Positions 1 through 34,788 of a DNA stretch of 34,788 nucleotides are shown one piece after another. The notes beneath the pieces are model-generated. The model ran no database searches. It was not told the origin of the DNA and worked only from the letters and a program-made list of their open reading frames with translations. A program made the translations under genes and the position numbers. Source of the DNA: Bacteroidales bacterium (GTDB taxonomy: Bacteria > Bacteroidota > Bacteroidia > Bacteroidales > UBA12170); the NCBI GenBank assembly GCA_021157585.1, contig JAGGWH010000133.1, positions 1 to 34,788 on the forward strand, given 5' to 3'. How positions within the stretch are numbered: the stretch's first letter is position 1; each line of letters opens with the position of its first letter.

Positions 1-173
1 CTGGCAATAGCCCAAGGGTTGTGAATAAACATTTTAGATTCAATTCTTTCGCCATCTTGTGTAATTACATAGCCAAGGATTTGTTCAGAATATGCTTCTG
101 GTGTGTACCAATCTTGTGCATTTACAGTTACAAAACTTAGTGCGAATAAGAGGGTAATAAATAATTTTTTCAT
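1..173 (-). CDS. Secreted protein of unknown function, N-terminal fragment
   Basis: Only the first 57 codons lie in the window; the gene runs off the left edge. The protein starts MKKLFITLLFALSFVTVNAQ, a clear Sec signal peptide with a hydrophobic core and likely cleavage near NAQ-DW, so the product is exported to the periplasm, outer membrane or medium. The visible mature part (around EQILGYVITQDGERIESKMF) resembles the start of small secreted proteins of this phylum, but I cannot assign a family from so little sequence. A TATATTTG -7 box lies about 70 bases upstream. Confidence 0.75.
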   Translation of the reverse strand, partial: MKKLFITLLFALSFVTVNAQDWYTPEAYSEQILGYVITQDGERIESKMFIHNPWAIA

Positions 174-241
174 AAAATTAATTTTTTGTGTAAATGAATT
201 TTTTTATTGATTTGATAATATCTTTTGTGAAAAATAAGCGG

Positions 242-249
242 CAAATATA
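242..249 (-). promoter_or_regulatory. Bacteroidota -7 box for the secreted protein at the left edge
   Basis: On the minus strand the octamer is TATATTTG, a perfect TAnnTTTG. A TTG lies 16 bases upstream, closer than the usual 19-21, so the -33 element is uncertain. The gene at 1-173 starts about 70 bases downstream. Confidence 0.5.
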
Positions 250-374
250 AAAAAACCCGTAAATACAATATGTAAACAGAATGCTTATTTTAAGACAAAC
301 GAATCTAATTTGAATGCAAGAAATGCAAAACCTAATATGTCAATAACTTATTGTAAATCCTACAGAAAGTAGAA

Positions 375-578
375 CTAAATGAGAATATTTTTAACGCGAC
401 CTACTTCACCGGTTTCGAGCATTACTTTTATACCGTGATGATGATTTGGAGATTTGGTAAGGATTCTTTTCACAATACCTTCTGTTAATTCACCACTTCT
501 TTGATGATGTTTTTGAACCACTTCTACTTCGCAACCCACTTCAATATTTTTTCTTATTCTACCGTCTTTATTTTCCAT
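375..578 (-). CDS. ywbE: YwbE family protein
   Basis: A 67-residue basic protein of the YwbE (DUF2196) family. The diagnostic blocks are visible: an N-terminal IEVGCEVEVVQKHHQRSGEL segment, then EGIVKRILTKSPNHHHGIKV and a closing GEVGRVKNIL. Family members are small conserved proteins of unresolved function; the SPxHxHGIKV block is the hallmark. I chose the ATG at 578 (MENKDGR) because the family begins there. An in-frame ATG at 614 would add twelve hydrophobic residues (MRIILLCQILKT) that are not family-like. It stands alone, with no co-directional gene within 150 bases. Confidence 0.85.
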   Translation of the reverse strand: MENKDGRIRKNIEVGCEVEVVQKHHQRSGELTEGIVKRILTKSPNHHHGIKVMLETGEVGRVKNILI

Positions 579-747
579 TGTTTTTAATATTTGACACAGC
601 AATATTATACGCATAATTGATTTGAAGATATTTTATAGTGGAGATTAAATACTTTTAGGGTAGGGGGATAAAACAACAATAATTAGGCGAGAATTAAACT
701 CGTAAAATATCGGTTGTAATTTCTTGTTTGATGAAAAAAATCAGACT

Positions 748-1203
748 TTATTTAAAAAGTTTCACTTTTACGGCTATAGGTCCTTTTTGACCCATTTCTA
801 CTTCAAAGCTAACAATATTATTTTCTTTAATTTCTTCAAGTAAATTATTTACGTGAACAAAAACACTCTCATGAGTTTCAGAATCTTTAATAAAACCAAA
901 GCCTTTAGAATCGTTGAAAAAGGTTACAACACCTTTTCTAACTACATCCATTTCTGTTGCTGCATCGCGTTTAGGAATACCAATTTCGATATTCTCGGCC
1001 TTAATTACTTTTTTCTTTATGGTAGGATCGGGAGGCGTAGATGTTATCATTCCGTTCTCGTCAACATAAGCCATCATATCTTCTAAACTGCTTTTTTTCT
1101 CACCCTCTTTGCGAGCTAATCTTTTTGCAGCTTTTTCTTTTCTTTTTTTCTCTTTTTTGTTTCTTACTTCTTTCTTATTGAATGTTTCTTGTGATCTGCC
1201 CAT
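748..1203 (-). CDS. Cold-shock-domain protein with Lys/Arg-rich N-terminal tail
   Basis: A 151-residue protein in two parts. Residues 1-40 are extremely basic and probably helical or disordered (many Lys, Arg and Glu); 41-88 is a linker. Residues 89-151 form a cold-shock (OB-fold) domain with RNP1 as KGFGFI (100-105) and RNP2 as VFVHV (114-118), the aromatic surfaces that bind single-stranded RNA or DNA. The domain starts with the usual KGVVTFFN strand. Single-domain Csp proteins are about 65-70 residues, so this is the tailed type common in Bacteroidota. The tail probably adds general RNA or ribosome affinity (inference). A -7 box lies 36 bases upstream of the ATG. It is monocistronic, as neighbours are more than 200 bases away on one side and 169 on the other. 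Confidence 0.9.
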   Translation of the reverse strand: MGRSQETFNKKEVRNKKEKKRKEKAAKRLARKEGEKKSSLEDMMAYVDENGMITSTPPDPTIKKKVIKAENIEIGIPKRDAATEMDVVRKGVVTFFNDSKGFGFIKDSETHESVFVHVNNLLEEIKENNIVSFEVEMGQKGPIAVKVKLFK

Positions 1204-1238
1204 AAATATTTTCCTGTTTTGGTGTAAAATTGTAGCTG

Positions 1239-1246
1239 CAAAGATA
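1239..1246 (-). promoter_or_regulatory. -7 box for the cold-shock-domain gene
   Basis: The minus strand reads TATCTTTG followed by CAGC, a full match to TAnnTTTG. It sits 36 bases before the ATG at 1203. No convincing -33 TTTG was found at the usual spacing. Confidence 0.55.
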
Positions 1247-1468
1247 GCGTACTTTTTTGTAAGTTTGAAAAAACCATTTTTAAATAAAGATATAAATATG
1301 AATATTCGCTTTTTCTACCTCTTCCTTATTGTTGAGTGATTGTCTTGTTCGTCGGAGCAGCAAAGCAATTTAGACTTAGTTTTTATTAAAGATGGTATAT
1401 TTTTAAATGTTCAGGATAAACAAATGAAAAATTACCGGAATTAAATAAACATGGGAAATAGAAGGGTT

Positions 1469-3148
1469 TTAATCGCTTTTTAATTTCTTATAGCGAATAC
1501 GTTCCGGTCCTTTATCGCCTAATCGTTTTTTCTTATTTTCTTCGTATTCCGAATAGCTTCCTTCAAACCAATATACCTGCGAATTGCCTTCAAAAGCTAA
1601 AATATGAGTTGCTACTCTGTCTAAAAACCATCTGTCGTGAGAAATAATAACCGCACAACCTGCAAAATTTTCCAGTCCTTCTTCAAGAGCTCTTAGCGTA
1701 TTAACATCAATATCATTAGTTGGCTCATCTAATAATAGCACATTAGCTTCTTGTTTTAAAGTAAGTGCCATATGCATTCTATTCCGCTCTCCTCCGGATA
1801 AAACGCCGGCTTTTTTACTCTGATCGGTTCCGCTAAAATTAAAACGCGAAACATATGCTCGGCTGTTCATCGATCTATTTCCTAATTGAATATTCTCGTT
1901 ACCTTCGGATATTACTTCCCAAACAGATTTTTCCAAATCAATATCTTGATGATCCTGATCTACATAGGCTATTTTAACTGTTGGTCCTACATTAAATTCT
2001 CCTTTATCTACATTATCAATCCCCATTATTAAACGAAACAAAGTCGTTTTTCCGGCTCCATTAGGTCCAATAATACCAACAATACCATTTGGAGGAAGAT
2101 GAAACTCAAGATTCTCAAAAAGTAATTTGTCGCCAAATGCTTTTGAAACACCTTTTGCTTCAATAACTTGATTTCCTAAACGAGGTCCGTTAGGTATATA
2201 TATTTCTAATTTTTCTTCTTGTTGCTTTTCATCTTGATTCATTAAGCTGTCATAAGCTTTTAAGCGAGCTTTTGACTTTGCATGTCTGGCTTTTGGTGCC
2301 ATTTTAACCCATTCTAATTCTCGCTCTAATGTTTTGCGTCTTTTACTGGCGGTTTTTTCTTCCATAGAAAGACGGTTTGTTTTTTGCTCTAACCAAGAAG
2401 AGTAATTTCCTTTCCAAGGAATACCCTCACCACGATCTAATTCCAATATCCAGCCCGCAACATTATCTAAGAAATATCTATCGTGGGTAACGGCAATTAC
2501 TGTTCCTTTATATTGTTGCAAATGCATTTCGAGCCATTGTATAGATTCAGCATCTAAATGGTTTGTGGGTTCATCAAGCAAAAGAATCTCCGGCTCCGAA
2601 AGCAGAAGGCGACATAAGGCAACCCGTCTTTTTTCTCCACCGCTTAAATTTTTAACGCTGGCTTCTGACGGAGGACAACGTAAAGCGTCCATAGCTCGCT
2701 CTAATTTATTGTCTAGTTCCCAAGCATCGTGTTGATCCAGTAAATCTGTTAATTCTCCTTGCCGATCGATGAGCTTCGTCATTTCATCATCAGACATAGG
2801 CTCTGCAAAACGATTATTTACTTCTTCATATTCTTTAAGTAGAGAAACCGTTTCGGCAACACCTTCTTCAACTACTTGTTTCACTGTTTTTTCCGGATCG
2901 AGGTAAGGCTCTTGATCCAACATACCAACATTAAAACCCGGCGAAAAAACAACATCACCTTCCGTTGGCTTCTCTTTTCCGGCAATAATATTTAGTAAGG
3001 AAGATTTTCCCGAACCGTTTAATCCGATAATGCCAATTTTAGCACCATAATAAAACGAGAGGTAAATATTTTTTAAAACCTGTTTGCTTGGACCGTACTT
3101 CTTAGAGACGCCCACCATTGAAAATATAATTTTCTTATCGTCAGCCAT
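1469..3148 (-). CDS. ettA: EttA-type ABC-F translational throttle ATPase
   Basis: A 559-residue ABC-F protein with two nucleotide-binding domains and no membrane segments. NBD1 has Walker A GLNGSGKS (42-49), Q-loop around Q79, signature LSGGE (168-172) and Walker B LLLDEP with catalytic E193. NBD2 has Walker A GPNGAGKT (361-368), signature LSGGE (450-454) and Walker B LLLDEP with E475. The linker (about 240-325), rich in Arg, Lys and Glu, is the P-site tRNA interaction motif. The opening (KKYGPSKQVLKNIYLSFYYG) and the length match EttA (about 555 residues) better than Uup, YbiT or YheS. EttA binds the ribosomal E site and gates the first peptide bond according to ATP/ADP state. All ATPase residues are present. 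It is a cytosolic, stand-alone housekeeping gene. Confidence 0.95.
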   Translation of the reverse strand: MADDKKIIFSMVGVSKKYGPSKQVLKNIYLSFYYGAKIGIIGLNGSGKSSLLNIIAGKEKPTEGDVVFSPGFNVGMLDQEPYLDPEKTVKQVVEEGVAETVSLLKEYEEVNNRFAEPMSDDEMTKLIDRQGELTDLLDQHDAWELDNKLERAMDALRCPPSEASVKNLSGGEKRRVALCRLLLSEPEILLLDEPTNHLDAESIQWLEMHLQQYKGTVIAVTHDRYFLDNVAGWILELDRGEGIPWKGNYSSWLEQKTNRLSMEEKTASKRRKTLERELEWVKMAPKARHAKSKARLKAYDSLMNQDEKQQEEKLEIYIPNGPRLGNQVIEAKGVSKAFGDKLLFENLEFHLPPNGIVGIIGPNGAGKTTLFRLIMGIDNVDKGEFNVGPTVKIAYVDQDHQDIDLEKSVWEVISEGNENIQLGNRSMNSRAYVSRFNFSGTDQSKKAGVLSGGERNRMHMALTLKQEANVLLLDEPTNDIDVNTLRALEEGLENFAGCAVIISHDRWFLDRVATHILAFEGNSQVYWFEGSYSEYEENKKKRLGDKGPERIRYKKLKSD

Positions 3149-3226
3149 AATTTAAACAACTAAATTGTTTGGTAAAACTACAAAAATCGTTTGAGTATTT
3201 TTATAAATAGATTAGTTATAAAAGCC

Positions 3227-4468
3227 TTAACTTAATGAGCGCATAGCTTCAACAGGATCGAGTTTAGAAGCTTGATAAGCAGGTATAAAACCACTTACTA
3301 AACCAATTAAAGACGAAACCGTAATTCCTAATATTACATTTCCCATTGTAAGTACCATACTAAAATCGGTGGAGGCATTAATAACTAATACTACAGCAAA
3401 CACAATTAAAAGACCAAATATTCCTCCGATAAGTGCGAGGAAGACAGCTTCAAATAAAAACTGAAATAAGATAAAATAATTCTTTGCTCCAAGAGATTTT
3501 TGAATACCGATAATATTGACTCTTTCTTTTACGGAAACAAACATAATGTTAGCAATACCAAAGCCTCCGACTAATAAAGAAAATCCACCTATAACCCATC
3601 CAATTGTACCGATAATACCAAAGAAAGCATCAAAACCTTTACTGATAACACTAGTTTCGTTAATGGCAAAATCATTCTCTTCACCGGGTTTTAATCGGTG
3701 ATATGACCGTAAGATTCCGGTTAACTCATCGCGAAGTTGTCCGTTAGTAATATTGGGTTTGGCTAAAACGGCAATAGTACCACCTCCCGAGCGACGTAGA
3801 TTTACAAAATTTCGCATATAATTAATGGGGAGAATAAGCGTTTTATCCGGTGAGTTGCCAAAAGCATCGTCGCCTTTTTTTTTGATAACTCCAATGACAT
3901 ATGTTTTATAGCCGCCAATTTTTATGTTCTTGCCAATAGGATCTGTATTAGGAAACAAATTTTCAGCTACTTCGGAACCAATAAGCGCAACACCTCTTCC
4001 GTTATTTGCTTCTAACTCAGTAAAAAAACGACCGTTGGAAATCTCTAAGTTCATAATTTTTGGATAGTCGTAAGAAACTCCTTGAACGCTAATATTTTCC
4101 ATAATATTATTTCCGTTCTTAAGGGTTTTGTTGGTTCCTGCCATAAATGAAGCCGCTTCCATTAATTCACTCTTTTTATTTATGGTATTTAAATCATCGA
4201 GATTAGGTTCGTCGCGGTTCATAATTTTCCACCACTCCAGATTTTCTTGCATCCAAGGCCATTTTTGAACAAATAATACATTGCTTCCTAAAGAATTGAT
4301 ACTGTCGCGAAGATAAATTTCCATTGAATCAAAAATAGTGAAGACAGCAATCACCGAAAAAATACCAATAGTTATACCTAATAGTGATAGAAATGTTCTT
4401 ACCTTGTTTACTACCAGCTCATTAAAGGCAAATATTAAACTTTCTCTTAATAGCTTCAGATAAATCAT
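3227..4468 (-). CDS. MacB/FtsX-type ABC transporter permease
   Basis: A 413-residue permease with the MacB/LolC topology. One N-terminal membrane helix (about 22-46, with the family-typical VRTFLSLLGITIGIFSVIA) is followed by a large periplasmic domain (about 48-280, MacB_PCD-like). Three C-terminal helices (about 285-310, 340-370 and 380-402) form the FtsX core, ending in the characteristic IPAYQASKLDPVEAMRSLS tail. Such permeases dimerise and work with a MacB/LolD-type ATPase and often a periplasmic adaptor, either to export substrates by mechanotransmission or to move lipoproteins. Neither an ATPase nor an adaptor gene is adjacent, so the partner must be elsewhere. The substrate cannot be told from the sequence. 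The ATG start gives an intact first helix. Confidence 0.88.
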   Translation of the reverse strand: MIYLKLLRESLIFAFNELVVNKVRTFLSLLGITIGIFSVIAVFTIFDSMEIYLRDSINSLGSNVLFVQKWPWMQENLEWWKIMNRDEPNLDDLNTINKKSELMEAASFMAGTNKTLKNGNNIMENISVQGVSYDYPKIMNLEISNGRFFTELEANNGRGVALIGSEVAENLFPNTDPIGKNIKIGGYKTYVIGVIKKKGDDAFGNSPDKTLILPINYMRNFVNLRRSGGGTIAVLAKPNITNGQLRDELTGILRSYHRLKPGEENDFAINETSVISKGFDAFFGIIGTIGWVIGGFSLLVGGFGIANIMFVSVKERVNIIGIQKSLGAKNYFILFQFLFEAVFLALIGGIFGLLIVFAVVLVINASTDFSMVLTMGNVILGITVSSLIGLVSGFIPAYQASKLDPVEAMRSLS

Positions 4469-4642
4469 AAAATTGGTTTTTATGGTTGACGTTAAAATCA
4501 GGTAAAGGTAACAAAATTCGCTCCGTGGATATAGAATAAATTTCAGAAAACAGACCGGTTTATTTGTAAAGTTCTCAGCGTATTAAAAAATTGTAAAAAT
4601 CAATATAATAAATACTTGTAAAATAAGGTATTGTATTTAACT

Positions 4643-4731
4643 GCAATGAACACTAAGATTCCGATAACTATCGGAACGCAATGGACGCAATATATTGTAA
4701 ATCACAATAGCAACCTTCGTGTTCCCTTTGC
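4643..4731. repeat. Decayed inverted-repeat element in the 4469-4808 gap
   Basis: The 340-base gap between the permease and the hydrolase has no credible gene. Its centre holds an element with imperfect inverted ends: GCAATGAACACTAAG at 4643-4657 against CTTCGTGTTCCCTTTGC at 4715-4731. Inside is a perfect 8-base palindrome, TTCCGATA-AC-TATCGGAA (4659-4676), and a smaller hairpin ATTGT-AAATC-ACAAT. The motif texture (ACTAAG, GGAACGCAATGGACGCAA) resembles the short cgcaaag-type repeats scattered between Bacteroidota genes (recollection, not searched). Outside the element the gap is A+T-rich with no recognised signal. Confidence 0.5.
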
Positions 4732-4808
4732 GATCCTAGCGGTAAAACAATAATTATCTAATAATCAATCCGTTTAGAAATTTAAATACACTGACTGGTT
4801 ATAAAAAA

Positions 4809-5720
4809 TCAACTTTCTATAAAATCTATTAGAGCATCGATAAGCTCAGGAGAGCGTAAGTAACCAAATGATTTATGCGGATTGGAAACACCATTCATTT
4901 GATAAGTATTATGGATTAAAGTATCAACAACACGAACACCTCGGCTATTTGGTTTAAAATCATCGGCTAATTTTTTATCAAGAGTAATATTATCTTTTAT
5001 TGCTGCAAAATTATACCATTTTCGATATACCGCTTCGGGAGTTTGAAGCTTGATATGTCCCTGATTAACTAATTTAGAAGAGTGCGCTATTTTGCTAATT
5101 ACAAAAGGAGCACCTAAAGGCGAACCCATGGTGACGAAAGTGTTAATTTTAGTTTCTTTAGCAATAAAGCTTAACACATCAAAAGCAATTATTGTCCCCA
5201 TAGAATGAGCGATTAAAAAAATTTGATCATTATGATGTTTCTTTAAAAGATCGATTAATCTTTGATTGATGCGCCTTTTTAATTCACAATCAGGACTAAG
5301 GTTATTTTCACAGTCTTCGGTAAAATATACCTCTAAATCTCTAAAATTATTGTGAATAAAATTCTTAGCTAAGAAAGGATACCTCAGCTTATAATTCTTT
5401 TTAAGAAATATTTTATAAATAAAATGCTTCAGTAATTTAACTAATTGTAAACGCACATAAAAATTTCCATTTACAGATTTCTTATTTTCAGGAGTGTAAA
5501 CCTCATCTAAAAAATAAGGACTGTTTTTATCTTTTTCATTAGGAGATAACGGTTTGTCGTAAAGTATATCAGCCCAGTATACAAGTTCAAGCAAAGGTAA
5601 TTCAATATTTTTCCCGTTATTTTTTAAGCCTTCTTTAATGGATGCTTTAGCCCAATTTTCTAATAAATTTTTAGGAGGTTTATTTCTCAAGCCATGAATT
5701 GCAATGATAACTTTCTTCAT
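4809..5720 (-). CDS. Alpha/beta hydrolase, lipase-like
   Basis: A 303-residue soluble protein with alpha/beta-hydrolase landmarks. The first strand ends in HG of VIIAIHGLRN (oxyanion region, residues 4-13), the nucleophile elbow is AHSMG (171-175, Ser173) after strand QIFLI, and a late His in NPHKSFGY fits the catalytic histidine. The sequence is rich in Lys and Asn with no signal peptide, so it is probably cytosolic. The substrate is unknown; the arrangement recalls lipase/PGAP1-like or DUF676-type esterases. The ATG at 5720 is preferred; the in-frame TTG at 5741 only adds TIIIIK. It is followed by the repeat-containing gap and preceded by the terminator at 5825-5861, so it is its own unit. 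Confidence 0.75.
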   Translation of the reverse strand: MKKVIIAIHGLRNKPPKNLLENWAKASIKEGLKNNGKNIELPLLELVYWADILYDKPLSPNEKDKNSPYFLDEVYTPENKKSVNGNFYVRLQLVKLLKHFIYKIFLKKNYKLRYPFLAKNFIHNNFRDLEVYFTEDCENNLSPDCELKRRINQRLIDLLKKHHNDQIFLIAHSMGTIIAFDVLSFIAKETKINTFVTMGSPLGAPFVISKIAHSSKLVNQGHIKLQTPEAVYRKWYNFAAIKDNITLDKKLADDFKPNSRGVRVVDTLIHNTYQMNGVSNPHKSFGYLRSPELIDALIDFIES

Positions 5721-5824
5721 TTTAATAATTATAATTGTCAAGAAGACAAATTTATCATTTAAAGTTTAACCTTTACACAGGTAGTTACTTGAGCTCGTTA
5801 AATTAATTTACGCTTGATTTTTTG

Positions 5825-5861
5825 TAAAGAGGGAGATAAAGTAACTTTATCTCCCTCTTTA
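5825..5861 (-). terminator. Perfect 18-base-arm hairpin ending the TauE-FmdE operon
   Basis: The arms TAAAGAGGGAGATAAAGT and ACTTTATCTCCCTCTTTA are exact complements separated by one base. It starts eight bases after the FmdE stop codon. The minus-strand exit is A/T-rich but not a clean U-run. It separates the FmdE operon from the downstream hydrolase. Confidence 0.75.
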
Positions 5862-5868
5862 CTTTTAA

Positions 5869-6471
5869 TTATTTTGCCGCACAATCTATGCAAACCATTT
5901 TTCCGCTTTTAACACGACCGTATTGTTCAACAACCATTTCGCCACATTCTTCGCAAACAAAACCGTCAAATGAATGCGTTTCTTTAGGCCATTCATAAGT
6001 AAAAACATCAGAAACAATCATTATTTTTTCTTCGGGAGCTCCCATAACCATTTTTACTAAAGGCTCAACAACTTCGTCAGGCACTTTTGTTGGTGCTACG
6101 CCTACCATTCTGTAATTGGTAAAGAATTCCGTTTTTTTACTGGCCAACATCGCTTCAGCTCTTGGAGTAACCCGTACAGCACGATTTGTTTTTTTATCGA
6201 TAAGAGTTAAGCCCCATTTGCCTTTGTGGCTTTTTTCGATATTTCCTTTTCCAAAAGTACAGCCTGTAATAACCTGTACACCATCGGCAAAACAAGTAGC
6301 ACAATGGTTATCGCCTAGTTCCAAAATAGCGTGAATATTACTATCGCCCGTGCGTTCTACACCTAGCTTATTTAATGCCGCTGCTCCAACTCTTAAGCCA
6401 TTTGGCATTGCTGGACATTTATGTCCGTGAAATGTTTGCCCGAATTCGAGCCATTCTTGAGGATTAATCAT
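5869..6471 (-). CDS. FmdE-domain protein with C-terminal zinc ribbon
   Basis: A 200-residue soluble protein. Residues 1-145 match the FmdE family, named after the fifth ORF of molybdenum formylmethanofuran dehydrogenase operons. It has the metal-site block FHGHKCPAMPNGLRVG (His15, His17, Cys19), then ELGDNHCATC (Cys57, Cys60) and Cys71 in the GCTFGKGN loop. The C-terminus (173-197) is a four-cysteine zinc ribbon, CEECGE...CIDC (Cys173, 176, 194, 197), of the DksA/TraR kind. FmdE proteins occur in many organisms without methanogenesis and their role is unresolved; a metal chaperone or sensor is plausible. Here it is the last gene of TauE-porin-CDF-FmdE, 11 bases after the CDF gene, which supports a metal-handling role (inference). 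No formylmethanofuran dehydrogenase genes are present. Confidence 0.88.
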   Translation of the reverse strand: MINPQEWLEFGQTFHGHKCPAMPNGLRVGAAALNKLGVERTGDSNIHAILELGDNHCATCFADGVQVITGCTFGKGNIEKSHKGKWGLTLIDKKTNRAVRVTPRAEAMLASKKTEFFTNYRMVGVAPTKVPDEVVEPLVKMVMGAPEEKIMIVSDVFTYEWPKETHSFDGFVCEECGEMVVEQYGRVKSGKMVCIDCAAK

Positions 6472-6482
6472 AAGACTTATTA

Positions 6483-7376
6483 TTATTTATTTATAATTTG
6501 TTTATTATCTGAAACCGAAAATTCCGGTTGGATAGTCGTGTGTTGAATATTAAATGGAAGTAAAGCCGCTTTTATCTTAATCAGGGTTTTTTCAAAATCG
6601 CTGATATTTATATTTTCCAAAACATCAATATGCGCTTCAAACATAATATCGTGTTCATTAATTTGCCAAATATGAACATGATGTACGTTTTTCACCTCCT
6701 TTAAATTTTCTATTGCTTTTACAACTACGTCAACATCAATATTCTCTGGGGTAAATTGCATAATAATCCGAAGTGATGATTTAAAAATAGTAAGTGATAA
6801 ATAGAGTAAATAAGCCGCTATACCTATTGAAAAAACAGCATCAATCCAATACCATTGCAAATATTTCATTACTAAACCCCCAATCAAAACCGCAATAGAA
6901 GTAAGCATATCACTAAAAAGATGCAGATAAGCCGATTTAATATTCATATTATTTTTAGCATCCTTACGGATAAATAAGACACTTAATCCGTTAACGGCAA
7001 TACTTGCTATTGCTAACCAAATTACCCAATCGGCAGCTATTTTAGTAGGATAAAAAAATCGCTGAACGCCTTCAAAAAGAATAAAAATGGCAAGCACAAT
7101 CAATGTTGACGAATTGATAAAAGCAGCAATTATCTCAGAACGTTTAAAACCATAAGTGTGACTATTTGTTGCTTCTCTTTTTGTTAGTTTATTGGCTATA
7201 TAACTAATAATTAATGATAATACATCACTAAAATTATGTGTCGCATCGCTAACTAAAGCCATACTACCCGAAATAATTCCACCAATTGCTTCGGCTAATG
7301 TTATTAGAACATTAAGCGCTATTGACCAACCTAAATTTTTACCATTAACTTCGTGGTGATGATGTTCATGTCCCAT
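6483..7376 (-). CDS. Cation diffusion facilitator, zinc-type efflux transporter
   Basis: A 297-residue CDF protein exchanging divalent cations for protons across the inner membrane. It begins with a His-rich metal-binding stretch (HEHHHH, 3-8), then six membrane helices (about 15-38, 42-62, 82-102, 115-136, 148-170, 172-190) and a cytosolic domain with the LKEVKNVHHVHIWQ block. The transport site is HxxxD in helix 2 (His47-Asp51, SDATHNFSDV) and HxxxD in helix 5 (His152-Asp156, HLFSD). The HD-HD arrangement is the zinc-selective CzcD/ZitB type rather than the DD-DD manganese type. It starts five bases after the porin stop, so the two are cotranscribed. It is the only clearly cation-directed pump in this otherwise arsenic-flavoured island. 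Confidence 0.92.
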   Translation of the reverse strand: MGHEHHHHEVNGKNLGWSIALNVLITLAEAIGGIISGSMALVSDATHNFSDVLSLIISYIANKLTKREATNSHTYGFKRSEIIAAFINSSTLIVLAIFILFEGVQRFFYPTKIAADWVIWLAIASIAVNGLSVLFIRKDAKNNMNIKSAYLHLFSDMLTSIAVLIGGLVMKYLQWYWIDAVFSIGIAAYLLYLSLTIFKSSLRIIMQFTPENIDVDVVVKAIENLKEVKNVHHVHIWQINEHDIMFEAHIDVLENINISDFEKTLIKIKAALLPFNIQHTTIQPEFSVSDNKQIINK

Positions 7377-7381
7377 AATTA

Positions 7382-8371
7382 TTATTTAAAAAATACTTGC
7401 ATTTGAATTGAAGCTATATAATTTTCTATTTCCCCTTCATTTATTTGAAAGAAATTATCGAAATAGAGTTTTATTTTATTCTTATTTATTAGGTAATTAT
7501 ACGCTAGTCGATAATAAGGCTTGTCCGTAGTTTCCTCAATTAAATCAGTATACTTTTCGTAAGAGAAAACAAATTGGTTTTTATTCACATTAAGTGTAGA
7601 TAGAAAATAAAATCCTTCGGCTTTTTCTCCTTCAAAATTGGCATTTAAATATTCTGCTTGAAGCTCAAAAAACCGCGCTTGGAAGTGCACAAAAATATTC
7701 GATCGAAAGTCGTTTCCAGTGTATAAAAACGAATCTGGTAATACTTTTGGGATTTCTAGATTTTGGGCATATCGATATTGTAAAGAATAACCAATCTGAA
7801 ACTTGTTTTGATTCAAAGGAATATTCAGGATTGTTTTATGGCTTAACATATAACCCTGATTTTGAAAGCGATATTCCTTAACTCCATAGCCATTAAAAAT
7901 TCCAAAATGTGTTTGAATACGTTTGTTTTTGGAATGTAAATTTGCTTGAATTCCGATATCTCTAACGCCCAACATTCCGCTAGGAATTAAAGCGTCTATA
8001 GCCTTGGCTCGCTCAATAGTAGATAGAGAATAATCTGACTGAAACCGTTGCAAACTATATTCCGGAACAAACTGACCAAAATCAACAGAAAACAAACCCA
8101 AAGTGTAGGCTATTTTTACGTCCTGCAAAAAGAATTTTTCTTGAGCTATGCTCGAAATAGTTGCCTGAACCTTATAAGACCAATGCTCAGAAAACTCCGG
8201 ACTTGATTTCATCCAAAGCTTTAATCGGCGTAAAGAAAAACTGTTATTATCTATGAAATTACTGGAAGCACGCAATTGAGTATAACCATTCCATTCTAAT
8301 TTAGCCAGATTCTCTTGTGAAAAAGCAGAAATTGTAAATAATAAAAATAAGAGTACGCTTAATTTCTTCAT
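7382..8371 (-). CDS. Phosphate-selective porin O/P-type outer-membrane protein
   Basis: A 329-residue outer-membrane beta-barrel. It has a signal peptide (residues 1-18, cleavage near AFSQ-EN), alternating hydrophobic strands throughout and a terminal aromatic residue pattern (IASIQMQVFFK). The N-terminal block WNGYTQLRASS...FSLRRLKLWMKS and the following YKVQATIS, FLQDVKIAYT and VDFGQFVPEYSLQR are typical of the porin O/P (PF07396-like) family of Bacteroidota. Family members let oxyanions such as phosphate through, but specificity here is not visible. It lies nine bases after TauE/SafE and five before the CDF gene, so the operon couples an outer-membrane pore with two inner-membrane transporters. 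Arsenate and phosphate resemble each other, which makes the arsenic neighbourhood suggestive. Confidence 0.82.
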   Translation of the reverse strand: MKKLSVLLFLLFTISAFSQENLAKLEWNGYTQLRASSNFIDNNSFSLRRLKLWMKSSPEFSEHWSYKVQATISSIAQEKFFLQDVKIAYTLGLFSVDFGQFVPEYSLQRFQSDYSLSTIERAKAIDALIPSGMLGVRDIGIQANLHSKNKRIQTHFGIFNGYGVKEYRFQNQGYMLSHKTILNIPLNQNKFQIGYSLQYRYAQNLEIPKVLPDSFLYTGNDFRSNIFVHFQARFFELQAEYLNANFEGEKAEGFYFLSTLNVNKNQFVFSYEKYTDLIEETTDKPYYRLAYNYLINKNKIKLYFDNFFQINEGEIENYIASIQMQVFFK

Positions 8372-8380
8372 AAGTTTTAA

Positions 8381-9142
8381 TTAGGCAATAAATGTGCTGA
8401 TGGCTTCCCAGCTTAACTTAACAGCAATCGCTATCAGAACGATGGCGTAAATTTTCTTGACCATTTTAGGTTTAGCTTTATTGCTCATAAAACGAGCACC
8501 AAATTGAGAACCAATAATTACAGCTCCAACTAAAATCAGCGTTAAGGGCCAATTCATTTCGCCTTGTGTCATATGACCCAAATAGCCAGAAAACGATGAG
8601 AAAGTTACCACGAAAGCTGTTGTTGCTGCGGCTTCTTTTGTTTTATAACCTAAGGCCATTAAAACGGGAGCAAAAATAAATCCACCTCCTATTCCCAACA
8701 TTCCACCAATAAACCCAACAGATAATCCAACTAAAATACCGATAATAATACGCTTTTTAAGCGATGATTTTTCCTCGGGCTCTTTTTTGTTCACCTGTAA
8801 AAGCATACGAATAGCAGCAAATAAAACCAAAATGGCAAAAGCCATTTTTAGATTTGACACTTCTACATATTGCGATGAATAAGCGCCAAATGGTGAAGCA
8901 ATTAAAGCCGAAACGGCCATAAAGATTCCTCCTTTCCAGTCAACCAGCTTCTTCATTCCAAATTGGATAAGCGCAAAAGAAGTGTTTAATCCATTCAATA
9001 AAAGTCCAAGGGGGAGAGCGACAGTAATAAAATCGAAACCCGCCCAGTTTAAGGCAGGAACATAAACCATACCACCTCCAAGACCTAGCATTGCAAATAA
9101 AAAGGAGGCAAATAAAATAATAATTCCAATAATAATATTCAT
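8381..9142 (-). CDS. TauE/SafE-family membrane permease
   Basis: A 253-residue integral membrane protein with about eight helices and the internal two-fold repeat of the family: MLGLGGGMVYVPAL (18-31) in the first half and MLGIGGGFIFAPVLMALGY in the second. The pairs LPLGLLLNGLNTSFALI and AAATTAFVVTFSSFSGYLGH complete the halves. TauE/SafE proteins export sulphite, sulphoacetate or other sulphur anions, or move small organic acids. It is the first gene of a four-gene operon. A dyad of the same type as in front of arsR2 lies 15-30 bases before its ATG, so expression is probably ArsR-controlled. A thio-oxyanion or arsenic-linked substrate is a guess. Confidence 0.9.
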   Translation of the reverse strand: MNIIIGIIILFASFLFAMLGLGGGMVYVPALNWAGFDFITVALPLGLLLNGLNTSFALIQFGMKKLVDWKGGIFMAVSALIASPFGAYSSQYVEVSNLKMAFAILVLFAAIRMLLQVNKKEPEEKSSLKKRIIIGILVGLSVGFIGGMLGIGGGFIFAPVLMALGYKTKEAAATTAFVVTFSSFSGYLGHMTQGEMNWPLTLILVGAVIIGSQFGARFMSNKAKPKMVKKIYAIVLIAIAVKLSWEAISTFIA

Positions 9143-9156
9143 ACGTTTAATTGTTT

Positions 9157-9172
9157 ATCGCAAATAGACGAT
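9157..9172 (-). promoter_or_regulatory. ArsR-type operator/promoter of the TauE operon
   Basis: The dyad ATCG-n8-CGAT has the spacer CAAATAGA. Flanks included, it matches the arsR2 dyad at all but two of some 20 positions. On the minus strand the spacer reads TCTATTTG, one mismatch from the -7 consensus, so a bound repressor would block the promoter. The ATG follows 15 bases later. Confidence 0.55.
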
Positions 9173-9192
9173 TTACATATGTAAAAAAATAG

Positions 9193-9498
9193 TTAACGAA
9201 ATAACTCATCAAATAATAATTGTGCTTTTTTCCAATTTTCCTGATTGATACAATACTTTATTTTGGGTGGGGTTAATTCGCCCTGAATTAATCCTGCACC
9301 TTTCAGTTCTTTTAAATGTTGCGAAATAGTGGATTGAGCTACAGGAAACAGCTCAACCAAATCGCCAGTAAAGCAGCATGCCTGATGTTCCAATAACTTT
9401 AAAATTGAAATACGCAGTGGATGGCCGAGCGCCTTTGCGAAGCGCGCCAATTCCTCCGTCGTTTCTTCGTAATTAATTTGTTCTGTGTTTCTATTCAT
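9193..9498 (-). CDS. ArsR/SmtB-family metalloregulator (second copy)
   Basis: A 101-residue winged-helix repressor. The helix-turn-helix is FPVAQSTISQHLKELKGAGL (51-70) with the following wing. Candidate thiolate ligands are Cys41-Cys42 (HQACCFTGDL, where ArsR proteins carry ELCVCDL) and Cys83 in the wing region (KIKYCIN), consistent with a three-cysteine arsenite site (inference). The ATG at 9498 is used; the in-frame TTG at 9510 lies inside the promoter dyad and is unlikely. It lies 63 bases downstream of ACR3 but has its own promoter/operator, and sits 50 bases before the TauE gene, whose promoter carries the same dyad. It probably represses itself and that operon. Confidence 0.92.
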   Translation of the reverse strand: MNRNTEQINYEETTEELARFAKALGHPLRISILKLLEHQACCFTGDLVELFPVAQSTISQHLKELKGAGLIQGELTPPKIKYCINQENWKKAQLLFDELFR

Positions 9499-9502
9499 TT
9501 CT

Positions 9503-9520
9503 AATCGCAAATATACGATT
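9503..9520 (-). promoter_or_regulatory. ArsR-type operator overlapping the arsR2 -7 box
   Basis: The arms AATCG and CGATT flank an 8-base spacer. On the minus strand the spacer reads TATATTTG (9508-9515), a perfect -7 element. This is four bases upstream of the ATG at 9498, implying a very short leader. Confidence 0.6.
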
Positions 9521-9561
9521 TATTTTTGACTTAGCACTTTTTAACCCCCTTTTTCTTATCT

Positions 9562-10593
9562 TTAATATTTCCATTTATTTGCCAAAGCAACAAGAGATAA
9601 CATTAGAGGAACCTCAACCAAAACGCCAACTACAGCGACAAGAGCTGCGGGTGATTGTAAACCAAATAAAGCGATAGCTACAGCCACGGAAAGTTCAAAA
9701 AAATTACTTGCCCCTATCATAGCTGCAGGAGAGTTAATGGCATGCGGAAGTTTCAATTTCCGACCTGTAAACCAGGTAAGAAAAAAGATGAAATACGTTT
9801 GAATAATTAAAGGAATAGCAATAAGCAAAATAATTAAGGGTTTATTGGTAATTGTATTTCCTTGAAAAGAGAAAAGCAAGATCAAAGTAAGGAGTAAGGA
9901 GAAAATAGATACCGGTTTAAATTTTGGTAAAAATTTATTTTCAAACCATTCTTTCCCTTTTTTGCTTACTAAACTTTTTGTTGTAATATAACCTGCAACT
10001 AGAGGAACAGCTACAAAAATTAAAACGCTAGCAACCAAGGTATCATAAGGAATTTGAACATCGGTAATCCCTAGTAAAAGACTAACAATTGGGATAAAAG
10101 CTACCAGAATAAATAAATCGTTAACCGATACTTGCACTAAAGTAAAATTAGGATCGCCATCGGTTAAATAACTCCACACAAAGACCATAGCCGTGCAGGG
10201 AGCCGCACCTAAAAGTATGGCGCCAGCAATATATTCTCCGGCCAATTCAGGACTAATGATAGCGGCGTATATTTTAGTGAAAAATAACCATGCAAAGAAA
10301 GCCATAGTAAAAGGTTTGATTAACCAATTGACAATTAAAGTCAGGAACAATCCTTTGGGTTTTTTACCAATATTTTTAAGACTTGAAAAATCAATCTGAA
10401 GCATCATTGGATAAATCATTAACCAAACCAAAATAGCCACCGGAATATTAACATTGAACACTTCAATATCACTAAGAATTTCTATACTTTGACCTGAAAA
10501 ATTCCCTATAAAAATACCTGTTGCTATACAAAGAGCAACCCAAAGGCTGAGGTATTTTTCAAAAAAACCAATTTGTTTCTTCTTTTCCATCAT
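9562..10593 (-). CDS. acr3: ACR3-type arsenite efflux permease
   Basis: A 343-residue membrane protein with about ten helices, belonging to the ACR3 (BASS-superfamily) arsenite exporters, not the larger E. coli ArsB type. Diagnostic blocks are VWLMIYPMMLQIDFSSL (56-72), GAAPCTAMVFVWSYLTDGDPNFTL with the essential Cys133, and the late NSPAAMIGASNFFELSVAVA segment with its conserved Glu. It pumps As(III) out using the proton motive force. It starts four bases after the arsC stop and is therefore the effector of arsR1-arsC-acr3. No ArsA ATPase, ArsD chaperone or ArsM methyltransferase is next to it. An adjacent second Met gives two possible starts one codon apart. Confidence 0.95.
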   Translation of the reverse strand: MMEKKKQIGFFEKYLSLWVALCIATGIFIGNFSGQSIEILSDIEVFNVNIPVAILVWLMIYPMMLQIDFSSLKNIGKKPKGLFLTLIVNWLIKPFTMAFFAWLFFTKIYAAIISPELAGEYIAGAILLGAAPCTAMVFVWSYLTDGDPNFTLVQVSVNDLFILVAFIPIVSLLLGITDVQIPYDTLVASVLIFVAVPLVAGYITTKSLVSKKGKEWFENKFLPKFKPVSIFSLLLTLILLFSFQGNTITNKPLIILLIAIPLIIQTYFIFFLTWFTGRKLKLPHAINSPAAMIGASNFFELSVAVAIALFGLQSPAALVAVVGVLVEVPLMLSLVALANKWKY

Positions 10594-10597
10594 ACAA

Positions 10598-11023
10598 TCA
10601 AATTTGAGGTTTAATTTCTTTTAGGTAGAACTTATAAAAATGCTCGTTTATTTCATTCCGAACACGTATGTATTCACTCCAAATAAATTCATCAGTCCCT
10701 ATTGCATCTGACGGATCGTCAAAACCAATATGTAATCGGTATTTTACTTTTCCGATAAAATTAGGGCAAACTTCGTTAGCACCCCCACAAACCGTAATTA
10801 CATAATCCCACTTATCGTTTAAATATTTTTCTACCGAATCAGAGGTGTGATGACTAATATCGATTCCTATTTCCTTCATTGCTTGTACCGCCTTAGGATT
10901 TAATTTGCCGGAAGCTTCTGTTCCGGCAGAATAAACCTTTAAGTTTTTGTTATAAGACACCAAAAACCCCTGTGCCATTTGACTTCTACAGCTATTGCCC
11001 GTACATAGGATTAAAATTTTCAT
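10598..11023 (-). CDS. arsC: Arsenate reductase, thioredoxin-coupled LMW-PTP type
   Basis: A 141-residue cytosolic enzyme with the low-molecular-weight phosphatase fold. The P-loop is CX5R (Cys7 to Arg13, CTGNSCRS), the redox pair is Cys79 and Cys86 (TVCGGANEVC), and the general-acid loop is FDDPS (101-105). This three-cysteine relay is the Staphylococcus pI258 ArsC class, which reduces As(V) to As(III) with thioredoxin, rather than the glutaredoxin class. It is separated from arsR1 by one base and from acr3 by four, so the three form one operon: sense, reduce, export. A plain tyrosine phosphatase is unlikely given the cysteine pair and the neighbours. Confidence 0.95.
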   Translation of the reverse strand: MKILILCTGNSCRSQMAQGFLVSYNKNLKVYSAGTEASGKLNPKAVQAMKEIGIDISHHTSDSVEKYLNDKWDYVITVCGGANEVCPNFIGKVKYRLHIGFDDPSDAIGTDEFIWSEYIRVRNEINEHFYKFYLKEIKPQI

Positions 11024-11024
11024 A

Positions 11025-11357
11025 TTATTTACATTTATAATCTTGAATACTCAAATTATCAAGAAACAGTTGAAGAATTAATTTTAACTCGGTAATATTT
11101 TCAGAGTTTAAACAATATTTGGTTTTTATCTCATTATTGTACCCTTGTATAAGACCGGCTTCTTTTAATTCTTTAATATGTTGATTAACAGTTGTTCTGC
11201 TTAATGGTAATTCGCTTGAAATATCAGCTGTAATACAGGAGTTGGATTCTGCTAAAAATTGTAATATTTGTAAACGTGCGGGATGAGCCAAAGCCTTAAA
11301 ATAATGTGCGCTTTTTACAAGCTCGATATTAAATAATTCTATTTTTGATTGTGCCAT
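11025..11357 (-). CDS. arsR: ArsR/SmtB-family repressor of the ars operon (first copy)
   Basis: A 110-residue winged-helix protein. The recognition region is LPLSRTTVNQHIKELKEAGL (50-69). Candidate metal ligands are Cys41 (SNSCITADI), Cys82 in the wing (KTKYCLN) and Cys109 near the C-terminus; the layout parallels the second ArsR in the window. The ATG at 11357 is chosen. An in-frame TTG at 11387 would place the start inside the perfect operator palindrome. It is first in the operon and one base from arsC. Divergent from it, 126 bases away, is the glutamine synthetase gene. Autorepression released by arsenite is expected for the family. Confidence 0.93.
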   Translation of the reverse strand: MAQSKIELFNIELVKSAHYFKALAHPARLQILQFLAESNSCITADISSELPLSRTTVNQHIKELKEAGLIQGYNNEIKTKYCLNSENITELKLILQLFLDNLSIQDYKCK

Positions 11358-11364
11358 TGTATTT

Positions 11365-11390
11365 TTTTTGACGTAAATATACGTCAAAAA
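11365..11390 (-). promoter_or_regulatory. Perfect palindromic operator of the ars operon
   Basis: The 11-base arms TTTTTGACGTA and TACGTCAAAAA are perfect complements with the spacer AATA. Their core has the CG-n8-CG layout of the dyads at 9503 and 9157. On the minus strand it contains TATATTTA, a near -7 box. It ends eight bases before the arsR1 ATG. Confidence 0.75.
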
Positions 11391-11483
11391 CTAATTGCTA
11401 TGAAAAAAAAGATTTTTCTATTTTAAATGAATAGATTTCACGACTTTTGTTTGAGTATTAATAATTGAAATTAATAGAATATT

Positions 11484-12986
11484 ATGGCTACTGACTTTTT
11501 ACTTAGTCCGGATCCTTTAGTTAGGTTCTTTAAAAAATCACGACAAGAGTTTACTCGTAAAGACATTATTGAATACATTAAAGATCAGCAAATAGAGATG
11601 CTGAATTTTAGATATGTTGGTGGCGATGGGAGATTAAAAACACTTAATTTTGTGGTTAGTGATTACGATCAATTAGTTGAAGTTCTTTCTTCCGGGGAGC
11701 GTGTTGATGGCAGTAGCTTATTTCCTTATATTGAAGCGGGGAATAGCGATTTGTATGTAATTCCTCGTTTTAGAACGGCTTTTTTAAATCCATTTACAGA
11801 TATACAAACGCTTGATATTCTTTGTTCTTTTTATAATAAAGAGGGTGAGCCTTTTGACGGATCTCCGGAATATATTTTACAAAAAGCACATCGTTCGCTT
11901 AAAGAAAAAACAGCTTTAGATTTTGAAGTCATGGGCGAATTGGAATATTATGTAATTAGTGAAAAGGAGCCTTATTTTGTAACCGATAATCAAAAAGGTT
12001 ATCACGAAAGCACTCCTTTTACCAAATGGGAACAATTGCGTCGTGAAGCTATGTTGGCAATATCTTCAATTGGAGGAAACATAAAATACGGTCATTCTGA
12101 AGTAGGAAATTTTACCGTTGGTAATTTAGAATACGAACAAAATGAAATAGAATTTAAACCATCTAAACTCGAAGATGCTGCCGATCAATTAATAATTGCA
12201 AAATGGGCATTACGTACTTTGGCTCATCGTTATGGAGTAACTGTAACTTTTGCTCCTAAAATTACCGTTGGTAAAGCCGGAAGCGGATTGCATATTCATA
12301 CTCGCCTGATGAAAAACGGTGTAAATCAAATGATAGAAAACGGAAAAATTAGTGCTACAGCAAAAAAAGCTATTGCCGGATATTTGTCCTTAGCAAAATC
12401 TTTAACTGCTTTTGGAAATACTAATCCAACATCATATTTTAGGTTAGTACCTCATCAGGAAGCTCCTACAAATATTTGTTGGGGCGATCGTAATCGTTCT
12501 GTTTTAGTTCGTGTTCCTCTTGGGTGGAGCGGACAAAAAGATATGCTGAAAAATGCTAATCCGTTAGAAGAAACAAATACAACCGACTTTAGCAGTAAGC
12601 AAACGGTAGAGTTTCGTTGTCCTGATGGTTCGGCAGATATATATCTTTTAATAGCAGGATTAACGGTTGCTGCTCGTCACGGATTAGAAATGGAAAATGC
12701 TTTGGAGTATGCCGATAAAACTTATGTCGATGTAAATATTTTTGAAGCAAAGTATAAAGAAAAAGCAGATAGTTTAGACAACTTACCTGTTTCTTGTTGG
12801 GACTCAGCAAAAGCACTCGAATCTCAAAAAGACATTTTTATGAAATATAATGTTTTTGATAAGCGAACAGTTGATGGTATTATTGCTAATCTAAGAGCAT
12901 TTAAAGATGAAAATTTACGTGTGGAAATAGATAATGATGAAGAGAAAATCTTAGAATTAGTCGATCGCTTTTTCCATTGCGGCTAA
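11484..12986 (+). CDS. Glutamine synthetase family enzyme
   Basis: A 500-residue protein with the N-terminal beta-grasp domain (about 25-110, with VDGSSL carrying the active-site Asp) and the C-terminal catalytic domain. Visible catalytic blocks are GELEYYVI, EYEQNEIEFKP (metal-binding Glu), GSGLHIHTRL (His equivalent to the ammonia/ATP site), TSYFRLVPHQEAP, RNRSVLVRVPLGW and VEFRCPDGSADIY. Length and layout fit GSI-type enzymes: ATP-dependent glutamate plus ammonia to glutamine. Several positions differ from classical GlnA, for example SDLYVIPR where SDMxLxPD is usual, and FRCPDGSADIY where FRxPDxxANPY is usual. No tyrosine adenylylation loop is evident. It is monocistronic and divergent from the ars operon. 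A related gamma-glutamyl ligase is possible. Confidence 0.85.
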   Translation: MATDFLLSPDPLVRFFKKSRQEFTRKDIIEYIKDQQIEMLNFRYVGGDGRLKTLNFVVSDYDQLVEVLSSGERVDGSSLFPYIEAGNSDLYVIPRFRTAFLNPFTDIQTLDILCSFYNKEGEPFDGSPEYILQKAHRSLKEKTALDFEVMGELEYYVISEKEPYFVTDNQKGYHESTPFTKWEQLRREAMLAISSIGGNIKYGHSEVGNFTVGNLEYEQNEIEFKPSKLEDAADQLIIAKWALRTLAHRYGVTVTFAPKITVGKAGSGLHIHTRLMKNGVNQMIENGKISATAKKAIAGYLSLAKSLTAFGNTNPTSYFRLVPHQEAPTNICWGDRNRSVLVRVPLGWSGQKDMLKNANPLEETNTTDFSSKQTVEFRCPDGSADIYLLIAGLTVAARHGLEMENALEYADKTYVDVNIFEAKYKEKADSLDNLPVSCWDSAKALESQKDIFMKYNVFDKRTVDGIIANLRAFKDENLRVEIDNDEEKILELVDRFFHCG

Positions 12987-13036
12987 ATCAGTGAGTCTTT
13001 AATTTTGTGAAGCAAAATTATATAGCCGAACTGATT
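12986..13036 (+). terminator. Nested hairpin after the glutamine synthetase gene
   Basis: Inner stem AATTTTG-TGAAG-CAAAATT (13001-13019) lies within outer arms AATCAGT (12986-12992) and ACTGATT (13030-13036). There is no U-run, so termination is uncertain. It may instead protect the mRNA 3' end. Confidence 0.35.
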
Positions 13037-13040
13037 CTGA

Positions 13041-13110
13041 GCGTTTACATTGAGCGCAGTCGAAATGTAGTCGAAGGATCACATGGAACGCCAAAGACGC
13101 TATACTATTA
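13041..13110. repeat. REP-like short repeat
   Basis: It contains TACATT-n12-AATGTA arms and the string GAGCGCAGTCGAA (13052-13064). The string recurs with one mismatch at 23082-23094 as GAGCTCAGTCGAA. The following GGAACGCCAAAGACGC resembles the decayed repeat at 4643-4731. Confidence 0.4.
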
Positions 13111-13128
13111 TAGTAACTGAAATTTAAT

Positions 13129-14088
13129 ATGAAACAAGAAGTTCATATCTATTTTGCTCCTTTTCAGAGCATTACTACTCCTACTTTTCGTAATATATAT
13201 TCACAATATTTCAAAGGAGTTGATAAAATGTTTACTCCTTTTTTTGCTAATATAAAAGCCGGTGAGAAATTAAGTTTAAAAGATATTAAAGCTCTAAAAA
13301 ATCAAAAAGAGAATAATATAGAAGTCGTTCCGCAAATTTTAAGTAAAGATGCTGATGAAATTATTTGGTTTGCGCAAAATTGCCAACAAATGGGATTTAA
13401 AGAGCTAAATTGGAATTTAGGATGTCCTTATCCACAAGTAGCCAATAAAAAATCAGGTTCCGGCTTATTACAATATCCTAATTTAGTAAATGATATTCTG
13501 CAAAAAGTAAGCGCAGAAATAAAAATCCCTTTTTCTATAAAATGCAGATTAGGTTATGAATCTAAAAATGAGTTTGACGAACTTATACCTATTTTTAATC
13601 ATTATCCTATTAAAGAAATTACTATTCACGCACGTACCGGAAAACAGATGTATGGCGGGGAAATAAATAGAGAATATTTTGCTGATATTGTTTCTCAAAT
13701 AAATTCTCCCGTAGCTTATAACGGTGATATTTTCAGCCTCGACGATTTTATAGAATTTAAAAATAATTTTCCTAGTGTAAATAGTATAATGTTAGGTAGA
13801 GGAATCCTCAAAAATCCTTTTCTCCCTGCCCAAATTAAAGGCTTGGATTTACCGGTTGATTTAAAATCCCATCTTAAGTTATTTGTCGATAATTTGTATT
13901 ACGCTTACAGAAAAGAAAAAAATAATCAACTTAGCTTATTAAGTGCGTTAAAAGAATATTGGACATATTTAGCCAATGCTTTTGATGAACCAAATAGAGT
14001 TTATCGGAAACTTAAAAAATGTAAATCTTTTGATGCTTATGAAGATGCCGTTAATGCTGTTTTTGAAGAATATAATTTAACTGTGTAA
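13129..14088 (+). CDS. tRNA-dihydrouridine synthase family protein
   Basis: A 319-residue TIM-barrel flavoprotein of the Dus family, which reduces uridine to dihydrouridine in tRNA D-loops using FMN and NAD(P)H. The opening IYFAPFQSITTPTFRNI is the FMN-binding strand (APMxGVTD in classical members). NWNLGCPYPQVANKKSGSGLL carries catalytic Cys99 and the flavin loop, FSIKCRLGY holds the conserved Lys/Arg site, ITIHART the phosphate His/Arg, and the AYNGDIF and MLGRGILKNP blocks close the barrel. The length is typical. The APFQSIT variant differs from DusA/B/C, so the exact tRNA position modified cannot be given. It starts 142 bases after glutamine synthetase, beyond the REP-like repeat, and lies 52 bases before the DUF2779 gene. 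Confidence 0.9.
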   Translation: MKQEVHIYFAPFQSITTPTFRNIYSQYFKGVDKMFTPFFANIKAGEKLSLKDIKALKNQKENNIEVVPQILSKDADEIIWFAQNCQQMGFKELNWNLGCPYPQVANKKSGSGLLQYPNLVNDILQKVSAEIKIPFSIKCRLGYESKNEFDELIPIFNHYPIKEITIHARTGKQMYGGEINREYFADIVSQINSPVAYNGDIFSLDDFIEFKNNFPSVNSIMLGRGILKNPFLPAQIKGLDLPVDLKSHLKLFVDNLYYAYRKEKNNQLSLLSALKEYWTYLANAFDEPNRVYRKLKKCKSFDAYEDAVNAVFEEYNLTV

Positions 14089-14140
14089 AATAATATTTTA
14101 AAATCATTTTTGTGCGATAAAGTAAAAACAGATAAGAATA

Positions 14141-15598
14141 ATGGAAAAACATATACTCTCAAAATCGACATTTATTAAAGGTCATCAATGTTTAAAAGCA
14201 CTTTATCTGCATAAAAAAAGACCTTTTTTGCGCGATAAATTGAGTGCTGAACAAAGAGCAAAATTTAAACGTGGTCATAAAGTAGGGGATATGGCTCAAC
14301 AGCTTTTTCCGGGAGGGATAGATGTTTCTCCAAAATCACCATCGCAATACCAAAAATCTGCTATCAGAACACAAGAACTAATTGCAGAAGGGCAAAGCAT
14401 TATTTACGAAGCTACATTTCAGTTTAATAAAGTGTTGGTAATGCTCGATATTTTAGTGAAAACCGAAAAAGGCTGGGAGGCTTATGAGGTGAAAAGTTCG
14501 CTTAGCCTTTCAGAAACCTATTTTACAGATGCCGCTTTGCAGTATTATGTAATTACAAATAGTGGATTGGATTTAGTTTCCTTTTCTTTAGTTTATGTTA
14601 ATGAGAATTACAGCTTAGGAGTGGAGAATGAAATAGATGTACAATCCTATTTTATCAAGCAAGATGTTAGTTCGGAGATAAAAGAAAAACAAGCTCAAAT
14701 TGCCGAAGAAATTGAAGCTGAATTGCAGATTTTAACAGAAGCTCATTCGCCAAAAGTTGAGGTTGGAGCTCATTGCTTTTTTCCATATAATTGCGATTTT
14801 TTAGGCTTTTGCTGGAAGAAAAAACCAACAGATATTTTTAAAATTCCCGCTTTGAGTGGAGATGAACGTAGGGAGCTGTTGAATCAGGGTATTTTCAGTC
14901 TCGAAAAGTTACAAGCTCAGGAATGGGAAAATCCTTTAGTAGAAAAGCAGCTTGAAAGTTTAGCAAAAAAACAAGCCTTTGTTACGGAAGATTTAAAGGC
15001 TCTTTTATCTGCTTTGCCGGAGCATACAGCCTATTTAGGTTTTGTTGCACGACAAGAAGCTATTCCGCAATGCATTGGCGATAAACCTTATCAAAATCAG
15101 CTTTTTGCTTATGCATTTTTGTTTGATAATAAAAAGGAAAATAGTTTATTTTCCGGTCGGTGTGAGGAATACCAACACTTTATTGAGCAGTTAATATTTA
15201 AATTAAATACAAGAACTAAAATTGTAGTTTTTGATAGAGAATATTTTGCGGCGGCTTTAGAACAAGTGGCAGAACAATTCCCAAATCTATTAAAAGAAGT
15301 CGAGCGAATTAACCAAAAAACTTTGGGCATTAAGCAATGGATTAAAGACGGTCTTTTCTATTTCCCGGGCTTTAAACACGATTTACTTTTTAAAGACATT
15401 ATCAGCAAAGTATTAAATGTGTTTCCTTTTTCAAAGCAGCCCATTTATGCCGATGTTTTAGCGGTAAATATGTTCAATCAAATACTGGAGAAATTAAGTC
15501 TTTTTGATGAAAGCAATGAAGATGCAAATGCAATTTTGACCTATGTTGAGAGTTTAGCAAATTATACTCGGCAAACAGCAGAAAAATTAAAGCAATAA
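14141..15598 (+). CDS. DUF2779-like protein: Fe-S RecB/Cas4-type nuclease domain plus degenerate exonuclease domain
   Basis: A 485-residue soluble protein. The N-terminal half (about 1-230) has a PD-(D/E)XK layout: Asp103, Glu116 and Lys118 (YEVKSS) and a Gln/Tyr pair at 134-135. Four cysteines fit a Cas4/AddB-like 4Fe-4S staple: Cys17 (KGHQCLKALYL) and Cys212, Cys218, Cys224 (CFFPYNCDFLGFC). The C-terminal half (about 295-480) matches the DUF2779 region in overall pattern (AIPxxxGxKPYQNQ, a KIVVFDREY strand) but carries LGFVA at 299-303 where the family has LDFET, so the DxE metal ligands of a DEDD-type exonuclease appear lost. DUF2779 proteins are usually lone nucleases of unknown pathway. 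No CRISPR or restriction genes are nearby. DNA repair or defence are both possible. Confidence 0.75.
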   Translation: MEKHILSKSTFIKGHQCLKALYLHKKRPFLRDKLSAEQRAKFKRGHKVGDMAQQLFPGGIDVSPKSPSQYQKSAIRTQELIAEGQSIIYEATFQFNKVLVMLDILVKTEKGWEAYEVKSSLSLSETYFTDAALQYYVITNSGLDLVSFSLVYVNENYSLGVENEIDVQSYFIKQDVSSEIKEKQAQIAEEIEAELQILTEAHSPKVEVGAHCFFPYNCDFLGFCWKKKPTDIFKIPALSGDERRELLNQGIFSLEKLQAQEWENPLVEKQLESLAKKQAFVTEDLKALLSALPEHTAYLGFVARQEAIPQCIGDKPYQNQLFAYAFLFDNKKENSLFSGRCEEYQHFIEQLIFKLNTRTKIVVFDREYFAAALEQVAEQFPNLLKEVERINQKTLGIKQWIKDGLFYFPGFKHDLLFKDIISKVLNVFPFSKQPIYADVLAVNMFNQILEKLSLFDESNEDANAILTYVESLANYTRQTAEKLKQ

Positions 15599-15603
15599 AA
15601 AAA

Positions 15604-15625
15604 GCCACAGCAAATAAGCTGTGGC
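15604..15625 (-). terminator. Terminator of the six-gene envelope operon
   Basis: The stem is GCCACAGC-AAATAA-GCTGTGGC. On the minus strand it is followed directly by seven T residues. It lies 30 bases after the DUF1302-like stop codon and six after the convergent DUF2779 stop. Confidence 0.85.
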
Positions 15626-15655
15626 CGGAACAGGTTTTGAACAAAGCTGAATCTG

Positions 15656-16900
15656 TTAAAAACTGTATTTTATTTTAATGTAAGCCATGGAGTTGTCTTT
15701 ATACTGTCCAAAGCGTCCACTTTCATCGCCTACAAAAACATTTGCTCCTAATAAAATAGAAAAACTATCGTCGTAGTCGTAAGTGATTTTTGGGCGAATT
15801 AAGGCATCTTCATTACTAAGTCCTATGTAAGAGAAGAGCTCTAAATGAAGTGTTTCTCGTAGTACATCAGCATGAGCTAAAAATGTTAAGGTATTTTCGG
15901 TTTCCTGACTTAGCATTCCCGGTTCGTAATCCAGTATATACTGTTGAATAAATTGAGTGCTGAATTTTACGGATTTAATATTAAAATCGAGTCCTAAAAC
16001 ATAATGCAAATAGTCTTTTTCAACTAAAGCATCAACAGCTTGTATATCTTCAGTTTGGAAATATTTTCCATTATAATAAGCAGCTTCACCTCTAAATATC
16101 ACACCTTTTATTTGTGTGCTAAATGATCCTCCTCCAAGTGTTAAGCGGTGATATTCGGGAGTAACATTTAAAGTTGTTAAAATTGGAGATTGTGTGTTTG
16201 GATCCATTCCAAAAGTTTTATTTACGTGCATCACGGGTATATCGTCCCAAGTATAGCCTCCCATAATTTCAAAATCTACAAAAGAAGTTATTCCTGTAAA
16301 CTTGGCAAACACTTCGCTATTTTCCAGACTGGGGGTTACGTTTTTCTTACTATTATCAAAAGTTGGTTGAATAGGAAATTCGGGTTGAATATACCAAATA
16401 GAATTTGATGCTGGAGTTTCTATTGCTGTAAAAAACGGAATCCAAATAAGTTCAAAAGTATTGTTTCCGAAATAATAATCCACTTTTGTAGCATAAACAC
16501 CGGATCTGATTTCATCAAAATCAGGTAGAAGAAATTCTGTAAGGTTTAAGGGTGAAACTACATCGGTAATAAAAACGCCATCGGCTTTACCCCAAACTAC
16601 TTGTTGTTTACCAATACGGATATCGAAATTATTGAAATATAAGTCGAGATAAATCTCACGCATATTAAATTTCAAACTATCTGTATTATAAGAATAAAGC
16701 ATAGGATTGGCTTTAAAAGCTACTTTGCTTCCACGTTTCTCAAAATTCAAATTAAGTGTATTTTGTAATATTGAGAAGTCGCCACTATCAAATAAAACTC
16801 CGGTATAATTTCTGGCATATCCGGAAATATCTACATCCTGTGATTTTAGCATAGGAGTTATTAGAAGCGTTAAAATGATTAGTATGTTAATTTTCTTCAT
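15656..16900 (-). CDS. DUF1302-like outer-membrane beta-barrel
   Basis: A 414-residue outer-membrane protein with signal peptide (1-20, MKKINILIILTLLITPMLKS) and a barrel of alternating strands ending in a terminal aromatic (YIKIKYSF). Blocks typical of the DUF1302 group are visible: LNLNFEKRG, MREIYLDLYFNNFDIRIGKQQVVWGKADG (about 81-109) and ITDVVSPLNLTEFLLPDFDEIR. DUF1302 barrels often occur with RND/MMPL exporters and LolA-like or DUF1329 proteins, and are thought to be part of an envelope lipid or hydrophobic-compound route; none of that is proven here. It is the last gene of the operon, 18 bases after the OMPLA-like gene, and is followed by a strong terminator. A different porin family remains possible. 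Confidence 0.7.
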   Translation of the reverse strand: MKKINILIILTLLITPMLKSQDVDISGYARNYTGVLFDSGDFSILQNTLNLNFEKRGSKVAFKANPMLYSYNTDSLKFNMREIYLDLYFNNFDIRIGKQQVVWGKADGVFITDVVSPLNLTEFLLPDFDEIRSGVYATKVDYYFGNNTFELIWIPFFTAIETPASNSIWYIQPEFPIQPTFDNSKKNVTPSLENSEVFAKFTGITSFVDFEIMGGYTWDDIPVMHVNKTFGMDPNTQSPILTTLNVTPEYHRLTLGGGSFSTQIKGVIFRGEAAYYNGKYFQTEDIQAVDALVEKDYLHYVLGLDFNIKSVKFSTQFIQQYILDYEPGMLSQETENTLTFLAHADVLRETLHLELFSYIGLSNEDALIRPKITYDYDDSFSILLGANVFVGDESGRFGQYKDNSMAYIKIKYSF

Positions 16901-16918
16901 TTGTTATATTTTATTTTT

Positions 16919-17830
16919 TTAATTATTGAATCTAAGTATCTCTGTTACAACTCCAAAACTGATAAGAGAGAGTTGTCTGTCGAAATAAATATTATAATAA
17001 TCTCTGCCCCTAAAAATAGACACAAAAAGACCGACATCCTCTAAACCTGTAGGATAATAAGAGACCGTTAAGCTCAATTCGAGCCTTTTTTTGTCAAATG
17101 TTTTCCAATTGCTTACATCACCAAAAAGAATGGTTGATTTTCCTTTTATGGAGAATAATGCTTTGCCCTTGTTATTAGCATCACGTTTTCTGTTCAACTT
17201 AAATACTGAGAAAGAAGAATGCCAACGTAGTGTGCTAAAGAGTCCTTCCAATTCGTTTGTGGTAAAGCCCGGAGCATGATATTCGATGGATGAGCTATAA
17301 AACTGCATTGCTTTAAAGCGAGGATTATAATTGGTTTTAATAAATCCAAATTCAAGGTAGTTGGTTGCAAAATTACCGGTAATATGATTGATTTCTCCGT
17401 TTTCGAGAAAAGAATCTCCCTCTTGCCCGTTAGAATGATGAGCTATACGTCCGAAAAGATTCAAATGACTAAAGGGTGGTCGTTCTCCTAAAGCATAATA
17501 AACAGTTATTTGTGGAATATAGCTTGGTGTACGTACCGGAAAAGATTCTTCTTGATACATACGAAGAATTATTTGCGGTGTTAGTACTCCCATTAAACGA
17601 GCATTCTTACTTTTTCGGATATAAAAATTAGGAACAAAATTAGCTTCAAACCAAAGAGGATCAATATTTCCAACACCGCCTAAAATAGTAAAATAACTAT
17701 TTCCTTGGTTAACTTGAGATACTGTTGTTAAATCTATGATGCCTTTGTTTATATCAGTTTCTTGTCCTACCGCTATTTGTGCTAGCAGTAGAACAATAAA
17801 ACTAATTAGATAAACTTTTTTAAAAGCCAT
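16919..17830 (-). CDS. OMPLA-like outer-membrane phospholipase A candidate
   Basis: A 303-residue secreted beta-barrel with signal peptide (1-22). The segment NLFGRIAHHSNGQEGDSF contains HxSNG (His131, Ser133, Asn134), the active-site motif of outer-membrane phospholipase A, where His and Ser of HxSNG and a later Asn form the triad. Here Asn144 lies 11 residues after the Ser (12 in the E. coli enzyme). FVPNFYIRKSKNAR, FGFIKTNYNP and repeated Tyr-rich strands fit the 12-strand barrel. If active, it would cleave acyl chains from phospholipids in the outer leaflet. The ATG at 17830 is used; an upstream in-frame TTG at 17839 adds three residues. It lies 17 bases after the LolA-like gene. Without a search a non-enzymatic barrel cannot be excluded. 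Confidence 0.55.
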   Translation of the reverse strand: MAFKKVYLISFIVLLLAQIAVGQETDINKGIIDLTTVSQVNQGNSYFTILGGVGNIDPLWFEANFVPNFYIRKSKNARLMGVLTPQIILRMYQEESFPVRTPSYIPQITVYYALGERPPFSHLNLFGRIAHHSNGQEGDSFLENGEINHITGNFATNYLEFGFIKTNYNPRFKAMQFYSSSIEYHAPGFTTNELEGLFSTLRWHSSFSVFKLNRKRDANNKGKALFSIKGKSTILFGDVSNWKTFDKKRLELSLTVSYYPTGLEDVGLFVSIFRGRDYYNIYFDRQLSLISFGVVTEILRFNN

Positions 17831-17847
17831 TATTCCCAATTATATTT

Positions 17848-18630
17848 TTACATTCCGCGCATCATCATACGCTCGGTAAATAAAGATTCTTGTATTTTGT
17901 TTGTAATATTAATATCCCTTAAATCCATAGTTGTACGGTGGTTCTTTTGAACATTTTCCATTTCAGATAAATTTATGATTAAGAAACCATCATAGTCTTT
18001 GTACTCTTTAATATGAAGGATTTTTAAAAGGTCGCCATCTTCATCGTAGAATTCTTTTTTAAGACCAATAAAATCATTTTTAATAATCCATGTCTTGGTT
18101 TTAGAATACATATAATCTTCGTCTTTAGAAACACTTTCTACAACATAACATTCTTTGCCATCTATAGTTTCCTCGCCAATAAGTGTATGTGTATCGTCTT
18201 CTAATTTACGATCGCCTAAATCGTCGTAAGTAAAATCAGATCCCATAAAATAATCACTTTTACTATCGCTTGAAATACGTTTAGTTTTTTTAATGGCAGG
18301 AAGATAAATCCACTGGTCATCACTTTTGTTATCATCATCATAAGTCCAATTCATAAAAGAGGTGTTCTTAACATCAGCAGGAGTTAGAAAGAACATAATG
18401 CTCTTTTCTACTTTTCCAAGATCCTTTGTAAATTGTTTAATTGTACGAATGCGTGTGTTTCCGCTTTTGTTGGTTAAAGTCATTGTTAAAGTTGCAGTTT
18501 GCATAGGAGGAGTAGGTCTATTATAAACCTTTTCTATAATTTGTTTTCCGTTTAAATCTTGTGCCGATAACGAGCTGTATATGCCTAAACCAAAGATTAG
18601 GACAAGAATGGATATTTTAAATTTTTTCAT
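17848..18630 (-). CDS. Outer-membrane lipoprotein-sorting (LolA-like) protein
   Basis: A 260-residue periplasmic protein with signal peptide (1-23, SLSA-QD). The rest is beta-rich with family-typical phrases of the COG2834/LolA-like group: TATLTMTLTNKSGNTRIRTIKQF, a DDDNKSDDQWIYLPAIKKTKRISS block, SDFTYDDLGDR and YVVESVSKDEDYMYSKTKTWI. Canonical LolA carries lipoproteins across the periplasm in a hydrophobic half-barrel; this subgroup typically occurs next to MMPL exporters and is thought to ferry lipids or lipid-like molecules. It lies 8 bases after DUF2202 and 17 before the OMPLA-like gene, making it the likely periplasmic carrier of the operon. It is not the housekeeping LolA, which is shorter and lacks the DQWIYLP block. 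Confidence 0.85.
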   Translation of the reverse strand: MKKFKISILVLIFGLGIYSSLSAQDLNGKQIIEKVYNRPTPPMQTATLTMTLTNKSGNTRIRTIKQFTKDLGKVEKSIMFFLTPADVKNTSFMNWTYDDDNKSDDQWIYLPAIKKTKRISSDSKSDYFMGSDFTYDDLGDRKLEDDTHTLIGEETIDGKECYVVESVSKDEDYMYSKTKTWIIKNDFIGLKKEFYDEDGDLLKILHIKEYKDYDGFLIINLSEMENVQKNHRTTMDLRDINITNKIQESLFTERMMMRGM

Positions 18631-18638
18631 AATATTAT

Positions 18639-19244
18639 TTATTTTGAGATTATTTTTTCTAATTTTTCTTGTGAAATGTATTGTGCTTGATAATTGATGT
18701 CATATCTGTTTAGCCAACGTGTAAAAGCACGCATATGGTTCTCTGAACCTCGGAGCAAATTGGAATATACCAAAGAGATATCCTTACTATCAACATCTTC
18801 TTTTAGATATTTCTCCAGGTCGAAAATATCCACATCTTCAACGGTTGCACCAACCACAAGAGCTTGTTGTAAAGATTCGTTTCCTTGCGCAATTAAAGCA
18901 TCGTAAAGTTTCTGTAATTCAGAAGAATGAAAACTACCAATTTCCAAGTTTTTTTCATATGCTATTTCATATTTATCAAGTAAAGATGCGACATTGCTTT
19001 GATGATGATCTTCTGCTTTGGATATGTTTGAAAATATGCGAAGATCCCATTTGCTGTACAATGTTTTATAAACATCGCCGGCTAATTTTTCTTCTTCATA
19101 CATATGTAGCAAGCTTTCCTTTTCAGCTTGATTAACATCCTCTTTGGGCATGTCAACAGCTATACAATCGCTTTGTTGCGCGAATCCAATAGTTGAACTT
19201 AATAAAAGAACAGCAATAAGTACAAGATGTTTTAGATTTTTCAT
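18639..19244 (-). CDS. Secreted DUF2202 ferritin-like protein
   Basis: A 201-residue protein with signal peptide (1-22, IGFA-QQ). The mature part is all helical and matches DUF2202: LLHMYEEEKLAGDVYKTLYSKW (Glu50-52), FSNISKAEDHHQSN (Glu78, His80, His81), GSFHSSELQKLYDALIAQG, EDVDIFDLEKYL and YSNLLRGSENHMRAF (Glu/His). The paired Glu and His positions are those of a four-helix ferritin-like di-metal site. Function in the family is unknown; metal storage, peroxide handling or a structural role are all open. It starts two bases before the MMPL stop context (gap of 2), so it is translationally tied to the exporter, an unusual partner for such a protein. Confidence 0.88.
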   Translation of the reverse strand: MKNLKHLVLIAVLLLSSTIGFAQQSDCIAVDMPKEDVNQAEKESLLHMYEEEKLAGDVYKTLYSKWDLRIFSNISKAEDHHQSNVASLLDKYEIAYEKNLEIGSFHSSELQKLYDALIAQGNESLQQALVVGATVEDVDIFDLEKYLKEDVDSKDISLVYSNLLRGSENHMRAFTRWLNRYDINYQAQYISQEKLEKIISK

Positions 19245-19246
19245 TT

Positions 19247-21544
19247 TTACTTTTTCTTTTTAAGATAAACTTTTGTTTGATTCATTAAAACTAACATAAT
19301 GGTAAGTGTACCTATAAAGCTGGTAAACATATTCAAGGATACTAAAGCACCTAATTCACGGTTAGGTGGGAATACGGAAAATACTAAAACCATAAATCCT
19401 AAAATGACAACCACAGCATTAAAACTAATGGCACGACCGGAATGAGCCATAGTTTTTTGAGCAATTTCTAAACTGTTATTGCTCGTCTCAGCATTGTGCC
19501 GATATTGTTCAATAAAGTGAACGGCATAATCTATCCCTATTCCTATAGCAATACTTGAAAGCAGGGCTGTTGTTGAGTTTAGAGGGATATTTAAAAATCC
19601 CATAACACCAAATCCTATAACCGTAGTAATTAAAATAGGAACAGTACCAATCAATCCGATGGTAAATTTCTTAAACATTAACGAAAGCAGAACAATAACA
19701 ATAATGATGGAAAGGATAAGACTCATAACTTGTCCTTCGAGTATAAGATCTGTAAATACTAATCCTTTATATCCGCTTCCGGCATATTTAATATCAATAC
19801 CTAAATCGTTAAAATCTTTATTGTAAGTGTCAATTACAGCGATAGCAGAATTTATAGCTTTGGAGTTGTCGCTTTTTAGTTGAAAATTGACATTTAGTTT
19901 AGAATAATTGTAATCTACAACAGCATTTAAATTTTCCGGATCGCCTGACATTTCATAGAGCAATAAATATTGAGCAATCATATCTTGATCATCAGGAATG
20001 CTGTTGAATGCTTCATCATCGGCATTCATTACCTTATTCATTCGTTTTACATAATCAGTTAAGGTAAAGGAGTTTCCTACAACAGCTAAAGAATCAACTA
20101 AATTACTTTGCATTTTATCAACCAATTTTAATACTTGAGGGTTTTTAAAAGCATTTTCTTTTCCGTTAGCATCTAAAATTAGGTTTAAGGTGGTTGTTCC
20201 TCCAAAATGACTATTAATAAAATGATCAGTTAAAACGATATCACTGTCTTTTTCAAATTTTTCTAAAAAGCTGGAGTTAATCCATATTTTTTGCATTCCA
20301 ATAATCATCACAACAATTAAGACTGCTGTTCCGATAATAGAAACTTGTTTGTATTTTAAGATTCCGTTAGTTAACTTATCTGCTAAATGTGAACTGCTTC
20401 CTCCTTGTTTCTTTTTTGAGGCTTTTACTTTTGGAAGTCCAAAGGCTAAAATTCCGGCAGGTATGAAGACTAAGGAAAATACCATAGCCATTAAAACACC
20501 AAAAGAGGCAAATAATCCAAAGTATTTTATTGGATATACTTGTGAAGTAAGTAAAGAAACAAAACCAACAGCAGTAGTTACAGAGGTCATAATAACAGGT
20601 TTCCACATTTTAACTACCATATCACTTACAGCTTCTTTTTTTGTTGCTTGTGGGTTATGCATCAAAAATAATTGTAAATGACTGTAGAGGTGAATTCCGT
20701 CCGCTACTCCAATCGCTATAAGCATTACGGGAATCATTGTTGATACGGCATATATAGGAATATTTACCATTGCCATTAAACCGAAAGCCCAGATGGTAGA
20801 CAAAAACACTACTAACATGGTTAGTATAGTACTTTTTATGCTTCGTAAAGTGATAAATAGAACTATTGTAATTACTAATAAAACAATAGGAACCATTTTT
20901 TTCATATCGGCAGGACCAAGTAATGCCATAGTGCCTTCAATAATTGGTCGCCCTGCCACATAAATTTTTATATCATCTGTTTGATAAGAGTCTGCTAAAT
21001 CAAGAATTTCCTTATAAAATTCTTGCGAAAAAACACCATCTTCTATTTCGGCAATAACTACTGTAACGGTTTCGTCTTTAGAAACTAAACGACCGAATAC
21101 CATTTCGTTATTAAGTACATTCTCTCGAATTTTATCTAGTTTTTCTTGAGTTTTTGGAACGCGCTTGTAAAAGGCTTTAACATCCATCCCTTCCTCTGTT
21201 CCTATAATATTATCGGCAGTATATAAAGAAGTTACATCATCTTTATTAATTTGTTCAAGTTTTTGTAGTTTTCTTGTAAGTTTTTTTAAAGTATCGAGTG
21301 TTTCCGAATTGAATACACCATTTTTGTTTTCCAATGCAATAATAATTCCATCGTTAATGCCAAACCATTCTTCGGCCATATCGCTATAAACAAAAGCCGG
21401 ATGATCTTTGGGCATATATTCGTCTAGGTCTGTTTCCATGCGCGAATTTTCTTTCATCTTCATAAAGAAGACTACGGTTAGAATCAAGCTGATTCCCAGA
21501 ATTAACCAAGGTGTTTTTAATAATTTTAAAAGTATTTTTTGCAT
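19247..21544 (-). CDS. MMPL/RND-superfamily inner-membrane exporter
   Basis: A 765-residue predicted exporter (COG1033 type) with the two-fold RND layout. TM1 (about 12-28) is followed by a periplasmic loop (about 30-215) and helices about 217-385. The second half begins with a helix near 398-418, has a large loop to about 620 and five closing helices to about 757. The sterol-sensing-like segments carry the typical MIPVMLIAIGVADGIHLYSHL and SSIAIGIGIDYAVHFIEQYRH motifs, each with the conserved Gly-Asp proton-relay region. At half the size of drug RND pumps, it resembles MmpL/HpnN-type lipid movers that hand substrate to periplasmic carriers. It lies 17 bases after the TetR gene and 2 before DUF2202. 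The substrate is unknown; lipids or hydrophobic compounds are favoured by the LolA-like and OMPLA-like neighbours. Confidence 0.93.
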   Translation of the reverse strand: MQKILLKLLKTPWLILGISLILTVVFFMKMKENSRMETDLDEYMPKDHPAFVYSDMAEEWFGINDGIIIALENKNGVFNSETLDTLKKLTRKLQKLEQINKDDVTSLYTADNIIGTEEGMDVKAFYKRVPKTQEKLDKIRENVLNNEMVFGRLVSKDETVTVVIAEIEDGVFSQEFYKEILDLADSYQTDDIKIYVAGRPIIEGTMALLGPADMKKMVPIVLLVITIVLFITLRSIKSTILTMLVVFLSTIWAFGLMAMVNIPIYAVSTMIPVMLIAIGVADGIHLYSHLQLFLMHNPQATKKEAVSDMVVKMWKPVIMTSVTTAVGFVSLLTSQVYPIKYFGLFASFGVLMAMVFSLVFIPAGILAFGLPKVKASKKKQGGSSSHLADKLTNGILKYKQVSIIGTAVLIVVMIIGMQKIWINSSFLEKFEKDSDIVLTDHFINSHFGGTTTLNLILDANGKENAFKNPQVLKLVDKMQSNLVDSLAVVGNSFTLTDYVKRMNKVMNADDEAFNSIPDDQDMIAQYLLLYEMSGDPENLNAVVDYNYSKLNVNFQLKSDNSKAINSAIAVIDTYNKDFNDLGIDIKYAGSGYKGLVFTDLILEGQVMSLILSIIIVIVLLSLMFKKFTIGLIGTVPILITTVIGFGVMGFLNIPLNSTTALLSSIAIGIGIDYAVHFIEQYRHNAETSNNSLEIAQKTMAHSGRAISFNAVVVILGFMVLVFSVFPPNRELGALVSLNMFTSFIGTLTIMLVLMNQTKVYLKKKK

Positions 21545-21561
21545 GATATATAAATTAGTAA

Positions 21562-22140
21562 TTAGTGTTTCAATGCTTGAATAAGTGTTGAGAATAGGAT
21601 ATTTCCTTTTTCAACGAGATTGAAATTATGGCCGCTAAATTTCCACTGTCTAACCAATTGGCGCATAGATCCAAAAAACAGAATAGTAAACATTTCGATA
21701 TTAGCGCTTTCTGAAATTTGTTTTGCTTGTTTTAATTTTATGAGCATGCCTTTCACAATCTCCTCATTCATTTGTTGAATTTCCATCACTTTTTTAGCTA
21801 ATCGAGATTCGTTTTGAAAAATCTCTTCAGAAAAAATAACAGAAACTAAGCTTGGGTTATTTGCAAGACGATGCAATACTTGTGTATAAAAGTTTTGCAT
21901 TTTAATAAGAGGCTCGGATTTATCTTGCTCCAATATTTGTACTCTTTGCATAAGGTCTTCCTTAAACCCGTTCAAAACGGTACAAAGAATATCAAATTTG
22001 CTATCAAAATGTCTATATATTGCTGGTTCAGAAATTCCAATGGCTTTTGATATGTTCTTAATAGTTAAACCTTGTATCCCTTTTTCATCGATAATTTGTA
22101 TCGACTTTTCGATTATTTCTTCTTGTCTTTTAGATAACAT
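21562..22140 (-). CDS. TetR/AcrR-family repressor of the envelope operon
   Basis: A 192-residue regulator. The N-terminal helix-turn-helix (about 25-48) reads LTIKNISKAIGISEPAIYRHFDSKFDIL, with the hallmark AIYRHF. The C-terminal two thirds are helical and form the ligand-binding/dimerisation domain, too divergent to name a ligand. It is first in the operon, 17 bases before the MMPL exporter, so it most likely represses its own operon and responds to a molecule related to the exported substrate (inference). An imperfect dyad lies 26-92 bases upstream. The next gene upstream (ElbB) is divergent. Confidence 0.92.
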   Translation of the reverse strand: MLSKRQEEIIEKSIQIIDEKGIQGLTIKNISKAIGISEPAIYRHFDSKFDILCTVLNGFKEDLMQRVQILEQDKSEPLIKMQNFYTQVLHRLANNPSLVSVIFSEEIFQNESRLAKKVMEIQQMNEEIVKGMLIKLKQAKQISESANIEMFTILFFGSMRQLVRQWKFSGHNFNLVEKGNILFSTLIQALKH

Positions 22141-22165
22141 TATAAAAAAGTTAGTTAGTATTCGC

Positions 22166-22232
22166 TCACAAAGTAACTACATATTTTCGGACTGACCAAA
22201 TATTTAAATAAAAATATAGTAACTTATTGTGA
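22166..22232 (-). promoter_or_regulatory. Imperfect dyad upstream of the TetR operon
   Basis: TCACAAAGTAACTA (22166-22179) faces TAGTAACTTATTGTGA (22217-22232) as an imperfect inverted pair with a two-base indel. Between them is a near -7 box on the minus strand. This is a candidate operator only. Confidence 0.3.
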
Positions 22233-22368
22233 CAAAGATAATTACATTTTTTATTAAAAAGCAACGATAGTTTCAAATGTAAATAAAAAAAAACGGTTTA
22301 GTTGAGAGTATACAGAAATTAAATAATTAACATTTACTTTTGGTGTCGTTTTTTCTTTTAGGAATTTG

Positions 22369-22376
22369 TATCTTTG
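22369..22376 (+). promoter_or_regulatory. -7 box for elbB
   Basis: TATCTTTG is a full match to TAnnTTTG, 28 bases upstream of the elbB ATG. A TTTTGG lies further upstream than the usual -33 distance. Confidence 0.5.
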
Positions 22377-22404
22377 ATTAAGAGAATTTTTAAACGGATT
22401 AATT

Positions 22405-23055
22405 ATGAAAAAATTTGCTGTGGTTTTATCTGGTAGCGGTGTATTTGATGGAGCAGAAATACATGAAGCTACTTTAAGTTTATTGGCTATTGCACAAGCA
22501 GGAGCCGAATATGAAATTTTTGCACCTGATACTCCTCAACATCATGTTATAAATCATATAAGTGGTGAAGAAATGGACGAAACGCGCAATGTTCTTATTG
22601 AATCGGCACGTATTGCAAGGGGAAAAATAAAGGCTTTAACAGAATTTGATGCGTCGAATTTTGATGTTTTATTGTTTCCCGGAGGATTTGGTGCTGCAAA
22701 AAACCTGTCTTCATTAGCTTTTGACGGACCAAAATGTAGTGTTAATATAGATGTCGAAAATTCTATTAAAGCCATGCTTAGTGCAAAAAAGCCTATAGGA
22801 GCTTTATGTATTGCTCCGGCAGTTGTTGCTAGAGTTATAGAAGGTGTAAAAGTAACTATAGGACAAGATAAAGATACCGCTAATGCCATTGAGGCTATGG
22901 GTGGAATACATATAAATACCAATCATGGCGATGTTATTGAAGATGCTGTTTACAAAGTATTTACAACTCCTTGTTATATGCTCGATGCCAGTATAATAGA
23001 TATTTATAATGGTGCCAATAATGTAGTAAATGCAATTATGGAAAGTATAAAATAA
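22405..23055 (+). CDS. elbB: ElbB-type glyoxalase, DJ-1/PfpI superfamily
   Basis: A 216-residue cytosolic protein matching ElbB (ES1 family; 217 residues in E. coli). The start KKFAVVLSGSGVFDGAEIHEA is the family signature (Glu19 near the pocket). The nucleophile elbow is GALCIAPAV with Cys135, and FPGGFGAAKNLSSLAFDG is the conserved loop. The name comes from an effect on isoprenoid synthesis; the E. coli protein has weak glyoxalase activity towards glyoxal. The family resembles glutamine amidotransferases but here forms no operon. It is monocistronic, with its own promoter, and shares a bidirectional terminator with the convergent DUF4270 gene. Confidence 0.93.
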   Translation: MKKFAVVLSGSGVFDGAEIHEATLSLLAIAQAGAEYEIFAPDTPQHHVINHISGEEMDETRNVLIESARIARGKIKALTEFDASNFDVLLFPGGFGAAKNLSSLAFDGPKCSVNIDVENSIKAMLSAKKPIGALCIAPAVVARVIEGVKVTIGQDKDTANAIEAMGGIHINTNHGDVIEDAVYKVFTTPCYMLDASIIDIYNGANNVVNAIMESIK

Positions 23056-23114
23056 AAAAAGCATTCGTCAGATCTCGGTGAGAGCTCAGTCGAATGCTGA
23101 CAGATGCTTTTTTT
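23054..23114. terminator. Bidirectional terminator between elbB and the DUF4270 gene
   Basis: AAAAAAAGCAT (23054-23064) pairs perfectly with ATGCTTTTTTT (23104-23114), continued by GTCAG/CTGAC after a 2x2 mismatch. An alternative inner stem is GCATTCG (23061-23067) with CGAATGC (23091-23097). The A-run and T-run let it act in both directions. The loop region holds the REP-like string GAGCTCAGTCGAA. Confidence 0.85.
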
Positions 23115-23119
23115 ATAAT

Positions 23120-24469
23120 TTATTGATTATCAGCTTCCAATTCGGTATAAATCATTTCCAGTCGAATTCGCGATTCAGGATTGACATCAGGATCATATCC
23201 TGCTCCAATTAAACGAGATCCTTTATTAGTTGAACCTACAATCTGCAATAGAATATTATCTGTATCAAATTTGCCGGCAATATAGTCTTTCATAAATCTT
23301 GTAATTCTGAACTCATATTGTTTGGATGAGCTGTTGTAGTAACCGCCAAAATATTCATCTCCGCCGCCTGTATCTTCAAGATAATAATAGTTACTTGTAC
23401 TGTCAACATCCGAATATCTTTTTTGTAATAAAGACAAATTAGCAGCTTCTGCAAACATATTATCCGGATCTATATTTGTGATTATCAGTTTAGCTTCGTT
23501 GATGGCATATTTAGCAAAGTCTTCACGCTTAAACAGGGAAGGGAAACGGATATAACTATCTACTCCACCTAAAGTTTGTAAATAGAATTTTTGCTTTCCT
23601 TTAGTGGTGTCTTTTTCTATCACTTGGCTATAAAAATCAGCATCTGCATCAATATAATCAAAATGATCAAAATTTTGAAAAGAAGCCGATCCTGCACTTG
23701 GTACAAGATTATAGCTTAAAGAATCATCAATAGAATTACTATAATATACTGTTAGTTTAGATAGGGATCCGTACATATCTAAAAAGGTAAGGTTGCCAAC
23801 ACCACCATTATCAACGGGTTCAAAATAAAGACCTTTAAAAAGATCAAGAAAATCCGCATTATTATAATAGATAGTATCTTCAAATGACATTAGGCGCTGA
23901 CCTAGATCGTCGGATAAACGCAAAGTAAAATAAGGCGCAACCATAACGGTATCAATCAAAACACTATCCATAGGCTTAGGAATTAAGGAAATCTCGCCAA
24001 GTAATTCCGGCAGATATTCTGCTGTTTGGTTAGAATAGTAAGCCGTATCCACATCAAGTAATTCGTTTAACTCATATACTCTAAAAGATAGAGGGGCTAA
24101 AGAATCTCCATAAACAGAGGTCATCTGATAAGGGATTGATAAAACGAGAGAATCGAAGACTCTGTTATCACCAAAAGTAAAGCTTGCCAGCGAAAGGTTA
24201 TATTGCATATAAAGGCTTGCTTTTGTTTTACCGAAAACCGGATCGTTAACAACTCCCAAGACATTGTTCACTAATTCGTCAGTACGCACGGAATCACGTA
24301 AAATAGAATATACCTGAACATTTGCTGTATCAGAAAAGTGAACGATAAGCGGGTTATTCCCAACAATATCTAATCCTATTTGAGAAGGTTCTTTTTTACA
24401 GGAAAAAAATAGCATCCCTATAACTAAGAGTGCAAGTACGCTTTTTATAAAGCTTGATGTATTCTTCAT
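23120..24469 (-). CDS. DUF4270 lipoprotein
   Basis: A 449-residue lipoprotein: signal peptide with a lipobox at FFSC (Cys24), so it is tethered by lipid, followed by CKKEPSQIGLDIVGNN, the standard DUF4270 opening. Other family blocks are TDELVNNVLGVVNDPVFGKTKASLYMQYNLS, a beta-rich middle with DSLVLSIPY, and a C-terminal TNKGSRLIGAGYDPDVNPESRIRLEMIYT. DUF4270 is restricted to Bacteroidota and has no known activity. The next gene in the same direction is a lone GT5 domain 81 bases upstream, with which DUF4270 is commonly paired; a role in envelope or surface polysaccharide biology is conceivable but not shown. It has its own -7 box. Confidence 0.9.
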   Translation of the reverse strand: MKNTSSFIKSVLALLVIGMLFFSCKKEPSQIGLDIVGNNPLIVHFSDTANVQVYSILRDSVRTDELVNNVLGVVNDPVFGKTKASLYMQYNLSLASFTFGDNRVFDSLVLSIPYQMTSVYGDSLAPLSFRVYELNELLDVDTAYYSNQTAEYLPELLGEISLIPKPMDSVLIDTVMVAPYFTLRLSDDLGQRLMSFEDTIYYNNADFLDLFKGLYFEPVDNGGVGNLTFLDMYGSLSKLTVYYSNSIDDSLSYNLVPSAGSASFQNFDHFDYIDADADFYSQVIEKDTTKGKQKFYLQTLGGVDSYIRFPSLFKREDFAKYAINEAKLIITNIDPDNMFAEAANLSLLQKRYSDVDSTSNYYYLEDTGGGDEYFGGYYNSSSKQYEFRITRFMKDYIAGKFDTDNILLQIVGSTNKGSRLIGAGYDPDVNPESRIRLEMIYTELEADNQ

Positions 24470-24487
24470 TCAACCAATTTTAGTTCG

Positions 24488-24495
24488 CAAAAGTA
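24488..24495 (-). promoter_or_regulatory. -7 box for the DUF4270 gene
   Basis: The minus strand reads TACTTTTG, a full TAnnTTTG match, 18 bases before the ATG at 24469. No good -33 element was found. Confidence 0.45.
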
Positions 24496-24550
24496 AAGCC
24501 TTTTACAAAAGCTACATAAGGAAATATCTTAATTTTTGTTATAAAACAGG

Positions 24551-25357
24551 CTATTCTTCCAATAAGCTGTTATAGAAATTATCAAAAGTATCCACATAAT
24601 CCTCTGCTCCGGGATAAGGAAGAACAGGTTTTCCGCTTTCTTCAACCATTTTTTGAACTTCAGCATCTATGGTATCGCAATTTATTATAACTGCATCAGA
24701 GTATTTTAAAGCGCCTTTCATAAGGTCGGTATATGTTCCGCCTTTAAAAACGTCTAAATCGGAGTCCTCAATACCTTCCATTTTAATTTTTTTGGTAAGA
24801 GTATTACCTAATTTTTCCGGAAAGCTATCGTTATAAATACTTATTACCACCTTGGTATCCGCAAATAATGGATTGTCTTTTAATGCTTTTTTTACATATA
24901 AAGGAACCATACTGGCTATCCAACCATTTATATGAATAATATCCGGAGCCCAACCGAGTTTTTTAACGGTTTCTAAAACTCCACGCGAATAAAAAACAGC
25001 ACGTTCATCATTATCTTTATAGAAAACATTTTTCTTATCTCTAAGAACTGTTTTTCTTTGGAAGAACTCTTCATTATCAATAAAATAAACCTGCATACGA
25101 GCTTGTTGTATAGAAGCAACTTTAATGATAAGTGGATGATCTTGATCGTCAATAATTAAATTCATCCCTGAAAGGCGTATTACTTCGTGAAGTTGATTAC
25201 GCCGCTCGTTGATAATTCCGAAACGCGGCATAAATGTTCTGATTTCTTTTCCTTTTTCTTGAATTCCTTGAGGAAGATAACGACCTATTTTACTTTGGAA
25301 AGTTTCTGGTAAATAAGGTGTTATTTCCTGATTTACGAATAATATCCTTTTTTTCAT
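24551..25357 (-). CDS. Stand-alone N-terminal glycogen synthase (GT5) domain
   Basis: A 268-residue protein equal to only the N-terminal half of GT5 glycogen/starch synthase (about 480 residues when complete). The opening KKRILFVNQEITPYLPET, the WAPDIIHINGWIASMVPLYVKK block (PDVVHxHDWHxALxPxxLK in true synthases) and a closing GKPVLPYPG are recognisable. The ADP-glucose motif KxGGLxD near the N-terminus is replaced by SKIGRYLPQG, and the whole C-terminal Rossmann domain with its nucleotide-sugar site is absent. There is no frameshift: sequence on both sides is non-coding, and such short forms are widespread in this phylum. Catalysis is unlikely; a binding or regulatory role is inferred. It is followed by the DUF4270 gene. 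Confidence 0.85.
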   Translation of the reverse strand: MKKRILFVNQEITPYLPETFQSKIGRYLPQGIQEKGKEIRTFMPRFGIINERRNQLHEVIRLSGMNLIIDDQDHPLIIKVASIQQARMQVYFIDNEEFFQRKTVLRDKKNVFYKDNDERAVFYSRGVLETVKKLGWAPDIIHINGWIASMVPLYVKKALKDNPLFADTKVVISIYNDSFPEKLGNTLTKKIKMEGIEDSDLDVFKGGTYTDLMKGALKYSDAVIINCDTIDAEVQKMVEESGKPVLPYPGAEDYVDTFDNFYNSLLEE

Positions 25358-25431
25358 TGCAATGGATTAAAATTTACAAAATGTGGTATTAAAAAGCGAG
25401 TTGAATTTGACGCAAGCTTAAAACATTTTTG

Positions 25432-25439
25432 CAAAGGTA
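25432..25439 (-). promoter_or_regulatory. -7 box for the GT5-domain gene
   Basis: The minus strand reads TACCTTTG then CA, a full TAnnTTTG match, 74 bases before the ATG at 25357. Confidence 0.5.
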
Positions 25440-25539
25440 AACATTTTTTAAAAATTTGACAGCTATTGCCTTATCGAAAAAGAATAACTTACTGATTAAA
25501 AGTTAAAACAATAAAATATATCTAATCAGAGTTGGTAGT

Positions 25540-27237
25540 TTATTTTTTGCCTGCTTTTGCCCAAGAGTCTCTCAAACCCACCGTTTTGTTAAAAACCATA
25601 AGGTCTTTGGTGCTGTCTTTATCTACATTAAAATATCCTAAACGCTCAAATTGATAATAGCTTAATGCTTCTGCATTCTTAACAGATGGTTCTACAAAAG
25701 CTTTTTCAATAATATTTAATGAGTCAGGGTTAAGAAATTCTTTAAAGCCTTTTTCCTTGTTTCCATCAGGATCGGGAACGGTGAATAAACGATCGTAGAT
25801 ACGTACTTGCGCTTCAATATTATTATTGGCATCAACCCAGTGTAAAGTTCCTTTAACTTTTCGACCGTCTGGCGATTTTCCTCCTTTTGAAAGAGGATCG
25901 TAAGTACAGATTAATTCTGTAATATTTCCGGAATTGTCTTTAATTACTTCTTCACAAGTAATAAAATAAGCGTAACGTAAACGTACTTCACGACCGGGAG
26001 CAAGACGGAAGAATTTTCTAGGAGCATCTTCCATAAAGTCGTTGCGTTCAATATAAATCTCGCGCGAAAATGGAATCATACGTTTCCCTGCACTTTCATC
26101 TTCAGGATTGTTTACTGCTTCTAAGTATTCGCTTTGATCTTTCGGATAGTTTTTTATAGTTACTTTTAAAGGATCAAGAACAGCCATTACTCTATTGGCG
26201 CGTTTGTTTAAATCTTCTCTAACACTATGTTCGAGCATGGCAACATCAATAACATTATTTCTCTTGGCAATGCCTATGCGATCAGAAAAATTACGTAGAG
26301 ATTCGGGTGTAAATCCACGTCGGCGCATCCCTGAGATAGTAGGCATACGAGGATCATCCCAACCATTAACAAGTTTTTCCGTTACTAATTCAAGTAATTT
26401 ACGTTTACTCATTACGGTATAACTCAAATTTAATCGAGCAAATTCTATTTGTTGTGGGTGAAAAACTTCAGCTTCATTCAAAAACCAATCGTAAAGCGGA
26501 CGGTGATTTTCAAATTCTAAAGTACAAAGCGAATGGGTAATTTTTTCTATACTATCTTCTAAACCGTGTGCCCAGTCGTACATAGGATAAATACACCAAG
26601 TATCGCCGGTACGGTGATGATGAGCATGACGAATACGATACATTGCTGCATCGCGCATTTGCATATTAGGAGAGTCTAAACTTATTTTAGCTCGAAGGGT
26701 TTTGCTGCCGTCGGGAAATTCTCCGGCTTTCATGCGTGCAAATAAATCCAAATTTTCTTCCACACTACGATTCCTATACGGACTTGCTTGTGCAGGAACA
26801 GAAGGTGTTCCGCGTGTTTCAGAAACTTCTTCCGCACTTAAATCACAGACATACGCCTTGCCTTTTTTTATTAGCTCAACAGCAAAATTATACATCTGAT
26901 CAAAATAATCGGAGGCGTAATAAAGACGGTCGCCCCAATCAAATCCTAACCATTTTATATCTTCAATAATCGAATCAACATATTCAACATCTTCTTTGGT
27001 GGGGTTGGTGTCGTCAAAACGCAGGTTGCAAAGTCCATTATACTTTTGGGCTATACCAAAATTTAAACAAATAGATTTGGCATGACCGATATGCAGATAT
27101 CCGTTAGGTTCCGGTGGAAAACGGGTGTGAACACGACTATCGTTTTTACCGCTCTTTATATCATTTTCAACGATTTGTTCTATAAAATTTAAGGAAGGCT
27201 TATTTTCCTCTTGAATATTTTTGTCACTGTTTTCCAT
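25540..27237 (-). CDS. glnS: Glutaminyl-tRNA synthetase
   Basis: A 565-residue class I aminoacyl-tRNA synthetase. The ATP site motif is HIGH (49-52) in [18 protein letters not shown], the second is VMSKR (275-279), and [23 protein letters not shown] is the Gln/Glu enzyme signature. The C-terminal beta-barrel anticodon domain (about 340-550) is present. The sequence follows bacterial GlnS (E. coli 554 residues) rather than GltX, so glutamine is charged directly instead of by transamidation. The first about 20 residues are an extra tail. It is monocistronic, with a -7 box 24 bases upstream, and is intact in all catalytic blocks. Confidence 0.97.
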
Positions 27238-27260
27238 AAATGCTTTTGAATTTAAAACTG

Positions 27261-27268
27261 CAAAATTA
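27261..27268 (-). promoter_or_regulatory. -7 box for glnS
   Basis: The minus strand reads TAATTTTG then CAG, a full TAnnTTTG match, 24 bases before the ATG at 27237. Confidence 0.45.
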
Positions 27269-27347
27269 ATACAATAATTGATGTTAAAGCGAGAGCTTTA
27301 AATGATTTCGTAAAAAGAATTTTTTTGAGGTGGGGCGGTAGTGTAGA

Positions 27348-28088
27348 TTAACTAAAAAGTTTAACAGCTTCCACCATTTGTTGGAGCAATTCAGGTTGCT
27401 GTTCGAGAATATTTCCTACAACAATAAGATCGGCTCCGGCAGCACATTTAGCTTTAGCTAATTCAGCTGTACGTATGCCTCCGCCTACTATTAAGGGAAG
27501 AGCAACGTCTTTTCTCACTTGACGAATCATAAGATCGGAGACAGTATTTTTTGCTCCACTACCGCCATCAAGATAAATTAATTTATGCCCTAACATTTCT
27601 GCTGCTTGTGCTGTTAATGAAGCAATTTCTGCTTTATCGGAAGGGATTGGCAGAGTTCCGCTAATATATTGTGCTGTAGTTATATTTCCTCCGTCAATAA
27701 GCATGTAAGCCGTTGAAAGGGTTTCTATTTTAGCTTGTTTTATGTACGGAACAGCTTCTACATGACGACCAATAAGCAAATCCGGATTACGACCGGAAAC
27801 AAGAGAGAGTAGTAATAATGCATCGGCCTTAGCGTTGACTTGCATAACGCTACCCGGAAAAATAACTAAAGGAATAGATGTTTCTGTTTTAAAAATTTGG
27901 AGACAAGTATCGAGTAAATCTTGCGATAGCAAGCTGCCCCCAACAAATAAATAATCAATAGGAAGGTCTTTAAAGCTTTGTGCCATAGCGTAAAAATCGG
28001 CTTCCTGATGTTTATCAGGATCGACTAAAATGGCAATTTGTTTTTTACCTTGCTGTTTTTTTTCCAGAATAGTGGAATAAACTTTCAT
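27348..28088 (-). CDS. Geranylgeranylglyceryl phosphate synthase family protein (GGGPS/PcrB-like)
   Basis: A 246-residue TIM barrel that joins a polyprenyl diphosphate to sn-glycerol 1-phosphate, the first step of archaeal ether-lipid synthesis. Motifs: AILVDPDKH near the N-terminus (metal/diphosphate), LIDGGNITTAQYISGTLPIPSDK, LIYLDGGSGAKNTV and LIVGGGIRTAELAKAKCAAGADLIVVGN (phosphate-binding loops). Length fits the group II enzymes known from Bacteroidota, some with demonstrated activity; the fate of the ether lipid in these bacteria is unclear. The ATG at 28088 is chosen because MKVYSTILEKKQ begins the fold. An in-frame TTG at 28154 would add 22 residues without family likeness. It is divergent from rnr with a 200-base shared promoter region. 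No archaeal-type G1P dehydrogenase is nearby. Confidence 0.92.
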   Translation of the reverse strand: MKVYSTILEKKQQGKKQIAILVDPDKHQEADFYAMAQSFKDLPIDYLFVGGSLLSQDLLDTCLQIFKTETSIPLVIFPGSVMQVNAKADALLLLSLVSGRNPDLLIGRHVEAVPYIKQAKIETLSTAYMLIDGGNITTAQYISGTLPIPSDKAEIASLTAQAAEMLGHKLIYLDGGSGAKNTVSDLMIRQVRKDVALPLIVGGGIRTAELAKAKCAAGADLIVVGNILEQQPELLQQMVEAVKLFS

Positions 28089-28258
28089 GTGTGTTAAAGT
28101 AGGAGTCAAAAGTAAGGAATTATTTGTGAATCTCAAATTAAGAAAATATTGCAAAATAAATTGTTTTTATTTAATTTAGGTGCGACTGTATCTCGAATTA
28201 TGAATGATTATTAAAGAACACATAATATTCTTTTAACTTAGCATAGCTATGATTTATG

Positions 28259-28266
28259 TACTTTTG
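28259..28266 (+). promoter_or_regulatory. -7 box for rnr
   Basis: TACTTTTG is a full TAnnTTTG match, 22 bases before the ATG. The gap to the divergent GGGPS gene holds no other clear signal. Confidence 0.5.
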
Positions 28267-28288
28267 TGCATTATAAATTTAATGAAAA

Positions 28289-30439
28289 ATGAAAAAAAAT
28301 TCAAAATTCTCCACTAATCCCTTTGTTAAAAATATTTTAAGCGAATTTGCCAATAACCCATATAGTGCATTCAATTATAAGCAGATGGCAAAACGTTTAG
28401 GGATTAAAGATAAGGCGGGAAAAACACAAATAATGGAATTATTATCTGATTTATTCAGACAAAAAATTCTTATAGAATCTAAACAAGGTAAATACAAAAT
28501 TAGTCCGAAGTATATTACTACCTACGGAAAGGGAAAATCGTATGCAATAGGAAAAGTAGATATGTTATCGACAGGAAAAGCATATATAATAAATAGCGAA
28601 GGCGGTGATGATATCTTTATTTCGGCAAATAATACTAAAGATGCTTTAAATGGTGATAAAGTAAAGATATTTATTTTTCCAAAACGTCACGGACGAAAAT
28701 TAGAAGGACAAATTTTGGAAGTTTTAGAGCGAGCTAAAACAAAGTTTGTAGGAACTATTGAAATATCAAAAGGCTTTGGATTTGTTATTCCAGACGATTT
28801 AAAAGTAGCTGTTGACTTTTTTATTTCAAAAGATAAAATTAACGGAGCTAAAGATGGTCAAAAAGTTGTTGTTGAATTAGACTCCTGGCCGGAACATGCT
28901 AAAAATCCTTTTGGAAAAATAGTGCAGGTTTTGGGCGATCCGGGAAACCATGGAGTAGAAATACAATCTATTGTTTTGGATTATAATTTCGATCTTACTT
29001 TTCCAAAACATGTAGAAGATGCAGCAGCTAAAATTCCAAATAAAATTTCAGTAAAAGAAATTGCCAAAAGACGGGATTTTAGAGATGTATTTACTACTAC
29101 TATTGATCCTTATGATGCTAAGGATTTTGATGACGCAATAAGCTTGCGAAAGATTAAAGATAATCTTTGGGAAGTTGGTGTACATATTGCTGATGTTTCG
29201 CATTATGTGACTGAAGGTTCTGTTATAGATGTTGAGGCATACGAAAGAGCAACATCTATTTATTTGGTTGATAGGGTAATTCCAATGTTGCCCGAGCATT
29301 TATCTAATTTTGTTTGTTCTCTTCGTCCGGGAGAGGATAAACTAACTTTTTCGGCTGTCTTTGAAATAGATGAAGAGGGTAAAATACATTCGGAGTGGTT
29401 TGGAAGAACTCTTATCAATTCTGACCAACGTTTTACTTACGAAGAGGTACAGAGTATAATAGAAGGGGAAGCAGGTCCATATAAAGATGAGGTATTAGTT
29501 TTACATCAAATATCATCAAAATTACGTGAAGAACGTTTTAGCAAAGGCTCCATAAATTTTGAATCTACCGAAGTTAAATTTAAGCTTGATAAAGACAGTA
29601 ATCCAATTGGTATTTTTATTAAAGAACAGAAAGAAGCTCATCGTTTAGTTGAGGATTTTATGCTTTTAGCAAATAAAAAAGTCGCTGAATTTGTTGGAAA
29701 ACCAAGAGATAAGAAAAAAGTAAAGCCTTTTGTTTATAGGGTTCACGACGAACCGAGCCCGGAAAAGCTAAATACATTTGCTCAGTTTGTAAATAAATTG
29801 GGCTATGATATGAATATTAGCTCTCGGAAAAATATTATAAAATCATATAATAACCTTTTTAAATCGGTAGCCGGAAAAGGAGAGAAAAACATGATAGAAA
29901 CCATTGCTGTACGAACTATGGCTAAAGCAATATATTCAACAGAAAATAATGGTCATTATGGTTTATCTTTTCCTTTTTATACTCATTTTACTTCTCCTAT
30001 TCGTCGTTATCCCGATTTGATGGTTCATCGCCTTTTAGCTCATTATCTTGCTGGTGGCAGTAATATAAAAGTGGGCAATTTAGAAGAGAAATGTAAGCAT
30101 AGCTCCGAAATGGAACGTTATGCTATTGAGGCAGAACGAGCTTCGGTAAAATATATGCAAGCCGTTTATATGCTCGATAAAATCGGACAAGAATTTGAAG
30201 GACAGATTTCCGGAGTCAGTAAATGGGGCGTTTATATTGAGCTTATTGGTAGTAAAGTTGAAGGTATGATCCGTATGAAAGATATGGAAGACGATTTCTA
30301 TTTCTTAGATGAAGAAAATTATCAGGTGATGGGTCAGAAATACGGTAAGAAATACAAACTTGGCGATAGGGTTATTATTAAGGTTAAAAGTGTTGATGTG
30401 CAGAAAAAGCAGATTGATTATTTGCTAATAGAGAAATAA
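28289..30439 (+). CDS. rnr: Ribonuclease R
   Basis: A 716-residue 3'-5' exoribonuclease of the RNB family that degrades structured RNA. Domains in order: N-terminal helix-turn-helix (about 10-70), two cold-shock domains (about 85-140 and 152-215, the second with KGFGFVIPDD), the RNB catalytic domain (about 260-590) and an S1 RNA-binding domain (about 632-714, with GQISGVSKWGVYIEL). The catalytic Mg ligands are visible in DPYDAKDFDDA (Asp273, 279, 281, 282, equivalent to Asp201, 207, 209, 210 of RNase II). The HTH and length separate it from RNase II. The ATG at 28289 is preferred; an out-of-frame ATG lies 7 bases earlier. It is monocistronic. Confidence 0.95.
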   Translation: MKKNSKFSTNPFVKNILSEFANNPYSAFNYKQMAKRLGIKDKAGKTQIMELLSDLFRQKILIESKQGKYKISPKYITTYGKGKSYAIGKVDMLSTGKAYIINSEGGDDIFISANNTKDALNGDKVKIFIFPKRHGRKLEGQILEVLERAKTKFVGTIEISKGFGFVIPDDLKVAVDFFISKDKINGAKDGQKVVVELDSWPEHAKNPFGKIVQVLGDPGNHGVEIQSIVLDYNFDLTFPKHVEDAAAKIPNKISVKEIAKRRDFRDVFTTTIDPYDAKDFDDAISLRKIKDNLWEVGVHIADVSHYVTEGSVIDVEAYERATSIYLVDRVIPMLPEHLSNFVCSLRPGEDKLTFSAVFEIDEEGKIHSEWFGRTLINSDQRFTYEEVQSIIEGEAGPYKDEVLVLHQISSKLREERFSKGSINFESTEVKFKLDKDSNPIGIFIKEQKEAHRLVEDFMLLANKKVAEFVGKPRDKKKVKPFVYRVHDEPSPEKLNTFAQFVNKLGYDMNISSRKNIIKSYNNLFKSVAGKGEKNMIETIAVRTMAKAIYSTENNGHYGLSFPFYTHFTSPIRRYPDLMVHRLLAHYLAGGSNIKVGNLEEKCKHSSEMERYAIEAERASVKYMQAVYMLDKIGQEFEGQISGVSKWGVYIELIGSKVEGMIRMKDMEDDFYFLDEENYQVMGQKYGKKYKLGDRVIIKVKSVDVQKKQIDYLLIEK

Positions 30440-30477
30440 ATATTTATTTCAAATTCAGTTTAAGGTTTTAGAAAAGT

Positions 30478-30810
30478 CTAAATATATCTTTTGCGAATGG
30501 CTTTATTGTTAAACACCAATACTGATAAGGCAGTAAATAAAGTTACACTACCAATAATAACAAGGAGTTTAGTCCACGATTGACCACTTTGCTCATAAGC
30601 TTGGATATAAAAATATAAACTGCGTAACCATTCCAAAGTGCCTAAAATTAGTGCAATCTGAAACACTTTAGGAACCCAAGGCTTTTTAATAAGTAATAAA
30701 AAAGGGAAAGCCAAAGAAATCATCATAAGTGAGCTCATATTATCTCTGGAAAAGTGAGCTCCCAAAATCAGAAAGCTTAAAATAACCGGAATTAGTCTAA
30801 GAAAAATCAT
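30478..30810 (-). CDS. Small four-helix membrane protein of unknown function
   Basis: A 110-residue hydrophobic protein with about four membrane segments (roughly 3-18, 25-42, 50-70, 80-100). A basic cluster (NKAIRKRYI) at the C-terminus and KKPW between helices 2 and 3 suggest cytosolic loops. There is no signal peptide, cofactor motif or catalytic residue pattern, and I do not recognise the family. It is convergent with rnr, 38 bases from its stop, and divergent from the C69 peptidase across a 229-base gap that holds only the peptidase promoter. Codon use looks like that of its neighbours, which supports a real gene. Confidence 0.65.
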   Translation of the reverse strand: MIFLRLIPVILSFLILGAHFSRDNMSSLMMISLAFPFLLLIKKPWVPKVFQIALILGTLEWLRSLYFYIQAYEQSGQSWTKLLVIIGSVTLFTALSVLVFNNKAIRKRYI

Positions 30811-31006
30811 CTGTCAAAGGTAAGATTTTTTACTTCTTCATTCTAAACTTTTTGAAGCTATTTTTTGAGTGATGACGACAGAGGAATACAGATTTATTAT
30901 GCAAAACCCTAATTTCAAAAAAAACACAGAAGCTTGAAAGTTGTGGATTAGATAAGATTGCTTTGTAACAAAAGGAGCAGTTTAACTGTTAATTGGTATT
31001 ATTGAT

Positions 31007-31014
31007 TATTTTTG
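31007..31014 (+). promoter_or_regulatory. -7 box for the C69 peptidase
   Basis: TATTTTTG then CG is a full TAnnTTTG match, 25 bases before the ATG at 31040. Confidence 0.45.
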
Positions 31015-31039
31015 CGATTCAAATAGTAAATTAAAACAT

Positions 31040-32632
31040 ATGAAAAAGTACTACATTGTTCTTTTATTTTTCACTTCTCATTTTATTATAAACGCTCAAA
31101 CGGCAGATAAAAGCGATTGGGAGGGCGGTTATCCGGAAGCTTGTACTTCTATTACGGTTGGTAAAATGGCTACTTTCGACGGCTCGGTAATGACTTCTCA
31201 TACAGATGATAGTCATCGTACGCGCTCTTGGGTTAATATTGTTCCGCCTAAAAAACATAAGGCAGGGGAAGTTTCTAAGATGTATAAACGTGTTCAAGAT
31301 AATACTAAAGCAATGCCTGCTTATGCTCATAACGAAATAGGCAGTATACCACAATTGAGCAAAACTAACGGGTTTATCAATACAGCTTATCCAAGCATGA
31401 ATGATAAACAATTAGCTATGGGAGAAAGCACTTTCGGCGGTCGCGATGAATTGCAAAGTGATGCCGGTTTAATCGATTGTCAGCGTTTATGTTTGCTGTT
31501 GCTTGAGCGAACAGAAACGGCAAGAGAAGCTATTGAGCTTTCGGGTGAGTTATTAGAAAAATATGGCTGGAACGATTATGGCGAATGTCTTACTATTTCC
31601 GATCCGAAAGAAGTATGGCATCTGGAAATTGTTGGTCCCGGCGCAGGAAAAGTAGGAGCTGTCTGGGCTGCTCAACGCGTTCCGGATAATCATATTTCGG
31701 TAAATGCTAATGCGAGTACGATTAAGGAAATAGATTTGGAAAATCCCGACTATTTTATGGCTTCAAAAAATATATTTGAAGTAGCAAAGGAGATGGGATA
31801 TTGGAATCCTGAAAAAGAAACATTCCGTTTTAATTACGCATATGCACCACATAGTCGTACTTCAATAGCCTCAAGGCGAAGAGAATGGCGCGTTTTTGAT
31901 TTGGCTGCTCATAGTTTAGGATTAGATCCAAATGCTTCCGATTATCCTTTTTCTGTAAAGCCGGATACATTGATAACTCTTGAAAAAATGGTTAGTATGT
32001 TTCAGGATTATTATGAAGGTACCGAATTTGATATGCGTAAAAGTTTAACGGTAGCTGATGAAAATGGTAAAATGATTATATCGCCTTTGGCAAATCCACA
32101 TATGCCTTATGATGCTCTTAAATTACATCGTATTAATGGAGGTTGGGGAGCTTTAGGCGAACGAACTATTGCTCGTTGGTATACAATGTATGGCACTATT
32201 ATTCAATGTCGCGATTGGTTGCCTGATATGATAGGTGGAGTAGAATGGTTGGCAATGGATAATATATCCACATCAATTTATATTCCGGTATACGCAGGAA
32301 CGACAGATTTACCCGAATCGTATAAAACCCCAGGTCGTAATGGCTTTACGTATAAATCGGCTTGGTGGGCTTTTAATCGCACGGGTACTTTAGCAGCACA
32401 GCGTTGGGGTGATATGCACAAAGATGTTGATGCTGTTTTTGGTCCAATGCAAAAAGAAGTTTTTGAAAATACTTCCGAATTTGAAAAGGAAGTATTAGAA
32501 TTGTATAGGAAAAGTCCTAAGAAAGCACAAGAAAAATTAACGGGATATACCATTCACTGGGGAAATAAAGTTGTTGATGCAGCTTGGCAATTAGGTAATG
32601 ATTTATGGACTAAATACGATGAAAAATTTTAA
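31040..32632 (+). CDS. Secreted C69-family dipeptidase
   Basis: A 530-residue N-terminal-nucleophile hydrolase of peptidase family C69 (PepD-like). The signal peptide (1-20, FIINA-Q) exports it, and a short propeptide TADKSDWEGGYPEA precedes Cys35, the expected nucleophile freed by autocleavage, in CTSITVGKMATFDGSVMTSHTDDS. Further family blocks: GESTFGGRDELQ, LIDCQRLCLLLLERTETAREAI, YGECLTISDPKEVWHLEIVGPG, ARWYTMYGTIIQCRDWLPD and an aromatic NGFTYKSAWWAFNRTG. It removes dipeptides from the N-terminus in the periplasm or outside. It lies 48 bases before the Na/Pi cotransporter gene in the same direction but the functional link is unclear. Confidence 0.92.
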   Translation: MKKYYIVLLFFTSHFIINAQTADKSDWEGGYPEACTSITVGKMATFDGSVMTSHTDDSHRTRSWVNIVPPKKHKAGEVSKMYKRVQDNTKAMPAYAHNEIGSIPQLSKTNGFINTAYPSMNDKQLAMGESTFGGRDELQSDAGLIDCQRLCLLLLERTETAREAIELSGELLEKYGWNDYGECLTISDPKEVWHLEIVGPGAGKVGAVWAAQRVPDNHISVNANASTIKEIDLENPDYFMASKNIFEVAKEMGYWNPEKETFRFNYAYAPHSRTSIASRRREWRVFDLAAHSLGLDPNASDYPFSVKPDTLITLEKMVSMFQDYYEGTEFDMRKSLTVADENGKMIISPLANPHMPYDALKLHRINGGWGALGERTIARWYTMYGTIIQCRDWLPDMIGGVEWLAMDNISTSIYIPVYAGTTDLPESYKTPGRNGFTYKSAWWAFNRTGTLAAQRWGDMHKDVDAVFGPMQKEVFENTSEFEKEVLELYRKSPKKAQEKLTGYTIHWGNKVVDAAWQLGNDLWTKYDEKF

Positions 32633-32680
32633 TAATTTTAAACAATATTTTTTCTAATTAGATTTTTTGAATCATACATT

Positions 32681-34414
32681 ATGAATATTATTTTTACTTT
32701 CCTTTGGAATACAATTACATTAATTGGGGCTTTGGGCTTATTCCTTTTCGGGATGAAATTAATGAGTGAAGCCTTGCAAAAAGTAGCAGGAAGTAAAATG
32801 CGCCACATCCTTGGCGCAATGACTAACAATCGTTTTAAAGGAGCTCTAACGGGAGTTTTGGTTACAACTACCATTCAGTCATCTTCAGCCACTACCGTGA
32901 TGGTTGTAAGTTTTGTTAATGCGGGTTTGTTGTCGTTAACAGGTGCCGTTGCCGTGATAATGGGTGCCAATATTGGAACTACTGTTACCGCTTGGATAAT
33001 TTCCCTCTTAGGATTTAAAGTGAGCTTAAGTTTTTTGTCGTTGCCTTTAATAGGATTGAGTTTTCCTCTTTTCTTCTCAAAAAACGGACTAAGAAAATCA
33101 TGGGGAGAATTCGTTATTGGCTTTGCTATACTGTTTATTGGCTTACAGTTTTTGAAAGAATCTGTTCCCGATATTAAAAGTAATCCAGATGCATTAAGCT
33201 TTTTATCCGCCTATGTTGATTTAGGCTTTTGGTCTGTACTTATTTTTGTTCTTATAGGAACCATTTTAACCATAATTATTCAATCTTCAAGTGCAACTAT
33301 GGCTCTGACTTTAGTGTTATCTTACAATGGTTTAATTCCTTTTGAATTGGCTGCGGCAATGGTTTTGGGTGAAAATATCGGGACTACCATTACGGCAAAT
33401 TTAGCTGCTATGGTTGCTAATACTTCCGCTAAACGAGCGGCAAGAGCACATTTGCTTTTTAATATATTTGGTGTTATTTGGATATTGCTGCTATTTAAAC
33501 CTTTTCTTGGTTTTATCGATTATGTTGTAAATATTAATCACGGAGTTTCTATTTTAGCAGGCAATCTTTCTTCCGCCGAATTTGAAAGTGTAAAAGGAGT
33601 GTATCCTATTGGCTTATCATTATTCCATACTACCTTTAATGTTCTAAATACTATTTTCCTTATCGGTTTTGTTAATACTATTGCTAAAGTGGCTACTTAT
33701 CTTGTAAAACAAAATGATGAAGAAGACGAAGAGTTCCGATTAAAATACATTAATACAAGCCTTTTATCTACAACAGAGATATCAACGGTATTAGCTCAAA
33801 AAGAGATTGCTAATTTTGGTAAGCGTGTAGAAAAAATGTTTTGCTTTATTCCACAATTAATTGATGAAAAAAAGCCTAAAAAATATTCTAAACTTTTGGA
33901 ACGCATTAAAAAATATGAAGAAATAACCGATAATATAGAAGATGAGATAGCCGCATATTTATCTAAAATGCTCGAAGGAGAGATGAGTAACGAAAGCTCA
34001 AGAAAGATAATGGCAATGTTGGCAATTATAGATAATCTCGAGAGTAATGCGGATGTTATTTATCAGATTTCACGTGTGATAGATCAAAATAATCAACGAA
34101 AAATAACTATTCCCGAAGAACAGGTTGATTTGCTTAAAGAGTTATGGGCATTAGTTCGTGAATCTTTTGAAGAAATGAACTCTAATCTGGATCAGAGTCT
34201 TTGGAGTGTTAATCCTGAAAAGGCTCTATCTATTGAGAAACGGATAAACATCAAGAGAAATGAGTTAAGAATTAAACATTTTGAGGATTTAAAAGCCAAG
34301 AAATACAAACATAAAGTGGGCGTATTTTATACTGATATTTTTTCTCTTAGCGAAAAAATAGGTGACTATGTTATTAATGTTACGGAAGCTATAGAAGAAT
34401 CTAAGAAGTATTAA
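32681..34414 (+). CDS. Na+/phosphate cotransporter (NptA/PNaS-like) with PhoU-like tail
   Basis: A 577-residue membrane protein. The transport part (about 1-330) has eight or nine helices and two inverted QSSSATT repeats, the substrate hallmark: TIQSSSATTVMVVSF (Gln66) and IIQSSSATMALTLVL in the second half, each followed by a GANIGTT or GENIGTT motif. The cytosolic tail (about 355-575) is helical and PhoU-like, with EEITDNIEDEIAAYL and NLESNADVIYQISRV. It imports phosphate with sodium. PhoU-like tails are linked to regulation or gating. It sits 48 bases after the peptidase gene and may be cotranscribed. All repeats are intact. Confidence 0.94.
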   Translation: MNIIFTFLWNTITLIGALGLFLFGMKLMSEALQKVAGSKMRHILGAMTNNRFKGALTGVLVTTTIQSSSATTVMVVSFVNAGLLSLTGAVAVIMGANIGTTVTAWIISLLGFKVSLSFLSLPLIGLSFPLFFSKNGLRKSWGEFVIGFAILFIGLQFLKESVPDIKSNPDALSFLSAYVDLGFWSVLIFVLIGTILTIIIQSSSATMALTLVLSYNGLIPFELAAAMVLGENIGTTITANLAAMVANTSAKRAARAHLLFNIFGVIWILLLFKPFLGFIDYVVNINHGVSILAGNLSSAEFESVKGVYPIGLSLFHTTFNVLNTIFLIGFVNTIAKVATYLVKQNDEEDEEFRLKYINTSLLSTTEISTVLAQKEIANFGKRVEKMFCFIPQLIDEKKPKKYSKLLERIKKYEEITDNIEDEIAAYLSKMLEGEMSNESSRKIMAMLAIIDNLESNADVIYQISRVIDQNNQRKITIPEEQVDLLKELWALVRESFEEMNSNLDQSLWSVNPEKALSIEKRINIKRNELRIKHFEDLKAKKYKHKVGVFYTDIFSLSEKIGDYVINVTEAIEESKKY

Positions 34415-34478
34415 ATGCAGTGTTATAGGCTGTTATAAGAATAAAAGAAAGAAAATATTTCAAATTTTCAGTAAAGCC

Positions 34479-34508
34479 TTGACAATTAAAAAAACCTATG
34501 TATATTTG
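34479..34508 (+). promoter_or_regulatory. Promoter of the tRNA-Asn unit
   Basis: TTGAC (34479-34483) and TATATTTG (34501-34508) are 17 bases apart, i.e. TTG then 19 bases then TAnnTTTG, matching the Bacteroidota consensus. It is the best promoter in the window and precedes the tRNA remnant and the intact tRNA. Confidence 0.8.
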
Positions 34509-34540
34509 CAGCGCTTTTCAGCAAAAAAGTAGAGCAAAAT

Positions 34541-34591
34541 TCCTCTTTAGCTCTTTGGTAGAGTCCCGTATGTACGGGATTAATCAGAGAG
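34541..34591 (+). pseudogene. Broken upstream copy of tRNA-Asn with an inserted palindrome
   Basis: It begins TCCTCTTTAGCTC like the intact gene 86 bases further on, and the flank AGAGCAAAA precedes both. The D-arm is shortened (TTTGGTAGAG), and the anticodon 5' strand is replaced by TCCCGTATGTACGGGA (34564-34579), then TTAATCAGAG resumes as in the intact copy. The T-arm and the 3' acceptor strand are missing, so no mature tRNA can form. It lies in the same transcript as the intact tRNA. Confidence 0.75.
34564..34579. repeat. 16-base palindrome inside the tRNA remnant
   Basis: TCCCGTA-TG-TACGGGA has perfect 7-base arms. Its size and TCC..GGA ends recall the TTCCGATA-AC-TATCGGAA palindrome at 4659-4676. 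Confidence 0.6.
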
Positions 34592-34626
34592 TAAAAAGGG
34601 AAGATAAAAAAATAAAGAGCAAAAAT

Positions 34627-34700
34627 TCCTCTTTAGCTCAGTTGGTTAGAGCATCTGACTGTTAATCAGAGGGTCCTTGGTTCGAGTCCAAGAAGAGGAG
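34627..34700 (+). tRNA. tRNA-Asn (GTT)
   Basis: A 74-base cloverleaf. Acceptor TCCTCTT pairs with AAGAGGA and the discriminator is G. D-stem GCTC/GAGC, anticodon stem TCTGA/TCAGA with loop CTGTTAA (anticodon GTT at 34661-34663), variable loop GGGTC and T-stem CTTGG/CCAAG with loop TTCGAGT. CCA is not encoded. Confidence 0.97.
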
Positions 34701-34708
34701 CTCAAATA

Positions 34709-34739
34709 AAACCCGAACTATTTCAGTTTGGGTTTTTTT
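34709..34739 (+). terminator. Terminator of the tRNA-Asn unit
   Basis: AAACCCGAACT (34709-34719) pairs with AGTTTGGGTTT (34725-34735) with one G-U pair and a 5-base loop, running into a seven-T tract. It begins nine bases after the tRNA. Confidence 0.9.
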
Positions 34740-34788
34740 GTTACGCTTATGTATTACATCTATATTTTGTATTCTGTAAAATCGGACA

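Follow-up and report, generated by a model that had tools for sequence, protein, structure and literature searches.

Outside Proteobacteria, little is understood of the way in which phospholipids and other hydrophobic compounds traverse the periplasm. Among described systems, AmeABCD of Castellaniella defragrans unites an HAE3/MMPL permease, a 451-amino-acid periplasmic protein of the DUF1329/LolA superfamily and a DUF1302 protein in one cassette, and strains lacking ameABCD tolerate monoterpenes less well, according to the portion of PMC6394551 available. The hopanoid transporter HpnN is likewise an HAE3/MMPL permease, which the same portion describes as operating without dedicated periplasmic or outer-membrane partners. 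A third relative is LolA3 of P. gingivalis, a carrier whose crystal structure displays a hydrophobic groove (PMC13103446) and to which the available parts of PMC13103446 and PMC11885536 assign no function or partner. In the literature collection searched, no paper on an operon of the kind described here was found besides those on AmeABCD and transcript studies of P. gingivalis.

We analyzed a window of 34,788 nucleotides, the whole stretch of DNA at hand, in which six minus-strand genes resemble these systems in different respects. Judged by analogy, the operon is organized like AmeABCD minus AmeC: none of the six genes matches the YCF48/COG4447 family of AmeC in Pfam or NCBIfam, the operon has extra genes for TetR, OMPLA-like and DUF2202 proteins, and the carrier is a PF17131 protein of 260 amino acids instead of the longer DUF1329 protein. 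HpnN provides the nearest solved structures to the window MMPL permease but is described as partner-free; the window operon supplies both a carrier and a barrel. We give an even chance to the reading that this operon encodes a TetR-switched route from inner to outer membrane for a putative lipid or amphiphile.

Gene layout and conserved core

An earlier note on this DNA had described six same-strand genes separated by 17, 2, 8, 17 and 18 bases. Six minus-strand open reading frames were confirmed, encoding a TetR regulator (21562..22140), an MMPL (HAE3-type) RND permease of 765 amino acids (19247..21544), a DUF2202 ferritin-like protein (18639..19244), a periplasmic LolA-like carrier of LolA3 type (17848..18630), an OMPLA-like outer-membrane barrel (16919..17830) and a DUF1302 outer-membrane barrel (15656..16900). 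The gaps are exact given a start of the OMPLA-like gene at the ATG at 17830, in place of the upstream TTG at 17839 given by the ORF tool. Five of the proposed family names are secure, with scores above the Pfam cut-offs for TetR_N (43.2 bits), MMPL (PF03176, 136.3 bits), DUF2202 (PF09968, 160.8 bits), LolA_like (PF17131, 212.7 bits) and DUF1302 (PF06980, 55.3 bits against a cut-off of 23.2). For the permease, the best NCBIfam model was TIGR00921 (HAE3; 226 bits, under its cut-off of 351.9), and the HpnN model gave 101 bits, under a cut-off of 751.85. A terminator called strong in that note is present 3' of the last gene as a minus-strand hairpin of nine pairs with a T tail (15603..15626); it is unremarkable taken alone, since 9 kb of sequence holds two terminator-like sites versus 4.5 expected from shuffles.

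Conservation among relatives defines a core of TetR, MMPL, LolA-like and DUF1302 genes. Order and strand are kept in 46 of the 47 loci holding all four, a recurrence that places the arrangement above chance. LolA-like and DUF1302 genes occur in all 34 relatives having at least 6 kb after MMPL. The OMPLA-like gene is accessory, present in about half of operons (18 of the same 34). A cultivated species, Plebeiobacterium sediminum (L105), carries it together with TetR, MMPL, LolA-like and DUF1302 genes. Start positions in relatives are approximate, gene calls having been made with a plain longest-ORF script; the LolA-like genes of two loci (L184 and L196), missed by the script, were recovered by tblastn. 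A tree of 75 MMPL rows, built with proteins of at least 740 amino acids, is compatible with transfer between phyla, which may have occurred.

DUF2202 was detected by profile search in 3 of 80 relative loci, at three different places, which rules it out as a core part and makes it an occasional add-on. Together with the partial distribution of the OMPLA-like gene, this means that the exact six-gene order is not kept, and the proposed neighborhood of MMPL, LolA-like and DUF2202 genes is conserved in its first two members and rare in its third. DUF2202 presence near the operon, though rare, is above chance: 40 matches in 247 genomes (36 with a match), taken as roughly 865 Mb at an estimated 3.5 Mb per genome, predict 0.045 occurrences across the 80 loci (0.97 Mb) versus 3 observed (P about 1.5e-5). 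One further DUF2202 gene lies beside the operon in L202, the sole case among 20 fetched DUF2202 neighborhoods. The window protein has a signal-peptide-like N-terminus by eye and matches the solved relative MJ0754 (E=2.4e-48); neither DUF2202 nor MJ0754 was the subject of a paper in the literature collection searched. Residues E51, E52, E78, H81, E136, D139 and H170 are conserved in 30 of 30 sequences, a pattern of a putative metal site. The protein would be a periplasmic di-metal ferritin-like accessory, probably acting against metal or oxidant stress and outside the transport path.

A common putative operator and the genes behind it

A putative palindromic operator of 20 bp, GTGAGCGAATACTAACTAAC (22150..22169, minus strand), stands upstream of TetR, 9 bp from its start codon, and matches 15 of 17 specified consensus positions. 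Abutting it is a putative promoter, TTTG - 20 bp - TTACTTTG (22169..22200, minus strand), read from the sequence with what we take to be the Bacteroidota -33/-7 consensus. A position-limited scan of the 80 loci covered 68 TetR and 74 MMPL upstream regions, the rest having either no match or under 120 bp of available sequence, and placed the operator upstream of TetR in 65 of 68 cases and of MMPL in 65 of 74; the consensus was derived from these same regions, so both counts are in-sample. Outside the consensus-building set, the operator was found upstream of 0 of 67 LolA-like and 1 of 56 DUF1302 genes, with dinucleotide shuffles at about 1.5%; the own-genome scan and the lipid and pump genes considered below also lie outside that set. 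Sites matching at least 14 of 17 positions number 138 in the 80 loci, 126 of them at TetR or MMPL. This design with dinucleotide shuffles was adopted because a low-threshold whole-locus scan was uninformative (78 of 81 real versus 61 of 80 shuffled loci). A first operator seed, GGTCAGTC, was present among the 68 upstreams in the window alone and was dropped. With core order and operator both shared, the TetR-linked set spanning inner membrane, periplasm and outer membrane is upheld; of the earlier note's complete trafficking path under TetR control, the conserved path stands, and the six-gene order and DUF2202 membership do not.

The operator makes an anonymous operon part of a putative regulon with lipid and pump genes, thereby narrowing the substrate. 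In the own genome the pattern occurs at five further places and its reverse at none; one site (C27), overlapping an ORF start, was left out. Across 198 genomes, the own included, sites with no more than one mismatch occur in 42; the reversed pattern, used as a control, likewise matched in some. In 20 hand-picked flanks of such sites, the genes behind the operator varied, and in L267, L271 and L277 they are TonB-receptor-like genes or genes of other kinds with no link to lipids. Four genomes (L270, L280, L076 and L082, the last counted once with L283, which is the same DNA) have the operator, at 14-17 of 17 positions, before a CDP-alcohol phosphatidyltransferase gene, in two of the four directly after DUF1302. 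It stands at the head of a gene set including myo-inositol-phosphate synthase in L270 and L082, PgpA was confirmed in L270 and L076, and the L280 contig ends within the first gene. Genes for MlaE, MlaD and an ABC ATPase adjoin the operator in L270. The site also precedes a MaoC dehydratase gene in two genomes and, with 2 mismatches, an acyltransferase gene in the own genome. A lipid substrate would be in keeping with this part of the putative regulon. Against a lipid, the operator is absent from 12 of 12 distant phosphatidyltransferase loci (at most 55% identity; best site 11 of 17), and the own genome has no CDP-alcohol phosphatidyltransferase match at E<=1e-25.

The other part of the putative regulon favors toxicant efflux, the main rival to a lipid route, in which an AmeABCD-like pump would expel foreign hydrophobic compounds (terpenes, aromatics, detergents) sensed by TetR in the manner of drug-pump TetR repressors. 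In the own genome the operator stands 174 bp before an OEP-HlyD-AcrB-type operon. In L273, L274 and L279 it overlaps the opening codons of an OEP (TolC-type) gene, and it precedes the TetR gene heading OEP-HlyD-AcrB-type clusters in L265, L273, L274, L279 and L281, the pump families being confirmed for L228 and L273 only. Such placement fits toxicant defense and counts against a lipid route, and the window permease, carrier and barrel correspond in kind to the trio of AmeD, AmeB and AmeA (PMC6394551). Yet an AmeC counterpart is absent, the operator precedes lipid-synthesis genes too, and many of the operons include an OMPLA-like enzyme. We regard toxicant efflux as possible but, on balance, improbable.

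The regulator itself points in both directions. Its C-domain scores above the cut-off of TetR_C_4 (YsiA-like; 28.5 versus 21), a point for a lipid ligand, and also above that of TetR_C_2, the MAATS or drug-repressor type (23.5 versus 22), a point for toxicants. NCBIfam models for SlmA, FadR and the acrEF regulator score nearly equally, all below cut-off. The acyl-CoA-responsive FadR/YsiA of B. subtilis shares the TetR_C_4 domain, and its operator consensus is presumably similar in layout to the window operator, but the window protein reaches only 60.7 bits on the FadR model (cut-off 200). Among 67 of 72 TetR proteins used in the alignment, mean identity to the window protein is 29% in the ligand domain versus 71% in the DNA-binding part; the poor conservation of the former makes a single common ligand doubtful, which weighs against a lipid and is congenial to toxicant sensing.

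The LolA3-type carrier and its relatives

The carrier matches P. gingivalis LolA3 (PGN0947; 9TP6) at E=3.5e-61 with 45% identity, and its PF07044 score of 42.6 bits, above the cut-off of 23.1, places it in the DUF1329/LolA superfamily. P. gingivalis likewise has TetR, MMPL and LolA-like genes together (PG1175-PG1181). Among the 20 nearest LolA3 relatives from 393 sampled genomes, MMPL is in the same cluster in all 20 and DUF1302, as in the window operon, in 19, the contig ending in the 20th. This distant LolA3 branch keeps the same partners, MMPL and DUF1302, and its neighborhood supplies a candidate exporter and outer-membrane partner for an orphan carrier. The P. gingivalis-type loci differ in their MMPL proteins (only 21-28% identity in the relatives fetched), in some extra ABC genes and in their regulation, since the operator at 14 or more of 17 positions occurs in 0 of 20 P. 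gingivalis-type loci.

That difference bears on an iron or heme link, in which the system would move heme or a siderophore-like or iron-stress-related molecule and DUF2202 would handle iron. In P. gingivalis, PG1175-PG1181 (ABC, LolA-like, MMPL, TetR) are induced 13- to 136-fold by iron depletion (PMC10434189, in the portion available), and TetR, LolA-like, hypothetical and MMPL genes lead those under-expressed in excess hemin (PMC10470040, likewise); the DUF2202 metal-site pattern would agree. The operator is missing from these loci, however, PG1179 is only a candidate counterpart of PGN0947, and 77 of 80 loci have no DUF2202 gene, leaving this link unlikely. Lipoprotein sorting, with the LolA-like protein carrying lipoproteins and MMPL replacing LolCDE, has in its favor the LolA-like fold family and a further LolA-like gene in the own genome beside LolD-like and LolC/E-like ABC genes (both below Lol-model cut-offs), but is very improbable: the window operon holds no LolCDE partner, the carrier's partner gene being the MMPL permease, none of its six genes matches the LolB family in Pfam or NCBIfam, and P. 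gingivalis LolA3, as described in the available part of PMC13103446, interacts only weakly with LolB and is without both the arginine of LolA and the leucine of LolB.

A proposed lipid or amphiphile route and its outer-membrane barrels

A lipid or amphiphile route draws on the conserved core, the operator at lipid genes, the LolA3 groove, and the fold and HxSNG motif of the OMPLA-like barrel. Against a lipid, deletion of lolA3 in F. johnsoniae gave no gliding or amylase-secretion phenotype, in the part of PMC11885536 available. From gene content we infer the following steps. TetR, bound to the operator before its own start codon, would keep a single transcript low until lifted by a lipid-derived ligand, long-chain acyl-CoA being the best guess. 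The MMPL pump, driven by the proton gradient, would lift the molecule from the inner membrane, the LolA3-type carrier would ferry it through the periplasm in its hydrophobic groove, and the DUF1302 barrel would serve as acceptor or exit at the outer membrane. The OMPLA-like barrel may cleave outer-membrane phospholipid when lipid balance is disturbed.

A more specific joint reading, tentative and in our judgment doubtful, is a proton-driven phospholipid route of the FCB group linking inner and outer membrane, coupled by TetR to inositol-phospholipid synthesis and pumps, with LolA3 as sister carrier. MMPL would extract phospholipid or lysophospholipid, to be shuttled by the LolA3-type carrier and received by DUF1302, with the OMPLA-like enzyme trimming the outer leaflet. 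Through a FadR-like TetR, whose 20-bp operator would be retained across Bacteroidota and as far as Cloacimonadota, the route would also be coupled to membrane-stress pumps, and orphan P. gingivalis LolA3 would be the carrier of a sister system.

The OMPLA-like name had been doubtful by sequence, PF02253 scoring 17.7 bits versus a gathering score of 27; it is sustained by fold. Foldseek ranks 1-8 for the model are all OMPLA entries; in VIA-align the OMPLA match scores Z 19.2, with an rmsd of 3.1 across 220 residues, versus 14.8 for the next protein. This comparison settled the assignment. By sequence, the family profile found nothing at E<=1 among solved structures, and hhalign with E. coli PldA (outer membrane phospholipase A) left the HxSNG motif unaligned (probability 2.1). 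In sets A1/A2 (280-320 amino acids; 24 of 27 loci with a match), 9 of 25 family members matched PF02253 at E<=0.01 (best 7.4e-6). All 25 have HHSNGQ and, further on, a TN; HxSNG is as in E. coli PldA, whose His, Ser and Asn we take to be catalytic. The window barrel is 13-14% identical to PldA, and the TN asparagine lies 24 residues after the serine versus 12 in E. coli, 12 residues further on. For DUF1302 (set A3, 44 of 46 full-length proteins), the predicted structure is a barrel (pLDDT 87), and its fold search returned generic porins, OccAB and AlgE.

Operon architecture and conservation

Six minus-strand genes occupy positions 15656-22140 of the window and encode, in order, TetR, MMPL, DUF2202, LolA-like, OMPLA-like and DUF1302 proteins, with intergenic gaps of 17, 2, 8, 17 and 18 bases. 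The last gene is followed by a hairpin and T tail. TetR, MMPL, DUF2202, LolA_like and DUF1302 each exceeded their Pfam cut-offs in a domain search, and the fifth gene product matched the phospholipase A family weakly (17.7 bits; cut-off 27).

Relatives were collected by scanning genome_contigs with the MMPL protein, and the best 80 of 135 (63-77% identity) were taken. Most are labelled Bacteroidota and the remainder Chlorobiota, Ignavibacteria, Neomarinimicrobiota/Marinimicrobia, Cloacimonadota, Electryonea or Aminicenantes; nearly all are metagenome bins, so these labels may err. Among the 80, 59 loci extend at least 1.5 kb past MMPL and 58 of these have a LolA-like gene; a TetR gene lay within 2 kb in 49 of 53 with 1.5 kb upstream. 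All 34 loci with at least 6 kb past MMPL carried both LolA-like and DUF1302 genes, while OMPLA-like and DUF2202 genes were present in 18 and 2, respectively. The core of TetR, MMPL, LolA-like and DUF1302 was complete in 47 loci, with order and strand identical in 46. Of the 26 loci showing both OMPLA-like and LolA-like genes, 20 had the OMPLA-like gene between LolA-like and DUF1302. Other recurrent neighbors encoded a cupin (cluster of 18 genes), DUF2147 (17) and a calcineurin-type phosphoesterase (10). The core resembles AmeABCD (PMC6394551) in its organization, except that it lacks AmeC. Within its own order the operon is patchy, with MMPL at 50% identity or more in 13 of 59 other sampled genomes.

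Several individual loci had additional features. NorB-type nitric oxide reductase genes lie near TetR loci in L274 (5460-7700) and L136 (326-2602), and a VIT1 family transporter gene adjoins the operon in L136. Near a contig end, L084 (3786-3884) holds an exact copy of part of its own MMPL gene (99/99 bases), reflecting either an assembly end or a tandem duplication.

The periplasmic carrier and outer membrane barrels

The solved structure nearest to the window carrier is P. gingivalis LolA3 (PGN0947, PDB 9TP6; PMC13103446). Excerpts of that study describe a weak LolA3-LolB interaction and propose a separate function for LolA3; an excerpted F. johnsoniae study found no lolA3 phenotype (PMC11885536). 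Strong induction of the P. gingivalis TetR-MMPL-LolA-like genes under iron or heme shortage is reported in transcript studies (PMC10434189, PMC10470040; also PMC13227078, PMC10101095, PMC12119571). We infer that PGN0947 belongs to this iron/heme-responsive operon.

LolA3 relatives (E<=1e-40) occurred in 72 of 393 genomes of the order, own genome included. At the 20 best of these, an MMPL gene was in the same cluster every time, separated from the carrier by two ABC genes in three, and DUF1302 was present in 19, the contig ending in the other. Elsewhere in the own genome (L118, contig C143, 4292-10139), another LolA-like gene is accompanied by TetR, LolD-like and LolC/E-like ABC genes and a gene whose 379-aa product matched no family, a second exporter type alongside the same carrier family.

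The AlphaFold model of the OMPLA-like protein (pLDDT 79.5) matched E. coli and Salmonella OMPLA first among the structures listed. HHSNGQ and a later TN are retained in 25/25 family members; E. coli OMPLA has HDSNGR. DUF1302 was modeled as a large barrel (pLDDT 87.4) with no specific match in the fold search.

A shared operator and the proposed function of the system

Comparison of upstream regions revealed a 20-bp palindrome, GTTAGTNAATANTNACTAAC, scored here over its 17 specified positions. Matches of at least 13/17 within 120 bp upstream were found for 65/68 TetR and 65/74 MMPL genes, 0/67 LolA-like genes and 1/56 DUF1302 genes, against a background of about 1.5% in dinucleotide shuffles. 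Sites of at least 14/17 numbered 138 in the 80 loci (best 80 of 135), 126 of them at TetR or MMPL; P. gingivalis-type loci had such a site in 0/20. The window has a single copy (15/17, 22150-22169), 9 bp upstream of the TetR start, and no copy was found upstream of MMPL. Because this lone operator is at TetR and MMPL follows TetR by 17 bp, the six genes should all be under a single switch. ElbB, the divergent neighbor of TetR (22405-23055; 297.6 bits, cut-off 180), starts at a distance of 236 bp from the operator, which may or may not control it.

The even-odds reading is that the system, switched by TetR, carries an endogenous lipid between the membranes. It is favored by the carrier fold, the OMPLA-like enzyme, the YsiA-like TetR domain and the presence of the same operator at lipid genes. 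Among relatives, two genomes (L262, L264) have the operator upstream of a MaoC dehydratase gene, and four (L270, L280, L076, L082) have it upstream of a CDP-alcohol phosphatidyltransferase gene, two of the latter sites coming directly after DUF1302. In L270 (2113-6562), genes for myo-inositol-phosphate synthase and PgpA come after the phosphatidyltransferase gene, and this operator-headed inositol-phospholipid set is immediately next to MlaE- and MlaD-type genes; the synthase is also present in L082 and PgpA in L076. Of 12 phosphatidyltransferase loci at greater distance (55% identity or less), none had the operator (best 11/17). The L270 genome belongs to the same genus as the window, and its sole MMPL match is 23% identical. 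In the own genome, a copy with two mismatches lies upstream of an acyltransferase.

Defense against hydrophobic compounds by efflux is a less likely explanation, roughly a one-in-four prospect in our judgment. Pump genes have the same operator: it lies upstream of an outer membrane efflux protein-HlyD-AcrB-type operon in the own genome and of TetR genes heading OEP-HlyD-AcrB clusters in relatives, overlapping the first OEP codons in three (L273, L274, L279). The TetR C-domain also matches a second family, and its ligand domain is variable, with mean identity to the window protein of 29% versus 71% for the DNA-binding part. Lipid transport and defense may both be true if the system responds to membrane damage.

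Other sites lie upstream of genes unconnected with lipids, among them TonB-receptor-like genes named by eye (L267, L271). A two-mismatch copy in the own genome (L228, site 9424) is upstream of a thioredoxin-ApbE-DUF4266-DUF3570 operon, probably a flavin-transfer redox set within the same regulon; this operon also occurs at L266 1715-4685. On contig C14 of the own genome (L229), a one-mismatch site (1512) separates two divergent genes, and a TetR paralogue (3738-4316), 40% identical to the window TetR with a very similar DNA-reading region, may share its targets.

DUF2202 as a possibly recruited member

The DUF2202 fold is known from a solved relative, MJ0754, and a probable di-metal site has invariant acidic and histidine residues (30/30). 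DUF2202 adjoins the operon in five known cases (window, L072, L075, L084, L202), and its differing positions suggest that the operon region repeatedly recruited this stress protein. Away from the operon, DUF2202 is often near CpxP-like heavy-metal-resistance genes and anti-sigma-like genes. DUF2202 lies behind such CpxP/Spy-like genes in L211 and L214, where they score over the Pfam cut-off, and in L217 and L218, where they fall below it, a hint that this uncharacterized family acts in envelope or metal stress; the CpxP-like neighbor in L216 had no Pfam match. The own genome holds a second DUF2202 copy (L120, contig C105, about 8122-8491), which matches positions 91-159 only and is apparently truncated.
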